Position numbers and translations under genes: made by a program. Shown here piece after piece: positions 1 through 64,000 of a stretch of DNA of 64,000 bases (its first letter is position 1; the number at the start of each line of letters is the position of its first letter). The DNA is from Magnetospirillum sp. WYHS-4 (GTDB lineage Bacteria; Pseudomonadota; Alphaproteobacteria; Rhodospirillales; GLO-3): the NCBI GenBank assembly GCA_039908345.1, contig JAMOBD010000003.1, forward strand, positions 1 to 64,000, in the 5' to 3' direction. The notes below the pieces were generated by a model. The model ran no database searches. It saw only the letters and a program-made list of their open reading frames with translations, and was not told where the DNA came from.

Positions 1-1826
1 GCAGCCAGCCGGCCAGGAATCCGGCGGGCGGATCGGCGGTATGGTCGTCCAGCAGCCAGAGGACGGCGGTGAGCGGCCGTTCCGCCGCGAAGTGCTCGAA
101 TAGGGCCGGGAAGTCGCGCAGCTCCTTGGCTTGCCGGGCCAGTTCCAGACGCAGGGGATAGTCGTCGGGGGAAACCTCGTCCGGTAGCGGCATGGCTTTG
201 CCGGCCGGCATGACGCCGTGGCGCTGGGCGATCAGCCGCACCACGGGGTGGCCGGGCCGCTTTTGGATCAGGTCGGCCAGCTTGGCGCGGGCCTCGGCCT
301 GAAGGCTTTGCCGCACCGCCGGGGTGGACAGCACCAGCCCCTTGCCCTTGGCGAAGCCGTCCGACAGCAGGAAATCGCAGCGCACAGCCGCCGCATCGGC
401 CTTGAGCCCCGCCCAGGCGGCGATGTCCAATGCCGGCTTGGGCGACAGGCTGGGCTTCTCGGTGCCCTTGGCGCCGGCCAAGCAGGCTTTGATCGTGTCG
501 GCCCCGGAATCTCCCATCCGCTCCAGTTCCCGCGACAAGGCTTCGGCACCTTCGCGTCGCCCCAATCGGACCAGCAGCAATCCCAAATCCAAACGGGAGT
601 GACGGTCGTCGGGGAAGCGGCGCATGGTTTCGCGGTAAAGAGCCTCCGCTTCCGCCGTCCGGCCTCGCCGGGCCAGCAGGTTGGCGAGGGCATTTCGGGA
701 AACATCATCGTCGGGAAAGCGGGCGGTGGACCAGCCCGATCAGGGCTTCCGCCCAGAGGGCCCGGCAGTGTTCGTTGTTCGGTTCGTGCTCGAGGGCCGT
801 CCGCGCCAGCCGCAGGGCCAGGGCCGGGGCCTTCTCCAGGACGGCGTTGCCGACCCGGTTGAGGGACATGGGCAGGTGGAAGCGGTCGCCGGTCCGCGCC
901 ACATAGGCTTCATGCTTGTCGTGATACTTGTCGACTTCCGACCGCAGCGCCTCGCCGGATAGCTTGGCGATCTTCTTCAGGAAAGAGTCGGTATCCGCTT
1001 TCGACGGTTCCCAGTTATTCGTCGGCGCCCTTTCCGCCAACCCCAGTTCCTCCCGCCACCAAGCGACGAAGGGGGCCTTGCCGTAGCCCGGCAGCAGGTT
1101 TTCCAGGCGCTCCGGCCAATAGGCGGGGCCGCGCGGGTATTGGGCGACGATCAGGTGCCATTGGTCGAGGAAGCGGGCCTTGTCCGCCGGCCTGTCCGCC
1201 AGCCGGCGGGCCCAGCGGGCCAGGCCGTGCAGCAGTTCGTCGCCCGGTTCCGGCCCGGTCTCCGGCCAGGGCAGGCCGCGCAGCCCGGCCAGGCCCAAAT
1301 CCAGGTAGCTTTCCGGATAGCGCCGCCCCGCCTGTTCGCAGAGTTCGTACCACAGCCCCAGCAGGCGGCGGCTTTCCTGGCTGCGGGCCAGCAGCCGCCA
1401 GTAGTCGCGGCGCAGGTCGCGGGCACCGTCGGAACGGACCCCTTCCGTCCAAGGGGTGAATTCGTCGAAGCCTTCCGCCAGGCCGCGGCGGCTGCGGACC
1501 AGGGGCAGGCGCAGAACGGTGCCGAGCGCTTCCTGGGCGCGGATGACGTAGGCGTTGCGGCCATAGGCGGCGATGGCTTCCGGGCTGTCGCCCAGGCGCG
1601 CCCGGAACCAGGCGAGAAGCTGTTCGTCCAGCCGGTCGAGACGGGTGTCGCCGGCCGCCGCCAGGGGGCGGAACAACGCCACCAGGGCCTGGCCGGGGTC
1701 GATGCCCGCCAGGGACTCGACGACCAGTTCGCCATCCAGCAGATCGTCCAGCCGTCCTTCCGGATCGGCCTCGAATTCCGCCCACCAAGCCTGTTCGGCC
1801 AGGAAACCCATGGTCGTGCCCGTCAT
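1..1826 (-). pseudogene. TPR-repeat protein, frameshifted, 3' end outside window
   Basis: I do not recognise this family. Translation starts at 1826 (ATG overlapping the stop of the upstream gene as ATGA; an in-frame ATG at 1811 is an alternative) and runs as one frame to a stop at 705. At about 718-730 homology to a TPR array continues in another frame, which stays open to base 1. In that second frame two helical repeats spaced 34 residues apart begin with RFPDD, typical of tetratricopeptide repeats. The first part is rich in Trp, Arg and Leu, with no signal peptide or membrane segment. A repeat seems partly lost at the junction: about 35 bases would restore the 34-residue spacing, but a single-base insertion explains the shift equally well. 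It may be translationally coupled to the gene at 1823-2740. The function is unknown. Confidence 0.6.
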
Positions 1827-2740
1827 GCGCAAAAGCCCGGCCGCCCGCCCCGCAGCAGCCCCATGTGGCGGGCCCGCAAGGCGTCGAGGTCGCCCTCGCC
1901 AACCGGATCGACTACTTCTTGTACCGCAACCAGATGGCCGAGGGTATAGGGAATGTGGCGATGCAGCACCTCGGCGACAAGGCCGGCCGCCTTGCCGGTC
2001 AGGTCCAGCGGGGCGCCCTGGCGCGGCGGTGCCGTGTGCGGTGCCGGATGGAACAGCGGATCGAAATGCCTGTCCAACACCGTGGGCGCGGCAAAGCAGC
2101 GGCCGTGATCGGCTTCCGGACAGGCGCCCAGGACCTCGGCGACGCGATAGACCATCAGGCCCAGCAACAGCGGCGGGTTGGGAAAGACGATGCCCAGACG
2201 GGCCGGCAGGAAACGCCCCCAGTCGGGCGCGGCGATCTCGGCCTGCAGTTCGTCGCGAAAGGCGGCGAACATGGGGCGGGCGTCGCGCTTCTCGTTCCAC
2301 TCGGCGAAGAACTTGCCGAGCAGCATGGCTGCCTGTGGGCCCTCCGCGCCGCCGGAAGCCGTCTTCAGGGCGGCGAAGCGATGCAGAAATCCCGGCCGGT
2401 CGCCGGCAAATCCGAGTTCGTCCACCCAGAATCCCAGGTTCTCCACCCGGACGAGCCGCTGGTTGCCTTCGATCGCCGGGGTAAGGGCAAGGTCGTTGGT
2501 GGGCTGGAAGGTATCCGGCACCCTCCCCCTTTCGACAGAGATGGCATTCCCCAGATATCGCTTGTGGCGGCCTGTCAGGCTGCCCGCGCCGGCCAAGCCC
2601 TCGTAGGCCTTGCGCCGCGCCTCGGCCACCCGTTCCTCGCAACGCAGGTTGGCGCCCATGGCTCCGACCTGGGGCGACGCGCTCCCGGCCCAGGCCTCGG
2701 CTTCCGCCCGCATGCCGTCGTCGTCGAAATGCAACCCCAT
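1823..2740 (-). CDS. hypothetical protein, 305 aa
   Basis: This is an intact 305-residue reading frame with no family I can name. It is soluble in appearance, has no signal peptide, and carries many aromatic and acidic residues in its middle part. Its stop overlaps the start of the TPR gene by the four bases ATGA, so the two are probably translated together and may work together. High-GC third positions in this frame, and its coupling to the next gene, are the evidence that it is real. No function is proposed. Confidence 0.6.
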   Translation of the reverse strand: MGLHFDDDGMRAEAEAWAGSASPQVGAMGANLRCEERVAEARRKAYEGLAGAGSLTGRHKRYLGNAISVERGRVPDTFQPTNDLALTPAIEGNQRLVRVENLGFWVDELGFAGDRPGFLHRFAALKTASGGAEGPQAAMLLGKFFAEWNEKRDARPMFAAFRDELQAEIAAPDWGRFLPARLGIVFPNPPLLLGLMVYRVAEVLGACPEADHGRCFAAPTVLDRHFDPLFHPAPHTAPPRQGAPLDLTGKAAGLVAEVLHRHIPYTLGHLVAVQEVVDPVGEGDLDALRARHMGLLRGGRPGFCA

Positions 2741-2799
2741 CCTCCCCGCCTGTCGCCAGCCTGCCTTAGGACGGAATGTTGGTCAAGTAAGGGTTGCGA

Positions 2800-3366
2800 T
2801 CAGCCGTTCCGTTCTTCCTTCCAGACATCGGCCTCGTTGTGGTAGCCCCTCACCTCCCAGTAACCCGGCGCGTCCTTGTCGGTGAAGGTGATGTGCTTCA
2901 GCCACTTGATGCTCTTCCAGAGATAGAGCGAAGGGATGATCGGCCGCACCGGGCCGCCGTGCTCGCGGCCGATGGGCTGGCCTTCCCAGGTATGGGCCAG
3001 GATGGTGTCGGGGGCGTCGAAGCGGGCCAGCGCCACGTTGGTGGTGTAGCCGTCGTGGCCGTGGAAGATCATGAACCGGGCTTCCGGCCTGGGCCTGACC
3101 ACCGCCAGCAGGTGGCGGCCCGTCACCCCTTCCCAGGCGTTGTCGAAGCGCGACCAAGTGGTGACGCAATGGATGTCGGTGGTCATCGTCACCTGGGGTT
3201 GGGCCATGAAGGCGTCCCAGTTCCAGTCGATCCGGTTTTCCACCAGCCCGGCGACGGTCAATCGCCAGTCCTTGCGGTCGATGGCCGGCTGGACGCCCAG
3301 GTCGAGCACCGGCCAATCGTCGGTGCGGTACTGGCCGGGCGGCAGGCAGGGCTTGTCTCCGGCCAT
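2800..3366 (-). CDS. sulfite oxidase-like molybdopterin-dependent oxidoreductase
   Basis: This 188-residue protein matches the compact sulfite-oxidase-fold molybdopterin oxidoreductases (YuiH-like group). The segment DIHCVTTW carries the likely molybdenum-ligating cysteine at residue 67. Later segments (GHDGYTTN, LAHTWEGQP, HGGPVRPIIP, WKSIKWLKHI) follow the order seen in the family. It has no Tat or Sec signal and no dimerisation domain, so it is shorter than true sulfite oxidase and probably cytoplasmic. Substrate is unknown for this group. It lies 4 bases downstream of smpB in the same direction and is probably the last gene of that short operon. Confidence 0.85.
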   Translation of the reverse strand: MAGDKPCLPPGQYRTDDWPVLDLGVQPAIDRKDWRLTVAGLVENRIDWNWDAFMAQPQVTMTTDIHCVTTWSRFDNAWEGVTGRHLLAVVRPRPEARFMIFHGHDGYTTNVALARFDAPDTILAHTWEGQPIGREHGGPVRPIIPSLYLWKSIKWLKHITFTDKDAPGYWEVRGYHNEADVWKEERNG

Positions 3367-3370
3367 CCCC

Positions 3371-3847
3371 CTAGCCCCGGTCCCGCATGATGCGGGCCTT
3401 CTGGCGCTGCCAGTCGCGGTCCTTGATGGCGTGACGCTTGTCGACGTTATGCTTGCCCTTGGCCAGCGCGAGGGTCACCTTGGCCATCCCGCGGGCGTTG
3501 AAGTGTATGTCGAGCGGCACCATGGTCATCCCCTGGCGCTGAACGGCGCCGATCAGCTTTTCGAGCTGGCGCCGATGCAGCAGCAGCTTGCGCGGCCGCC
3601 GGGTCTCGTGGGTCAGGTGGCGGCCGGCGTTCTGGTATTCGGGGATATGGGCGTTGACCAGCCAGAGTTCTCCCCCCTGCTCCGCCGCATAGGACTCGGC
3701 GATGGAGGCGTGGCCGGCGCGCAAGGCCTTGACCTCGGTGCCGGCGAGCACGATGCCGGCCTCGAAGGTCTCCTCGATGAAGAAGTCGTGGCGCGCCTTG
3801 CGGTTCTGGGCCGCGATGGTGCCGACGGTCTTCTTGTCCTTGGTCAT
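3371..3847 (-). CDS. smpB: SsrA-binding protein SmpB
   Basis: At 158 residues this is full-length SmpB, the partner that brings tmRNA to stalled ribosomes for trans-translation. It shows the OB-fold core with the [10 protein letters not shown] segment, NAHIPEY, and the [12 protein letters not shown] region. The basic C-terminal tail ([22 protein letters not shown]) is the part that enters the empty mRNA channel. The start ATG lies directly next to the stop of dapA, an arrangement often seen in alphaproteobacteria. The tmRNA gene itself was not found in the window. Confidence 0.97.
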
Positions 3848-4640
3848 CTACCCGATGACGCCCACCTGGCGCAGGGCGTCCTCCACCTTCTTGCGGCTCG
3901 CTTCCGCAATGCCGTAGAGCGGCGCACGGCAATCGGCGGCGCACTTGCCCAGCAGGCTGGCGGCATGCTTGACCGGGCCGGGGCTGGCCTCGCAGAACAT
4001 GGCGGCATGAAGCGGCGCCAGGCGGACATGCAGGTCCTGGGCCTTCTTGATATCGCCGTCCCGCCAGGCGCGCTGCATGTCGGCACAAAGGCGCGGCGCG
4101 ATGTTGGCAGTCACCGAGATGCAGCCCACCCCGCCCGCGGCCAGGAAGGGCAGCGCCGTGCCGTCCTCGCCCGACAGCAGGCAGAAATCGGGGCCGGCGG
4201 CGAGGCGGATCAGGGCCGGCCGGTTGAGATCGGCGGTGGCATCCTTGATGCCGACGACGCGCGGCAACTTGGCCAAGCGCCCGACCGTCTCCACGCCGAT
4301 TTCGACCACCGTCCGCCCCGGCACGTTGTAGAGCAGGATGGGGATGTCGGTGGCGTCGTGGATGTCCTTGAAGTGGCGGTAGAGATGTTCCTGGGTCGGC
4401 TTGTTGTAGTAGGGCGCGACGATCAGGGCGGCGGCGGCCCCGGCCTTCTGGGCATGGCGGGTCAGGTCGATGGCCTCGTCGGTGGAATTGGAGCCCGTGC
4501 CGGCGATGACGGGAACGCGCCCTCACGACGGCGTCGCTGCCTTCCCCGATCTGCCAGTCGATGAAGGCCTGGTACGCCTTCTCATCCACCCGGCCGTCGG
4601 CAAAGGGGGTGATGAGCGCGGGGATGGAACCCTGGAACAT
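3848..4640 (-). pseudogene. dapA: 4-hydroxy-tetrahydrodipicolinate synthase, internally disrupted
   Basis: DapA condenses pyruvate with aspartate semialdehyde in lysine and diaminopimelate synthesis. The N-terminal frame from 4640 encodes the usual MFQGSIPALITPF start up to GEGSDAVV. At about 4518-4524 the frame breaks. The next frame resumes at RVPVIAGTG and runs intact to the stop, including NVPGRTVVEI and GIKDATADL with the Schiff-base lysine. The segment between them, holding the GTTGES motif with the Thr-Thr of the proton relay, is missing. The whole locus is 793 bases, against about 876 for a typical dapA, so roughly 83 bases are absent. As written the gene cannot make an active enzyme. 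An assembly fault or a second dapA elsewhere are both possible; see the finding. Confidence 0.88.
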
Positions 4641-4711
4641 GGCAGCCTCTGGTGCATTGCGAACAAGGCGCCGAACATAGCGCCGCCTTGGTCAGGCCGC
4701 AAGGTCAGGAG

Positions 4712-5095
4712 TCAAACCAGTTTTCCAGCCAGATTGCGGGTCACCAGGATCAGTCCGTTGGTGGCGGCGATGGCGGCAATCTCCCCGTCGGCCCGCCCCA
4801 CGGTCCGGCCAAGGGAAGCCAGCCTTGCCCGTTCGCGGCCCAGCCACAGCGCGGCCTTGGCGTCGAAGGGCAACAGATCGAAACCGGCGAGAATCCCTTC
4901 CAACCAACGATCCAGCATTTCCCGCCTGGCCGACGGCAGGAGGCGCGCCACCCCGAAAACCAGTTCCTCCACTGTGGGCGCGGAGATGGCGGCAACCGCC
5001 TGATGGGCCACCACCCGCCCCTCGACTCCTGGTACCGGCTCGCGTCGCGCCAGTTCGGAGATCACATTGGTATCGAGCAGATAGGCGAGCGTCAT
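4712..5095 (-). CDS. PIN-domain toxin, VapC-like
   Basis: This 127-residue protein has the PIN-domain ribonuclease plan: LLDTNVISELAR at the N-terminus with the first acidic residue, TVEELVFG in the middle, and ADGEIAAIAATNGLILVTRN near the end. Members cleave RNA (often tRNA) and act as toxins of type II toxin-antitoxin pairs. It overlaps the antitoxin gene by ATGA. The C-terminus after LVTRN is short. Reading one base over gives ENWFDS and a stop at 4705, an ending like those of other PIN proteins, so a small frame-shifting loss near 4725 is possible. Activity is therefore uncertain. Confidence 0.8.
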   Translation of the reverse strand: MTLAYLLDTNVISELARREPVPGVEGRVVAHQAVAAISAPTVEELVFGVARLLPSARREMLDRWLEGILAGFDLLPFDAKAALWLGRERARLASLGRTVGRADGEIAAIAATNGLILVTRNLAGKLV

Positions 5096-5373
5096 GCCAA
5101 GTCCGGCGCCGGCCGCCCGCCGTTGTCCCGTAATCCCTCAAGTTCCGGACCCGCAGGGAACTCGATGCCCCGAACCGCCATCTCGGCCCGCCAACGTCCA
5201 AGGAAGACACCCAGTCCCTCGCGCGGCGCGTTCAGGCGTTCGAACTCCCGTTCCGACAACAGGACTGCCACCCGCCGCCCCCGCCGGGTGATGCGAACCG
5301 GCTCGCCCGCCTCGGCCCGCTGGACCAAGCGTGGCAGATGGTTCTTCGCTTCGGCGATCGATACTTCTGCCAT
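5092..5373 (-). CDS. Phd/YefM-type antitoxin
   Basis: This 93-residue protein begins MAEVSIAEAKNHLPRLVQRA, the DNA-binding fold of the Phd/YefM antitoxins, followed by RITRRGRRVAVLLS. The rest is the toxin-binding tail. I chose the ATG at 5373; a longer frame to 5454 would run through a clear operator-like palindrome and into the upstream gene. It is the first gene of the pair and overlaps the toxin by four bases. Antitoxins of this type neutralise the toxin and repress their own promoter. Confidence 0.83.
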   Translation of the reverse strand: MAEVSIAEAKNHLPRLVQRAEAGEPVRITRRGRRVAVLLSEREFERLNAPREGLGVFLGRWRAEMAVRGIEFPAGPELEGLRDNGGRPAPDLA

Positions 5374-5385
5374 GGCCCATCCCAA

Positions 5386-5413
5386 GATAGCTATCCGGAT
5401 AGCCATGATAGCC
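5386..5413. promoter_or_regulatory. palindromic operator upstream of the antitoxin
   Basis: Bases 5390-5403 form a perfect 14-base palindrome (GCTATCCGGATAGC). The half-site GATAGC recurs at 5386-5391, 5398-5403 and 5407-5412. The site lies 17-40 bases before the antitoxin start, where Phd/YefM proteins normally bind to autoregulate. Binding is inferred and not shown by the sequence alone. Confidence 0.6.
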
Positions 5414-5416
5414 GGA

Positions 5417-6274
5417 CTAGGGAATCTTTTCCAGGAATTCCGCCAGGGCGGCACGGGCTTCCGGTTCGGCCAAGCCGGGGGCGTGGCCGACGTTGGGGAT
5501 CACGGCCCGGCGCAGATCCGGTCGGGCGGCAGCCATCGCCTCCAGCAGCGCGGACGGCAGGATGGCCGACGTCTCGCCGCGCAGGACCAGCAGCGGAATC
5601 CGATCCAGGCTGTGAAACAGAGGCCAGAGTTTCACGTCCCCCGCCCCCGCCTCGGCCAGCAGGGGCCGCACCAGATTGGGGTCCCAATCGTGGCGGAGGC
5701 CTTCGGGCGTCTCGCGGTAGGTGATGCGGGCCACCGCCAGCCATTCCTCGGGGCTATGGGCCGGCCAATCTGGGAAGGTGGCCCGCAGCTTGGCCGCCGC
5801 CTCGTCCCACGACGCCAGCGGACGGTCGTCCGCCATGTAGGCGACGATGGGCGCCAGGGGCCCGCGCGCCACCACGGGCCCCACGTCGTTCAGCGCCACC
5901 CCGACCAGGGCCGCCGGCTGGGCGGCCCCCAAAGCCATGGCAAGCACCCCGCCCAGGGAGGTGCCGACGACGACCGCCCGATGCAGGCCGGCCACCGCCA
6001 GCAGGTGCCGGAGGTCGTCGACATAGGTCGCCGGATGGTAGTTTCTCCAGTCGGGATCGTACTGGGACCGGCCGCGCCCGCGCAGGTCGGGGCAGACCGC
6101 CCGCCGCCCCTGCCCCGCCAGCCACAGCGCCAGGCCGTGGAAGTCCTTGGAATTGCGGGTCAGGCCCCCCAGGCAGAGAACCGGAGTCGCCCTCGAAAGC
6201 GGATCGCCGTAGTCGCGGAAATAAAGGGACAGGCCGTCCCGTGACGTGAAGCGGCGTTCACGGAAGTCGACCAT
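5417..6274 (-). CDS. alpha/beta-fold hydrolase
   Basis: This 285-residue protein has the alpha/beta hydrolase plan. LCLGGLTRNSKDF forms the oxyanion region, CPDLRGRGRS follows, and VVGTSLGGVLAM holds the nucleophile elbow with Ser. An acidic residue lies in the VLRGETS segment, and NVGHAPGL carries the catalytic His. The substrate cannot be told from sequence. The start ATG overlaps the stop of the dehalogenase gene by one base, so the two are probably one transcript. The presence of DLRGRGRSQYD resembles esterase or epoxide-hydrolase-like members of the superfamily. Confidence 0.88.
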   Translation of the reverse strand: MVDFRERRFTSRDGLSLYFRDYGDPLSRATPVLCLGGLTRNSKDFHGLALWLAGQGRRAVCPDLRGRGRSQYDPDWRNYHPATYVDDLRHLLAVAGLHRAVVVGTSLGGVLAMALGAAQPAALVGVALNDVGPVVARGPLAPIVAYMADDRPLASWDEAAAKLRATFPDWPAHSPEEWLAVARITYRETPEGLRHDWDPNLVRPLLAEAGAGDVKLWPLFHSLDRIPLLVLRGETSAILPSALLEAMAAARPDLRRAVIPNVGHAPGLAEPEARAALAEFLEKIP

Positions 6275-6954
6275 CACAGCCCCAGCAGGGGCGGCAGGTC
6301 GGCCAAGGCCCGGATTTCCGCCTGCGCCCCCCCCGGCAGGCGCTCCGGCGGCTGGCCGGCGCGGTTGATCCAGACGCACTGGAATCCGAACCAGGATGCT
6401 CCGGCGATGTCCCAGCCGTTGGAAGAAACGAAGCAGACCTCCCCCGCCGCCACGCCCAGATGGTCGCAGGCCAGTTGGTAAACCGAGGGATGGGGCTTGT
6501 AGATATCGACCTCGTCCACCGACAATACCCGGTCCAGCAGCTTGCACAGCCCCGCCGTGGTGGTGGCGGCCCCGAGCATGCCGGCCGATCCGTTGGACAG
6601 AATGGCGGTGGCCATGCCGGAGCCTTTGAGGCGCTTCAGGGTCTCCTTGGCGTCGGGATAGGCGTCCAGGTTCAAGTAAAGGTCCATCAGCCGCCCGCGC
6701 AGGGCGGCGTCGGCCACGCCCAGGCGGGCCATGGCGAAGTCCAGGCCGTCGCCGGTCACCTGCCAGAAGTCCCGGTAGGGCGTGCCCATCAGGCTGCGCA
6801 GCCAGGTGTATTCGAGTTGCTTGGTCCGCCACAGCGCCGCCAAGTCGTCGGCCCGGCCGCCCAGAGCGTCGGCGCAACGCCTGGCCGCCGCCGCCACGTC
6901 GAACAGGGTGCCGTAGGCATCGAACACGCAGGCCTTGATGCCGGCCAAAGGCAT
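6274..6954 (-). CDS. (S)-2-haloacid dehalogenase family, HAD type II
   Basis: The 226 residues carry all HAD motifs in order: FDAYGTLFD with the nucleophile Asp, LSNGS (motif II), KPHPSVYQL with the conserved Lys (motif III), and VSSNGWDIAG (motif IV). The SSNxWD form is typical of type II haloacid dehalogenases, which hydrolyse 2-haloalkanoic acids with inversion. The length (226) agrees with the family. The true substrate may differ, since many bacterial members are annotated by similarity only. It is translationally coupled to the alpha/beta hydrolase. Confidence 0.9.
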   Translation of the reverse strand: MPLAGIKACVFDAYGTLFDVAAAARRCADALGGRADDLAALWRTKQLEYTWLRSLMGTPYRDFWQVTGDGLDFAMARLGVADAALRGRLMDLYLNLDAYPDAKETLKRLKGSGMATAILSNGSAGMLGAATTTAGLCKLLDRVLSVDEVDIYKPHPSVYQLACDHLGVAAGEVCFVSSNGWDIAGASWFGFQCVWINRAGQPPERLPGGAQAEIRALADLPPLLGL

Positions 6955-6961
6955 GGAGATA

Positions 6962-7429
6962 TCAGGCCTTTTCGGGAATGGGCAGGATGTCCTGCTCCGT
7001 ACCCTTCAGAAGCAAGGTGATCTTTCCCGCACCTTCCGAAAGGTCGACACGCTCGTTCATCCGGCGGCAGTGCCCTTCCAGGAAGGCGCCTTTTTCGATG
7101 GAAAGATTTTCATGGAGGATATCGCCGATGACATGGGCGGTCGTCGCCAGGCTGACGGTATTGGCCTTGATCTGGCCGTTGACGTGACCATGCACGCGCA
7201 CCGCGTCGGCAATGATCTCGCCCTTGATGTGCGCCGTCTCGCCGACCAGCAGGACCCGCGAACGGATGTCGCCGTCGACCGCCCCGTCCACCTGGATCTC
7301 GCCGTCGCTGTTGAGGTCGCCGACAATACGCAGGTCCGTCGAGATGATGGACGGAGTCGCCGCACGCGCCGGTTGGACGGGAGGCTTGGCCCCGGCCTTG
7401 GCGGACGGCTTGCTACTCTTTGAAAACAT
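6962..7429 (-). CDS. bactofilin
   Basis: This 155-residue protein is a bactofilin, a nucleotide-free cytoskeletal polymer former. A disordered, Pro/Ala/Lys-rich N-terminus is followed by a beta-helix of short repeats: DLRIVGDLNSDGEIQVDGAVDGDI, IKGEIIADAVRVHGHVNGQI, and so on. An acidic/hydrophobic tail ends the protein. Bactofilins organise cell-wall enzymes and affect cell shape, stalks or curvature. Its start overlaps the 3' end of the M23 peptidase gene by 17 bases, a strong sign that the two act together. Confidence 0.95.
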   Translation of the reverse strand: MFSKSSKPSAKAGAKPPVQPARAATPSIISTDLRIVGDLNSDGEIQVDGAVDGDIRSRVLLVGETAHIKGEIIADAVRVHGHVNGQIKANTVSLATTAHVIGDILHENLSIEKGAFLEGHCRRMNERVDLSEGAGKITLLLKGTEQDILPIPEKA

Positions 7430-8738
7430 GCCGGCCGGCCTTGATGAAGTTCAAAGGATTCTTGGGCTTGCCGTTGAAGGAAACCTCGTAGTGCAGATGC
7501 ATGCCGGTGGTGCGGCCGGTATTGCCCAAAAGCCCTACCTTCTCGTGAAAGTCGATATCCTGGCCCTGCTTGACGAAGATACGCTCCAAGTGGCCGTACC
7601 GGGAGATGATGCCCGCACCGTGGTCGATTTCCACCAGCCGGCCGTACTTGTCCTTCCACCCGGCGAAGATCACTTTTCCCGGCGCCGTCGCATAAATGGG
7701 CGACTTCTGGGCGCCGGTCAGGTCGAGGCCATAGTGCATGGCCCAGCGCTTGTTGACCGGATCGCGACGCTTGCCGAACCCGCTGGACAGGTTGAAGCTG
7801 TCCATGGGCGCCGCCAGAGGCAGGCGCTTCATCAGGCCCTGCAAGGCAGCGGTACGCTCCAGACGTGCATCCAGTGTATCCAGGCTATTCTTGAGCTGGG
7901 CGCCCGGCAAGGTGTCGGGCTCCGGCTTCACTTCGACGAACGGACCGCCCATGTTGCGGGTGCTGTCGGCATCGCCGTCCAGCAGGCGGTTGACGTCCAG
8001 GCCGGCCAGTTCGACCACCTTCTCCATACTGTCGATATAAGTCATGGTGTGGTCCATCAGCTTCTGGACCGCGCCCTTTTCCGTCTCCTGGATTTCGGAC
8101 AACCGGCTTTCCAGGGCATCGCGGTGCTTCTTGAGTTCCCGCCCTTCGCGGAGCGCGCGGTCGCGCTCGGCCACCACGCCCTGGAGACTTTCCTCGATGG
8201 TGGTGAGATTCTCCTTGAGGGCGAAGTTGTTGTTGTTCAGATGGTGCAGGCGATCCTTCAGGGAAGACAGGCTGTTTTTCAGGCCTTCTCGGGCCGAGAG
8301 GATATGCTCGCGGTCCCGTTCCGTCGCCACCAATTGGGTCTCGACGGAGCGCAGGCTCTGCTGCAACGAGGCGTTCTGCTCGACCAACCCCAGGATCACG
8401 CCGTGATTGGCTTCCAGGTCGGCGGAAATCGCCCCGAACTTCTTCTGATAGGTGGAAACTTCGTCGAGCAGGCCACGGTAGGCCAATCGGGTGTTGGCGA
8501 TCTGCTTTTCCTTGGATTCGAGGATGCGGTCGAAGATCGCGTAGTTCACCGTGGCGAAGGTCGCCCAGCCGCCCAGGGCCACGACGACCGCCAGGCCCAT
8601 CATCTGGATGCGTGGCGACAGGCGGACGAAGGATACCCGCCCCTCCGTACGCAGGACGAACTGTCTTTCAGGGAAATACTCGCGAATCTTGGCACGAACC
8701 CGGTCCAACCGGGACTGCCACTCGTACCCGTCGGTCAT
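7413..8738 (-). CDS. M23 (LytM) peptidase with coiled coil
   Basis: This 441-residue protein is a membrane-anchored zinc peptidase that probably cuts peptidoglycan cross-links. A basic cytoplasmic start is followed by one membrane segment (about residues 47-68, IQMMGLAVVVALGGWATFAT). A long periplasmic coiled coil (about 75-240) comes next, and a C-terminal LytM domain. The zinc site is visible: HYGLD with His335 and Asp339, and HLHYE with His414 and His416. All metal ligands are present, so the enzyme should be active. It is coded with the bactofilin, like the bactofilin/M23 pairs that set cell shape in other bacteria. Confidence 0.93.
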   Translation of the reverse strand: MTDGYEWQSRLDRVRAKIREYFPERQFVLRTEGRVSFVRLSPRIQMMGLAVVVALGGWATFATVNYAIFDRILESKEKQIANTRLAYRGLLDEVSTYQKKFGAISADLEANHGVILGLVEQNASLQQSLRSVETQLVATERDREHILSAREGLKNSLSSLKDRLHHLNNNNFALKENLTTIEESLQGVVAERDRALREGRELKKHRDALESRLSEIQETEKGAVQKLMDHTMTYIDSMEKVVELAGLDVNRLLDGDADSTRNMGGPFVEVKPEPDTLPGAQLKNSLDTLDARLERTAALQGLMKRLPLAAPMDSFNLSSGFGKRRDPVNKRWAMHYGLDLTGAQKSPIYATAPGKVIFAGWKDKYGRLVEIDHGAGIISRYGHLERIFVKQGQDIDFHEKVGLLGNTGRTTGMHLHYEVSFNGKPKNPLNFIKAGRHVFKE

Positions 8739-8776
8739 GCGAACCCCTCTCTAACACCACACCACACACCCACCGC

Positions 8777-8795
8777 ATGCCGTCCCCGACGGCAT
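8777..8795. repeat. inverted repeat in the M23/pgpA intergenic region
   Basis: Two 8-base arms (ATGCCGTC at 8777-8784 and its complement at 8788-8795) flank a 3-base loop. A run of G follows on the plus strand. A second smaller hairpin (GTGGCG/CGCCAC) lies near 8825-8840. The region between the divergent M23 and pgpA genes (8739-8959) holds no convincing gene. The hairpin has no T-run, so it may be an operator or an RNA leader structure. Confidence 0.35.
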
Positions 8796-8959
8796 CCGGG
8801 GGGGGCCGCCTCGAGCCCCCTTAGGTGGCGCGCCCGCCACGTTGCGTGGTCTTGATCTTTCCTTCGCGCTGCCAGGGAAGACGGTAGCTACTGGAGTCGA
8901 ACCTTGCAAGTCCTGATTTCCTCAGGCAAAACCTCCACATGAAGGACAGCCCATAACTC

Positions 8960-9436
8960 ATGATCGAACCAGGATTTTCCAATTCGTCTCCCGCGACGCT
9001 CCTGGCCACCTGGTTTGGTGTCGGGCGGCTGCCCGGTGCGCCCGGCACTTGGGGGTCCCTGGCGTCGTTGCCGCTGGCCTGGAGCCTGGCGGCGTGGGCG
9101 GGCCCCTGGGGACTGGCGGCGGGAGTTGCGACGGTCTTCGTGGCCGGGATCTGGGCGGCGGGAGCCTATATGCGAGCCACCGGGACCGACGATCCGGGCG
9201 CCGTGGTGATCGACGAGGTGGCGGGCCAGGGACTGGCCCTCCTGGCCGTGGCGCCCGACCCCCTACTCTACCTGATCGGCTTCGCACTGTTCCGCCTGTT
9301 CGACATCCTCAAGCCTTGGCCGGTGTCCTGGGCGGACCGCGAAGTCGGAGGCGGCCTGGGCGTCATGCTGGACGACATGCTGGCCGGCCTCTACGCAGGG
9401 GCGGCTCTATACGGAATCGCATGGGGACTGGCATGA
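8960..9436 (+). CDS. pgpA: phosphatidylglycerophosphatase A
   Basis: This 158-residue membrane protein dephosphorylates phosphatidylglycerol phosphate to phosphatidylglycerol. The N-terminal WFGVGRLPGAPGTWGSLASLP motif and the VVIDEVAGQ motif with acidic residues are diagnostic of the PgpA family. FRLFDILKPWPV and LGVMLDDMLAGLYAG complete it. Several hydrophobic helices span about residues 32-70 and 90-110. The stop overlaps the next gene by ATGA, so pgpA and cinA are coupled, a common alphaproteobacterial order. Confidence 0.95.
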   Translation: MIEPGFSNSSPATLLATWFGVGRLPGAPGTWGSLASLPLAWSLAAWAGPWGLAAGVATVFVAGIWAAGAYMRATGTDDPGAVVIDEVAGQGLALLAVAPDPLLYLIGFALFRLFDILKPWPVSWADREVGGGLGVMLDDMLAGLYAGAALYGIAWGLA

Positions 9437-9933
9437 GCTTTACGATAGATGATGCCCTCCTGGCCCAGGCGGAAGCCCTCCTGGCGGCCTGCCGCGGACG
9501 CGGCCTAAAGGTGGCGACGGCGGAATCCTGCACCGGCGGCTTGATCGCCGCCGTTCTGACCGCGATCCCCGGTTCCTCGGACGTGGTGGAACGGGGATTC
9601 GTCACCTATGCCAACGAAGCCAAGGCCGCCATGCTGGGCGTACCATGGGATATCTTGACCAACCCCGGCGCGGTCAGCGAGACCGTGGCCCGTGCCATGG
9701 GCGAAGGCGTTCTCGCCCACTCCACGGCGGACCTGTCGGTGGCGGTGACCGGAATCGCCGGACCGGGCGGAGGAAGCGAAATCAAACCCGTCGGACTGGT
9801 CCACGTGGCGGCGATCCGGCGCGGCGGGCCGACCCTCCACCGGCGGATGGTGTTTTCCGGAGACCGGGACGCCGTGCGACGGCAATCGGTGGCCGCGGCG
9901 CTGGAGATGCTGAGGGAACTGGCGGAAACCTGA
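9433..9933 (+). CDS. CinA C-terminal family protein (NMN amidohydrolase type)
   Basis: At 166 residues this is the stand-alone C-terminal domain of CinA (PncC family), which deamidates nicotinamide mononucleotide in NAD recycling. It shows TAESCTGGLIAAVLTAIPGSS near the start, the GFVTYANEAKAAMLGV segment, and the VTGIAGPGGGSEIKPVGLV motif. The N-terminal MoeA-like domain of full CinA is absent, as in many proteobacterial members. The ATG at 9433 overlaps the pgpA stop. Confidence 0.92.
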   Translation: MSFTIDDALLAQAEALLAACRGRGLKVATAESCTGGLIAAVLTAIPGSSDVVERGFVTYANEAKAAMLGVPWDILTNPGAVSETVARAMGEGVLAHSTADLSVAVTGIAGPGGGSEIKPVGLVHVAAIRRGGPTLHRRMVFSGDRDAVRRQSVAAALEMLRELAET

Positions 9934-9939
9934 CGTCGG

Positions 9940-11229
9940 CTACCCACGCGGCGCCTTGGGCAGGGAGAAGCGGAAGCGGCTGCCTTCCCCATGGGTCGAC
10001 TCCACCCAGATACGTCCCCCGTGACGTTCCACGATCTTCTTGCAGATCGCCAGGCCGATGCCGGTTCCGCTGAACTGTTCCTGGGTATGCAGACGCTGGA
10101 AGACCAGAAAGATGCGCTGGTAATACTGGGGTTCGATCCCGATGCCGTTGTCGGCCACCGTGACGATCCAATGGGGCCCCTGGTCTTCGACCGCCAGATG
10201 GACCTGGGGCGGGCGTTCCGGATGGCGGTACTTGATGGCGTTGCCGATCAGGTTCGCGAAGACTTGGCCAAGCTGGCCGGCATCGCCGTACCAACTGGGC
10301 AAGGGATCGAAGCTCACCCTCGCCTCGGCTTCCTCCACCGCCGCCGACAAATCGCGCAGCACGTTGGTGACGACCTGGTCGCCCCGAACATGATCGAAGG
10401 CCGCCACCTGGGTATCGACCCGCGAATAGGCCAGCAGGTCCTGCACCAAGGCCCGAAGACGCTTGGCTCCCCCGACGGCGATATCAAGGAACACCCGCCC
10501 TTCGTCTTCGAGGCTGGTGCCGTAGCGACGCTCCAGAAGCTGCAGGTAGGTGATGACGGTGCGTAGCGGCTCCTGCAGATCGTGGGAGGCGACGAAAGCG
10601 AACTGCTTGAGTTCCTGGTTTGACCGCGTGAGCTGGTCCATTGCCTCTTCCAGCTTTCGTTCGGCGGACCGGCGCGCCGTGATATCGACGATGCTGACCA
10701 GGAGCCTCTTGAATTCTCCGCCCTCGGCCTCCAGCACGCAGGTTTCGAACAGGGCGACGGCCGGCTGGTCTTCGGCCATCCCGAGGACCACCTCGACGGG
10801 CGGAGTACCGCCGCTTCCGGCATCCCGCAGATGATCTTCCAGGGCACGGCGCGATTCCGGCGCGACGAACAGGAACAAGGGCTTGCCCACCACATGGGCC
10901 ACCTCGCGGCCCAGGAGACCGGCCCCCGCGAAGTTCACGTCGGTGATGCGATGATGCGAATCCAGGACCACATAGCCCGACGGAGAATTGTGGAACAGGC
11001 TGTAGTATTTGCGGGTGACGTCCTGAAGCACCCGCTGCGATTCGCGCAATTCCTCGTTCTGGGTCCGCAGTTCCTCCTGATGGATTTCGAGATTCTGCAG
11101 GGTCTCCCCCAGGCGATCCTCGATCTCCTTCATATGCTCGACGCGGACGCGCAGACGCTCGGCTTCCGCACGCCAGTGGGCGGCGTCGTCCGCCAAGCCG
11201 TCCCCGTCGTCCAACCGCTTCCCCCCCAT
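9940..11229 (-). CDS. PAS-domain sensor histidine kinase
   Basis: This 429-residue soluble kinase has an N-terminal coiled coil (about residues 15-70) and one PAS domain (about 72-185). A HisKA region follows with phospho-acceptor His216 in [14 protein letters not shown], and then the ATPase domain ([32 protein letters not shown]). The HDLQEP form is typical of bacteriophytochrome-like and light or energy kinases (HisKA subfamily). No receiver or membrane segment is present. I chose the ATG at 11229 because an AGGG lies before it; longer starts would run into the divergent gene. It is divergent from the CheB/CheR fusion, and no response regulator is adjacent. Confidence 0.88.
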
Positions 11230-11277
11230 GCGAGCCCTTCGTGCCTCCAGTTGCCGGAACCGCCAGCGACTATAGTA

Positions 11278-11289
11278 GCCGCTAGCGGC
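11278..11289. promoter_or_regulatory. perfect 12-base palindrome between divergent kinase genes
   Basis: GCCGCTAGCGGC is a perfect inverted repeat in the 132-base gap between two divergent signalling genes. An AT-rich stretch with TATAGT boxes flanks it on both strands (near 11271 and 11297). It is a plausible operator for a shared regulator, but no protein is implied by the sequence. Confidence 0.35.
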
Positions 11290-11361
11290 CGAATGGTATA
11301 GTATTCCAATCTTGTTATGGTAATAAGAACTGGCAACCAGCCATACGGGTTGAAACAACAT

Positions 11362-14300
11362 ATGACAAAATCTACCAAGGAGCCCGGTCGGGGGGCTCGC
11401 TCGGGTAAGGCAAAGGGCAAGGAGGAAGGCCCGCCGCCGTCTCCGGCAGTGGCGCGGACCGGGGAGCTCTATGTGGTCGGCATCGGCGCCTCGGCCGGCG
11501 GACTGGAGGCGCTACGGCCCTTCGTGGCGAGCTTGCCCGCCTCCTCGGCCATGGCCTACGTGATCGTCCAGCACCTGTCGCCGCAGTACCGCAGCATGCT
11601 GGCCCAGTTGCTGGGGCGCGAAACAAAGCTCGGCATGGTGGAAATTACCGACGGCCAGAAGATCGAGCCCAACGCCATCTACATCACGCCGCCCAACAAG
11701 GACGTGCGGATCAAGAATTCCACCCTTTGGCTGCGCGAGCCTTCCTCGCCGGTCGGCCCCAAGCCTTCCGTCGACGTCTTCTTCGTCTCCCTGGCCGAGG
11801 ACAAGGGCCAGGACGCCATCGGCGTGGTCCTGTCCGGCACCGGCACCGACGGCGCGCACGGCATCCGTGCCATCAAGGCGGCGGGTGGCTTCACCATCGC
11901 CCAGGAACCGGAATCGGCCAAATACGATGGCATGCCGCGCGCCGCCATCGAGACGGGCTGCATCGATATGCTGCTCACCCCCGACAAGATCGGCGGCGAG
12001 TTGGCCTCCATCACCCAGTTCCCGCGTCCCGCCCTGCCGGCGACCCCGGAACCCGCCGCCCGCGACACGGTGGCCGAGATCTTCCGCCTGGTGCAGAAAA
12101 AGACCAATATCGACTTCTCCCAGTACAAGATGAGCACCGTCCACCGCCGGCTGGAACGCCGCTTGGCCGCCAACCGCATCGAATCGGTGGAATCCTACCT
12201 GGATTTCGTGCGTCGCAACCCGACCGAGTTGGACTTGCTGTGCAAGGACATCCTGATCTCGGTGACCTCGTTCTTCCGCGATACCGAGGCCTTCGCCGAC
12301 CTGGATCTGGCCCTGGGCGAGATACTCAAGGTCAAGAAGCCGGGCGATTCCATTCGCATCTGGATTCCCGGCTGCGCCACCGGCGAGGAAGCCTACTCCA
12401 TCGCCATGATGCTGGAAGAACGTCTGGGGAAGAACCTCAAGACCTTCTACAACATCCAGGTCTTCGCCACCGACATCGACCTGGACGCCATGGCCCATGC
12501 CCGCAAGGGCATCTATTCGGAAACCACGGTCGAGAACCTGAAGCCCGAATACATCACCCGCTTTTTCGACCAGATGGCCCAGAGCTACCAAGTTAAGAAG
12601 CACCTACGCGAGATGGTCGTCTTCGCCCGCCAGGATCTGGCCAAGGACCCTCCCTTCGTCCGCGTCGACCTGGTCAGTTGCCGCAACGTGCTGATCTACT
12701 TCAACGCCGACCTGCAAAGCCGGGTCATGTCGATCTTCCATTACGCCTTGAATCCGGAAGGCTACATGTTCCTGGGCAAGTCGGAATCGGTCGGCCACGG
12801 GACCGAGCTTTTCCGCCCGGTCAAAAGCGCCTCCAAGATCTTCAAGAAGCGCTTCGGCCCGTCCGCCAAGCTGGGGGCGCCGCTGTTCGGCCAATTCCGC
12901 CCGGCCACCGCCTATCCGATGGTGCACGACACCGCGCCGCGCCAGGTCTCCTACCTGGACCTGATGAAGGATTCCTTCATCAAGGCCTATGCCCCGCCCA
13001 GCGTGATCGTCAACGACAACCTGGACATCTTGCACATCCACGACAGCGCCGAGACCTTCCTGCGCCTGCCCAAGGGCAAGCCGGAAATGAACCTGTCGCG
13101 CCTCATCATCCCCGATTTCCGCACCGACGTGCGGGTCCTGGTGCATCGCGCCACCCGCGAGGGGGCGCCGGTGCACGGCACCCGCAAGCGCCTCAAGGTG
13201 CCGGACGGCGAGGCCGTCGCGCGGCTGGTCATCCGGCCCTTGGCGATGGAAGGCGGCAAGGAGTCGCTCTACCTGGTCTCCTGCGAAATGGAAAGGGTCG
13301 CCGCGTCGGCCGACGCGGTCGACCGCGCCATCAGCGACCGCGATGCCGAAAGCCGCATCGCGGAACTGGAACAGGAACTGGTCGCCACCAAGGAGAACCT
13401 GCAGACGGTGGTCGAGGAACTGGAGACTTCCAATGAGGAGTTGCAGGCCCTCAACGAGGAGCTGCAGGCCGCCAACGAGGAACTGCAATCCTCCAACGAG
13501 GAACTCGAAACCTCCAACGAGGAACTGCAGTCCACCAACGAGGAACTGACCACGGTCAACGAGGAGCTGCAGGTTCGCACATCCGAACTGGCCGAAGCCA
13601 ACAACGACCTGGAAAACATCCAGAACAGCATCGGCAATCCGATGGTGGTGGTCGACCGCAACCTGCGCATCACCCGCTACACGCCGCCCGCGGTGCGGCT
13701 GTTCGGGCTGCTGCCTTCCGACATCGGCCAGACCATCACCTCGGTGCCCAGCTACGCCGACACCCAGGACCTGCGCGGCCGCTTGGCCCGCGTGGTTGTC
13801 AGCGGCAAGGCGGAAGAAGAGGAAATCCAGGCCAACGGCCTGATCTACCGCATGCGCCTGCAGCCCTACAAGGTACGCGACGAAAAGCCTTCCGGCGCCA
13901 TCATGACCTTCCTTGACGAGACCGAGATACGCACCACCCAGAAGGAGTTGAAGGCGCGCGAGGAGTGGCTGCGCTACATCACCGATTCCGCGCCGGTTCT
14001 GATTTCCTACGTCGACGCGGGGGAACGCATCCGCTTCTGCAACCAGCCTTACTGCGACTGGTTTGTCCGCCCCCGCGATCAGGTGATGGGCGGGCGGGTG
14101 AAGGACGTTGTCGGGGCCGGACGCTACGAGCTGCTTCGGCCTTACATCCGCGCCGCCCTGCGCGGCGAGGAACAACGCTTCGAGCAGCAATCCGCCCACC
14201 CGACCGAGGAACGGCGCTACCTGCGCTATCACTATGTCCCCCATCGCTGCGAGGACGGCTCGGTGCTCGGCTATTTCGCCATCATGACCGATATCGACGA

Positions 14301-15054
14301 CCTCAAGCAGGCGGAAAGCGACCTTTGGCGCGCCAAGACCCACGCGGAACACGCCAGCCGCGCCAAGTCCGAATTCCTGGCCAACATGAGCCACGAACTG
14401 CGTACCCCCCTGAACGCCATCATCGGCTTCAGCCAAGTGCTGAAGGACGAGATGTTCGGCACCCTCGGCGGCGACAAGTACCGGGAATACTCGCGCGACA
14501 TTCACGACAGCGGGCTGTTGCTGCTGACCATGATCAACGACATCCTGGATCTGTCGAAGATCGAGGCCGGCCGGATGATGCTGCACGAGACAGAGGTCGA
14601 CATGCACCTGGCCGGCGACGCCACCCTGCGCCTGGTTGCCGACCGTGCCCAAGCCGGCGGGGTCGCACTGGTCAACGAGGTTCCCACCGACACGCCCCGC
14701 CTGTTCGCCGACGAGACGGCGCTCAAGCGCATCCTGCTCAACCTGCTGACCAATTCGGTCAAGTTCACCGGTACCGGCGGCACCGTCCGGCTGGTCACCC
14801 AAGTCAATCCCGACGCCTACGTGCTGCAGGTGATCGACACCGGAATCGGTATCGCGCCGGCCGACATGCAACGCATCATGAAGCCCTTCGAACAAGTCGA
14901 GTCGGCCTACATCCGCCGGATCGACGGGGTCGGCCTGGGCCTGCCCATCACACAATCCCTGGTCTCGCTGCACGGGGGAACCCTGGACGTGCATAGCGAG
15001 GTCGGCAGGGGAACCACGGTAACCATCGCCTTCCCCGCCGGTCGTATCCGCTGA
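11362..15054 (+). CDS. CheB-CheR-PAS-histidine kinase fusion
   Basis: This 1230-residue soluble protein joins four signalling parts. Residues about 35-220 are a CheB methylesterase with its triad (Ser44 in GASAGG, His71 in VQHLSP, Asp163 in GTGTDGAHG). Residues about 225-490 are a CheR methyltransferase (MSTVHRRLERRL, WIPGCATGEEAYSIAMML, SCRNVLIYF). A Glu/Asn-rich coiled coil with repeated SNEEL units spans about 667-760. Two PAS domains follow (about 760-860 and 870-980). A kinase closes the protein, with His1011 in MSHELRTPLNAIIGF and ATPase boxes NLLTNSVKF, DTGIGI and GVGLGLPI. It has no receiver domain. Family members tie methyl signalling to phosphorylation, and the target of methylation is unknown here. 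An in-frame ATG at 11317 is an alternative start. Confidence 0.9.
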   Translation: MTKSTKEPGRGARSGKAKGKEEGPPPSPAVARTGELYVVGIGASAGGLEALRPFVASLPASSAMAYVIVQHLSPQYRSMLAQLLGRETKLGMVEITDGQKIEPNAIYITPPNKDVRIKNSTLWLREPSSPVGPKPSVDVFFVSLAEDKGQDAIGVVLSGTGTDGAHGIRAIKAAGGFTIAQEPESAKYDGMPRAAIETGCIDMLLTPDKIGGELASITQFPRPALPATPEPAARDTVAEIFRLVQKKTNIDFSQYKMSTVHRRLERRLAANRIESVESYLDFVRRNPTELDLLCKDILISVTSFFRDTEAFADLDLALGEILKVKKPGDSIRIWIPGCATGEEAYSIAMMLEERLGKNLKTFYNIQVFATDIDLDAMAHARKGIYSETTVENLKPEYITRFFDQMAQSYQVKKHLREMVVFARQDLAKDPPFVRVDLVSCRNVLIYFNADLQSRVMSIFHYALNPEGYMFLGKSESVGHGTELFRPVKSASKIFKKRFGPSAKLGAPLFGQFRPATAYPMVHDTAPRQVSYLDLMKDSFIKAYAPPSVIVNDNLDILHIHDSAETFLRLPKGKPEMNLSRLIIPDFRTDVRVLVHRATREGAPVHGTRKRLKVPDGEAVARLVIRPLAMEGGKESLYLVSCEMERVAASADAVDRAISDRDAESRIAELEQELVATKENLQTVVEELETSNEELQALNEELQAANEELQSSNEELETSNEELQSTNEELTTVNEELQVRTSELAEANNDLENIQNSIGNPMVVVDRNLRITRYTPPAVRLFGLLPSDIGQTITSVPSYADTQDLRGRLARVVVSGKAEEEEIQANGLIYRMRLQPYKVRDEKPSGAIMTFLDETEIRTTQKELKAREEWLRYITDSAPVLISYVDAGERIRFCNQPYCDWFVRPRDQVMGGRVKDVVGAGRYELLRPYIRAALRGEEQRFEQQSAHPTEERRYLRYHYVPHRCEDGSVLGYFAIMTDIDDLKQAESDLWRAKTHAEHASRAKSEFLANMSHELRTPLNAIIGFSQVLKDEMFGTLGGDKYREYSRDIHDSGLLLLTMINDILDLSKIEAGRMMLHETEVDMHLAGDATLRLVADRAQAGGVALVNEVPTDTPRLFADETALKRILLNLLTNSVKFTGTGGTVRLVTQVNPDAYVLQVIDTGIGIAPADMQRIMKPFEQVESAYIRRIDGVGLGLPITQSLVSLHGGTLDVHSEVGRGTTVTIAFPAGRIR

Positions 15055-15172
15055 TACCCGATACCGTCCGCTGTCTGCCTGGAGATGGTTATACTTGGCG
15101 GGTCGTCCTCACGGGCTTCGTTCCGCCCGTACGAGACAGGATCGACGCAAGTCGCCAGGCATTTGATTTTGT

Positions 15173-15246
15173 TGGAGCGGGTGAAGGGAATCGAACCCTC
15201 GTCGTAAGCTTGGGAAGCTTCTGCTCTACCATTGAGCTACACCCGC
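15173..15246 (-). tRNA. tRNA-Gly(CCC)
   Basis: The minus strand folds as a tRNA with acceptor stem GCGGGTG pairing to the 3' arm. It has a D-arm GCTCAATGGTAGAGC, an anticodon loop TTCCCAA (anticodon CCC), and a T-arm with GGTTCGATTCC. The encoded 3' end is TCCA. The anticodon makes it glycine, reading GGG. It stands alone between the CheB/CheR gene and rplI. Confidence 0.95.
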
Positions 15247-15386
15247 GCTCCAGGCCAGTCTTATAGGCCATCGACGCGAAGCGCGCAAGGCGCGGCGGCA
15301 CGGTTCAGCCCGTGCCCTGCGCCGTTGCGCCCCGTTTCCTGCCAGGACTCATCGCCCTGGAACCCATTGCCGCCAAACGCAAATGA

Positions 15387-15402
15387 CCGGGACGTTGCCC
15401 GG
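15387..15402 (-). terminator. weak hairpin after rplI
   Basis: A 5-base stem (CCGGG/CCCGG) around a short loop lies about 35 bases downstream of the rplI stop, and the minus strand then reads TCATTTGCGTTT. It could end the rpsF-rpsR-rplI transcript. The T-run is poor, so the assignment is uncertain. Confidence 0.35.
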
Positions 15403-15435
15403 CCATCGCGTTCGGTCGCGGCGCCATCCTCCCCG

Positions 15436-16023
15436 CTATTCGGCGGAGGCGGCTTCCTCGGCGGTCTCGACGACCTCCTCGGGGGCTTCTTCCTCGAAGA
15501 ACTCCTCGACGTGGACTTCGCGCCGCTCCGACTCGGCCACCAGGGCCTTGCCGGTCTCGGCCTGGATCTTCGCCTCGTCCGGCGAACGGGCGACGTTGAC
15601 CTTGATGGTCACCGTCACCTCGGGGTGCAGGGCCACCTTGACGCCGAACAGGCCGAGCGTCTTGATCGGGTGTCCCAGTTCGACCTGGTGGCGGGCGATG
15701 GTCACGCCGGCGGCCGTCGCCGCACTGGCCACGTCGCGGGCGCTCACCGACCCGTAGAGCTGCCCCGCTTCGCCGGCCTGGCGGATCAGGGACACCATCA
15801 TCCCGTCGACCTTGCCCGAGATGGACTGGGCTTCGTCGCGGCGCTTGATGTTGGTGGCCTCCAACTGGGCACGCTCGGCCTCGAAGCGCTTCCGGTTCTC
15901 GTCGGTAGCCCTCAGCGCCTTCTTGCGCGGCAGCAGGAAATTGCGGGCGAAGCCGGGCTTGACCTTGACCACGTCACCCATCTTGCCCAGGCGCTCGATG
16001 CGCTCCAGCAGAATCACTTCCAT
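15436..16023 (-). CDS. rplI: 50S ribosomal protein bL9
   Basis: Full-length bL9 with the N-terminal domain [32 protein letters not shown], which binds 23S rRNA. A long connecting helix and the C-terminal domain follow. A glutamate-rich tail ([20 protein letters not shown]) extends the protein to 195 residues, longer than the roughly 150 of Escherichia coli, as is common in alphaproteobacteria. It is the last gene of the rpsF-rpsR-DUF2232-rplI cluster and starts 3 bases after the DUF2232 stop. Confidence 0.97.
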
Positions 16024-16026
16024 GAC

Positions 16027-16986
16027 TTACTCCTCCTCGCCATCGTCTGGCTTTCGGGCCGGGACCGGACCGGCGAAGCGCCGCCGGATCCCCACCCATT
16101 GTTCGAACACTCCGACACCCGCCACCAGCAGTTTGGCCCCGTCGAAGACGAGAACCAAGAGATAGAACGCCGCCAGCAGCATCGTTCCGTTCATCGACCG
16201 GCGCGCCATGGCATGCACCACGGCCAGCCCCTGGAAGAAGAACGGCACCATCAGCACCACCGCGAGATTGCGGCCCAGGTACCGCAACTCGCCGGCCTCG
16301 ATCGCGGTCGCCGCCACCGCCAAGCCCGCCACCGCAACCAGCCCCACCGACGCCCAGTCGGGCAGGGTCAGGTCGGCGAAGGCCGGACTGGGCCGGAGAG
16401 CCCGTCCCGAGCGCGCCAACAAGGCCTGCGCCAGGGCCGCGTTGGCCACCGTCGTCACCACCCAGGCGCTCCCCGCGAAACCGGGGAACAGCGGCACCAG
16501 GATGTCCAGCCATCCCTCGCGCAGCGGGTCCGGCAGCGACAGCTGGCGGAACGCCTGATCCAGCGAAGCCTGCACCGCGGCTTCCAGGCCATCGCCGCCC
16601 GAAAGTGCGGTCGCCGCCCCGGCCACCATGGCCGCCGCCATCAGCGCCAACCAGGCAACGATGCCGCCCGGCGAAGACCACTCGATGGTCCCGTCGGGCG
16701 CCGTCCGGTAGGCCAGCGCCTGACGGACCACCACCCAGGCCGGCGCCGCGTGCAGCAGCCCGAAGACCGCAGCCGCGGCGGTGCCGCCCAGCAGACCCGT
16801 CACCGCGAAGCCAGCCGCCGCCGCCAAGGCTGCCAACCGGGGCCCGAGAGCCAAACCGGCAAGCAGCAGAGGCAAGGGCGCCACGTACATCATCAGCAGC
16901 GCCAACACCGACCCCGTCGCCATCGACAGCGAGGCCAGGGCGCTCGCGACGCCCGCGGCCAAGACGATCAGCAAGGGCTTCGACAT
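16027..16986 (-). CDS. DUF2232-type membrane protein
   Basis: This 319-residue protein has about eight hydrophobic helices, starting at the N-terminus (PLLIVLAAGVASALASLSMATGSVLALLMMYVAPLPLLLAGLAL). It lies between rpsR and rplI, the usual position of the DUF2232 (YybS-like) family in alphaproteobacteria. The function of the family is unknown; some relatives resemble membrane components of vitamin transporters. The position suggests co-expression with ribosomal proteins, but no ribosomal role is shown. Confidence 0.8.
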   Translation of the reverse strand: MSKPLLIVLAAGVASALASLSMATGSVLALLMMYVAPLPLLLAGLALGPRLAALAAAAGFAVTGLLGGTAAAAVFGLLHAAPAWVVVRQALAYRTAPDGTIEWSSPGGIVAWLALMAAAMVAGAATALSGGDGLEAAVQASLDQAFRQLSLPDPLREGWLDILVPLFPGFAGSAWVVTTVANAALAQALLARSGRALRPSPAFADLTLPDWASVGLVAVAGLAVAATAIEAGELRYLGRNLAVVLMVPFFFQGLAVVHAMARRSMNGTMLLAAFYLLVLVFDGAKLLVAGVGVFEQWVGIRRRFAGPVPARKPDDGEEE

Positions 16987-17035
16987 GGTGCCTCCCGCCC
17001 CGCCCCCGAGCCGGAGGCCGGACGAGTCCCCCGCC

Positions 17036-17281
17036 TTACTTGAGAACGTAAGGCAGGAGCGCCAGGAAGCGGGCCCGCTTGATCGCCTGCGAGAGTTCCC
17101 GCTGCTTCTTGGCGGAAACCGCCGTGATGCGGCTGGGAACGATCTTGCCGCGCTCGGACACGTAGCGCTGCAACAGACGCAGGTCCTTGTAGTCGATCAC
17201 CGGAGCGTTATCGCCGGAGAACGGACAGGTCTTGCGACGCCGGAAGAAGGGACGCCGCGCTCCACCACCAGTGCCGTTCAT
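17036..17281 (-). CDS. rpsR: 30S ribosomal protein bS18
   Basis: The 81 residues match bS18: [69 protein letters not shown]. It binds the platform of the 30S subunit next to bS6. The start overlaps the rpsF stop by ATGA, giving tight coupling of the two partners. Confidence 0.97.
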
Positions 17282-17739
17282 TCCAAACCTCCCTCGACTT
17301 CGCTGCTGTCGCGGCGACCGCGGCCCGGACGGTCGTCACGGCCAAAGCGGTCTTCGCGTCCCGGACGATCGTCACGGCCGAAGCGGTCCTCGCGGCCCGG
17401 ACGCTCGTCGCGCATGTTACGGCTCTGCATCATGGCGGAAGGCTCCTCTTCGAGGGCCTCGACGCGCACGGTGAGGAAGCGCAGCACGTCCTCGTGCAGG
17501 TGCATCTGGCGCTCCACCTCGCGCACCGCCGGGGGCGGGGCATCGAGGTTGAAGAGCACATAATGGCCCTTGCGGTTCTTCTTGATGCGGTAGGTGAGAT
17601 TGCGCAGACCCCAGTACTCGCGCTTGGCGACCTTGCCGCCCAGGTCCTCGATCACCTTGGTGAAGGCGTCGGCCAGGGCGTCCACCTGGGGACCGGAGAT
17701 GTCCGGCCGCGCGATGAAGACGTTCTCGTAGAATGGCAC
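17278..17739 (-). CDS. rpsF: 30S ribosomal protein bS6 with repeat tail
   Basis: bS6 pairs with bS18 on the 30S platform. The core (about residues 1-105) shows [52 protein letters not shown] and the VEALEEEPS end. A charged tail then carries two copies of a 12-residue repeat ([12 protein letters not shown]) and ends acidic, for 153 residues in all. Such tails occur in bS6 of alphaproteobacteria. It is the first gene of the cluster, with a clear promoter about 100 bases upstream. Confidence 0.97.
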
Positions 17740-17770
17740 TTCGGATCACTCCCTTCGGATTGTCTCAGCC

Positions 17771-17792
17771 TTTCCCGGCACATTACCGGAAA
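17771..17792 (-). promoter_or_regulatory. hairpin in the rpsF leader, possible bS6:bS18 site
   Basis: The transcript before rpsF folds into a stem (TTTCCGG with its partner CCGGGAAA, one bulged base) about 32 bases before the start codon. The bS6:bS18 complex represses its own mRNA in many bacteria by binding a leader hairpin that displays CCG. A CCG is present here in the 3' arm. The match is by shape only. Confidence 0.4.
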
Positions 17793-17841
17793 ACAGGCAT
17801 AGCCGGACCCCGGAAGGACCGGCAGGGAAACAAGGCCGCGG

Positions 17842-17869
17842 ACTATACACGAAACCACCCCAAGCGCAA
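17842..17869 (-). promoter_or_regulatory. sigma-70-like promoter for rpsF operon
   Basis: On the minus strand TTGCGC is followed after 16 bases by TATAGT, close to the sigma-70 consensus. Transcription would begin near 17835 and give a leader of about 95 bases containing the hairpin at 17771-17792. The rest of the 313-base gap between rpsF and the cyclase gene (17740-18052) shows no gene. Confidence 0.55.
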
Positions 17870-18052
17870 CGGGGCTTTGCAGCGGGGCTGCGGGGCGTTA
17901 CCGGTTGATCGCCGGAGAACCAAGCCGCCATTTCCCTCAACTCCGGAAACGGCCGCTCCACGCCATAATGAGAACTGCTGTCGTTTCGGCAGGGGCTTGG
18001 CGTCGGGACGCAAATGCCTATATCCTTGCGGAACTTTGTTCTCGAGTGGCCG

Positions 18053-19984
18053 ATGGCGGAAATCGATTCATCCCATTATGAGATCTCCGTGCGCCTGGGT
18101 TCGCGGTGGGAGATCCATGCCCGCTTTCCGGTAAGCCAGAAGGATGCCTGCATCGAGGAGGCCCACGAGATCGAGCGGTCCATGGGAGCCATGGTCAAGG
18201 TCTCGCGCGAGACCTTCGATTCCGATAGCGGCGTTTACAAGGAAATCGTCGTCTACCGCACGCCCGGCTCCAATACCGCAATGGCCGCCAAGCCCCCAGT
18301 TTCGCGCGGCGGCGGCCGGGGCGGCGGCGGTTCCGGCTGGGGCGGCGGGCGATCGGGCCATAGCGACGACGACGACGACGACGACTTCGCCATCGACGGC
18401 GATGGATTTTTCAAACGGAAGAGCGACGACGACGATGACGACGACGACGAAAAGCCGCGCCGCAAGCCGAAAAGGAAGGCCAAGGCGGGTGAAGGGGGAG
18501 GAAGCGCCGGAAATCTGATCCTGCGCGTCCTGCTGGTCACCTTGCTGAGCTTCGTCGTGTCGGGCGGCGTCACCTGGGCCCTTTCGGGGTCCCAGCAGCG
18601 CCTGGAGGCTTTGCGCCGTACGTTGGGCTTCGAGGCCCATACGGACGTCCTGGTCACCATTTTCATGGGTCTGTTCATTCTCAGCTTCCTGGCGCTCGCC
18701 GTGGTCCTGCTGTCCGATTACCTGACCCTCGGGCCTCGCGTGCCGGCCGCCGCCCCGGCCCCCAAGCCGCCCCCCGCGAAGGGCGGCGGCGCCGATGCCA
18801 TGCTGAAGGAACGGGCGGCCGGAAAATGGCTGGAAGATCGAAGGGCGGAGGGGGTGGAACGGCTACCCGAAACCGAGATTCCCGATGAGGAGACCCACTG
18901 GGAGCCGGCGCCGCCGGTCGAGGAGGTTCCTCCCGAGCCTCCCTTGCCGCCGCCTCAGGAGGACCCCCCTTCGGAAGTCCCGGTCGAGGAGGTTCCGGCG
19001 TCCGGCATGTCGGAGGCCGCCGAGGGCCAACGGGCGCTCATGTCTTCCTTCATGGAGATGGCGCTCCGCGACCTGACCCAAGCCTTGCCGCGGGTCGACT
19101 CCTTCAACCGCTTCGGCGTCAGCCTGTTCGTCGCCGGTGCCGTGGAATCCCTGGCCAACGACAAAAGCCTGCCGCGCGAGGAGACCGCCCTGCTGCTGCG
19201 GACAGCGGTGGAATCCCTCGGCACCCCCTCGGATCAGGCCACCAAGTTCGCCGAGTCCTACGAAAGCTACCTGCTGAACGCCCGCTACATGGAGATGTTC
19301 GAACACGGCCGCCTGGCGGTGAACTGTTTCCTCGAAGGCGACAGCGAGGGGTCGCATCGCCTGGGACCCGCCCTCCAGGGCTGGAACAAGCCCAAGAAGG
19401 AGGACCAATCGCAGTCGGGCACCGTGGCGGTGATGTTCACCGACATGGTGGGCTCCACCGATCTCAACCAGACCGTGGGCGACGCTCGCGCCCAGCATGT
19501 GGTGCATACCCACAACCGCATCGTCCGGGGGGTGCTGGCCGACTACTACGGCAAGGAGGTCAAGCATACGGGAGACGGCATCATGGCGGCCTTTTCCAAC
19601 ACCTCCAACGCGGTCAAGGCGGGTTTGGTCATCATGAAGCGGGTGGCGGCAAACAACAGGGCCGAAAAGGATTTGCCGCTCACGTTGCGCATCGGCCTCA
19701 ACGTCGGCGAGCCGATTCAGGAGAACAACGACCTGTTCGGCGTCACGGTGCAGATGGCGGCCCGCCTCTGCGCCGCAGCCCAGCCCAACCAAGTGATCGT
19801 CTCGGAAGCGGTCAAGGCGATGTGCGCCGGCAAGGACATCAAGTTCGTCGACCACGGAACCCGGCTGCTCAAGGGCATTCCCGAGCCCGTCCATGTCTTC
19901 GAGCCCGCGTGGGAACCCGCTCCGCCGCCCCCGCCGCCCCCGACGGCCGCTACGGCGGCGCCTCAGGCTCCGGCGAAGGGATGA
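18053..19984 (+). CDS. membrane class III adenylate cyclase
   Basis: About 643 residues. A small N-terminal domain (about 1-75) leads into a Gly-rich stretch and two runs of aspartate (about residues 103-109 and 124-133). Two membrane helices follow (about 157-181 and 200-225), then a Pro/Glu-rich linker. The C-terminal cyclase domain is about 455-620. Catalytic features are visible: FTDMVGSTD with metal-binding Asp, KHTGDGIMAAF with the substrate-base Lys and second Asp, and LRIGLNVGEP. The Lys suggests ATP as the substrate, making cAMP. The middle of the protein (about 330-440) has no family I recognise. An in-frame ATG at 18014 would add 13 residues. Confidence 0.85.
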   Translation: MAEIDSSHYEISVRLGSRWEIHARFPVSQKDACIEEAHEIERSMGAMVKVSRETFDSDSGVYKEIVVYRTPGSNTAMAAKPPVSRGGGRGGGGSGWGGGRSGHSDDDDDDDFAIDGDGFFKRKSDDDDDDDDEKPRRKPKRKAKAGEGGGSAGNLILRVLLVTLLSFVVSGGVTWALSGSQQRLEALRRTLGFEAHTDVLVTIFMGLFILSFLALAVVLLSDYLTLGPRVPAAAPAPKPPPAKGGGADAMLKERAAGKWLEDRRAEGVERLPETEIPDEETHWEPAPPVEEVPPEPPLPPPQEDPPSEVPVEEVPASGMSEAAEGQRALMSSFMEMALRDLTQALPRVDSFNRFGVSLFVAGAVESLANDKSLPREETALLLRTAVESLGTPSDQATKFAESYESYLLNARYMEMFEHGRLAVNCFLEGDSEGSHRLGPALQGWNKPKKEDQSQSGTVAVMFTDMVGSTDLNQTVGDARAQHVVHTHNRIVRGVLADYYGKEVKHTGDGIMAAFSNTSNAVKAGLVIMKRVAANNRAEKDLPLTLRIGLNVGEPIQENNDLFGVTVQMAARLCAAAQPNQVIVSEAVKAMCAGKDIKFVDHGTRLLKGIPEPVHVFEPAWEPAPPPPPPPTAATAAPQAPAKG

Positions 19985-20402
19985 AGGGGGACAGCACCAC
20001 CCTCTCGCCGGCCGCCGCCACTTCCGCGAAGGGCAAGGGGCTGCGTGCCAGCAAGGCTCCCGCCACTCCTTGAACCAAGGTCCAGACCTTGGGGGCGTTG
20101 AGCGCGGCCACGGCGGCGGCCCGCATCGTCTCGTCCGGCCCGCCGGGAGGCAGGCCAAACGCGGCGGCCACCGCGGGCCAGGCCTCGGGATGGCGGCGGC
20201 GCAGTTCCTTCAACTCGCAAAGACGGCCGCGCGACTCGGCCAGCAGCACGAAATAGGCCCAGGGTTCTCGACCTTCCGGCGGCCAATCCAGATCGTCGAT
20301 CCGACCATCGGCGTGGATGAAGGCGAAGGTGCCGCCGCCCCGCCAGACCGCCACGGCCATGGCCGCGGCCCTTGTCGCCTCGCCGCGCGACGGAAAAGCC
20401 AT
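19950..20402 (-). CDS. hypothetical protein, 150 aa
   Basis: An intact frame of 150 residues with no family I recognise. It begins MAFPSRGEATRAAAMAVAVWRGG and is Ala/Arg-rich with a proline-rich end. No signal or membrane segment is evident. The start lies 5 bases after the stop of the 282-residue gene upstream, so they form a likely operon. Its last 35 bases overlap the 3' end of the convergent cyclase gene. Confidence 0.55.
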   Translation of the reverse strand: MAFPSRGEATRAAAMAVAVWRGGGTFAFIHADGRIDDLDWPPEGREPWAYFVLLAESRGRLCELKELRRRHPEAWPAVAAAFGLPPGGPDETMRAAAVAALNAPKVWTLVQGVAGALLARSPLPFAEVAAAGERVVLSPFIPSPEPEAPP

Positions 20403-20406
20403 GAGA

Positions 20407-21255
20407 TCAGAACGAAGCGGACGCCGCCACCGCGGCGCTGGCGGGACGGGCCAGCATGTCCTCGATCTGGTTGACCGAAAGGCGGGAAAGCTTGAGTTGC
20501 TCCAGGAGGTAGACCTCCATCGCCACGTTCTCGTCAAGGTCGCGGCGAATACAGGCCCGAACATGGTCCCCCAACTCGTTCTGCTGGGCATTGGTGACCA
20601 GGATGTTGGTCAGCAATTCGCGACGGATGAGCGGCGGGTACTTGAAGATCTCGTCGACCAGCATCTGCTTGGCGCTAAGCGGAATGCGGACGTTGCCGAA
20701 GATGCGGTCCAGGCAAAAGCTGTAGATACCGAAATCCAGCTTTCCGGCCACCGCGTAGGTGAAGTCCATGAACTCGTCGCGGAAGGCGCCGGCCGAGACC
20801 TTGCCTTCGGTCAGTTGGCGGACGATGACCAGGAAGGTCAGGTAGCGCTTGCGGGCCGGGGTGATCTTGCCGCCCAGTTCGGCTTCGATGGCCTTGATTC
20901 GGGCCATGCGGAAGCCGGATTCCACCATCAGGTGGGCGGATTCGCGAACCTCGGTCGAGAAGGCCTGCTGCTCGATCAGGTGGAACAATTCCTCGAAGCG
21001 GCCCTTGTCGCGGCTCGAGCTGCGGTCGGCCCGCCGGGCCAGCGGCATCAGGGCGGCCTGGGCCACCAGCAGATCCTTGGAACAAATGGTCGCCATGGCG
21101 GCGGCGGCCGGTAGCACCTGATGGCGTTCGCCGAAATCGTCGGTGATGACGAAACGGCTTTCGTCGTAGACGGTCAGGTAACGCCCCAGCTTGCCGCACT
21201 CCATGAAGTGCTCGGCCAGATCGGTGGGTACCTGATTGGTGAACTGGATGGCCAC
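20407..21255 (-). CDS. hypothetical protein, 282 aa
   Basis: A soluble, mainly helical protein that I cannot assign. The start is GTG at 21255, chosen because a strong GGAGGT lies 9 bases before it, while longer starts overlap the HEPN gene. The sequence begins AIQFTNQVPTDLAEHFMECG and shows a conserved-looking core (FGIYSFCLDRIFGNVRIPLS, RRELLTNILVTNAQQNELGDH). It forms an operon with the 150-residue gene at 19950-20402. Confidence 0.65.
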   Translation of the reverse strand: MAIQFTNQVPTDLAEHFMECGKLGRYLTVYDESRFVITDDFGERHQVLPAAAAMATICSKDLLVAQAALMPLARRADRSSSRDKGRFEELFHLIEQQAFSTEVRESAHLMVESGFRMARIKAIEAELGGKITPARKRYLTFLVIVRQLTEGKVSAGAFRDEFMDFTYAVAGKLDFGIYSFCLDRIFGNVRIPLSAKQMLVDEIFKYPPLIRRELLTNILVTNAQQNELGDHVRACIRRDLDENVAMEVYLLEQLKLSRLSVNQIEDMLARPASAAVAASASF

Positions 21256-21325
21256 GGCTCTCGACCTCCGGAAATCTTCGCACGACACCTTAGCAGATGA
21301 GACGGCGGACACGGAAGAAAATGAA

Positions 21326-21712
21326 TCACTTTCCGCCGTCCAGGAGTCCGCTGCAGAAGACCAGGAATGCCTGGGCTGCCTGGCGAGCCTGAAAGGCATC
21401 GTCTTCGGTCGGGGTGCTCTCGGGGGCATAGTCGGAGACCAAGCGAAGCTCCTGGAGATCATTGAAGGAACGTCCGTGACGTTTGGCTTCTTCTCCCATG
21501 TCTTTGACCAAGCGGCCGAATCCCCCGATAACGCTGCCGTGGCGGACGGGAATCGAGCCGGTCCGCTCGGCAAGCACGGCCAGAGCCATATGGAACATGG
21601 CATAGTAGCAGTCGTGGACGATGCTGAGGGGACTTGTGGCGGGATCCGCTCTCTCCGCCTCGTCCAGAAAGCGTCGCGCCTTGGCGAGGCGGTTGGCGAT
21701 TTCAGGGCTCAT
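21326..21712 (-). CDS. HEPN-domain protein (UPF0332-like), toxin of an MNT/HEPN pair
   Basis: This 128-residue helical protein resembles HEPN proteins of the UPF0332 type. It has IVHDCYYAMFHMALAVLAERTG and RHGSVIGGFGRLVKDMG in the middle and LQELRLVSDYAPESTPTEDDA near the end. HEPN proteins are RNases or are controlled by nucleotidyltransferase partners. Its start overlaps the stop of the MNT gene by ATGA. A basic residue and His (RH at the middle) fit the HEPN active motif, but cleavage is not established. Confidence 0.75.
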   Translation of the reverse strand: MSPEIANRLAKARRFLDEAERADPATSPLSIVHDCYYAMFHMALAVLAERTGSIPVRHGSVIGGFGRLVKDMGEEAKRHGRSFNDLQELRLVSDYAPESTPTEDDAFQARQAAQAFLVFCSGLLDGGK

Positions 21713-22038
21713 AGGGCGATCCCGTCCCGCCGGATATGGCCGAGTAGCAGGGTATCGTCATGGCGACGATCCGCCGGCAGCGGAAGGTGCTGGATGTAGT
21801 GGTCGGTTTCGACCACCAAGTCGTAGGCGATATCGGACAGCGTCCGTCGTTCGGCGGAACCTGGCTGACCCGTCAGGAATACGGCGACATCCCAGTCGGA
21901 ATCGGCGGCGGCTTCCCCGCGGGCCCGCGATCCGAACAGAACGACCTCCACCACCCGTCCCGGCAGGGCCGCTTCGGCCCGCTGCCGGAATCGGCGGATC
22001 AAATCGAGAGGGTCGCCGTCCCTGTCCATGCCGGCCAT
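21709..22038 (-). CDS. minimal nucleotidyltransferase (MNT) antitoxin
   Basis: The 109-residue protein has the polymerase-beta-like motif LFGSRARGEAAADSDWDVAVFL, with GS and two catalytic aspartates in DSDWD. MNT proteins neutralise HEPN toxins, in known cases by AMPylating them. It is coupled to the HEPN gene and lies 24 bases downstream of the hepT-like gene. The motif is complete, so this pair, unlike the one next to it, appears intact. Confidence 0.82.
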   Translation of the reverse strand: MAGMDRDGDPLDLIRRFRQRAEAALPGRVVEVVLFGSRARGEAAADSDWDVAVFLTGQPGSAERRTLSDIAYDLVVETDHYIQHLPLPADRRHDDTLLLGHIRRDGIAL

Positions 22039-22062
22039 CCTATCTGGAAACGGGGGACCATC

Positions 22063-22437
22063 CTACCGCCTTGCGAGCACCGCCGCAAAGAACTCGTCCG
22101 TTCCCGTCGCATGAAGGGGCCGGCATCGGCGATGGGCAGGAAGGTCATCCCGGATCGCCTTGCGCAGAAGTTCAGGTTCGATCGACTGGTAGGCATGACA
22201 AAGCACGTTCCCGATGTCGGCCAAGCGCCGCCATGCGACTCGCGGATGCTGATTTTTGATGTCGTCGCCAAGGTGCCGGCTCGCTTCCGACACGATTTCA
22301 AGCTCCCGTTCCACAGCCCGGTAGACAAGGGGATTCGCTTCGAAGGAATCCAGGGGCTCGGTCTTGAGATATTCGTGGATACGGGCAAGGGATTCCGCCA
22401 TGTCTTCGAGCCGGAAGCGGATCGAACGAACGGCCAT
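22063..22437 (-). CDS. HepT-like (DUF86) protein with an rsmB-derived tail
   Basis: The first 100 or so residues are a HepT/DUF86 HEPN protein: RFRLEDMAESLARIHEYL, AVERELEIVSEASRHLGDDI and WRRLADIGNVLCHAYQSIEPE. In relatives of the DIGNxLRHEY type the Arg and Glu are conserved; here they read Cys and Ala, so the active centre may be lost. The last 16 residues (HATGTDEFFAAVLARR) do not look like HepT and instead match the end of the neighbouring RsmB-like protein. The start overlaps the stop of the mntA remnant. Confidence 0.75.
   Translation of the reverse strand: MAVRSIRFRLEDMAESLARIHEYLKTEPLDSFEANPLVYRAVERELEIVSEASRHLGDDIKNQHPRVAWRRLADIGNVLCHAYQSIEPELLRKAIRDDLPAHRRCRPLHATGTDEFFAAVLARR
22077..22112. 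repeat. direct repeat copy 1 (end of hepT)
   Basis: This stretch repeats the 3' end of the rsmB-like gene at 22681-22716. A 29-base core (plus-strand 22078-22106 and its partner) differs at one position. The copies lie about 604 bases apart in the same orientation and bracket the mntA-hepT module. Confidence 0.85.
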
Positions 22438-22647
22438 CAGAATATCCGCTCCGACTCGGCGACGATCCGATCCCTGAGACGCGGATGAAGCGAACCCCTT
22501 GTGGTTACGTCCACGGGAACCTGGAGTTCATCCTCCAGGAACTGTTTGATGCCGATAACATCGAAAACCGAAAAGCGACCGCACCCCCCGCGCGCGGAGA
22601 AGACGTTCGCGGGCCTTCAGTTCGGCGATAGCGGTTTCGCGATCCAT
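22437..22647 (-). pseudogene. mntA-type nucleotidyltransferase antitoxin, internally deleted
   Basis: The N-terminus MDRETAIAELKARERLLRARGVRSL is that of MntA antitoxins. It then breaks frame near 22564-22570. The other frame resumes as FSVFDVIGIKQFLEDELQVPVDV and ends at the stop overlapping hepT. The missing part is the GSxARG...DSDxD catalytic segment. The locus is 211 bases against about 294 for the family, so some 83 bases are absent and the enzyme must be inactive. The start lies 7 bases after the rsmB-like stop. Confidence 0.82.
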
Positions 22648-22654
22648 GGCTCGA

Positions 22655-23884
22655 TTATAAGCGGTTCGCCGCAAACCGCAAAACCGCCGCAAAGAACCCG
22701 TCCGTTCCCGTGGCGTGCGGGGCCAGGCGGAGGTGGGGAGTCGCCGCGTCGACGGGATGCAGGGCGAAATCCGGGTGGGCGGCCAGGAAGGCGGCGACGA
22801 TGTCCTCGTTTTCCGCCGCCAGAACCGAACAGGTGGCATAGATCAGCCATCCCCCCGGCGCCACCAGAGCCGCCGCCCGGTCCAGGATGAGGCCTTGGGT
22901 CTCCCGGAGCGCCGCCAGGGCGGCGGCATCGAGGCGCCAGCGGGCCTCGGGGGCGCGGCGCCAAGTGCCGGTGCCGGAACAGGGGGCGTCGACCAGGACC
23001 CGGTCGGCCGCCAGGTCGGGCGCCGTGCCGTCCAGGACCCACGTCTCGACGATGCCGAGGCCGGCGCGGCGGCGGCGGTCATCCAGCTTGGCGAGGCGCC
23101 GGCCGTCGCTGTCGCAGGCGATCAGGCGTCCCCGGTTGCCCATGGCGGCCCCCAGGGCCAGGGTCTTGCCGCCCCCCCCGGCGCAGTAGTCGACCACCGT
23201 CATGCCGGGCGCAGCCCCGACCGCCAGGGCCAGCAACTGCGAGCCCTCGTCCTGCACCTCCACCAAGCCCTCGCGGAAGGCCCCCAGGCTACCCAGGGCC
23301 TTCGGTTCGGCCAGGCGCAACCCGATGGGCGAGCGCGGCGTGGGGAAGGCCTCGACCCCTTCCGCGGCGAGAGCGGCCCGGGCGGCTTCGCGGGTGGCCT
23401 TCAGGGTATTGACCCGCAGATCGACCGGTGCCGGCCGGTTGAGCGCCCGCAAGGCGGCGGCGAAATCGGGCCCGAAGGCATCCCGCAGGGGCGGCTCCAG
23501 CCAGGCCGGACATTCCAGGGCTACGGCTTCGGGCATGTCCGGATGGTCGATAGCCGGTACCCCGGCCAGCGCCCGTTCGGCATCCGAGAGCGGCGAGGGC
23601 CCGTGGGCGCCCTGGAAGTCGAGGGGATAGCCGTCCAGGGACGCCGCCAGCAGGGCCCGCGTCCGGGCCTCGCCGGGCAGGCCCAGGCGTTCCAGCCACC
23701 AGTCCAGCCGGGCCCGGCGGCGCAGCACGCCATAGACGCCTTCGGCCACCGCGCGGCGATCCTTGGCGCCGGCGTAGCGGCGGGCGCGAAAATAGAGTTC
23801 CAGCACCCGGTCGGCCGGGCGGCGCGACGCCTCGACCTCGGCCAGCACCTCGATGGCCGCCTGCAGCCGCGCGTCCGGCGTCAC
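22655..23884 (-). CDS. RsmB/NOP-family RNA cytosine-C5 methyltransferase
   Basis: This 409-residue enzyme methylates cytosine C5 in RNA, probably 16S rRNA. An N-terminal NusB-like helical part (about residues 1-130) leads to the SAM-dependent domain. That domain shows VDYCAGGGGKTLALGAAM for SAM binding, DAPCSGTGTWRR with the first active Cys, and LIYATCSVLAAENE with the nucleophile Cys. It starts with GTG at 23884, one base after the guaB stop. The C-terminal HATGTDGFFAAVL segment is copied in the neighbouring hepT gene. Confidence 0.9.
   Translation of the reverse strand: MTPDARLQAAIEVLAEVEASRRPADRVLELYFRARRYAGAKDRRAVAEGVYGVLRRRARLDWWLERLGLPGEARTRALLAASLDGYPLDFQGAHGPSPLSDAERALAGVPAIDHPDMPEAVALECPAWLEPPLRDAFGPDFAAALRALNRPAPVDLRVNTLKATREAARAALAAEGVEAFPTPRSPIGLRLAEPKALGSLGAFREGLVEVQDEGSQLLALAVGAAPGMTVVDYCAGGGGKTLALGAAMGNRGRLIACDSDGRRLAKLDDRRRRAGLGIVETWVLDGTAPDLAADRVLVDAPCSGTGTWRRAPEARWRLDAAALAALRETQGLILDRAAALVAPGGWLIYATCSVLAAENEDIVAAFLAAHPDFALHPVDAATPHLRLAPHATGTDGFFAAVLRFAANRL
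22681..22716. repeat. direct repeat copy 2 (end of rsmB-like gene)
   Basis: Second copy of the repeat at 22077-22112. It lies inside the coding end of the rsmB-like gene and encodes HATGTDGFFAAVL on the minus strand. Confidence 0.85.
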
Positions 23885-23885
23885 T

Positions 23886-25424
<1,539 letters not shown>

Positions 25425-25446
25425 TCAACCACCGCCGCTGGCGGAA

Positions 25447-25737
25447 TCACGCCTCCGCCTCGCCCTTTTCACCGGTCGCCTTGGGACGGCGCTGGACGGT
25501 CTTGGGGTCGGCGGTGATGGGGCGGTAGATCTCGATCCGCGCCCCCTCCTCCACCACGGTCTCCAGGGGCAACGGCTTGCCGAAGACTCCGACCTTCTGT
25601 GTCCCCAGGTCGATCTCGGGAAACCGGCCCAGGATTCCGGACTTTTCAATAGCCTGCTTGATCGTCGCCCCTTCGGGGATTTCGATGTTCAGCATGGCAT
25701 GGCGGCCGGGCTTGGCGTAGACGACTCCAACCTTCAT
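25447..25737 (-). CDS. rnfH: RnfH family protein
   Basis: RnfH is a small ubiquitin-like-fold protein (96 residues) associated with rnf operons; its exact role is unsettled. It shows MKVGVVYAKPGRHAMLNIEIPEGATIKQAIEKSGIL and KVGVFGKPLPLETVVEEGARIEIYRPI. The ATG at 25737 has a strong AAGGAGG before it; the frame extends further upstream but into rnfE. It closes the rnf operon. Confidence 0.93.
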   Translation of the reverse strand: MKVGVVYAKPGRHAMLNIEIPEGATIKQAIEKSGILGRFPEIDLGTQKVGVFGKPLPLETVVEEGARIEIYRPITADPKTVQRRPKATGEKGEAEA

Positions 25738-25747
25738 AGATGCCTCC

Positions 25748-26422
25748 TTAACCGACCGCGTGCGCCCCGCCCATGGAAATCTCTTTCCCGGCGCGGACAT
25801 CGAGGATGCGCTTACCGACGATCAGAAGGCCGGTGGCGAGAAAGCCGCCCGGCGGCAGGATCATCATCAGCACGTTGGATTCCGGAGGCAAAAGGCGCAG
25901 TTCCATGAACTTGAAGGCCGGGCCCAACAGCAGCGAGGCGTCGGCGAACAGGGTGCCGGAACCCACGATCTCGCGCATGGCGCCGATCAGGGTGAGCGCC
26001 AGGGTGAAGCCCAGGCCCATGAAGATGCCATCCATCAGCGAAGGCAGCACCGGCTCCTTGGAGGCGTAGGCTTCCAGGCGCGCCAGCGGCAGGCAGTTGG
26101 ACACGATCAAGGGGATGAACAGGCCCAGCACCTTGTAGAGTTCGTGCATCCAGGCGTTCATGGTCAGATCGACCAGGGTCACCATGGCGGCCACGATCAG
26201 GATGTAGACCGGAACGCGGACCTCGTGGGTGATGTAGTTGCGAAAGATCGCCACCAGCAGATTGGAGGCCGCCATCACCACCGCCGTCGCCAGCCCCATG
26301 CCGAAGCCGTTGGTGGCGCTGGTGGTCATCGCCATGGTGGGGCACATGCCGAGCAGCATGCAAAGGACGCCGTTGTTGTCCCACATGCCGTCCTTGACGA
26401 TCGTCGTGTACTTGCCAGACAT
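25748..26422 (-). CDS. rnfE: Rnf complex subunit RnfE
   Basis: This 224-residue membrane protein has about six helices. It starts MSGKYTTIVKDGMWDNNGVLCMLLGMCPTMAMTTSATNG and contains the LIVSNCLPLARLEAYASKE segment with the Cys found in RnfE/NqrD. The start overlaps the rnfG stop (TGATG). With RnfA it forms the membrane part that ferries electrons through an iron-sulfur centre. Confidence 0.95.
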   Translation of the reverse strand: MSGKYTTIVKDGMWDNNGVLCMLLGMCPTMAMTTSATNGFGMGLATAVVMAASNLLVAIFRNYITHEVRVPVYILIVAAMVTLVDLTMNAWMHELYKVLGLFIPLIVSNCLPLARLEAYASKEPVLPSLMDGIFMGLGFTLALTLIGAMREIVGSGTLFADASLLLGPAFKFMELRLLPPESNVLMMILPPGGFLATGLLIVGKRILDVRAGKEISMGGAHAVG

Positions 26423-27021
26423 CACCGCACCTCCAGCAACTGGGTCTTGTTGGCGGCGAAATATTCCAGGCCGCCGCGGATGGCGCCCACCACCCCGCGC
26501 GGAGTGATGGTGGCACCGGAAAACTGGTCGAACTGGCCGCCGTCTTTCTTGACCTTCCATTTTTCCTTGGGCGGGTTGCCCAGGAACAGGCCGTCGAAGC
26601 CGAGTATCCAGTTGCCTTTCTTCACTTCGATCTTGTCGCCCAGGCCCGGCGTCTCCTTATGGGCCAGGGCGCGCACGCCCATCACCCGTCCTTCGGTGTC
26701 GACGCCCAGCATCAGCTTGATCGGGCCGGCGTAGCCATGGCCGACGATCTCGTAAGCCACGCCCGTCACCTTGCCGCCCTTGGTGGCGCGGTAGACGGTC
26801 ATGTCCTTGCCTTCGGCGGTCTTCAAGGCGATGGAAGACGTCACCGGATTGTTGTCGTGAATGCTGGCCGGAATCACCGCGGTCAGCGAGTTCTGCTTAT
26901 CCTCCAGGGCCCGCTGCGCGATGGGCGCGGCGGTGACCATGTCGGTGGCGGCGAGCACGATCCCGAAGCCGAGGCAGAAGGCCCCCAGGATCACGCCGTG
27001 GATCATCATGCGCTGGTTCAT
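26422..27021 (-). CDS. rnfG: Rnf complex subunit RnfG, covalent FMN
   Basis: A 199-residue periplasmic subunit with one N-terminal anchor (GVILGAFCLGFGIVLAATD). The flavinylation motif FSGATITPRGVV is clear, with Thr171 as the FMN attachment residue. The HKETPGLGDKIE segment is also typical of RnfG/NqrC. Covalent FMN is added by ApbE, encoded at the head of this operon. It overlaps rnfD by four bases. Confidence 0.96.
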   Translation of the reverse strand: MNQRMMIHGVILGAFCLGFGIVLAATDMVTAAPIAQRALEDKQNSLTAVIPASIHDNNPVTSSIALKTAEGKDMTVYRATKGGKVTGVAYEIVGHGYAGPIKLMLGVDTEGRVMGVRALAHKETPGLGDKIEVKKGNWILGFDGLFLGNPPKEKWKVKKDGGQFDQFSGATITPRGVVGAIRGGLEYFAANKTQLLEVR

Positions 27022-28127
27022 TTGCCCCCCTTTACCGGCAGAGGTTCGCCCTTGCGGGTGCGGCCGAACGCGCGCGGACGGAAGTGTTGATCGATGATCG
27101 GCGTCAGGGAATTCATCAGCAACACCGCGAAAGCCATGCCTTCCGGATAGCCGGCGAAGGTGCGGATGATCCAGGTCAGCATCCCGACACCGACGCCGAA
27201 CACCAGTTGGCCCTGCTTGGACACCGGCGAGGTGACATAGTCGGTGGCTATGAAGAAGGCCCCCAGCATCGAGGCGCCCGACACCACGTGGAAATAGCCC
27301 GGCGAAAAGCGGCCCGGATCGACGCCGTTGAACAGGGTACCCATGACGAACAGGGTGCCCAGAACGGTCGCCGGGATATGCCAGGAGATGATGCGCTTCC
27401 ACATCAGGAACAGGCCGCCGGCCAGAATCAGGATGGTCGAGGTCTCCCCCATGCTGCCCGGCTTGAAGCCCCAGGTCAGGTCCATCATGTCGGGAATGGC
27501 GGCCATGGCTCCGTCGGCGGGGATGCGGCCCATCTGCTTCAGGGTCTCGGCCACCGGGATGCCGCGCGCCAGCTCATTCTTGACGAAGCCGAGGGCGGAC
27601 GCCGCGCTGACCGCGTCGGAGGTGCCGGCCCCGAAGGTGATCGCCAGCGATTCCAGGAAGCCCGGAGAACCGGCGGCGAACAGCGGGTGCGGCGCCACGA
27701 ACAGGGTCATCTGCACCGGGAAGGATACCAACAGGGCCACGCGGGCCACCATGGCGGGGTTGAACACGTTCTGGCCCAGGCCGCCGAAGAAGTGCTTGGC
27801 GAGAACGATGGAAAACACGGCGCCCAGCACCGCGATCCACCAGGGGGCCCAGGGCGGCAGGCTCATGGCCAGCAACCAGCCGGTGAGGGCCGCCGACCCG
27901 TCGGACAGCGTCGGCTGAATAGGCTTGCCCGCCACCTGCAGGACCAGCGCCTCGACAGCCATGCAGGACCCGATGGTGATGATGTAGAGAAACACCGCCG
28001 GCCAGCCGAACAGCCAAGCGTCGAACAGGGTCGCCGGCACCAGGGCCAGCAGCACCGTCGTCATGGTCTTCTGGACGCTGGTCTGCGCGTGGATGAAGGG
28101 TGCGCTCTTGTCGACGAAGCTGGTCAT
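27018..28127 (-). CDS. rnfD: Rnf complex subunit RnfD
   Basis: A 369-residue membrane protein with many helices that houses a flavin and the ion channel route. It begins MTSFVDKSAPFIHAQTSVQK and has the LGQNVFNPAMVARV motif. In RnfD/NqrB proteins FMN is attached to a Thr within a DxxxxAT-like site. Here the matching stretch DAVSAASAL has a serine (Ser177) in that place, which could reduce or change flavinylation. Start and stop overlap neighbours by four bases each. Confidence 0.94.
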   Translation of the reverse strand: MTSFVDKSAPFIHAQTSVQKTMTTVLLALVPATLFDAWLFGWPAVFLYIITIGSCMAVEALVLQVAGKPIQPTLSDGSAALTGWLLAMSLPPWAPWWIAVLGAVFSIVLAKHFFGGLGQNVFNPAMVARVALLVSFPVQMTLFVAPHPLFAAGSPGFLESLAITFGAGTSDAVSAASALGFVKNELARGIPVAETLKQMGRIPADGAMAAIPDMMDLTWGFKPGSMGETSTILILAGGLFLMWKRIISWHIPATVLGTLFVMGTLFNGVDPGRFSPGYFHVVSGASMLGAFFIATDYVTSPVSKQGQLVFGVGVGMLTWIIRTFAGYPEGMAFAVLLMNSLTPIIDQHFRPRAFGRTRKGEPLPVKGGK

Positions 28128-29581
28128 GCCGGAGCCCCACTGTTCTGCTGCTTTTCGGCGGCCTTGCGCGCCGCGGCCTCGCGTTTGGCCTGGGCGGCCT
28201 TTTCCTGGCGGGCGGCCTTCGCCTCCACCAGAGCCTTGACGGTATCCTGCTTGCGCCGCTCGCGGTCCTCGGCGTTGACCATACCCTTGGCATAGTTGAA
28301 GTAATGCACCAGGGGAATGTGCGACGGGCAGATGTAGGAACAACTGCCGCAAGACACGCAGTCCATGAGGCCGATCTTGGCGGCGGCTTCCAGATGGTCC
28401 TTGCGGATGTAGGCGGCCATCTCGACCGGCACCAGTCCGCAAGGGCAGATGGTGACGCAGGTGCCGCAGCGGATGCAGGGACCGGACGGCTTCTCGTTGG
28501 TTTCGGCCTCGGTGAGTGCCAGGATGCCGCAAGTGCCCTTGACCACCGGCACTTCCAAGGAGGGCAGCGGCTGGCCCATCATCGGGCCGCCGTTGACGAT
28601 GCGCCGGGGCGGCCTGGAAAGACCGCCGCAGAACTCGACCAGCTTGGAGACCAGGGTGCCCAGCGGCACCTCCAGGTTCTTGGGCGCCGCAACGGCGCCG
28701 CCGCTCACCGTCACCACACGCGAGATCAGCGGCCGGCCGAAACGCACCGCATGGTGCACGGCACGCGCCGTCCCCACGTTATGGACCACCACGCCCAGGT
28801 CGGCGGTCAGCTTCTTGGCCGGGGTTTCCTCGCCGGTGATGGCCTGGCAGAGATGGCGTTCGGACCCCATCGGATATTGGGCCGGGACCCCTACCACCTC
28901 GACGTTGGCGAAGGCTTTGGCGGCTTCGGTCATGGCGGCCAGGGCCTGGGGCTTGTTGTCCTCGACGCCGATGACGACGCGGGGCGCGCCCAGGGCATGG
29001 GCCATGATGCGGGCGCCATCGACGATCTGGTCCGGATATTCGCGCATCGCCCGGTCGTCGCAGGTCAGGTAGGGCTCGCACTCGGCGCCGTTGATCAGCA
29101 GGGTCTCGATCTTGAGCTGGGTACCCAGGTTGAGCTTCACCGCCGAAGGGAAGGCCGCGCCGCCCAGGCCGACGATGCCCGCTTCCGCCACCCGCTGGCG
29201 GATGGCCGCCGGATCGGCGGTGAAGGGATCGGCCATGGGGGCCGGCAGGTCGACCCATTCATCCTTGCCGTCCGGCTCCAGCACGATGGTCGGCTGCGGC
29301 AGTCCGGACGGATGAGGCGCCGGAATCTCGGTGATCGCCTTGACGATGCCGGAGGTCGGCGCGTGGGTGGGCGCCGATACGGCCCCGCCGGTGCGGGCCA
29401 GCAACTGGCCTTTCCTCACCCGATCGCCTTCGGACACCACCGGTTCGGCCGGAGCGCCGATATGCTGCTGCAGCGGCAGGAAAAGCGCCTCGGGCATCGG
29501 CAAGGGAACGATGGCGCATTCGCTCGTCTGCTCCTTGCGATACTCGGGGTGGACGCCCCCGCGGACGGGAAACAACTTCAT
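28124..29581 (-). CDS. rnfC: Rnf complex subunit RnfC
   Basis: A 485-residue peripheral subunit that binds NADH and FMN and carries two 4Fe-4S clusters. It starts MKLFPVRGGVHPEYRKE and has the Rossmann-like VGLGGAAFPSAVKLN segment and INGAECEPYLTCDDR. Two ferredoxin-type motifs follow (CIRCGTCVTICPCGLVP and CVSCGSCSYICPSHIPL). The C-terminus is an Ala/Lys-rich coil. It transfers electrons between NAD(H) and the membrane subunits. Confidence 0.96.
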   Translation of the reverse strand: MKLFPVRGGVHPEYRKEQTSECAIVPLPMPEALFLPLQQHIGAPAEPVVSEGDRVRKGQLLARTGGAVSAPTHAPTSGIVKAITEIPAPHPSGLPQPTIVLEPDGKDEWVDLPAPMADPFTADPAAIRQRVAEAGIVGLGGAAFPSAVKLNLGTQLKIETLLINGAECEPYLTCDDRAMREYPDQIVDGARIMAHALGAPRVVIGVEDNKPQALAAMTEAAKAFANVEVVGVPAQYPMGSERHLCQAITGEETPAKKLTADLGVVVHNVGTARAVHHAVRFGRPLISRVVTVSGGAVAAPKNLEVPLGTLVSKLVEFCGGLSRPPRRIVNGGPMMGQPLPSLEVPVVKGTCGILALTEAETNEKPSGPCIRCGTCVTICPCGLVPVEMAAYIRKDHLEAAAKIGLMDCVSCGSCSYICPSHIPLVHYFNYAKGMVNAEDRERRKQDTVKALVEAKAARQEKAAQAKREAAARKAAEKQQNSGAPA

Positions 29582-29594
29582 CGCCGTTCACTCC

Positions 29595-30131
29595 TCAATG
29601 CAGCACTTCCGGGTGGGGCTTGTCCCAATGCCAGGCGCTCAGCGTCACCGGTACCTTGCACATGGTAATGGCTTCGGTCGGGCAGATCTGGAAACACTTG
29701 GTGCAGCCGTGGCAGGCCTCGGCCATCACGGTATGCATCTGCTTGGGCGCCCCGATGATGGCATCCGACGAGCATTCGCCGATGCAGCGCAGGCAGCCGA
29801 TACAAAGATCCTCGTTGATCGAGGCGTACTGCGGTCCCACATCCTCGTGTTCCGACAGATCGGCCTTGACCCCCAGGCGCTTGGCCAGGGCCTCCGCCGT
29901 CGCCTTGCCGCCGGGAGCGCACAGGGTCACGGGGGCGTGCTCGTGGGCCAGGGCGGCCGCATACTGGTTGCAGCCGACGAAACCGCACTGGCCGCACTGC
30001 GACCCGGGCAGCATGCCGACCAGTTCGACTTCGAGCGGGTCCTCCTCGACATGGAGAAGGCGGGCGGCGATACCGAGAAGGCCACCCAGGGTGACGCCCA
30101 TGACGGCCAGACTGCCAACGGCAAGCAACAT
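29595..30131 (-). CDS. rnfB: Rnf complex subunit RnfB, ferredoxin
   Basis: 178 residues: an N-terminal membrane helix (LLAVGSLAVMGVTLGGLLGIAARLL), then a 4Fe-4S domain (LPGSQCGQCGFVGC). Two ferredoxin repeats follow (CIGCLRCIGECSSDAIIG and CHGCTKCFQICPTEAITM). It accepts electrons from soluble ferredoxin. The start is 13 bases after the rnfA stop. Confidence 0.96.
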   Translation of the reverse strand: MLLAVGSLAVMGVTLGGLLGIAARLLHVEEDPLEVELVGMLPGSQCGQCGFVGCNQYAAALAHEHAPVTLCAPGGKATAEALAKRLGVKADLSEHEDVGPQYASINEDLCIGCLRCIGECSSDAIIGAPKQMHTVMAEACHGCTKCFQICPTEAITMCKVPVTLSAWHWDKPHPEVLH

Positions 30132-30144
30132 GGTTCGGGTCCTC

Positions 30145-30726
30145 CTAGTGGGTGCTCATGCCGGAAAAGCCCATGAAGGCCAACGCCAGCAGGCTGGCGG
30201 TGATGAAGCCGATGGGCGGACCGGCGAACAGGCGCGGAACATCGGCCAGGGCGACACGCTCGCGCAGACCGGCGAACAGGATCATCACCAGGCTGTAGCC
30301 CAGCGAGGACGCGAAGGCGAAGACCACACTGTCCATGAAGCCGTACTTCTGTTCCACCAGCAGCAGGGCCACGCCCAGCACCGCGCAGTTGGTGGTGATC
30401 AGGGGCAGGTAGATGCCCAACAGCTTGAACAGGGTTGGCGAATACTTGCGGAAGATGGCTTCGGTCAGCTGCACCGCCGAGGCGATCACCAGGATGAAGG
30501 CCACGGTGCGCAGGTAGCCCAGGCCGTAGGGCAGCAGAAGGTATTCCTCGATCAGCCAGTCGCCCATGGAAGAAATGGTAATAACGAAGGTCGTGGCGAA
30601 ACCCATGCCCACCGCCGTGTCGACCCGGGTGGTGACGCCCATGAACGAGCAGAGGCCGAGAAAGCGCGCCAGGATGACGTTGTTGACCAACGCCGCGCTT
30701 ACGATCAGCAAGATGATGTCCTGCAT
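30145..30726 (-). CDS. rnfA: Rnf complex subunit RnfA
   Basis: This 193-residue membrane protein has about six helices and begins [31 protein letters not shown]. It contains the [14 protein letters not shown] motif that mirrors the Cys-containing motif of RnfE, with which it pairs to hold the membrane iron-sulfur centre. It follows the rseC-like gene by 12 bases. Confidence 0.96.
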
Positions 30727-30738
30727 CGGGATCGTTCC

Positions 30739-31251
30739 TTACCCAACGGTTCCGTGACAACTGCCGCCCAGGCCTTCGTCCTCGGCACGGCGAATGAAAT
30801 GGGGCGTCAGTTCGCCCCGGGCGGCCAGCCTGCGCGAACGCAGGTGAACCAGCAGCATCCCGACGGCCAAGCCGGCCGCCGCCGCCAGAGCCGCCATGGC
30901 GTCGCCCGCGCCGAATGCCCTTTGCGCGATCAAGCCGGCGCCCAGGGTCGTCAGCAAAGGCAGGCCGTAGGCAGTCACCGAGGCCTGCAGCAGGCCACGA
31001 TCCGATACGCCGACCACCACCCGCTCGCCGACCCTGAGGTCCTGATCGTTGGGCAGCGCGAAGCGGCGGGCGATCAGGCGCGGATGGCCGGCCTCGATGC
31101 CGCAGGACTTGGACGACACGCAACTGCCGCAGGAACTGGTCTGTTCCGGCTCCAGCCACGCCATGCCGTCTTCCGTCGACACCACGCGGGCGAAGCCCTC
31201 GACGGTATCCTGACCATGCGGATCGGGGATCGAATCGCCCGGTTGGTACAT
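30739..31251 (-). CDS. RseC/SoxR-reducing-system family protein
   Basis: This 170-residue protein has the RseC plan: a cytoplasmic N-terminus with a Cys cluster (SSCGSCVSSKSCG), then two membrane helices (TAYGLPLLTTLGAGLIAQ and AALAAAAGLAVGMLLVHL). RseC-like proteins occur with Rnf/Rsx complexes and affect SoxR reduction and sigma-E control. Here it lies between apbE and rnfA in the operon. A second cysteine-bearing stretch ends the protein (LGGSCHGTVG). Confidence 0.85.
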   Translation of the reverse strand: MYQPGDSIPDPHGQDTVEGFARVVSTEDGMAWLEPEQTSSCGSCVSSKSCGIEAGHPRLIARRFALPNDQDLRVGERVVVGVSDRGLLQASVTAYGLPLLTTLGAGLIAQRAFGAGDAMAALAAAAGLAVGMLLVHLRSRRLAARGELTPHFIRRAEDEGLGGSCHGTVG

Positions 31252-31255
31252 CGAA

Positions 31256-32254
31256 TCAGGCCTCGACGGTGGAAGCCACGCCTTGCGGCGTCACGTAGAT
31301 GGCCATGCGGGCCCCGGCCGCCTTCAACAGGGAGCGGCGCTTCTCGGGCGCCGCCAGCAGCATGGCTGTGGACAGGCCGTCGGCGCGGGTGGCGGTATCG
31401 GCGACGACCGAGACGCTCTCGAAGGCCGGCGCGGTGCGGCCGTTGCGCGGATCGATCAGGTGGGTGAACCGGCCGGCATCGTCGAACAGCGTCCCATAGC
31501 CGCCCGACGTGGATACGCAGGTATCCACGACGTCCAGGTGGGTGACGGCGCGGCTGGGATCGGCCGGATTGGCGATGCCGATGCGCCAAGCGGAACCGTC
31601 CGGCTTGGCCGCCAGGGCCCGAGGCTCGCCCATGTCGACCAGCATGCGGTCGAAACCGTGGGCCCGCAGGACATCGGCGACGCGGTCGGTGATGTAGCCC
31701 TGGGCACCGCTGTTGAGCGTAAGGCCCATGCCGCGGCGGGTGAAAGCGATGCGCCGCGCGCCGGCATCGACCTCGACCCCTTGCCAGCCCACCAAGCTCA
31801 CGGCAGCGGCCAAGTCGGCCGCGGAGGGACCGGCCGGATCGGGGTTGGCGGCGGTGAAGTGGCGGAAATAAAGCTGCCAGACCGGCTGGATGGTCGGGTC
31901 GTAGACGCCCTCGCTGAGTTCGGACAGGCGGAGCGCGTGGCTCACCAGTTCGACGAACTCGGCCGGGGCCCAGTTCAGGACGCCGTCCCGGTTCAGCGCC
32001 GAGATGGACGAATCGGCGCGGTAGACGCTGAAGATCGCCTCCAGGCGCTTCAATTCGCCCAACGCCGCTTCGATGGCGGCCCGGGCCTTGGTCTCGTCCT
32101 CATGATAGAGCTGGATGGTGGAAGGCGCGCCCAGGGTGGTGCCTTCCCAGCGGACCAAGCGGGCCTCGGCGCCGCGGACGTGGGCCAGCAAGGGCAGGCC
32201 GGCGGCGGCGGCCAAAACGGTGATCGCGCGGCGGCGGGTGATGGTAACGGCCAT
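31256..32254 (-). CDS. apbE: FAD:protein FMN transferase ApbE
   Basis: ApbE attaches FMN to Thr or Ser in RnfG and RnfD using FAD. This 332-residue protein has a twin-arginine-like signal (TRRRAITVLAAAAGLPLLAHVRGAEA). The ApbE core shows LEAIFSVYRADSSISALNRDG, LSEGVYDPTIQPVW, NSGAQGYITDRVADVL, DMGEPRAL, and DPRNGRTAPAFESVSVVADTATRADGLSTAMLL. The ATG at 32254 is used; the frame can be extended upstream but into a promoter. It is the first gene of the rnf operon, in keeping with the flavins the complex needs. Confidence 0.94.
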   Translation of the reverse strand: MAVTITRRRAITVLAAAAGLPLLAHVRGAEARLVRWEGTTLGAPSTIQLYHEDETKARAAIEAALGELKRLEAIFSVYRADSSISALNRDGVLNWAPAEFVELVSHALRLSELSEGVYDPTIQPVWQLYFRHFTAANPDPAGPSAADLAAAVSLVGWQGVEVDAGARRIAFTRRGMGLTLNSGAQGYITDRVADVLRAHGFDRMLVDMGEPRALAAKPDGSAWRIGIANPADPSRAVTHLDVVDTCVSTSGGYGTLFDDAGRFTHLIDPRNGRTAPAFESVSVVADTATRADGLSTAMLLAAPEKRRSLLKAAGARMAIYVTPQGVASTVEA

Positions 32255-32333
32255 GGTCAAGACCCCGGACTCGGTTGATGTGGTGCGGACGCGAGCCGGT
32301 TTTTGGAATTTTCGGAAAGCGTCCTCGGGCAGC

Positions 32334-32363
32334 ACTATAACCTTATTCCCTTGACCTTCGCAA
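32334..32363 (-). promoter_or_regulatory. sigma-70-like promoter for apbE-rnf
   Basis: On the minus strand TTGCGA is followed after 18 bases by TATAGT, about 80 bases before the apbE start. It is the best promoter match in the 252-base gap between apbE and the divergent alpha-2-macroglobulin gene (32255-32506). No gene is seen in the gap. Confidence 0.5.
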
Positions 32364-32506
32364 CCGCAGCATAACCACAAAATACATAGGGAAAACTCCG
32401 GACTTCGGAGAATCCATTCGGCGATGACGAGTTCTCATGGACTGCCCGTCGGGCTATCATGGGACCGCCCTCGGGTGGACCGTGGTTGGCTTGAAGGGGA
32501 CTGGAA

Positions 32507-35500
32507 ATGAAGCGTTCCTTGATCGTTGCGGCGGCTGGCCTGGCGGTCGTCGGCGCCGGATTCCTGGCCCTGGGGCCGCGGGACGGGAAGCCCCCTGCTC
32601 CGCCGCCGCTCGCCCGGCAGGCGGAAGCCCCGGCCCCATCCATCCAGGTGACGCCGGCCGCGGCTTCGGGGGAAGCCGATCCGGGTCCGGCGGTTCCCGC
32701 CATCCGTTCCGAAGACAAAGCCCCGCCCTTCGCCTTCAAGCGCTACGACATCGATCTGACCAAGCCCCAGGCGGAGGTCTGCCTGGCCTTCTCCGCTCGC
32801 CTGGACGCCTCGGGCAAGACCGCCTATGGAGATTACGTCCGCCTGACACCCGACCCCAAGCCGGCCATACGCGCCGAGGGCGACCGGCTCTGCCTGGGCG
32901 GTCTGCCTTTCGGCGCCCGCTATCAGGTCGCCCTTGCCGAGGGTCTCCCGGCGGCGGACGGCGGGATGCTGGCCCAACCGATGACGGTCCCGGTGACCTT
33001 CAGCGACAAGCCGGCCTCGGCCGCCTTCGCCGGCTCCGGCCATATCCTTCCGCGCGGCACCACCTCCGGCCTGGCCATCGAGACCGTCAACCTGGACAAG
33101 GTCGCGCTCAAGGTCCTGCGCATCGGCGAGCGGCTGATCGGCCGCGAGTGGCAGGACCTGTTCCGGGGCGGCGATATCTGGGGCTATCAATTGCGGGAAA
33201 TCCATCGGAGCAAGGGGGCCCTGGTCTGGTCCGGAGACCTGACGATCGCCAATCGCCGCAACGAACAGATCAGCACCGTCTTTCCCTTGGCCGGCGTCAT
33301 CCCCGAACGCAAGCCCGGCGCCTATCTGGTGATCCTCGACACGAAGGGCGGCGTCGCCGACGACGACGATGGCGTCTACGGCTACAGCAGCAAACCCTAT
33401 CGCCTTGTGGTCGACACCGATTTGGCCCTGACCAGCTTCAAAGGGGCGGACGGCTTGCGGGTCTTCGTCCGACGCCTGTCCTCGGCAGATCCGGTGGCCG
33501 GCGCGAGGCTCAACCTGGTGGCGGTCAACAACGATATCCTGGGCGAAGCGACGACCGGCGAGGATGGCGGCGCCGCCTTTCCGCCGGGCTTGCTCAAGGG
33601 CGCGGGTGGCTTGGCGGCGGCCCAGGTGATGGCCTTCGGCCCCGACGGCGATTTCTCCCTGACCAGCCTGAGCCGAGCCGCCTTCGATCTCTCGGACCGT
33701 GGCGTGGGGGGGCGGCCGTCACCGAGCCCCGCCGACGCCTTCCTTTATACCGACCGGGGGATCTACCGGCCGGGCGAGACCGTCCGTCTGGGCGTCCTGC
33801 TGCGCGACGCGGCGACGGTCGCCATGGAAGGACCGCCGACGACCCTGGTGGTCAACCGCCCCAATGGCACCGAGTTCTCTCGCCGCACCCTGGAATCCCA
33901 GGGATCGGGCGCCGCCTTAGCCGACCTGGAGTTGCCGCGCGATGCGTCGCGCGGCCTGTGGACCCTGACTGCCTTCCTCGACCCCAAGGCCCCCGCCGTG
34001 GGGCAGGTCCAGGTGGACGTTCAGGACTTCGTGCCCCAGCGCCTCAAGGTCATCGCCTCCAGCCCAACCGTCCTCGGGCGGCCCGGCCGGCCTTTGGCCG
34101 TGGAGGTGGACGGGGCCTTCCTCTATGGGGCGCCGGCCGCCGACCTGCAGGCGGAACTGAGGGCGAAGCTGGTACGCGATCCGGCCCCATTCCCTGCCTA
34201 CAAGGCCTATCGTTTCGGCCGTGCCGACGACGCCTTCGCGGGCGAGGAATTCCCGATTCCCGCCCGTCCCACCGATGCCCAGGGCAAGACCCGTGGGGAG
34301 GCGTCCATCCCGGAGGTCAAGACCACGGCGCCGCTCAAGGCCGAGGTGACGGCAGGGCTGGTCGAGCCCGGCGGCCGCCTGACCGCTACCCACTTCAGCG
34401 TTCCGGTCCGGCCGTCCGACCTGCTGATCGGCATCCGGCCCCAGTTCAAGGACGGCCGGGTCGAGGAAGGCGAGGAAGCCCGCTTCGATGTGATCGCCCT
34501 TGATGCCGAAGGCAAACCAGTGGCCCGTTCGGACCTGCACTATTCGGTGATCGAGGAGGAGAGCGATCATATCTGGACCCAGATCAACGGCCGCTGGACC
34601 TGGGAGCGCACCGCGCGCCGCCGCGTGGTGGCCTCTGGCACCTTCGATCTGGGGACGGAAAGGCCGGCCCTGCTGGCCCACAAGGCCGGCTGGCGGCGTT
34701 ACGAGCTGTCCGTCCACGACCCGGCCGCCCAGGCCCAGACCAGCTTGCGCTTTCGCGGCGGCTGGGCCGCCACGGTCGAGGCGGCCGATATCCCGGACAA
34801 GCTGGAGGTGACGGTCGAGAAGACCGCATACAAGCCGGGCGAGACGGCGCGGCTCAACATCCGTCCCCCCTTCGCCGGCAAGGCGCTGATCATGGTGGCG
34901 TCCGATCGCGTCTTCGAGACCCGGACCGTCGACCTGCCCCGCGACGGGGTGGAGGTTTCCATCCCCGTGCGCGCCGACTGGGGCAGCGGCGCCTACGTGA
35001 TGGCAACCCTGGTACGTCCCCTCGCGGGGCTGAAGCCCCGCGACCCCGTGCGGGCGATGGGCTTGGCCTGGGTGGGGATCGATCCGTCCGACCGGACCTT
35101 GACCGTCGACCTGGGCGCGCCGGAGAAGATGGCGCCGCGCCGTTCCCTGGACCTGGCCATCAAGATAGGCGGAATTCCGTCCGGCGAGACCGCCTTCATG
35201 ACCGTCGCCGCGGTGGACGAAGGTATCCTGCAACTCACCCGCTTCCGCACCCCCGACCCGGCCGACCACTATTTCGGCAAGCGCCGTCTGGGAGTCGAAA
35301 TGCGCGACGACTACGCCTCCCTGCTGCGCGCCGGCATCGATGCGCCGGGCCAGACGAGGTCGGGCGGCGACGGTATCGGCGGAAAGGGATTGCCGGTGGT
35401 CCCCACCCGGAGCACCGCCCTGTTCTCCGGGCTGGTGAAGGTGGATGGAAACGGCCAAGCCACGGTTTCCCTGGCGGTGCCCGACTTCAACGGGCGCCTG

Positions 35501-37423
35501 CGGGTAATGGCCATCGCCCACAGCCGGACGGCGGTGGGACGGGCGGAAGGTTTCGTCACCGTGCGCGACCCGCTGGCGGCGGACGTCTCCCTGCCGCGCT
35601 TCCTCGCCCCCGGCGACGAGGGACGCCTTACCCTGCTGGCCCACAATCTGGACGGCCCGGCCGGCACCTACCGGGTGGACCTTTCGGCGTCCGGAGCGGT
35701 AGCCCTGGGCGAGGACGGGGCGCGCCGCTACGAACTGGATGTCAACGGCCGCAAGGTGGAAACCATCGCCATCAAGGGGCTGCGCGGCGGCATCGGCGCG
35801 GTGGCCGTGACGGTGGCCGGTCCGGACGGCTGGTCCGTGGAGCGTTCTTGGCCCATCGCCGTCCGTTCGCCACACTATCCGATCACCCTGGAAAAGGTGG
35901 CTCTCCAGGATAAGGGGGAGGAATTCAAGGTCGACCCTGCCCTCTTGGCGCCCTTCGAGCCGGGAACGGTCGCGGTGACGGTCAATTACGGCGGCTTGCA
36001 AGGCCTCAACGTGCCTTCACTGCTGCAATCCCTGTCGCGCTATCCCCACGGCTGTACCGAACAGACGGTTAGCGTCGCCTTTCCGCTGCTCTTCTTCAAC
36101 GATCCGGCGCTGATCGGCGCCAAGGCCGCCCCGGGAAGCGACGCGATCCGCGAAAGGGTGCAGCAGGCCGTATTCACCGTCCTCGATCGCCAGGACGAAG
36201 ACGGCGCCATAGGCCTCTGGCGACCCGGAGACGGCGCCGCCGGACCGTTCGTCGAGGCCTATGCCATCGATTTCCTGCTACGGGCCCGCTCGCTCGGATT
36301 CACGGTTCCCGACCGGGGCGCGAAAGCGGCCCTGGGCCGCTTGGCGACCCTGGCGGAACGTCACACGCTGGAGCTGGGCGACCGGGCTTATGTCCACTAT
36401 CTGCAGGCACGGGAAGGCGTGGGCGACATCGCCGCTTCCCGCTACCTCCATGATACCCGGTTGTCCACCATGACCGGAGCCCTGCCCCTGGCCCAGTTGG
36501 GGGCGGCCCTGGCGCTACGTGGCGACCGGACACGGGCCGGTCACGCCTTCGTCGAGGCGGCCCAGCGCCTGGGCAAGGATGCCGCCGGCTGGCCGAGCCA
36601 TTCCACGCGCCCCTACTATTACTACGGCACGTGGCTACGCGATTTCGCCGGCACCTTGGCTCTGGCGGCCGAAACCAAGCAGGACGATGTGACGACCAGG
36701 CTGCTGGAACGCCTCGGATCGCTGCCGACCGACGGCTCGCTCATGAACACCCAGGAGAAGGCCTGGCTGTTGCGGGCGGCCTCCGCCCTCGCGGCCGGCG
36801 AGACCGGGAACCTCGCGATTTCGAGCCCCGGCTCTGGACCGACCCGGTTGCCAAGCAGCCTGACGCCGAATCCGGCCCAGATCGACTCCGGATTCGCCGT
36901 GACCAACGCGGGCGACAAGGCGGTCTGGAGATCCCTGGTGATCCACGGCGCCCCCTTGGAGGCCCCCCAGCCTCTCGCCCAGGGCTTCTCCCTTGAAAAG
37001 AGATTGTTGAACCTGAAGGGCGAGGAGATCGACCCTCTGGCCATCCGCCAGAACGATCGTTTCATCGTCCGTCTTTCGGGCCGCTCGACCGACGGATTCG
37101 GCCATCAGGCCGTGCTGGTTGACCCGCTGCCGGCCGGCTGGGAAATCGAAGCCGTCGTACGGCGGGACGAGGAAGGCCATTCACCCTATCCGTTCCTGGG
37201 CAAGCTCTCCCCCCTCCGGACTCGCGAAGCCCGCGACGACCGTTTCGTCGCCGCCTTCGACCTGGGAAGCGGATCGACGGACAGGACATTCCAGGCCGCC
37301 TACCTGGTGCGCGCCGTAACTCCCGGCCGCTTCACCCTGCCGGCCGCGGTGATCGAGGACATGTACCGGCCGCAGCTCATGGCCCGCACCCCGGCCGGCC
37401 GGACCGAGGTCAAGGTGCCCTGA
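32507..37423 (+). CDS. bacterial alpha-2-macroglobulin
   Basis: This 1638-residue periplasmic protein traps and inactivates proteases from hosts or competitors. An N-terminal signal-anchor (SLIVAAAGLAVVGAGFLAL) is followed by MG-type domains, a bait region and the thioester domain. The thioester motif CTEQ is present with Cys1183 in YPHGCTEQTVS, so the molecule can make the reactive bond. No lipobox Cys is visible, unlike some family members. The C-terminal receptor-type domain ends before 37423. The next gene, pbpC, begins 2 bases later; the pair is widespread. Confidence 0.92.
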   Translation: MKRSLIVAAAGLAVVGAGFLALGPRDGKPPAPPPLARQAEAPAPSIQVTPAAASGEADPGPAVPAIRSEDKAPPFAFKRYDIDLTKPQAEVCLAFSARLDASGKTAYGDYVRLTPDPKPAIRAEGDRLCLGGLPFGARYQVALAEGLPAADGGMLAQPMTVPVTFSDKPASAAFAGSGHILPRGTTSGLAIETVNLDKVALKVLRIGERLIGREWQDLFRGGDIWGYQLREIHRSKGALVWSGDLTIANRRNEQISTVFPLAGVIPERKPGAYLVILDTKGGVADDDDGVYGYSSKPYRLVVDTDLALTSFKGADGLRVFVRRLSSADPVAGARLNLVAVNNDILGEATTGEDGGAAFPPGLLKGAGGLAAAQVMAFGPDGDFSLTSLSRAAFDLSDRGVGGRPSPSPADAFLYTDRGIYRPGETVRLGVLLRDAATVAMEGPPTTLVVNRPNGTEFSRRTLESQGSGAALADLELPRDASRGLWTLTAFLDPKAPAVGQVQVDVQDFVPQRLKVIASSPTVLGRPGRPLAVEVDGAFLYGAPAADLQAELRAKLVRDPAPFPAYKAYRFGRADDAFAGEEFPIPARPTDAQGKTRGEASIPEVKTTAPLKAEVTAGLVEPGGRLTATHFSVPVRPSDLLIGIRPQFKDGRVEEGEEARFDVIALDAEGKPVARSDLHYSVIEEESDHIWTQINGRWTWERTARRRVVASGTFDLGTERPALLAHKAGWRRYELSVHDPAAQAQTSLRFRGGWAATVEAADIPDKLEVTVEKTAYKPGETARLNIRPPFAGKALIMVASDRVFETRTVDLPRDGVEVSIPVRADWGSGAYVMATLVRPLAGLKPRDPVRAMGLAWVGIDPSDRTLTVDLGAPEKMAPRRSLDLAIKIGGIPSGETAFMTVAAVDEGILQLTRFRTPDPADHYFGKRRLGVEMRDDYASLLRAGIDAPGQTRSGGDGIGGKGLPVVPTRSTALFSGLVKVDGNGQATVSLAVPDFNGRLRVMAIAHSRTAVGRAEGFVTVRDPLAADVSLPRFLAPGDEGRLTLLAHNLDGPAGTYRVDLSASGAVALGEDGARRYELDVNGRKVETIAIKGLRGGIGAVAVTVAGPDGWSVERSWPIAVRSPHYPITLEKVALQDKGEEFKVDPALLAPFEPGTVAVTVNYGGLQGLNVPSLLQSLSRYPHGCTEQTVSVAFPLLFFNDPALIGAKAAPGSDAIRERVQQAVFTVLDRQDEDGAIGLWRPGDGAAGPFVEAYAIDFLLRARSLGFTVPDRGAKAALGRLATLAERHTLELGDRAYVHYLQAREGVGDIAASRYLHDTRLSTMTGALPLAQLGAALALRGDRTRAGHAFVEAAQRLGKDAAGWPSHSTRPYYYYGTWLRDFAGTLALAAETKQDDVTTRLLERLGSLPTDGSLMNTQEKAWLLRAASALAAGETGNLAISSPGSGPTRLPSSLTPNPAQIDSGFAVTNAGDKAVWRSLVIHGAPLEAPQPLAQGFSLEKRLLNLKGEEIDPLAIRQNDRFIVRLSGRSTDGFGHQAVLVDPLPAGWEIEAVVRRDEEGHSPYPFLGKLSPLRTREARDDRFVAAFDLGSGSTDRTFQAAYLVRAVTPGRFTLPAAVIEDMYRPQLMARTPAGRTEVKVP

Positions 37424-37425
37424 CC

Positions 37426-39501
37426 ATGGGCCGGAAGGGACGGATCGCGGTTCTGGCGGCCCTTGCGGTGGCGGGGATCGCGTTGCTGTTCGACCGCCTG
37501 CTGCCGCCCGACCTGTCGCGGCTGGCGGACGCCTCGCGGGTGGTGACGGACGCAAGGGGCGAGATCCTGCGCGCCTTCGGTACCCGCAGCGGCCAATATT
37601 GGCGCCTGTCCGTACAGGCCGGGTCGGTGGACTCCCGCTACCGCGACATGCTCGTCGCCTTCGAGGACAAGCGCTTTTTCTCCCATCCCGGTGTCGATCC
37701 CCTGGCGATCCTGCGGGCCCTAGGGCAATGGGCACGCCAAGGACGGGTGATCTCGGGGGCCTCGACGCTGACGATGCAGACGGCCAGGCTGCTCGAGCCC
37801 CGGCCTCGCGGCCTGAGCGCCAAGCTGGCGGAGGCGTTGCGGGCGTTCCAGTTGGAGGCCCGCTTCTCCAAGGACGAAATCCTTTCCATGTACCTGACCC
37901 TGGCGCCCATGGGCGGCAACCTGGAAGGGGTGCGGGCAGCCTCGTTGGCTTATTTCGGCAAGGAGCCCGGCAGCCTCACGGCAGCCGAGGCGGCCCTTCT
38001 GGTGGCCTTGCCCCAGTCGCCGACGCGCCGCCAGCCCCAGATTCATCCCGAGGCGGCGCGGGTGGCGGCCGTCCAGGTGGCGGAGCGCCTGCGGCGCGAC
38101 GGTCTCCTGTCGGATTTCGAAGTCGAGGCGGTGCGGACCGGGCCGCTGCCGTCCCGGCGTTCCGCCATGCCTATGGCCGCCGCCCACTTGGCGGAGCACC
38201 TGGCACGAAACGCACCCGGCGGCGCGGCGATCCGCACCACACTGGACGGAACTCTGCAACGCCGTATGGAGACCCTGGCCCGCCAGCAGGCGGCAGCCTT
38301 CCCGGACGGGGCGAGCCTGGCCCTGGTGGTCATCGACAATGCCGGCGGCCAGGTGAAGGCCTACCTGGGCGGCAGCGGCTTGGCCGGACGGGCCGAGGGT
38401 ATCGACTTGGCGCGGGCGGTGCGCTCGCCCGGATCGGCGCTCAAGCCCTTCGTCTACGGCATGGCCTTCGACGACCTGATGCTGCATCCGGAAACCCGGA
38501 TCGAGGACGGCCCCCTGCGCTTTTCCGACTATGCGCCCAGGAACTTCGACGATGGCTTCCACGGCCAAGTGACCGTGCGCGAAGCTCTCCAGCAGTCCTA
38601 CAACCTGCCGGCCATCGCCGTGCTCGACCGCCTCGGGCCTTCCCGCTTCCTCGCCACGTTGCGCGACGCGGGCGCTGAATTCCGCCTGCCGCGGGCTATC
38701 GAAGCGCCGGGCCTGCCGGTCGCGCTGGGAGGACTCGGGGTCCGCCTGATCGATCTCACGGCACTTTATGCCGGCATCGCCAACGGCGGTCGGGCCCGCG
38801 CGCCGCGCCGGCTCGCCGACGATCCCCCGGCGGAAGGCCGGCGTCTGATGTCGCCCGTCTCCGCTTGGTACCTGACCGACATCCTGGCCGATGCCGCCCG
38901 CCCCGACTCCCTGGCCCAGTTGGCCGCCCAGGGCTCGCGACGCCGCATTGCCTACAAGACCGGGACTTCCTACGGCTTCCGCGACGCCTGGGCCATGGGC
39001 TGGACCGCCAGTCACACGGTCGGGGTCTGGGTAGGGCGGGCCGACGGCACGCCGCGCCCAGGCCACCACGGACGCAACACCGCGGCACCCCTTCTGTTCC
39101 AGGTCTTCGACCGCCTGCCGGATGGCGAGGGGCTGGATGTCGTGCCCCCGCCAGCGGAAGCTCTCCTGGCCGCCACCACCCAAGACCTGCCCCCGACCCT
39201 GCGGGTCTTCCGGCCGCAAGGCGGAGGAGGCCGGATGCCGGGGGAACAGCCGCTCCGCATCGTCTTCCCGCCCGATGGCGGCGTGGTCGAGCTTCCCGAG
39301 GCCGACGGACGGCTGGATCGCCTGCCCTTGCGGGCAGCGGGCGGAAGGAACCCGCTACGCTGGCTGGTCAACGGCCTTCCGGTGCCCACCGATCCCCATG
39401 GGGACGCCGTTTCGTGGTTGCCCGACGGGCCGGGCTTCGTCCGGGTCACCGTGGTCGATGCCGCCGACCACAGCGACCATGTGGCGGTGCGGCTCCAGTG
39501 A
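37426..39501 (+). CDS. pbpC: penicillin-binding protein 1C
   Basis: A 691-residue bifunctional peptidoglycan synthase usually paired with alpha-2-macroglobulin. After a signal-anchor (residues about 6-22) it has a glycosyltransferase domain with VAFEDKRFFSHPGVDP (catalytic Glu), GASTLTMQ and PQSPTRRQP. The transpeptidase domain shows the SxxK motif in RSPGSALKPF, SYN in QSYNLPA and KTG in KTGTSYGF. A C-terminal beta-rich domain (BiPBP_C-like) ends the protein. All key residues are present. Confidence 0.94.
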   Translation: MGRKGRIAVLAALAVAGIALLFDRLLPPDLSRLADASRVVTDARGEILRAFGTRSGQYWRLSVQAGSVDSRYRDMLVAFEDKRFFSHPGVDPLAILRALGQWARQGRVISGASTLTMQTARLLEPRPRGLSAKLAEALRAFQLEARFSKDEILSMYLTLAPMGGNLEGVRAASLAYFGKEPGSLTAAEAALLVALPQSPTRRQPQIHPEAARVAAVQVAERLRRDGLLSDFEVEAVRTGPLPSRRSAMPMAAAHLAEHLARNAPGGAAIRTTLDGTLQRRMETLARQQAAAFPDGASLALVVIDNAGGQVKAYLGGSGLAGRAEGIDLARAVRSPGSALKPFVYGMAFDDLMLHPETRIEDGPLRFSDYAPRNFDDGFHGQVTVREALQQSYNLPAIAVLDRLGPSRFLATLRDAGAEFRLPRAIEAPGLPVALGGLGVRLIDLTALYAGIANGGRARAPRRLADDPPAEGRRLMSPVSAWYLTDILADAARPDSLAQLAAQGSRRRIAYKTGTSYGFRDAWAMGWTASHTVGVWVGRADGTPRPGHHGRNTAAPLLFQVFDRLPDGEGLDVVPPPAEALLAATTQDLPPTLRVFRPQGGGGRMPGEQPLRIVFPPDGGVVELPEADGRLDRLPLRAAGGRNPLRWLVNGLPVPTDPHGDAVSWLPDGPGFVRVTVVDAADHSDHVAVRLQ

Positions 39502-39571
39502 GGCGACTGGAAAAGCCTGGCCGAGAACCGTAAGATCGCGCTTCTGGTTTATTGCTGGATCGACCATCTCC

Positions 39572-40957
39572 ATGCCCTACCTTCCCTTCTCCGCGAAGTC
39601 GGTGCGCTGGCTGGCTGGCCTGGGTGTCGCTGCGTCGATCGTCGGCGGCGCCATTTTTCTCCATCGCGACGGCGGCGAGGCCCCGCGTTTTCGCAGCCAG
39701 CCGGTCACGCGCGGCCCGCTGGTGGCGGCGGTTTCCTCCTCGGGAACTCTGAACGCCGTGGTGACGGTCCAGGTGGGCAGCCAGATCTCCGGCCAGATCC
39801 GCGAGATCCTCGCCGACTTCAATACCGAGGTGGAAGCCGGGCAGGTCATCGCCCGGCTCGATCCCGCCGTGCTCGAAACCCGGCTCGCCCAGGCCGCCGC
39901 CGACCTGGAAGTGGCGCGGGCCGGCGTGCGCATCCAGGAAGCCGCCTTGGAAAAGTCCCGCGCCGACGTCCTGCAGGCCCGCGCCGTCGCCCTGTCGGGG
40001 ACCGCCGAAGTGGCCAAGGCGGAAGCCGGGCGCACCGAAGCCCGCCGGGACCTGGAACGCAAAGCCAGCCTGGCCCAGAAAGGCGTCATCAGCGAGGCGG
40101 AACGGGACAAGGCCCAGGCCGCCCTTGATTCCGCCGCCGCCTCCACCCGCTCGGCCGACGCCCAGGTGCAGGCCCGCCAGGCCAGCCTGGCCGCCATGGA
40201 GGCCGCGGTGCGGATGAACGAAGCCCAGATCGTCAATGCCCAAGCCCTGGTGTCCCTGCGCGAAGCCGCTTTGCGCCAGGCCCAGGTCGACCTGGACCAT
40301 ACCGTCATCCGCGCGCCGGTCGGCGGCACCGTCATCCAAAGGAACATAGAACTGGGCCAGACGGTGGCGGCCAGCCTGCAGGCCCCGGTGCTGTTCACCA
40401 TCGCCGAAAACCTGGCCCACATGCAGGTGGAAACCAGCGTCGACGAGGCCGACGTGGGACGCGTGCGCGTCGGCCAGGAAGCCAACTTCACCGTCGACAG
40501 CCTTCCCGGCCAAGCGTTTTCCGGCAAGGTGCGCCAGATCCGCAAAGCGGCCACCGTGGTGCAGAACGTGGTCACCTACACGGTCATCGTCTCGGCGGAA
40601 AACCCCAACCAGGACCTCCTGCCCGGCATGACCGCCAACGTGCGCATCGTCACCGACCGCCGCGACAACGTGCTGAAGATCCCCAATGCGGCGCTGCGCT
40701 TCCGCCCGCCGGGCGCCGAACCGGCGCCTGCCGCCAAGAGCCGGGGAGCCGGCAAGGCGGCGGGCGGCGAAGGCCGCGTCCACCTGCCCGAAGGGGCGGG
40801 GACGCGGGCGGTCCCGGTGCGCCTCGGCATCGGCGATGGCCAGTTCACCGAGGCGCTGGAAGGCGACATCAAGGAAGGCGACGCGGTGATCGTCGCCACC
40901 GAAGGGGGTGCCTCCGCCCCCACCAAGGCGCCGCCGGGGCCGAGGTTCGGATTCTGA
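39572..40957 (+). CDS. periplasmic adaptor protein, MacA-like
   Basis: This 461-residue membrane fusion protein has one N-terminal helix (WLAGLGVAASIVGGAIFL). Beta-barrel and lipoyl halves follow (SGTLNAVVTVQVGSQISGQI and TVIRAPVGGTVIQRNIELGQ), separated by a long Ala/Glu-rich coiled-coil hairpin (about 90-230). Residues near the end (LLPGMTANVRIVTD) are typical of MacA. The Pro/Ala/Gly insert about 375-405 is variable. It overlaps macB by one base. The pair would export macrolides, peptides or lipids via an outer-membrane channel not found here. Confidence 0.92.
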   Translation: MPYLPFSAKSVRWLAGLGVAASIVGGAIFLHRDGGEAPRFRSQPVTRGPLVAAVSSSGTLNAVVTVQVGSQISGQIREILADFNTEVEAGQVIARLDPAVLETRLAQAAADLEVARAGVRIQEAALEKSRADVLQARAVALSGTAEVAKAEAGRTEARRDLERKASLAQKGVISEAERDKAQAALDSAAASTRSADAQVQARQASLAAMEAAVRMNEAQIVNAQALVSLREAALRQAQVDLDHTVIRAPVGGTVIQRNIELGQTVAASLQAPVLFTIAENLAHMQVETSVDEADVGRVRVGQEANFTVDSLPGQAFSGKVRQIRKAATVVQNVVTYTVIVSAENPNQDLLPGMTANVRIVTDRRDNVLKIPNAALRFRPPGAEPAPAAKSRGAGKAAGGEGRVHLPEGAGTRAVPVRLGIGDGQFTEALEGDIKEGDAVIVATEGGASAPTKAPPGPRFGF

Positions 40958-41673
40958 TGGCCTTGCTGGAGACCGACGGGCTGGGCAAGGAATACCGCCT
41001 GGGCGAGCACCGGGTGGCCGCCTTGCGCGACGTCGCCGTCCGCATCGAAGATGGCGAATTCGTCGCCGTCATGGGGCCGTCCGGGTCCGGCAAGTCCACC
41101 TTCATGAACCTGCTGGGCTGCCTGGACGTGCCGACATCGGGCAGCTACCGCCTGGCGGGCGAGGATGTCTCGTGCCTGGATGTGGACGACCTGGCGGCGA
41201 TTCGGAACCGGCGCATCGGCTTCGTCTTCCAGAACTTCAACCTGCTGCCCCGCATGGACGCCGCCGACAACGTGGAACTGCCGCTCGTCTACGCCCATCC
41301 GCCCCGCAGCGGCCGGCGCGAACTGGCGCTGGCCCGCTTGGCCGAAGTGGGGCTGGCGGATCGCGCCCATCACCAGCCGGCCCAGCTTTCCGGCGGCCAG
41401 CAGCAGCGGGTGGCCATCGCCCGCGCCCTGGTCAACGATCCCGTCCTGCTGCTGGCCGACGAACCCACCGGGGCGCTCGACAGCCGCACCTCGGTGGAGA
41501 TCATGGCCCTGTTCCAGGCCCTGAACCGCCAGGGGCTGACCATCGTCCTGGTCACCCACGAGGCCGACATCGCCGCCTTTGCCGGGCGCATCCTGGTTTT
41601 CCGCGACGGGCGGCTGGTGGAAGACCGGATCAACCCCGATCCGGCGGACGCCCAGCGGGGAAAGGCGCCATGA
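40957..41673 (+). CDS. MacB-type ABC transporter ATPase
   Basis: A 238-residue ATP-binding subunit: Walker A GPSGSGKST, the Q-loop in VFQNFNLLPRM, signature QLSGGQQQRVAIARAL, Walker B LLLADEPTGALD, and switch His in VLVTHEAD. It is of the MacB/LolD class. The ATPase and permease are separate genes here, while in Escherichia coli MacB they are fused. It overlaps the permease gene by ATGA. Confidence 0.95.
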   Translation: MALLETDGLGKEYRLGEHRVAALRDVAVRIEDGEFVAVMGPSGSGKSTFMNLLGCLDVPTSGSYRLAGEDVSCLDVDDLAAIRNRRIGFVFQNFNLLPRMDAADNVELPLVYAHPPRSGRRELALARLAEVGLADRAHHQPAQLSGGQQQRVAIARALVNDPVLLLADEPTGALDSRTSVEIMALFQALNRQGLTIVLVTHEADIAAFAGRILVFRDGRLVEDRINPDPADAQRGKAP

Positions 41674-42902
41674 ACCTGGTCGCCAGCCTGCCCGTCGCGC
41701 TGCGGGCCTTGCGCGTCAACGCATTGCGCAGCGCGCTGACCATGCTGGGCATCGTCATCGGGGTTGGCGCGGTGATCGCCATGGTCGGCATCGGCACCGG
41801 CGCCCAGTCCCAGATCCAGGAGCAGATCAAGAGCCTGGGGTCCAACCTGCTGGTGCTGCTGTCGGGGACCGTGACTTCGGGGGGCGTGCGCCTGGGATCG
41901 GGCAGCCAGCTCACCATCAGCGAAGACGACGCCTACGCCATCCAGCGCGAGATCCCCGAGGTCCAGGTGGCCGCGCCCAGCAACCGGGGCTCCGCCCAAG
42001 CGGTGGCGGGGAACCAGAACTGGTCGACGGTGATCCAGGGCGTCACCCCCGAATACCTGGACGCCCGCGAATGGGAGGTGACCGCCGGCCGGCCCTTGCA
42101 ACAAGATGAAATCGACGGGGCCGCCAAGGTGGCACTGCTGGGCCAGACGGTGGTGAGGAACCTGTTTCCCGACGGGGAGGCGGTCGGCCAGACCATCCGG
42201 CTGCGCAAGGTTCCCTTCCTGGTGGTGGGCGTGCTTGACCGCAAGGGCCAGAGCATGATCGGCCAGGACCAGGACGACGTGATCCTGGTGCCCATCACCA
42301 CCGCGCGCAAGCGCCTGCTGGGGGCCACCCAGGCCAAGCAGCGGGCGGTCAACGGCATCGCGGTGAAGGTGCGCGAAGGCGCCGACATGAAGGCGACGGA
42401 GGACCAGATCCGCAACCTGTTGCGCCAGCGCCACCGCCTGCAGCCGGGGCAGGACGACGACTTCTTCCTGCGCAACCTGTCCGAAGTGCTGGCGGCCCGC
42501 CAGGCGGCATCCCAGGTGATGACCTACCTGCTGGCGGCGGTGGCGGCGGTGTCCCTGGTGGTGGGGGGCATCGGCATCATGAACATCATGCTGGTCTCGG
42601 TCACCGAACGGACCCGCGAGATCGGCCTGCGCATGGCGGTGGGCGCGCGGCGAAAGGACATCATGGCCCAGTTCCTGGTGGAAGCCACCACCCTGTCGCT
42701 GATCGGCGGGACCGTGGGGATCGGGCTGGGCCTGGGGGCGGCGGGGATCGTCGGCAAGGTGGCCCAATGGCCGATCGCGATTCCTTCCTTCGCCATCCTG
42801 CTGGCCTTCGGCTTCGCCGCCTTGGTCGGCATGTTCTTCGGCTGGTATCCGGCGCGCAAGGCGTCCCGCCTGGAACCCATCGAGGCCTTGCGCTACGAGT
42901 AA
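41670..42902 (+). CDS. MacB-type ABC transporter permease
   Basis: This 410-residue protein has one N-terminal helix (LRSALTMLGIVIGVGAVIAMVGIG). A large periplasmic domain follows (about 45-270), then three C-terminal helices of the FtsX domain (VMTYLLAAVAAVSLVVGGIGIMNIM, LSLIGGTVGIGLGLGAAGIVG, FAILLAFGFAALVGMFFGWYPA). GIMNIMLVSVTERTREIGLRMAVGARR is the hallmark of the family. The three-gene adaptor-ATPase-permease set drives periplasmic export. Confidence 0.95.
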   Translation: MNLVASLPVALRALRVNALRSALTMLGIVIGVGAVIAMVGIGTGAQSQIQEQIKSLGSNLLVLLSGTVTSGGVRLGSGSQLTISEDDAYAIQREIPEVQVAAPSNRGSAQAVAGNQNWSTVIQGVTPEYLDAREWEVTAGRPLQQDEIDGAAKVALLGQTVVRNLFPDGEAVGQTIRLRKVPFLVVGVLDRKGQSMIGQDQDDVILVPITTARKRLLGATQAKQRAVNGIAVKVREGADMKATEDQIRNLLRQRHRLQPGQDDDFFLRNLSEVLAARQAASQVMTYLLAAVAAVSLVVGGIGIMNIMLVSVTERTREIGLRMAVGARRKDIMAQFLVEATTLSLIGGTVGIGLGLGAAGIVGKVAQWPIAIPSFAILLAFGFAALVGMFFGWYPARKASRLEPIEALRYE

Positions 42903-42908
42903 TGCCCC

Positions 42909-43238
42909 CTATTCCAAAGCCGCCAGGGCGGTTTCCGGGGCGTGGTCCAGGACGCGCAGCAGGGCCTTGGCCGGTCCGGCCGGGGAACGCTTGCCTTGCT
43001 CCCAATTGCGGATCGTGTCGACGGGAACGCCGATCCGTGCCGCGAAAGCGGCCTGGGTCAGGCCGGTGCGGCGACGCACGCGGCGGGCGTAGCTGGCGGC
43101 ATCGCGCCTAGCCTGTTCCTCGTCTTGTTCGGCTTGCCGAACGAGATCGGATTCGGTGGTCGCATCCACCTTCGCCTCGTCGATCCGCCCTGCCGGTTGC
43201 ATGCCGTCAAGTGTCAGGACCACGCGGACTCGCGACAT
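42909..43238 (-). CDS. XRE-type antitoxin (BrnA/HTH class)
   Basis: This 109-residue protein ends in a helix-turn-helix (GLTQAAFAARIGVPVDTIRNWEQGKRSPAGPAKALLRVL) after an N-terminal linker. It lies just downstream of a brnT-like toxin, whose 3' end it overlaps by 32 bases. Antitoxins of this kind bind the toxin and the operator of the pair. The reading frame is complete, and the ATG at 43238 is used. Confidence 0.82.
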   Translation of the reverse strand: MSRVRVVLTLDGMQPAGRIDEAKVDATTESDLVRQAEQDEEQARRDAASYARRVRRRTGLTQAAFAARIGVPVDTIRNWEQGKRSPAGPAKALLRVLDHAPETALAALE

Positions 43239-43420
43239 AGCGCCGAACCTCCCTGTCGTTGGCCTTGCGGGCCGAAATGAGCCGGAACCGATTGCCGCGC
43301 GCCGCGTAGACGACCACGAAGACACGGCTACCGATCCGTCCGAGGATACGATGGGGCGCCTCGCCATAGTCGAGCCGGTCATCGGATTCGACAACGCGAT
43401 CCGTCCCACTCGAACTCCAT
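43207..43420 (-). pseudogene. BrnT-like toxin, internally deleted
   Basis: The locus begins MEFEWD, the BrnT start, then breaks frame near 43400. The other frame continues RVVESDDRLDYGEAP, VFVVVYAARGNRFRLISARKANDRE and ends RGPDT. This matches the second half of BrnT ribonucleases, but the first half (the KHG-containing helix region) is gone. The locus is 214 bases against roughly 290 for typical genes. As written no toxin is made, while the antitoxin gene is intact. Confidence 0.72.
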
Positions 43421-43555
43421 CGTCTCAGTGTAGGCCAGAGAACGACATTCTCCAAGCCCGTCGATTGTCCGTCGGCAGGGCAGCCCGGCGGAAGCCGGTT
43501 TGCATCCCGCGCCGTTCGAGGTATCTTGCGGCCCGTCAGGACAAGGAGGGTGGCG

Positions 43556-44281
43556 ATGGAGTGGATGTTCGATCCCGCGGTATGGCTCAGCTTTCTCACG
43601 CTGGCGGCGCTCGAGGTCGTGCTGGGGATCGACAATCTGGTCTTCCTCACCATCATCTCGGCCAGGCTGCCGCCGGAAAAGCGGCCGCTCGCCCGCAAGA
43701 TCGGCCTGACCGGCGCTTTGGTCCTGCGCGTCGCCCTGCTCTACACCCTGGTCTGGGCGACCAAGCTGACCGCCCCGCTGTTCACCCTGTTCGACATCGG
43801 CTTTTCCTGGCGCGACATCATCTTGTTCTTCGGCGGGCTGTTCCTGATGGTCAAGGGCACGCTCGAAATCCACAACGAGGTGGAGGGCCATGGCGAAGGC
43901 CACGGCGATTCCAAGTATTCCGGATTTGCCATGGCCATCGTGCAGATGATGATAATGGACTTGGTGTTTTCTCTGGATTCCATCATCACCGCCGTCGGGC
44001 TCACCGACCAGTTGCCGGTGATGGTCGCCGCCATCATGGTCGCCATCCTGGTGATGATGTTCGCCGCCGGCCCGGTGGGAGACTTCATCCAGCGCCACGC
44101 CACCACCAAGATGCTGGCCTTGAGCTTCCTGCTGCTGGTCGGCCTGGCCCTGGTGGCCGATTCCTTCCACTTCCACATCCCGCGCGAATACATCTACTTC
44201 GCCATCGCATTTTCGATCTTCACCGAGGCGATGAACGTGCTGGCCTCCCGAGGCCGGCGCAAGCGCGAAGCGGCGGAATAG
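43556..44281 (+). CDS. TerC family integral membrane protein
   Basis: This 241-residue protein has seven or so helices. The family motif is split between EVVLGIDNLVFL (first helix) and MMIMDLVFSLDSIITAVG (middle), each with an acidic residue inside the membrane. A His/Gly/Glu-rich loop (HNEVEGHGEGHGDS) lies between helices. TerC proteins are linked to metal efflux, manganese loading of exported enzymes and tellurite resistance. A strong AGGAGGG precedes the start. Confidence 0.92.
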   Translation: MEWMFDPAVWLSFLTLAALEVVLGIDNLVFLTIISARLPPEKRPLARKIGLTGALVLRVALLYTLVWATKLTAPLFTLFDIGFSWRDIILFFGGLFLMVKGTLEIHNEVEGHGEGHGDSKYSGFAMAIVQMMIMDLVFSLDSIITAVGLTDQLPVMVAAIMVAILVMMFAAGPVGDFIQRHATTKMLALSFLLLVGLALVADSFHFHIPREYIYFAIAFSIFTEAMNVLASRGRRKREAAE

Positions 44282-44289
44282 GAGACGAC

Positions 44290-46224
44290 ATGGCGGGAAA
44301 GCCTTCGGTGCCCGGACGCGAAGACGCCATCCGGCAGATCAACGGCAAGCCGGACAAGGTCCTGGTTTCCCTGGTCCGCTCGCAGACCGTCGATCTTTAC
44401 GCGGCCAAGGTGGCGGGGAAGCTGCGAGATGATCTGGAGGCGCTGCGCTCGCGCGCGCCCGACCGGGTCAAGGTGGCGGTGGATGCCGTCGAGAGACGGG
44501 ACGGCGGCTACGAGGTGGCCCTCGATTTGGCCGGCGGCGAGACTTTGTTCGTCCCCGATGCCGACAGCGGCGGCTTCGTCCGCACCTTGGGCGGCGGGCT
44601 GTGCAACCTGGCCAAGGATCTGGAAGTCGTCCTGCCCATCCTTTGCGACCGCGAGGACCGCCGGCCCGACATCCGCCACCTGACATGGGCCGACGCCGCC
44701 GACGAATTCCCCGAAACCACCGTGCCCGGCCGTTCGCGCACCTCTCTGGTGTTCAAGGACGTGGGCTTCGACAAGCTGATCCTCACCGAACGCGGCCCCG
44801 CCTACGACAAGGACAAGGTCGATCTTTGGCAGGTGGAGAAGGACTTCTACGGCCAGGGCGACGCCTTCCTGTTCGTCGGGCAGGAGCCGGTGGATTCGCC
44901 CAAGTTCGACTACGTCCTGGCGCGCAAGCTGAAGGACAAGGGCCTGTCGGTGTTCTGGCTGGTGGGCGGCAACCAGTTGAAGCGCTTCTACACCGAATAC
45001 CGCAGCTTCCTGGCGATCGCCGACGTGGTCAGCCTGAACTTGGCGGAAGCCGCCCAGTTCTTCGGCTTCGAGCCCCTGAAGCGCCGCCACAAGGACGCCA
45101 CCGAACTGCGCATCATGTATGCCAAGGAAATCAGCCGCCGCGTGCTGGAAGACGGCGCCAACCACGTGGTCATCACCGACGGCGCCAAGGGGGCCAGCCT
45201 GGCCCGCAAGGCGCGCGGCGGACGGGTGGAATTCGTCTACTCGCCCTTGATCCAGGAGAACTCCATCGAGGTCGATCCGGCCGTGCGCGAGGACACCGGC
45301 TGCGGCGACGGCTTCGCCGCTTCCATCGCCGCCTTCCTGCTGGCGCGCGGGGTGCCCTTCAAGCTGAACGAGGCGGTCAACTTCGCCCACTACATCGCCG
45401 GCATCATCTACCAGCGCCCGCGGCCCAACCTGACGGAAAAGGACAAGGGCTTCGTCGAATTCGCCTATGCCAAGGCCAAGGCGTCCAACGCTTTCGTCGG
45501 CAAGCACGAGACCTTCGAACGCAACGTCTGCCAGATCCGCCCCGCCCTTGTGAACCCGCGCGGACCCCGGCGCAACGTGCTGGTGCTGATCCTGGGCGGC
45601 GATCCTTCCGACCCCGAGCAACCCGAGATCACCGGGGCCGGCGCCGCCGTCGAACGCCTGGCCCAGACGAGCCGCAGCGGCGAGTATCCGCTGGGACCTT
45701 TGGTGCGCGTGGTGCCGCGCCTGACCACCAATCCCAAGGGCCGCGGCAAGGCCGCCATGCGGGCGGTGGAACCGGATGAAATGAGCCGCTTCGCCGAACA
45801 GAACCTGCTGGCCCTGGAAGTTGGCAACCAGGACGGCCCCGGCCATCGCGACGGGGTGCTGGTCGAGGACCTGACCGGCCACGACGGCGTCTATGTCATG
45901 CGCGCCACCCTGCTGGAGGTGCTGGAGATCCTGTCGTCGGAGGACTTCGCCGAATGGTTCGCCGACATCAAGTTCTGGCACTTCGCCATGGAAAACGTGG
46001 ACGAACGCCTGGTCTGGCATGCCCGCGGCTTCGGGGTGTCGCGCGAACAGACCCTGGAAATCCAGCGCCAGGCGATGCGCGACTACATCATCCGCGCCCA
46101 GGGTCCCCAGTACCGCGTCGGGCGCGCCCGCGCCACGGCCCGCGAGGACTTCGAGCGCGAGATGACCGACCAGCTCATTCTCCGCCTGGATGCGCTGCTG
46201 GCGGGGGTGTTCCGGGTGGGCTGA
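44290..46224 (+). CDS. PfkB-like carbohydrate kinase with unassigned C-terminal region
   Basis: This 644-residue protein has a PfkB/ribokinase-type core (about residues 60-390). It shows the FVRTLGGGLCNLAKDL region, a VFLF-type strand and the VVITDGAKGASLARKARG turn. The anion-hole motif EDTGCGDGFAAS has the catalytic Asp340. The C-terminal 200 or so residues (from about 420) match nothing I recognise and include SSEDFAEWFADIKFWHFAMENVDER. Typical PfkB kinases have 300-330 residues. It follows terC by 8 bases and may be one transcript with it. The substrate is unknown. Confidence 0.8.
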   Translation: MAGKPSVPGREDAIRQINGKPDKVLVSLVRSQTVDLYAAKVAGKLRDDLEALRSRAPDRVKVAVDAVERRDGGYEVALDLAGGETLFVPDADSGGFVRTLGGGLCNLAKDLEVVLPILCDREDRRPDIRHLTWADAADEFPETTVPGRSRTSLVFKDVGFDKLILTERGPAYDKDKVDLWQVEKDFYGQGDAFLFVGQEPVDSPKFDYVLARKLKDKGLSVFWLVGGNQLKRFYTEYRSFLAIADVVSLNLAEAAQFFGFEPLKRRHKDATELRIMYAKEISRRVLEDGANHVVITDGAKGASLARKARGGRVEFVYSPLIQENSIEVDPAVREDTGCGDGFAASIAAFLLARGVPFKLNEAVNFAHYIAGIIYQRPRPNLTEKDKGFVEFAYAKAKASNAFVGKHETFERNVCQIRPALVNPRGPRRNVLVLILGGDPSDPEQPEITGAGAAVERLAQTSRSGEYPLGPLVRVVPRLTTNPKGRGKAAMRAVEPDEMSRFAEQNLLALEVGNQDGPGHRDGVLVEDLTGHDGVYVMRATLLEVLEILSSEDFAEWFADIKFWHFAMENVDERLVWHARGFGVSREQTLEIQRQAMRDYIIRAQGPQYRVGRARATAREDFEREMTDQLILRLDALLAGVFRVG

Positions 46225-46419
46225 AGTCGGGCGGCGGAACATGGACGGAGATTGCGGCTCCGGAAGGTGGCGGACAGCTTCTGGAGGCTTACCTCCTCAG
46301 CGCCATAAAGGGCTCGCAAGGCATCGTCGATGCGGACCAGGGCACGCTGGAAATATTCTTCGCCCTTGGCAAGGGCGTGGCGATTGCGAGCGTGCCGAGA
46401 CCCGGTTATGGTTTCCCCC

Positions 46420-47163
46420 ATGACGGTGCGCCTACGGTTTCTCGGCTCCGGAGATGCGTTCGGCAGCGGCGGGCGGATGCAGACTTGCATCCTGGCCGAC
46501 GATGGCGAACGCCGTTGCCTGATCGACTGCGGCATGACCTCGCTGTCGGCCCTGAAGGGACAGGGTCTCGATCCCAACTCCGTCGACGCCATCCTGCTCA
46601 CCCACCTGCACGGCGACCATTTCGGCGGTGTGCCCCTGTTCGTCCTCGACGCCTTGGTGGCCAGCAACCGCAAGCGACCCCTGACGGTTGCCGGCCCCGA
46701 AGGAACTGAGGAGCGGGTGCGCCGGGCCGGCGAGGCCCTGTTCGCCGGCATGTGGGAACGCCAAGCGCTCTTCGACCTGACCTTCCTGGAGATGACACCC
46801 GAAACCCGCCACGAGGTGATGGGAATGGGAGTGACGCCCTATCCGGTGGTCCATTCGCCGGACGTCAATCCGACGGCACTGCGCGTCGAAATCGGTGGCA
46901 AGGTGGTGGCCTACACGGGCGACACCGGGTGGACCGACCGCTTGCCGGAGGTCGCGCGCGACGCCGACCTGCTGATCGCCGAATGCTACTGGTTCGTACC
47001 CCGCACGCCCAACCACCTGGACTACCGGACCCTGTCGGAACGCCTGCCCCACTTGGGCGCGCGGCGGACCATCCTCACCCACCTGGGCCCCGAAATGCTC
47101 GCCCATCTCCAGCGTGTCACCCTGGACTACGCCACGGACGGCAGGGTGGTGGAAATCGGTTAG
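46420..47163 (+). CDS. MBL-fold metallo-hydrolase, RNase Z-like
   Basis: The 247-residue enzyme shows the beta-lactamase fold: [36 protein letters not shown] with the zinc-binding HxHxDH set, [18 protein letters not shown] and a final ILTHLGPEM. It resembles RNase Z or phosphodiesterase-type members without the flexible arm. The ATG at 46420 is used. It converges with purE and overlaps it by 4 bases. Confidence 0.88.
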
Positions 47164-47648
47164 TCCTGGGGAACTTCGGGAACGCCCGCCGTCTGGCGGG
47201 CGCGGAAGTCGTCCAGCCTGGACGCCAAGCCGGGATCGGAAAGCGCCAGGATGGCCACCGAGAGCAGCGCCGCGTTCACCGCCCCCGCCTTGCCCACCGC
47301 CAGGGTCCCCACCGGGATGCCGGCCGGCATCTGCACCATGGCCAGCACGGCATCCAGGCCGCCCATCACCTTGCCTTCCATGGGCACCCCCAGCACCGGA
47401 AGCGGCGTCATCGCCGCCGCCGCGCCGGGCAGGGCCGCCGCCATGCCGGCCCCGGCGACGATGGCCTTGAGGCCGCGCTCTCGCGCCGAGGCACAGTATT
47501 CCTCCAGGCGCTTGGGGGTACGGTGGGCGGAAATCACCCGGCATTCGTGGGCGACGCCGAATTCCTTCAGGGTTTCGGAGGCGTGGCGCATGACCGACCA
47601 ATCGGACTGGCTGCCCATGATGATGCCGATGACGGGGGAATCGCTCAT
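47160..47648 (-). CDS. purE: N5-carboxyaminoimidazole ribonucleotide mutase
   Basis: PurE rearranges N5-CAIR to CAIR in purine synthesis. The 162-residue protein has [31 protein letters not shown] with the catalytic His, [16 protein letters not shown] and PVLGVPMEG. The start is the ATG at 47648. No purK follows in the window. Confidence 0.96.
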
Positions 47649-47773
47649 GTCTTCAGGCTCCCTTGGCTCGCGGAAGGGGCGGATTATAGGCAGGAGGGCT
47701 TCCGGCGCAAGGCGTTTCCAGGCCCCTTGACGCCTGCCGAAAAGGCTGCAACAAGAGCCGCCGCGGACGGTAT

Positions 47774-47838
47774 CGTCCGCCGTGGACGGATTTGGACCGC
47801 TTGCCACCACGCAAAACGCCGGCTAAGTGGGCTCACCG
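47774..47838 (+). promoter_or_regulatory. SAM-II-like riboswitch upstream of metK
   Basis: The RNA shows the order of conserved elements of the SAM-II (SAM-alpha) riboswitch. Stem P1 is CGTGG (47781-47785) with CCACG (47807-47811). The internal loop holds ATTTGGACCG and CTTGC. After P1 come AAAACG and GCTAA (47822-47826), followed by GGGCTC, which can pair imperfectly with GGACC to make the pseudoknot. SAM-II usually precedes metA or metX; here metK, the SAM synthetase, follows 62 bases later. Binding to SAM is inferred from pattern only. Confidence 0.6.
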
Positions 47839-47900
47839 ACGGACGGCGAGGCCCCGAGGGTCCAACAGGACGTAACCTTACCTAGCGAGAGGGGTCAGCC

Positions 47901-49076
47901 ATGTCGAAGAAGGACTACCTGTTCACCAGCGAATCCGTGTCCGAAGGGCATCCGGACAAGGTCGCCGACCGCATTTCGGATGCCATCGTCGATACCTACC
48001 TGACCGCCGATCCCCATGCGCGCATCGCGGTCGAGACGCTCTGCACCACCAACCTGGTGGTCCTGGCCGGCGAAGTGCGCGGCCCCGCTTCCATCACCCA
48101 TGAAATGCTGGAAGACGTGGCCCGCAAGGCCATCAAGGAAATCGGCTACGAGCAGGACGGATTCCACTGGAAGAAGGCCCGCGTGCAGGTGCACGTCCAT
48201 TCCCAGTCGGCCGACATCGCCCAGGGCGTCGACGCCGCCGGCAACAAGGATGAAGGCGCGGGCGACCAGGGCATCATGTTCGGCTATGCCTGCGACGAGA
48301 CGCCCGAACTGATGCCGGCCCCGATCCATTATGCGCACGGCATCCTGCGTTCCCTGGCCGACGCCCGCCACACCGGCTCGGAGCCGGGGCTGGAGCCCGA
48401 CACCAAGAGCCAAGTTACGCTCCGCTACGTCGACGGCAGGCCGGTGGGCGCCACCTCGGTGGTGGTCTCCACCCAACACGCCGCCAACCTGACCCAGGAC
48501 GATGTGCGCGAAATCGTCCGCCCGCACGTGATGAACGTCCTGCCCGACGGCTGGATGTGCGCCGAGCCCGAATTCTACGTCAACCCCACCGGCCGTTTCG
48601 TCATCGGCGGCCCCGACGGCGACACCGGCCTGACGGGCCGCAAGATCATCGTCGACACTTACGGCGGCGCGGCTCCGCACGGCGGCGGCGCCTTCTCGGG
48701 CAAGGACCCGACCAAGGTCGACCGTTCGGCCGCCTATGCATCGCGCTACCTGGCCAAGAACGTGGTCGGCGCCGGCTTGGCCGCCCGCTGCACCATCCAG
48801 CTTGCCTACGCCATCGGCGTTTCCAAGCCGCTGTCGGTCTATATCGACACCCACGGCACCGGCCAGGTGGACGAGGACAAGCTGTCCGCCGCCCTGCAGG
48901 AGATGGTCAACCTGAGCCCGCGCGGCATCCGCGAGCACCTCAAGCTCAACCGCCCCATCTACGCCCGCACCGCGGCCTACGGCCATTTCGGCCGCTCGCC
49001 CGACGCGGACGGCGGTTTCTCCTGGGAAAAGCTGGATCTGGTGGACGGCCTGAAGCGGACTTTCGGCGCCAAGTGA
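47901..49076 (+). CDS. metK: S-adenosylmethionine synthetase
   Basis: MetK joins methionine and ATP to form SAM. The 391-residue protein has the motifs [34 protein letters not shown] (ATP loop), [25 protein letters not shown] and KNVVGAGLA. It is preceded by a SAM-II-like leader, a sensible feedback loop, and a GAGGGG ribosome site. It overlaps trmB by four bases. Confidence 0.98.
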
Positions 49077-49780
49077 GCGAGGCCAGCGACCGCCTGAACT
49101 GGTACGGGCGTCGGCAGGGCCACAAGCTGAAGCCCGGCCGCGCCCGTCTGGTCGATACCCTGTTGCCCCGCCTGCGGGTACCCGTACCCGCAGGCGGTGG
49201 CGTCTTGGACCCGGCCGGCCTGTTTTCTCGGCCCCTCGCCGACCTGTGGTTCGAAGTCGGCTTCGGCGGGGGCGAGCATCTGGCCGAACAGGCCAAGGCC
49301 CATCCCGATATCGGCTTCATCGGCTGCGAACCCTTCGTCAACGGGGTCGCCAGCCTGTTGCATCTGATAGACGAAGGCGACCTGGACAACGTCCGCCTGC
49401 TGGACGACGATGCTCGCCCTTTGCTGACCGCCCTGCCCGAGGCCAGCATCGGGCGCCTGTTCGTGCTGTTCCCCGACCCCTGGCCCAAGCGACGCCACCA
49501 CCGGCGGCGGTTCGTCTCGCCGCCCAACCTGGACCTGATGGCGCGCGTGCTGAAGGACGGGGCGGAACTGCGCTTCGCCTCCGACCATATGGATTACGTC
49601 CGCTGGACCTTGTTCCATGCCGGCCGGCATCCGGCCTTCGAATGGACGGCCGAGCGCCCCGACGATTGGCGCCGCCGCCCGGCCGACGGCTTCCCCACCC
49701 GCTACGAGGCCAAAGCCCTGACCGGCTCCGCCTGCCTCTATCTGTCCTTCCGACGCAAGACGCGTGGATATTCCAGCTAG
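49073..49780 (+). CDS. trmB: tRNA (guanine-N7-)-methyltransferase
   Basis: TrmB methylates G46 of tRNA. Starting with GTG at 49073 (overlapping the metK stop), the 235-residue protein has [32 protein letters not shown] (SAM binding), [35 protein letters not shown] and TRYEAKAL, all hallmark segments. A 25-residue insert near residues 35-55 is variable. Confidence 0.95.
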
Positions 49781-49803
49781 ATACAGAACGAACCGCGCCC
49801 GGA

Positions 49804-50850
49804 TCAGGGGCTCCGCGCCGCCCGAACGGCATCCTTGAACTCCTCGACAAGGCGCACGCCGTCCGGGCCGAGCGAGGAGAGAATAGCCTGTTCGCCGGCT
49901 TGCTGCATGACAGCGCGGAATTTCTCGCGTTCATCCAAAGAAAGAACGCGGACTTTCATCGCCTGATATAGCGCACTCAAGCTCGTCCCCGCCTTCTCGG
50001 CGGCAATCGTCCTTTCCAGTGTCCTGGACAATGCCGTTTCGGCCGCCTTCAAGATCAGCGCTTGATCGGAAGGCGCCAGCGCATCGAGCGCTGATCTCGA
50101 AAACAACCAAGCGTAAGGAGCGTACAAATGGTTGGTCAGGGTCGCATGACCTTGAACGGCGGACAGTCCTTGCGCCAGGGCAAGATCAATGGTGCCCGTT
50201 TGCCCATCGAGCGCGTGCGACCCCAGGGCGTTGAATTTTTCCCGCGCCGATACCTTGACCGCCCTGGCGCCGGTCGCCTTGATAAGGGCATCCATCTCGG
50301 GAAGGTCGGGAGAAGACAGGATATTGAGGCCCCACATGTCGTCGGGGAATTCGATATCGCGGTCGAAGTTGGTTACGATATCGAATCCTCCTACGTCGAC
50401 GAATCCCAGAAGCCGCAAGTTGGTGCCCGCCGCCATCGCCTGGTTCAGACGTTGCCTGAACGGGCCGTTCATTACCGCGCGCGCCACATCGACGCTCTCG
50501 AAGGAGAATGGAACGGCCGCCGCGAGCATGGGAGGGAAGACGAATGCCGCCGCGCCGATCGGCACCACGGCCGAATGCAGAACGTTCCTCTCTACCAGGA
50601 GAGCCATGTCACGGTTGGTTCCGAGCATGGAGTTCGGCAGGATATCGACCTTGATCCGGCCCCCAGACACTTCACCAGCTTGCCTCCGAAATTCGTCCGC
50701 GACCACCGCCAGAGAGGTATTGTCGGGCACTTGCGATTGATCGTGGGCCAGCAGCAACTCGATGGTTTCCGCCGCGCGCGAAACAAGCGGAAGGCCGAAG
50801 ATGGAAATAGCCAGAAGGCCCCCCGCCACGCACTTCCGGAACGACGTCAT
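49804..50850 (-). CDS. TRAP-type solute-binding protein, DctP family
   Basis: This 348-residue periplasmic protein has a signal peptide (KCVAGGLLAISIFGLPLVSRAAE, cleavage likely after about residue 26). The TRAP binding protein fold shows TIELLLAHDQSQVPDNT, GGRIKVDILPNSMLGTNRDMALLV and DDMWGLNILSSPDLPEMDAL. The usual substrate is an organic acid. No TRAP membrane subunits (DctQ/DctM) are encoded nearby, and the gene follows the Cache cyclase by 10 bases. It may act as a periplasmic sensor instead of a transporter part. Confidence 0.85.
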   Translation of the reverse strand: MTSFRKCVAGGLLAISIFGLPLVSRAAETIELLLAHDQSQVPDNTSLAVVADEFRRQAGEVSGGRIKVDILPNSMLGTNRDMALLVERNVLHSAVVPIGAAAFVFPPMLAAAVPFSFESVDVARAVMNGPFRQRLNQAMAAGTNLRLLGFVDVGGFDIVTNFDRDIEFPDDMWGLNILSSPDLPEMDALIKATGARAVKVSAREKFNALGSHALDGQTGTIDLALAQGLSAVQGHATLTNHLYAPYAWLFSRSALDALAPSDQALILKAAETALSRTLERTIAAEKAGTSLSALYQAMKVRVLSLDEREKFRAVMQQAGEQAILSSLGPDGVRLVEEFKDAVRAARSP

Positions 50851-50860
50851 GATTCCCCCT

Positions 50861-52966
50861 TCACTTGCTGGCGAACCGCTGGGAGCCGTCCCAATCCGCA
50901 GGCGCGCCTTCGACGGCGAAACGCCTTGCGTTCGCCATCAGCAGGGCCGCCGCCTTGTCGCCTGGACAGACGGCTTCGTAGCGTCCGAGCGCTTGGATGG
51001 CCAGTTCCCAGTCCTGCTTTTCGTATGCCCGGAAAGCCTCCATCCAAACGGCCAGGGACTTGGGCTCTTCGCCGCATTCTCCCAGCAACTCGTAGACGGG
51101 TAGGGGAACCGACGTTCCCGCCACGGTGACCGGGCCGAAAGGCCGGAACGTGAAATGGTCGCGAACCGCCGCGACCACCGGTTCCGTGACCAGAAGGGTC
51201 GTTCCCAACTGCTTGTTGAGACTCTCGATGCGCGAAGCCAGATTCACCATCGGCCCCAAGGCGGTATACTGCATCCGGTCGCTGGAGCCGACATTGCCGA
51301 CCACCGCCTGCCCCGTATGCAGGCCCATGCGCGTGACGAGCGACGCGCCCCCATTCTCGGCGAGCCGGGCCAGGACCTTCTGGCCGTCGAGCATGGCCCG
51401 GCAAGCGTTCCGGATATGATCGGGGTCGTCCATCGGCGCGTTCCAGAAGGCCATGACGGCGTCGCCGATGAACTTGTCGATCGTTCCGTGATGGCGGGCG
51501 ACAACCCCCGACAGGCATTCGAAATAGCCCGACAGCCATTTAAGGATTTGCTCCGGCTCCATGGCTTCGGATTCCGATGTGAAGCCCTGGAGATCGGAGA
51601 ACATGACGGTCAGCGAACGTCGGGTCCCGCCGATGGATGTGCCACTGCCCGAACTGATGATGTTGTGCACCAGGGTTTTGGGAACGTAGCTGCCGAAACT
51701 GGACAGGCCGGCCTTCATGGAGCGCACCGCAGCGATCAGGGCATCGATCTCGACGATCCTGGAATGGATCAGGACCGGAGCCCCGAGTTCGAATTTGCGA
51801 ATACGTTCGGTTTCTCCGATCAGGGCCAGGATGGGGCGGACCAGATAGCGCGTCAGCCAGAAAACGCAACCCATCGCGAGGATGACGAACACGAAGCCGA
51901 TGGCTACCGTCATCTGGCTGGCCTTCTTGACCGGTCCTACGAAATCGTCTTCGGCGGCGACCACGCCAACCGTCCATTTCGTGCCGGCCCGTTCCGGCAA
52001 CTGGATGAATCTCGCCATCCAGACGGTGGAAGCGTCATGCCGGGAGGGCAGGTTGAACTGCATCTCGCCGGTCCCGCGGAAACGCCGGATGGCGTCCGGC
52101 ACGACCGGATCGTCGATCTCTTCCCCCATGACCAATGACACTTTTCCGTCGTTCATCTTGGTGATTTTCTCGGTTGTGGGGAAGCCGATCAGTTGTCCCT
52201 TTTCGTCCAGGACGAAAGTGATGCCCGATTTTCCCACCTGCCTCGCGCTCAGGAATTCCGACAGGGCAGAAATCGAGAGGTCGGCTCCGAACACTCCCAG
52301 GATCGCCCCATCGTCGGTTCGCACGCGTTTGGACAGGGTGATTCCGGGGGCTCCGGTGCTTTGAAAGAGATAGACGTCCGTACCGACCGTCCTTTCCGTC
52401 GGCAAGGCGTCCTGGTACCAGGGACGTATTCGCGGATCGTAGGCGGGTTCCGCCCGTTCGATCTTGACCACCTTGCCCCAATCCTCAAGGTAGATGTAGG
52501 TGTCGCGGCGCTCCCCGGAACTGGAGTCGAGGACCCTCAACACCCATTTTGCCGAAGGCGGCGGCTTCTCCTTCTTGAAGCCGAAGCGCTCGATTCCGGC
52601 CGAAAGGCGGATGGCCTGATAGAAACTTCCGTCTTCGTGCAGACCAAAATAGGCGCTGTAGGCCTCCGGGATCGCCTCCAACAGCGACAACAGGGGACGC
52701 AAGGCGTCGGGACGTCGCAACCTCTCCCCCTCGACCCGTCCGAACGCCGCTGCGACATCGACCGACTTCGATATACCGTCGATCATCGTCTCGATCTTCT
52801 CCGACACCTCGCGCCCGGAAACATCCATGGACTGGACCGCCAACTCACGGGCCATTCCTGCATTCTGCCGGTAGAGAAATGTCACCATGAGCACTGTCAA
52901 CGGAACGAGCGCCGCCGTGAACAGCCCGGTGATTCCGATACGGAGCCTGATGCGCACTTTGTCCAC
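50861..52966 (-). CDS. Cache-domain class III adenylate cyclase
   Basis: This 701-residue membrane protein has an N-terminal helix (ITGLFTAALVPLTVLMVTFLY) and a periplasmic double-Cache sensor (about residues 35-345). A second helix (MTVAIGFVFVILAMGCVFWLTRYLV) leads into a HAMP-like segment and a cyclase (about 440-600) with VMFSDLQGFTS, HHGTIDKFIGDAVMAFWNAP and GLHTGQAVVGNVGS. A helical end follows. The Lys in DKFIGD suggests ATP as substrate. The start is GTG at 52966, with GGGAGG before it. It lies between the two binding-protein genes. Confidence 0.9.
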   Translation of the reverse strand: MDKVRIRLRIGITGLFTAALVPLTVLMVTFLYRQNAGMARELAVQSMDVSGREVSEKIETMIDGISKSVDVAAAFGRVEGERLRRPDALRPLLSLLEAIPEAYSAYFGLHEDGSFYQAIRLSAGIERFGFKKEKPPPSAKWVLRVLDSSSGERRDTYIYLEDWGKVVKIERAEPAYDPRIRPWYQDALPTERTVGTDVYLFQSTGAPGITLSKRVRTDDGAILGVFGADLSISALSEFLSARQVGKSGITFVLDEKGQLIGFPTTEKITKMNDGKVSLVMGEEIDDPVVPDAIRRFRGTGEMQFNLPSRHDASTVWMARFIQLPERAGTKWTVGVVAAEDDFVGPVKKASQMTVAIGFVFVILAMGCVFWLTRYLVRPILALIGETERIRKFELGAPVLIHSRIVEIDALIAAVRSMKAGLSSFGSYVPKTLVHNIISSGSGTSIGGTRRSLTVMFSDLQGFTSESEAMEPEQILKWLSGYFECLSGVVARHHGTIDKFIGDAVMAFWNAPMDDPDHIRNACRAMLDGQKVLARLAENGGASLVTRMGLHTGQAVVGNVGSSDRMQYTALGPMVNLASRIESLNKQLGTTLLVTEPVVAAVRDHFTFRPFGPVTVAGTSVPLPVYELLGECGEEPKSLAVWMEAFRAYEKQDWELAIQALGRYEAVCPGDKAAALLMANARRFAVEGAPADWDGSQRFASK

Positions 52967-53189
52967 GGCCCCCTCCCATATCCACCATCATAGAATAAGG
53001 GCGGCATGGCTTGGCAAGAAAAACCTGACACGAGAGTGATCCATGGTGGAAGGCGACGTCCGGAGTCGCACCAAACAGAAATTCCATGTTCCGTCGAGCC
53101 AACCGGTAACACCAATATCCTGAAAATCCGTCGTTGACTTTATCGGGCATGGCATCGGAGAATTCCCGTCGACCGGCACAGGAGGCGGC

Positions 53190-54323
53190 ATGCCGCCACG
53201 TTTTCTTCATGGAATTCGGAGTTTCGCCGCAGGGTTGTTCTTCGCTCTGGCGGTGGGTGGTTCTCCGCCCGCCAGGGCGGCGGAAACGCAAGGCGACCGC
53301 CAAGTAGCGGTCCACAATTGGCCGGATTACATCGCTCCTGCGGTTCTTGAAAAATTCACTCGCGAAACAGGAATAAACGTCAGTTACAGCACATTTAGCG
53401 AGAACGATGAACTGGAGGCCAAGCTGTTGAGCGGGCGCACCGGTTTTGACGTTGTCTTTCCCTCGGCTACGCCGTTCTTCGCCCGGCAGGTCAAGGCCGG
53501 CCTCTTCCAGAAGCTCGATTTCTCCAAGATTCCAAATGCCAAGGGATTGGACAGGGAAATCATGACGTCGCTCGAGAAATCTGATCCCGGCAACCGTTTC
53601 GCCGTTCCCTATATGATGTACGCATCGGGTTTCGGTTATAACGTCGATCTGGTCGGCAGGGCGATGCCGGACGCCCCCCGCGATTCCTGGGCCATGCTAT
53701 TCGACCCCGTGGTGTTGGGCCAGTTCAAGGAATGCGGCGTCAGCATACGGGATACGCCGGTCGAGACATTGTCGGCCTTTCTCATATACAAGGGGGAAGA
53801 TGCGGGCCGGCAGTCGATCACGTCCATGCGGACCGCCATGCAATCCTTGAAGTCCTTGCGGCCATTCTACCAGATAGGAGCACAGACCTACATCGACGAT
53901 CTCGCCCAAGGTTCGATCTGTGTCGCGCATGGATATGTCGGCGATTTGGTGCAGGCGCGGGAAAAGGGCCGGAAAAACACGCCCCCCCAAGACATCGTCG
54001 TCGTCATTCCCAGGGAAGGGGGGCTTTTCGGCATCGACGTGATGGCCGTTCCCGCCGATGCCCCGCATCCGGATGCCGCGCATGCCTTCGTGAATTTCAT
54101 CCTCCGGCCCGATATCATTGCCGAAATCAGCAACGAAACCGGATACGCCAACGCCGTTCCGGCATCGCGGGAAAGACTAAATCCCGCCATCGCCAATGAC
54201 CCGGCGATCTACGTGCCTGCGCACGTCAAGGCCAAGTTGACCGTTCCACCGCTGGCGGGCAACCGCGAATATGAACGGACACAGGCCAGAGAATGGGCGC
54301 GGTTCCGTATGGGAAGGAACTAG
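53190..54323 (+). CDS. spermidine/putrescine-type solute-binding protein
   Basis: This 377-residue periplasmic protein (signal about residues 1-29) resembles PotF/PotD. It has VAVHNWPDYIAPAVLEKFTRETGINVSYSTFSENDELEAKL, GFDVVFPSATPFFARQVKAGLFQKLDFSKIPN, FAVPYMMYASGFGYNVD and DDLAQGSICVAHGYVGD. No ABC ATPase or permease is encoded with it. It is divergent from the Cache cyclase gene (223-base gap), which suggests a role in sensing. A polyamine ligand is likely but not proven. Confidence 0.85.
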   Translation: MPPRFLHGIRSFAAGLFFALAVGGSPPARAAETQGDRQVAVHNWPDYIAPAVLEKFTRETGINVSYSTFSENDELEAKLLSGRTGFDVVFPSATPFFARQVKAGLFQKLDFSKIPNAKGLDREIMTSLEKSDPGNRFAVPYMMYASGFGYNVDLVGRAMPDAPRDSWAMLFDPVVLGQFKECGVSIRDTPVETLSAFLIYKGEDAGRQSITSMRTAMQSLKSLRPFYQIGAQTYIDDLAQGSICVAHGYVGDLVQAREKGRKNTPPQDIVVVIPREGGLFGIDVMAVPADAPHPDAAHAFVNFILRPDIIAEISNETGYANAVPASRERLNPAIANDPAIYVPAHVKAKLTVPPLAGNREYERTQAREWARFRMGRN

Positions 54324-54425
54324 CGGCTTGTGACGAGATCGAATCGCGGGGCGCTCCGATGTCGGATGCGTCGCGTTCCGGAAAGAGTATGATCCCGCCG
54401 CGGCGGAACCGACGGAGAAGACAGC

Positions 54426-54794
54426 ATGGCGAACGACGGCAACGAAACGACGACTGTCCTGGTCGCGGGCGCGACGGGAACGGCGGTGGCGATGGCTCTG
54501 TCGGAGGGCTGCTTCGACATGCGGGACAGCATTGCCGGGGCGTTGCTGCTGTTGCTCCTGATCTCGCAGTGGAAATCGGCGCCGCGGGGATTGGGCATCC
54601 AGGCGCTCTACAGCTTGGCCATGGCGACGGCCTTAGTCCTGACCCTCGGCATAACGGCCGATATCTGGCAGTTCGCCGGACAATGCGGCGGCCCCAACCG
54701 GTCGCGCGACATGACCTTGTTGATCCTGACAGTCGACTTTTTCCTGCTGTTCGCCCTGCTGCGCTGGTTCACGGGCCGGTTGCTCAAATCCTGA
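54426..54794 (+). CDS. small membrane protein, 122 aa
   Basis: A 122-residue protein with three hydrophobic segments (about residues 12-28, 38-50 and 61-80) and a fourth near the end (MTLLILTVDFFLLFALLRWF). No family is recognised. It has no close partner; it lies between the binding-protein gene and the terminator before rimP. Confidence 0.55.
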   Translation: MANDGNETTTVLVAGATGTAVAMALSEGCFDMRDSIAGALLLLLLISQWKSAPRGLGIQALYSLAMATALVLTLGITADIWQFAGQCGGPNRSRDMTLLILTVDFFLLFALLRWFTGRLLKS

Positions 54795-54903
54795 CGAAAC
54801 CGCTTGTCTTGCCGGTCCGCGCGCACTATACGTAGGCCCAAGGAACTTCGCCTCTTCCGGCGAACCGGTCGGCCATCCAGCCGGCCGAGGCCGAAACCGA
54901 TAA

Positions 54904-54932
54904 GGTGGGCCAATGGCCCGCCTTTTGTTTTT
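54904..54932 (+). terminator. Rho-independent terminator before rimP
   Basis: An 8-base GC-rich stem (GGTGGGCC/GGCCCGCC with one GT pair) and 3-base loop are followed by TTTTGTTTTT. This is a good intrinsic terminator. It may end the upstream transcript or act as an attenuator in the leader of the rimP-nusA operon, which starts 55 bases later. Confidence 0.65.
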
Positions 54933-54986
54933 CGGGGTCGACACCGGAAGACGAAGCGTGCGACGCCGAGATAGTGCAGGACGAAC

Positions 54987-55508
54987 ATGGATAGCCCTTT
55001 GGAGGGCCGCATCGGGGAATTGGTCGGCCCCACCGTCGAAGACTTGGGCTTCACGGTGGTGCGAATCCAGACCTCGGGGCAGCGGCGGGTGGTGCTGCAG
55101 ATCATGATCGAGCACCCCGACGGCCAGCCGCCCACCGTGGACGACTGCGCCCGGGTAAGCCGCGCGGTGTCGGCCATCCTCGATGTCGAGGACCCGATCC
55201 GCGATGCCTATACCCTGGAGGTAAGTTCGCCGGGTATCGACCGGCCACTCACCCGCCCCGGCGATTTCGAACGCTTCGTCGGCCAGGAGGCGAAGGTGGA
55301 ACTTGTCCGTCCGCTGGACGGACGGCGGCGTTTTCGCGGCCGGCTGCTGGGTTTGACCGGCGACGGGCTACGGATGCTGGCGGAAGGAGCCGAAGTGGTC
55401 CTGCCGCTCGCCGACATCCAGCGGGCCAAGCTGGTGCTGACAGATGAGCTTCTGGCCATGCACCGGGAGAAGCAGGAAACCGAAGGACAGAACGATCATG
55501 GCAACTGA
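54987..55508 (+). CDS. rimP: ribosome maturation factor RimP
   Basis: RimP aids 30S assembly. The 173-residue protein has LEGRIGELVGPTVEDLGFTVVRIQTSG, IMIEHPDGQPPTVDDCARVSRAVSAILDVEDPI, TLEVSSPGIDRPLTRPGDFERFVGQEAKVELV and the final SH3-like ADIQRAKLVLTDEL. It is first in the nusA operon and overlaps nusA by 11 bases. Confidence 0.97.
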   Translation: MDSPLEGRIGELVGPTVEDLGFTVVRIQTSGQRRVVLQIMIEHPDGQPPTVDDCARVSRAVSAILDVEDPIRDAYTLEVSSPGIDRPLTRPGDFERFVGQEAKVELVRPLDGRRRFRGRLLGLTGDGLRMLAEGAEVVLPLADIQRAKLVLTDELLAMHREKQETEGQNDHGN

Positions 55509-57024
55509 CGCCGTTCACGCCCGCCCCGAGCTTTTGCAGGTCGCCGAGCAGGTCGCCCGCGACAAGAGCATCGAGCCCCACGAGGTTCTGGAGGCCATGG
55601 AACAGGCCATCCAGAAGGCTGGCCGCAACAAATACGGCCACGAGAACGACATCCGCGCCCACATCGACCGCAAGACCGGCGAAATCTCGCTGGCCCGCTA
55701 CACTGAAGTGGTGGAGACGGTCGAGAACGAGGCGGCCCAACTCACGCTGGAAGAGGCCCAGCGCCTCAAGCCGGACGTCCAGGTCGGCGAATTCCTGATC
55801 GATCCGTTGCCGCCCATCGACTTCGGCCGCATCGCCGCCCAGACCGCCAAGCAGGTGATCGTGCAGAAGGTCCGGGAAGTCGAGCGCAAGCGCCAGTACG
55901 ACGAGTTCAAGGATCGCGTCGGCGAGGTGGTCAACGGCCTGGTCAAGCGCATCGAGTTCGGCAACGTCATCATCGACCTCGGCCGTGGCGAGGCCCTGCT
56001 GCGCCGCGACGAGACCATCCCCCGCGAGCACTTCAACCCCGGCGACCGGGTGCGCGCCCTGATCCTCGACGTGCGCCAAGAGACCCGCGGGCCGCAGATC
56101 TTCATGTCGCGCACCCATCCCGATTTCATGGCCAAGCTGTTCGTCCAGGAAGTGCCAGAAATCTACGACGGCATCATCGAGATCATGGCGGTGGCCCGCG
56201 ATCCGGGCTCGCGCGCCAAGATGGCCGTCATGTCCCACGATTCCAGCATCGATCCCGTCGGCCCCTGCATCGGCATGCGCGGCTCGCGCGTCCAGGCCGT
56301 GGTAGGCGAACTGCAGGGCGAGAAAATCGACATCATCCAGTGGTCGCCCGATCCGGCCACCTTCATCGTCAACGCATTGGCACCGGCCGAAGTCGCCAAG
56401 GTGGTTCTGGACGAGGAGACCCACCGCATCGAAGTGGTGGTCCCCGACGACCAGCTGAGCTTGGCCATCGGCCGCCGCGGCCAGAACGTGCGCCTGGCCT
56501 CGCAACTTTCCACCTGGGACATCGACATCCTCACCGAAGCCGAGGAAAGCACCAAACGGCAGGAGGAATTCCGCAACCGCTCGCAGATGTTCATCGATGC
56601 CCTCGACGTGGACGACGTGATCGCCCACCTGCTGGTCACCGAAGGCTTCTCCTCGGTCGAGGAAGTGGCCCTGGTGCCCATCGAGGAACTGGCCGGCATC
56701 GAAGGATTCGACGAGGACATCGGCGGCGAACTGCAGAACCGCGCCCGCAACTTCCTGGCCCGCCGCGACGAGGAATACACGTCGCGGCGCAAGGAACTGG
56801 GTGTGGCCGACGATCTCGCCGAAATCGACGGCCTGACCCCCAGCATCCTGGTGGCCCTGGGCGAGAAGGGTGTGAAGACCCGCGACGACCTGGCCGACCT
56901 GGCCGGCGACGAACTGCTGGAATTCTCTCCCCCGGGTTCGCTTACCGAGGACAAGGCCAACGCCATCATCATGGCCGCCCGCGCCCACTGGTTCGCGGAA
57001 GAGGAGGAGGAGGGCAAGGCCTGA
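55498..57024 (+). CDS. nusA: transcription termination/antitermination factor NusA
   Basis: NusA (508 residues) shows the N-terminal RNA polymerase-binding domain, an S1 domain (VKRIEFGNVIIDLGRGEALLRRDE), two KH domains (GPCIGMRGSRVQAVVGEL; LAIGRRGQNVRLASQLSTWDIDI) and two C-terminal acidic repeats. The ATG at 55498 is used; it overlaps rimP. Confidence 0.97.
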   Translation: MATDAVHARPELLQVAEQVARDKSIEPHEVLEAMEQAIQKAGRNKYGHENDIRAHIDRKTGEISLARYTEVVETVENEAAQLTLEEAQRLKPDVQVGEFLIDPLPPIDFGRIAAQTAKQVIVQKVREVERKRQYDEFKDRVGEVVNGLVKRIEFGNVIIDLGRGEALLRRDETIPREHFNPGDRVRALILDVRQETRGPQIFMSRTHPDFMAKLFVQEVPEIYDGIIEIMAVARDPGSRAKMAVMSHDSSIDPVGPCIGMRGSRVQAVVGELQGEKIDIIQWSPDPATFIVNALAPAEVAKVVLDEETHRIEVVVPDDQLSLAIGRRGQNVRLASQLSTWDIDILTEAEESTKRQEEFRNRSQMFIDALDVDDVIAHLLVTEGFSSVEEVALVPIEELAGIEGFDEDIGGELQNRARNFLARRDEEYTSRRKELGVADDLAEIDGLTPSILVALGEKGVKTRDDLADLAGDELLEFSPPGSLTEDKANAIIMAARAHWFAEEEEEGKA

Positions 57025-57032
57025 AGCCCGTG

Positions 57033-57650
57033 ATGGACGAGGAACCGACCGGCAAGAGCCCGTTCCGGCGCTGCATCGCCACCCGGACGGTCCGGCCCAA
57101 GGCCGAACTGGTTCGGTTCGTCGTCGACCCCGGCGGCGCGATCGTTCCGGATGTGGACGAACGACTGCCCGGTCGCGGTTTGTGGTGTAGCGCGACGCGC
57201 GATATGATAGATACGGCTTGTAAGAAGGGCCTGTTCGCCAAGGCCGCGCAGGCGAGCGTCAAGATTCCGCCCGGACTTTCCGACCAGGTGGAGGACTTGT
57301 TGCTCGGACGCTGCGAAAACCTTCTGGGCTTGGCCCGTCGGGCCGGCCAACTGGTGGCCGGGTTCGACAAGGTCCGGGAAGCCCTGGGCAAGGGCGAGGC
57401 CGGCTTGCTGGTCGAGGCCGCCGATGGGGCGGCAGACGGCCGGGCCAAGCTGGAATCCGCGGCACGGGGATTGCCGCGGATCGAGGTGCTGCGAGCGGCC
57501 GAACTGGGCCGCGCGTTAGGGCGGGAGTATATCGTCCATGTGGCGGTCGCTCCTGGACGTCTGGCCGAAAGCCTGCTCCGCGAAGCAGGCCGCCTGGCTG
57601 GAATTCGCAAGGAAATTCAAGGCGCCAACGCGCCATTTGTCGACGGGTAA
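57033..57650 (+). CDS. YlxR/L7Ae-type RNA-binding protein
   Basis: This 205-residue protein joins a YlxR domain (RRCIATRTVRPKAELVRFV, DERLPGRGLWCSATRDMI) to an L7Ae-like domain (NLLGLARRAGQLVAGFDKVREALGKG). It sits between nusA and infB, the usual location. It may modulate RNase P or ribosome-associated RNA; the role in this group is unknown. The ATG at 57033 is used. Confidence 0.88.
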   Translation: MDEEPTGKSPFRRCIATRTVRPKAELVRFVVDPGGAIVPDVDERLPGRGLWCSATRDMIDTACKKGLFAKAAQASVKIPPGLSDQVEDLLLGRCENLLGLARRAGQLVAGFDKVREALGKGEAGLLVEAADGAADGRAKLESAARGLPRIEVLRAAELGRALGREYIVHVAVAPGRLAESLLREAGRLAGIRKEIQGANAPFVDG

Positions 57651-57653
57651 GCG

Positions 57654-60260
57654 ATGACCGATATGATGGATCAAGACAAGAAGCCTCTCACCTTGGGCAA
57701 GTCCGGCAAGCTCGAGCTGAAGAAGACGGTCGAGTCCGGCTCGGTCAAGCAGAGCTTCTCGCATGGCCGCTCGAAGATGGTGCAGGTCGAGGTACGCAAG
57801 AAGCGGACCTTCGCCCAGGACGCCAGCGGACATATGGCCGAGGTCAAGGTGGTCCCCGAATTGACCATGGAAGCCCCGCCGCCGCCGCCCGAGGCCCCCG
57901 AGGTCATCGAGCCCCACCTCACCTCCCACGAGAAGGCGGCCCGCATGCGGGCGCTGAAGTTGGCCGAGGAGGAAGAGACTCGCCGCCGCCTCGCCGAGGA
58001 GGAAGAGCGCCGCCGCCGCGCCGAGGCCGGACTGCCCTCCCTTGAGGAAGAACGCCAAGCGCGTGAAGAGGAAGATCGCCGCAAGTCCGTCGAGGAAGAG
58101 GAAGTCCGTCGCCAGTCCGAGGACGAGACCCGGCGCCGCAACGTCGAGGAAGAAGACAAGCGCCGCAAGCCGGACGACGCCCCGGCCCCGCGCGAGGACG
58201 GCAAGGCCCCGGCCGCCGCTCCCGCCGCCAAGCCCCACGTCCGCCCGGCCGATGCCGAGGAGGAAGACGACAGTCGCGGTCCCAGGCGCAGCCCCGGCAG
58301 CGCCGCCCGTCCCGAGCACCGTCGCGCCCCCGTGGTACGGCGCATCGACGACGAGGCCCGCCGCAGTTCGGGACGTCTGAGCATCCAGAACGTTTCGGAG
58401 GATGGAGAGGCCGGCGAACGCCAACGTTCCCTGGCTTCGGTTCGCCGAGCCCGCGAGAAGGAAAAAAAGAAGGCGGGCAAACAGCAAATCGAAACGGTGA
58501 AGATCGTGCGCGAAGTCGTCCTGCCCGAGGTCATCACCGTCCAGGAGTTGGCCAGCCGCATGGCCGAACGCGGTGCCGCGGTCATCAAGATCCTGATGAA
58601 GATGGGCGTCATGGCCACCATCAATCAGGTCATCGACGCCGACACCGCCGAACTGGTAGCTGGCGAATTCGGCCATACCGTGCGCCGGGTCAGCGAGTCG
58701 GACGTGGAAATCGGCCTGGAAGGCGGCACCGATCACGACGAGACCCTGATGTCCCGCCCGCCCGTGGTCACCGTCATGGGCCACGTCGACCACGGCAAGA
58801 CATCGCTGCTGGACGCCCTCCGCGCGACGGATGTGGTGTCGGGCGAAGCCGGTGGCATCACCCAACATATCGGCGCCTACCAAGTTGCCCTGGCGAACGG
58901 CGCGAAGATCACGTTCGTCGACACGCCGGGCCACGCGGCCTTCACCGAGATGCGCGCCCGCGGCGCCAAGGTGACCGACATCGTGGTCCTGGTGGTGGCG
59001 GCCGACGATGGCGTCATGCCGCAGACCATCGAGGCCATCCACCACGCCAAGGCCGCCGGGGTGCCGATCATCGTCGCCATCAACAAGATGGACAAGCCGG
59101 ACGCCAATCCCCAGCGGGTCCGCACCGAACTGCTCAGCCACGAGATCGTGGTCGAGGACATGGGCGGCGACACCCAGTCCATCGAGGTTTCCGCCAAGGC
59201 GCGGTTGAACCTGGACAAGCTGGAGGAAGCCATCCTGCTGCAGGCCGAGGTTCTGGACCTCAAAGCCAATCCCAACCGCCTGGCCCAGGGCGTCATCGTC
59301 GAGGCCAAGATGGAACGGGGCCGCGGCTCGGTCGCCACGGTTCTGGTGCAGAAGGGAACGCTACGCGTCGGCGACGTGTTCGTCGCCGGCTCCGAATGGG
59401 GCCGCGTGCGCGCCCTCTCGGACTCGCGCGGCGAGAAGGTGGATGAAGCCCAGCCCGGCATGCCGGTCGAGATCCTGGGCCTCAACGGGACGCCCGCCGC
59501 CGGCGACGACTTCATCGTCGCCGAGAACGAGAACAAGGCCCGCGAGGTCGCCGAGTTCCGCCAGCGCAAGGCTCGCGAAGCCCGCGCCGCGGCAGGCGCG
59601 CGCGGCTCGCTCGAGCAGATGCTGTCGCGTATCCAGGACGGCCAGGCCAAGGTCCTGCCGGTGGTCGTCAAGGGCGATGTGCATGGCTCGGTTGAAGCCA
59701 TCTGCGGCGCCATCGAGCAGTTGGCCACCGAAGAGGTCAAGGTCCAGGTGCTGCATTCCGGCGTCGGCGGCATCAACGAGTCCGACGTCACCCTGGCGCG
59801 GGCCTCCCAGGCCCTGATCATCGGCTTCAACGTGCGCGCCAACCCCCAGGCCCGCGAGATGGCGAACCGGGACGGCGTGGACATCCGTTACTACTCGATC
59901 ATCTACAACCTGACCGACGACCTGAGAAAGGCCCTGTCGGGTATGCTGGCGCCGTCGTTGCGCGAGAACTTCCTGGGCTACGCCGAAATCCGCGAGGTGT
60001 TCAACATCTCCAAGGTCGGCAAGGTGGCGGGTTGCATGGTCACCCAGGGCGTGGTCAAGCGAGGCGCCAAGGTCCGCCTGCTGCGTGACAACGTGGTCAT
60101 CCACGAAGGCGCCCTGTCGCAGCTCAAGCGCTTCAAGGACGACGCCCGCGAGGTCAAGGAAGGCTACGACTGCGGCATGGCCCTGGCCAACTATCACGAC
60201 ATCCAGGTTGGCGATGTCATCGAATGCTTCGAGGTCGAGGAGGTGGCGCGCGAGCTTTAG
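57654..60260 (+). CDS. infB: translation initiation factor IF-2
   Basis: IF-2 (868 residues) brings fMet-tRNA to the ribosome. The N-terminal part is long and very charged (Glu/Arg repeats, about residues 95-190). The IF2-N domain ([19 protein letters not shown]) and GTPase follow, with [18 protein letters not shown] and [10 protein letters not shown]. Domains II-IV follow, with the conserved [11 protein letters not shown]. It starts 3 bases after the YlxR gene. Confidence 0.98.
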
Positions 60261-60289
60261 GCTCGCCCGCCCCTTCCGGAGTCGACACC

Positions 60290-60682
60290 ATGTCCAGCCA
60301 GCGGCAACTGCGAGTAGGCGAGGAATTGCGCCACGCTCTCGCCTGGATTCTGGAGCGCGGGGAAGTCCGCGACCCGGGCCTGCACGGCAAACCGGTCACC
60401 GTGACCGAGGTTGCGATCAGCCCGGACCTGCGCAACGCCACGGCATTCGTCATGTCCCTGGGCGGGGAAGACCTGGAGGACGTCGTCGCGGCGCTCAACC
60501 GGGCCAGCCCCTTCCTGCGCCGCCGTTTGGCCGCCGAGGTCAAGCTGCGCTTCGCTCCCCACCTGAGTTTCAAGGCCGACGCGACCTTCGACGAGGCCGG
60601 CCGCATCGACCGCCTACTCAAGGACCCGGCGGTCGCCCGCGATCTGGCGTCGCGCGACGACGAGGACGATCATGGGACGTAA
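60290..60682 (+). CDS. rbfA: ribosome-binding factor A
   Basis: RbfA (130 residues) binds the 30S subunit during 16S maturation. The KH-like fold is seen in RQLRVGEELRHALAWILERG, VTVTEVAISPDLRNATAFVMSLG, and LRRRLAAEVKLRFAPHLSFKADATFDEA. The ATG at 60290 is used; it overlaps truB by 11 bases. Confidence 0.97.
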   Translation: MSSQRQLRVGEELRHALAWILERGEVRDPGLHGKPVTVTEVAISPDLRNATAFVMSLGGEDLEDVVAALNRASPFLRRRLAAEVKLRFAPHLSFKADATFDEAGRIDRLLKDPAVARDLASRDDEDDHGT

Positions 60683-61610
60683 GCGGCGGGGCCGGGCGAT
60701 CAACGGCTGGCTGGTGGTCGACAAGCCGGTGGGCGTCACGTCGAACGACGTGGTAGTCAAGGCGCGTCGCCTGTTCGACGCCGCCAAGGTCGGCCACGGC
60801 GGCACCCTGGACCCTCTGGCCACCGGGCTACTGCCCCTGGCTTTCGGCGAGGCGACGAAGACTGTGTCCTTCGTGATGGACGGGGCCAAGACCTACCGCT
60901 TCACCGTCCGTTGGGGCGAGGCCCGCGATACCGAGGATGCAGAGGGCAAGGTAACCGCCACCAGCGATGTCCGCCCGACCCGCGAGGCCATCGAAGCCAT
61001 TCTTCCCACATTCGTCGGCGAAATCGAGCAGGTTCCCCCCGCCTTCTCGGCCATCAAGGTGGATGGGAAACGAGCCTACGACTTGGCGCGCGCCGACCAG
61101 CCGGTGGAACTGGAACCGCGTATCGTGCGCATCGATCGCCTGGCGCTGATCGCCCAGCACGATACCGACCATGCGGAATTCGAAGTCCATTCCGGCAAGG
61201 GCGCCTACATGCGCAGTCTGGCCCGTGATTTGGCCTTGGCCCTGGGAACGGTGGGCTATGTGGCGGCGCTGCGGCGGATCAAGGTCGGCCCCTTCGCGGA
61301 AGGCGTCGCGATTTCCCTGGATAAGTTACTTGAGCTGGGGCATATTGCGCCCCCTCTTGACCTATTGCTTCCGGTCGAGACCGCGCTGGCCGACATCCCG
61401 GCGCTGGCCCTGACGGAAGCGGAGGCTCGGCGTCTCCACCACGGCCAGCCCCTTCCGGCGCTGCCCGTGCTGGCCAGACTCTCCGGCAGAAAAGTGGTGC
61501 AGGGCGATATTCTCCGTGCCATGTCCGGGGATCGCCTGGTCGCCATCGCCTCCATCAAGGGTGGGGAAATCCGTCCCCTGCGTGTGTTGAACCTCGAGAT
61601 CATGGAGTAG
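60672..61610 (+). CDS. truB: tRNA pseudouridine-55 synthase TruB
   Basis: TruB (312 residues) makes pseudouridine 55 in tRNA. The catalytic Asp lies in HGGTLDPLATGLLP, and motifs GWLVVDKPVGVTSNDVV, VPPAFSAIKVDGKRAYDLAR and GKGAYMRSLARDLALALG are present. It leads into rpsO with 3 bases between. Confidence 0.98.
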   Translation: MGRKRRGRAINGWLVVDKPVGVTSNDVVVKARRLFDAAKVGHGGTLDPLATGLLPLAFGEATKTVSFVMDGAKTYRFTVRWGEARDTEDAEGKVTATSDVRPTREAIEAILPTFVGEIEQVPPAFSAIKVDGKRAYDLARADQPVELEPRIVRIDRLALIAQHDTDHAEFEVHSGKGAYMRSLARDLALALGTVGYVAALRRIKVGPFAEGVAISLDKLLELGHIAPPLDLLLPVETALADIPALALTEAEARRLHHGQPLPALPVLARLSGRKVVQGDILRAMSGDRLVAIASIKGGEIRPLRVLNLEIME

Positions 61611-61613
61611 ACG

Positions 61614-61883
61614 ATGTCGATTACTGCCGAACGCAAGACCCAAGTCATCAAGGATTTCGCCGCCAAGGAAGGCGACACCGGCTCGCCGGAAGTGCAGATC
61701 GCGATCCTGTCGGAGCGCATCTCGAACCTGACCGAGCACCTCAAGACCCACAAGAAGGATTTCCATTCCCGTCGCGGCCTGCTGATGATGGTCGGCCAGC
61801 GGCGTCGTCTCCTCGACTACCTCCGCGACAAGGAGGTCAAGCGTTACGAGGGGATCGTCCAGCGGCTCGGCTTGCGCCGCTAG
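61614..61883 (+). CDS. rpsO: 30S ribosomal protein uS15
   Basis: Eighty-nine residues with the full uS15 signature: [58 protein letters not shown]. It binds the central domain of 16S rRNA. It precedes pnp, as in most proteobacteria. Confidence 0.98.
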
Positions 61884-61897
61884 TTTTCTCTGGTCAG

Positions 61898-61959
61898 GGA
61901 TGCCGAAGGGGCATCCAGCGGGACGGCGCGCGGCGGGGCACGAAGCCCCGGAAGCCGCC
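61898..61959 (+). promoter_or_regulatory. structured rpsO-pnp leader
   Basis: Two stems lie between rpsO and pnp: GGATGCC/GGCATCC (61898-61904 with 61910-61916) and GGGGC/GCCCC (61935-61939 with 61945-61949), the latter inside a larger GC-rich fold. In other bacteria the leader of pnp is cut by RNase III in its own control. That may apply here, but the cleavage site is not shown. A T-run after the hairpins is absent. Confidence 0.45.
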
Positions 61960-61998
61960 TTATCCGTTGTCCCGTGCAGGTAGGAAGGTAAAAGAGAC

Positions 61999-64000
61999 AT
62001 GTTCAAGGAATTCAGGAAAGAGATCGACTGGGGCGGTCGCAAGCTGGTCTTCGAGACCGGCAAGATCGCCCGCCAGGCCGATGGCGCCGTCATGGTGACC
62101 TACGGCGAGACCAAGGTCCTTTGCACCGTGGTCGGCGACAAGGCTCCTCGGCCGGGCATCGATTTCTTCCCCCTATCGGTCAATTACCAGGAAAAGAGCT
62201 TCGCCGCGGGAAAGATCCCCGGCGGCTTCTTCAAGCGCGAGGGCCGGCCGTCCGAGCGTGAAATCCTGGCCTCGCGTCTGATCGACCGGCCGATCCGCCC
62301 CCTGTTCGCCGACGGTTTCGCCTGCGAGACCCAGGTGATCTGCACCGTGCTCAGCCATGACATGGAAAACGATCCCGACATCGCCGCCATGGTCGGCACC
62401 TCGGCAGCCCTGACCATTTCCGGCCTGCCCTTCCTTGGGCCCATCGGCGCGGCCCGTGTCGGCTACATCGACGGCCAGTATGTCCTCAATCCGCAGATCG
62501 ACGAACTGAACCTGTCGGCCCTGGATCTGGTGGTCGCCGGTACCCGCGAAGGCGTTCTGATGGTGGAATCGGAAGCCAAGGAGCTGTCCGAGGATGTCAT
62601 GCTGGGCGCCGTGATGTTCGGCCACCGCTCCTTCCAGCCGGTGATCGACGCCATCATCGATCTGGCCGAGCTTTGCGCCAAGGAGCCCCGCCCGCTGCCC
62701 GAGTCCCCGGCCGGTTACGATGCCCTCGCGGCCAAGGTGCGCGAACTGGCGGAGGCGGGCCTGCGCGCCGCCTACAAGGAGACCGTCAAGCTGGCCCGCC
62801 AGGACAAGGTGGCGGCCGTCAAGCAGAAGGTCACCGCCGACCTGAACGCGTCCGGAGCCTTCGATGCGGCCCTGGTCGCCGACAATCTCGGCGGCATCCT
62901 CAAGGATCTGGAGTCCGACGTGGTGCGTCGGTCGGTCCTGGAGACCGGCTACCGTATCGACGGCCGCGACACCAAGACGATCCGTCCGATCGCCGTGGAA
63001 GTCGGCGTCCTGCCGCGCGCCCATGGCAGCGCACTCTTCACCCGCGGCGAAACCCAGGCCCTGGTCACCTCCACGCTGGGTACCGGGCAGGACGAGCAGA
63101 TCATCGACGCCCTGGCTGGCGAGTACCGCGAAAACTTCATGCTGCATTACAACTTCCCCCCGTACTCGGTCGGCGAGACCGGGCGCATCGGCTTCACCGG
63201 CCGGCGCGAGGTGGGCCACGGCAAGTTGGCTTGGCGCGCCATCCACCCGGTCCTGCCGAAGAAGGAAGATTTCCCCTACACCATGCGCACGGTGTCCGAG
63301 ATCACCGAGTCCAACGGATCGTCCTCCATGGCGACCGTTTGCGGTACCTCTCTGGCACTGATGGACGCCGGCGTGCCGCTGGTCCGTCCGGTGGCGGGCA
63401 TTGCCATGGGCCTGCTCAAGGAGGATGACGGCTTCGCCGTGCTGTCCGACATTATCGGCGACGAGGACCACCTGGGCGACATGGACTTCAAGGTGGCGGG
63501 TTCCGATAAGGGCATCACCTCGTTGCAGATGGACATCAAGATTACCTCGATCACCGAGGAAATCATGAAGATCGCGCTCGCCCAGGCCAAGGACGGGCGC
63601 ATGCACATCCTGGGTGAAATGGCCAAGGCCATCACCTCGGGCCGCAAGGAAGTGAGCAAGAACGCCCCGCGCATCACCACCCTGCACATCAACAAGGACA
63701 AGATCCGCGAAGTGATCGGACCGGGCGGCAAGGTGATCCGCGAAATCTGCGAGGTCACCGGAGCCAAGATCGATATCGAGGACGACGGCACCATCAAGGT
63801 GGCGGCGGTCGACCAGAGCGCCGCCGACGCGGCCATCGAGTGGATCCGCAACATCGTGGCCGAACCCGAGATCGGCGTGATCTACAAGGGCAAGGTGGTC
63901 AAGGTCGTCGACTTCGGTGCCTTCGTGAACTTCATGGGCTCGCGCGACGGCCTGGTTCACATCAGCGAACTGGCCGCCGACCGGGTCGGCAAGGTGACCG
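61999..64000 (+). CDS. pnp: polyribonucleotide nucleotidyltransferase, partial
   Basis: Pnp is a phosphorolytic 3'-5' exoribonuclease. The window contains its first 667 residues: first RNase PH domain ([46 protein letters not shown]), helical linker, second RNase PH domain ([47 protein letters not shown]), KH domain ([28 protein letters not shown]) and the start of S1. The reading frame is open at base 64000, so the 3' end lies outside the window. Confidence 0.98.

What the first reader, a model, noticed from the sequence alone, without database searches (positions are those of the whole stretch)
47774..47900. SAM-II-like riboswitch before metK with a competing downstream helix
The leader follows the SAM-II element order (see feature). 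In addition, TTGGACC at 47792-47798, which lies inside the aptamer loop and includes the pseudoknot strand, is fully complementary to GGTCCAA at 47859-47865. This 7-base helix cannot form together with the SAM-bound pseudoknot. It could act as the alternative state that sets expression of metK. SAM-II is better known upstream of metA/metX, so use before the SAM synthetase gene would close a direct feedback loop.
Basis: partly seen in the sequence, partly recalled or inferred. Interest (0 to 1): 0.6.

Follow-up and report, generated by a model that had tools for sequence, protein, structure and literature searches.

The report
Variant SAM-II riboswitch controlling metK
The stretch before the SAM-synthetase gene is a real, widely shared RNA switch of the SAM-II type, but it lacks the one base that known SAM-II switches use to hold the amino-acid end of SAM, and it appears to shut off translation of the enzyme that makes SAM.

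Summary
Window 47781-47830 is a SAM-II-type pseudoknot in front of metK (47901-49076). Rfam scores it below threshold (RF01726, 24.5 bits against 44), yet it is that model's only hit in the genome. Near-identical elements precede metK in 36 of 60 sampled same-order genomes and in some other alphaproteobacterial orders. Of 79 copies found by pattern alone, 78 lie before metK and one at a contig end. Many of these genomes also carry an ordinary SAM-II, usually with a terminator, before metZ (46-81 bits, RF00521).

The metK class differs: its pseudoknot helix is continuous, and the SAM-contacting adenine A47 is G in 84 of 85 copies. With stem P3 it masks an anti-Shine-Dalgarno strand (47850-47863). 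In calculations, folding the aptamer frees that strand to close the ribosome site (19 of 20 clusters).

Best reading: a translational OFF switch giving SAM feedback on metK. The element and its alternative helices are supported comparatively. SAM binding, and how SAM would bind without A47, are untested. New variant of a known kind.

The parts
47726..47756 (+). probable promoter (CTTGACG, then ...TGCAACAAG)
   Evidence: Read from sequence; the same CTTGACG...GCAACAAG block recurs upstream of metK in relatives. The strict consensus scan did not report it.
47763..47780 (+). P0, 5' hairpin (GCGGACG GTAT CGTCCGC) abutting P1
   Evidence: Sequence; stems in this position with different sequences exceed shuffles in 9 of 20 leader clusters.
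47781..47785 (+). P1 5' strand CGTGG
   Evidence: P1 covaries (CG/UA, GC/AU, UA/CG), 99.5% of cells paired.
47786..47796 (+). L1, triplex strand with the invariant UUU 47791-47793 (U10-U12 of SAM-II)
   Evidence: UUU invariant in 85 copies; SAM-II equivalence from PMC3764141.
47797..47803 (+). P2 pseudoknot 5' strand CCGCTTG
   Evidence: 98.6% of P2 cells paired in 81 distinct sequences; Y/R changes keep pairing.
47807..47811 (+). P1 3' strand CCACG
47812..47821 (+). L3 A-rich linker
   Evidence: AAA conserved in the family.
47824..47830 (+). P2 3' strand TAAGTGG; G47827 stands where SAM-II and SAM-V have the methionine-contacting A47/A50
   Evidence: G in 84 of 85 metK copies; role of A47/A50 from PMC3764141 and PMC6061858.
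47829..47833 (+). P3 5' strand GGGCT (shares two G with P2)
   Evidence: P3 covaries: all six standard pair types at its fifth pair, 29 both-side-changed cells against 14.4 in shuffles.
47850..47854 (+). P3 3' strand GGCCC
47859..47865 (+). GGTCCAA, 3' arm of that helix
47850..47863 (+). element X, anti-Shine-Dalgarno GGCCCCGAGGGTCC; GGCCCC can pair with GGGGTC 47891-47896
   Evidence: Blocking X lowers the opening energy of the ribosome site by 3.0 kcal/mol on average against 0.26 for other windows, 19 of 20 clusters.
47860..47871 (+). P4, optional hairpin GTCC-AACA-GGAC
   Evidence: Sequence; weak overall support; three-way GGAUC/GAUCC/GGAUC change in L057 and L181.
47887..47894 (+). Shine-Dalgarno region GAGAGGGG
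   Evidence: Position just before the start codon.
47901..49076 (+). metK, methionine adenosyltransferase
   Evidence: TIGR01034, 498.2 bits, cut-off 309.4.

Best explanation
A cis-acting metK leader riboswitch of SAM-II architecture with a translational OFF platform. With little SAM, the aptamer loop strand UUGGACC pairs with GGUCCAA and stem P3 (GGGCU/GGCCC) forms, which together hide the strand GGCCCCGAGGGUCC, so the ribosome site of metK stays open. When SAM binds, P1 and the seven-pair pseudoknot P2 lock the loop strand and use the two G shared with P3. The C/G-rich strand is then released and pairs with the Shine-Dalgarno region, and metK translation falls. Shown: conservation, covariation of P1, P3 and the competing helix, consistent pairing of P2, exclusive metK association, and calculated closing of the ribosome site. 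Inferred: that SAM is the ligand, the direction of the switch, and that control is translational.
For: Motif before metK in 36 of 60 relatives; model R1 matches 254 of 317 genomes of the order (this count includes ordinary metZ elements and some weak matches). A pattern scan of one genome for each of 84,980 species gave 79 loci, all before metK except one whose contig ends first. Members in other orders of the class. P1 and P2 pair counts 99.5% and 98.6%. Competing helix: C-G to U-A in 3 clusters, 3 of 5000 cluster permutations reach the observed match. P3 covariation. Ribosome site harder to open in the aptamer-formed state in 19 of 20 clusters, mean 11.1 against 7.4 kcal/mol; the effect is specific to element X. 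No intrinsic terminator on the + strand of the leader, whereas the metZ elements usually show one.
Against: Rfam SAM-II models miss the window at curated cut-off. A47, which contacts the amino acid of SAM, is G; in SAM-V changing the equivalent A to inosine severely reduced binding (PMC6061858). Pairing of X with the Shine-Dalgarno is strong but its covariation between clusters is not significant (530 of 5000). A few leaders (L013, L021, L046, L114) keep P2 or most of it but lack the competing helix. An unconstrained nested fold of the window leader does not show P1. Blocking a strand tends to lower opening energy in general, so alone is not proof; one search is the control. For the window itself a pseudoknotted ON form would be as closed as the OFF form (13.0 against 11.8), only the nested ON form is more open (8.6).
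Confidence: 0.72

Rival explanations
1. The reader's helix is not a competitor but part of the bound aptamer: P2 is split, with UUG/UAA near the ligand and UGGACC/GGUCC outside, and P3 is an insert in the pseudoknot strand.
For: Canonical metZ SAM-II has GACC/GGUC directly after GCUAAAA, so GGUCC downstream could be the displaced strand. The helix is conserved and covaries.
Against: P2 with GUGG directly after UAA pairs in nearly all sequences, including leaders that lost the helix (L013, L021, L046). The split form would leave no L1 nucleotide to cross the groove, and would open the ribosome site when SAM is bound, the wrong direction for feedback (both inference).
Confidence: 0.1
2. The fold is SAM-II-like but senses another ligand, such as decarboxylated SAM or another adenosyl sulfonium, because the layer that reads the amino-acid end of SAM is missing.
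For: A47 to G in 84 of 85 metK copies while the adenine contact U44 and the sulfonium contacts U11 and U21 are kept. Inosine at this site severely reduces SAM binding in SAM-V.
Against: Strict association with metK, whose product is SAM. A metZ SAM-II element with a terminator also has G there (L115). New contacts could come from the G or from extra L1 bases.
Confidence: 0.12
3. The leader is a structured RNA acting without a metabolite, for example as an mRNA stability element or protein site.
For: No binding data; P0 and P3 stems are generic features.
Against: SAM-II pocket bases are conserved, metK is the only target, and the alternative helices converge on the ribosome site.
Confidence: 0.04
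4. Chance resemblance to SAM-II in one genome.
For: Sub-threshold Rfam score.
Against: Conservation across about 20 families and covariation.
Confidence: 0.01

Closest known systems
SAM-II (SAM_alpha, RF00521)
   Same: P1 plus H-type pseudoknot, L1 UUU, UUGC, CUAA, A-rich L3; one metK member outside the order (L223) passes the Rfam cut-off at 40 bits
   Different: Pseudoknot helix continuous and one layer shorter; A47 is G; different expression platform; target metK instead of metZ/metY, metA or metX; nearly all members fall below cut-off
SAM-II long loops (RF01726)
   Same: Best Rfam score for the window (24.5 bits) and several relatives (up to 36.8)
   Different: Described from Bacteroidetes and marine sequences (PMC2864571); consensus GCUAAAG keeps the A; all members here are below the cut-off of 44
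SAM-V (SAM-II superfamily)
   Same: Translational OFF switch with the same kind of triplex pocket (PMC6061858)
   Different: No Rfam match to it here; SAM-V hides the Shine-Dalgarno next to the pseudoknot, here a separate anti-Shine-Dalgarno strand about 25-40 nt upstream is used; SAM-V keeps A50
SAM/SAH riboswitch (RF01727)
   Same: Sits before metK in alphaproteobacteria (Rhodobacterales, PMC2864571)
   Different: No match to its model; different core sequence

Membership tests
SAM-II (RF00521/RF01726) | Curated Rfam score | tested here: not met
   Window 24.5 bits against 44 for RF01726 and no RF00521 match; 1 of 31 metK leaders checked reaches a cut-off, against 14 of 14 metZ elements
SAM-II (RF00521/RF01726) | P1 hairpin and H-type pseudoknot P2 | tested here: met
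   Pair counts 99.5% and 98.6%, with both-side changes in three P1 pairs and one P2 pair
SAM-II (RF00521/RF01726) | Conserved pocket bases U10-U12, U20, U21, G22, C23, C43, U44, A45, A46 | tested here: met
   All invariant in 85 copies except U44 (84 of 85); list from PMC3764141
SAM-II (RF00521/RF01726) | Conserved A47 contacting the SAM amino acid | tested here: not met
   G in 84 of 85; A in the ordinary metZ elements of the same genomes
SAM-II (RF00521/RF01726) | Selective SAM binding | not testable with these tools
   Needs in-line probing or calorimetry
translational OFF riboswitch (mechanism class) | Ligand fold exposes a strand that closes the ribosome site | tested here: inconclusive
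   Computed support only: 19 of 20 clusters, strand-specific; X:Shine-Dalgarno covariation not significant
SAM/SAH riboswitch (RF01727) | Rfam match | tested here: not met
   No RF01727 match up to E=10
SAM-V | Rfam match | tested here: not met
   No SAM-V match up to E=10

The most novel reading that the evidence does not exclude
A widespread alphaproteobacterial riboswitch class with the SAM-II scaffold has lost the layer that reads the amino-acid end of SAM and now either recognises SAM in a new way or senses a different adenosyl-sulfonium compound such as decarboxylated SAM.
Probability: 0.2. Interest if true: 0.85.

Novelty: new variant of a known kind. Interest (0 to 1): 0.6.

Why it matters
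It would fill a gap: a 2014 survey of methionine regulation found SAM_alpha only in Rhizobiales and Rhodobacterales, centred on metY, and none in Rhodospirillales (PMC4239095). It gives a direct SAM feedback loop on SAM synthetase in a large group of bacteria. It also makes the role of A47 in SAM-II testable on natural variants that sit beside ordinary SAM-II elements in the same genomes.

Tried and rejected
Rfam alone: fails, rejected as sole test because relatives share the element. Transcription terminator as platform: none found on the + strand of the window leader, unlike metZ leaders. First accessibility calculation had a faulty P1 placement and gave only 15 of 20 clusters; replaced. Test of own against swapped X:Shine-Dalgarno pairing was not significant, so that covariation is not claimed. 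P4 hairpin as the main switch: poorly conserved, rejected as essential. A search for the diverged G123 form in the rest of the order found it only in G123. Literature searches found no description of this metK class in the open-access library; subscription papers and supplements could not be searched.

Full report
What is there. The window carries metK (47901-49076, TIGR01034), transcribed away from a purE-like gene on the other strand (by eye). Between them lies a leader with a probable promoter at 47726-47756, a 5' hairpin (47763-47780), P1 (47781-47785 with 47807-47811), a loop GGAUUUGGACCGCUUGC, an A-rich linker and GCUAAGUGG at 47822-47830. The loop strand CCGCUUG (47797-47803) pairs with UAAGUGG (47824-47830), the H-type pseudoknot of SAM-II.

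Rfam. No SAM-II model reaches its cut-off. RF01726 scores 24.5 bits at 47781-47816 and that is its only match in the genome, E=0.036. RF00521 gave no match at this place. Ten relatives searched at relaxed threshold gave best scores of 22.0 to 36.8 bits with RF01726 or RF00521 in eight, and no SAM-II match in L027 and L028. Of twenty further metK leaders, one, from another order, passes at 40 bits.

Relatives. metK was located in 60 genomes and their leaders read on the correct strand. Thirty-six carry the core, and two more carry degenerate forms (L027, L028). Alignment A1 (31 sequences) and model R1 were made from them. R1 matches 254 of 317 genomes of the order at E<=0.01; in the genomes examined the strongest match lies before metK and a second, weaker one before metZ, though in family f18 only the metZ kind was seen. 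A pattern scan of one genome per species gave 79 loci, nearly all labelled Rhodospirillales, Rhodospirillaceae, Thalassospira, Magnetovibrio, Terasakiella or unplaced alphaproteobacterial assemblies. The 100 distinct leaders collected all precede metK; the only two further matches sit at contig ends. Members also occur in other orders of the class.

Two kinds side by side. The metZ elements are ordinary SAM-II: 46 to 81 bits with RF00521 in 14 of 14 (two diverged elements of G123 in the same call did not match), GCUAAAAGGUC, and usually a stem followed by a U run. The metK elements have GCUAAGUGG, lack one pseudoknot layer, and the window's has no terminator on the + strand. The window's own genome has a metZ-like gene without such a leader.

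Structure evidence. On alignment A2 (85 copies) P1 pairs in 99.5% of cells with three pairs changed on both sides, and P2 in 98.6%, mostly through Y and R changes against a constant GUGG, with one pair changed on both sides. A1 and R1 were selected with the CUAAG-GG signature, so P2 constancy is partly a selection effect; the canonical metZ hits and the divergent members show the search still admits other forms. P3 (GGGCU/AGCCC, 47829-47833 with 47850-47854) shows all six standard pair types at its fifth pair and 29 both-side-changed cells against 14.4 in shuffles. The competing helix has C-G at its fourth counted pair in most, U-A in L057, L181, L214 and L060, and U-A at its last pair in L080; the match between own strands exceeds that between swapped clusters in all but 3 of 5000 permutations.

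Mechanism. The strand X (GCCC..GGUCC; 47850-47863 here) can pair with the Shine-Dalgarno region, for example CCCUCGGUC/GAUCGGAGGG, CUCCGGU/ACCGGAG in Thalassospira, CCCCG/CGGGG in Magnetovibrio, and GGCCCC/GGGGUC in the window. X is otherwise masked by P3 and the competing helix. Forcing the aptamer state raises the energy to open the ribosome site in 19 of 20 clusters (mean 11.1 against 7.4 kcal/mol; 17 of 20 against a pseudoknotted ON state). Blocking X removes 3.0 kcal/mol of that, other windows of equal length 0.26. For the window alone the values are 11.8 (aptamer) and 8.6 (nested ON), but 13.0 for the pseudoknotted ON form, so for this leader the ON state must be the nested one if the model is right. 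This supports a translational OFF switch. It is calculation, not measurement; own-against-swapped covariation of X with the Shine-Dalgarno was not significant (530 of 5000).

The pocket. In SAM-II, U10-U12, U20, U21, G22, C23, G42, C43, U44, A45, A46 and A47 are reported as completely conserved; U11 and U21 face the sulfonium, U44 the adenine, A47 the amino and carboxylate groups (PMC3764141). In SAM-V the equivalent A50 does the same and its change to inosine severely reduces binding (PMC6061858). In the metK class the rest is kept (G42 in 77 of 85, U44 in 84 of 85), but this base is G in 84 of 85 (the exception, L027, lacks that half of the element) and can form a Watson-Crick pair with C47800. 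Either SAM's amino-acid end is held differently, or the ligand differs. One metZ element with a terminator (L115) has the same G, which argues that the change is compatible with methionine control.

Novelty. A 2014 survey found SAM_alpha only in Rhizobiales and Rhodobacterales and mainly before metY (PMC4239095). SAM-II before metA and other methionine genes is known (PMC1273637); SAM/SAH before metK is known in Rhodobacterales (PMC2864571). I found no account of this metK class in the searchable library. I file it as a new variant of the SAM-II superfamily, not as a canonical member, because a defining pocket base was tested and not met.

Noticed in passing
L124 (G123:C14:27066-27118), L133 (G123:C7:22566-22618), G123:C17:66756-66809: One genome carries further diverged copies with UUG/UAA changed to UCG/UGA and without the GAUUU strand but with the same P3 and downstream layout, apparently before a UroD/corrinoid-methyltransferase-like gene and metF (gene names by eye; NCBIfam gave no match on fragments). 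Possibly a changed ligand. The third copy was not read.
   Followed up: partly
L115 (G222:C128:35864-35919): metZ SAM-II element with a terminator that has G in place of A47 (GCUAAGCGG), an apparent intermediate form.
   Followed up: partly
L027 (G009 metK leader), L028/L119 (G051): metK leaders that keep P1 and L1 or parts of them but have lost or degraded the GCUAAGUGG half; natural broken versions.
   Followed up: no
L114, L121 (G103): Leaders with CUAAGAGGUCC, where ACCU/AGGU-type pairing follows directly; another form between metZ and metK types.
   Followed up: no
window 47763-47780 and the same position in relatives: A 5' hairpin of changing sequence abuts P1 in many lineages (9 of 20 clusters exceed shuffles); role unknown.
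   Followed up: partly
window 47817-47821 with 47844-47848: An extra CGCCG/CGGCG stem specific to this leader could hide the P2 3' strand.
   Followed up: no
G000:C41:25510-26694: A second, 43% identical MetK-like gene in the same genome without this leader.
   Followed up: no
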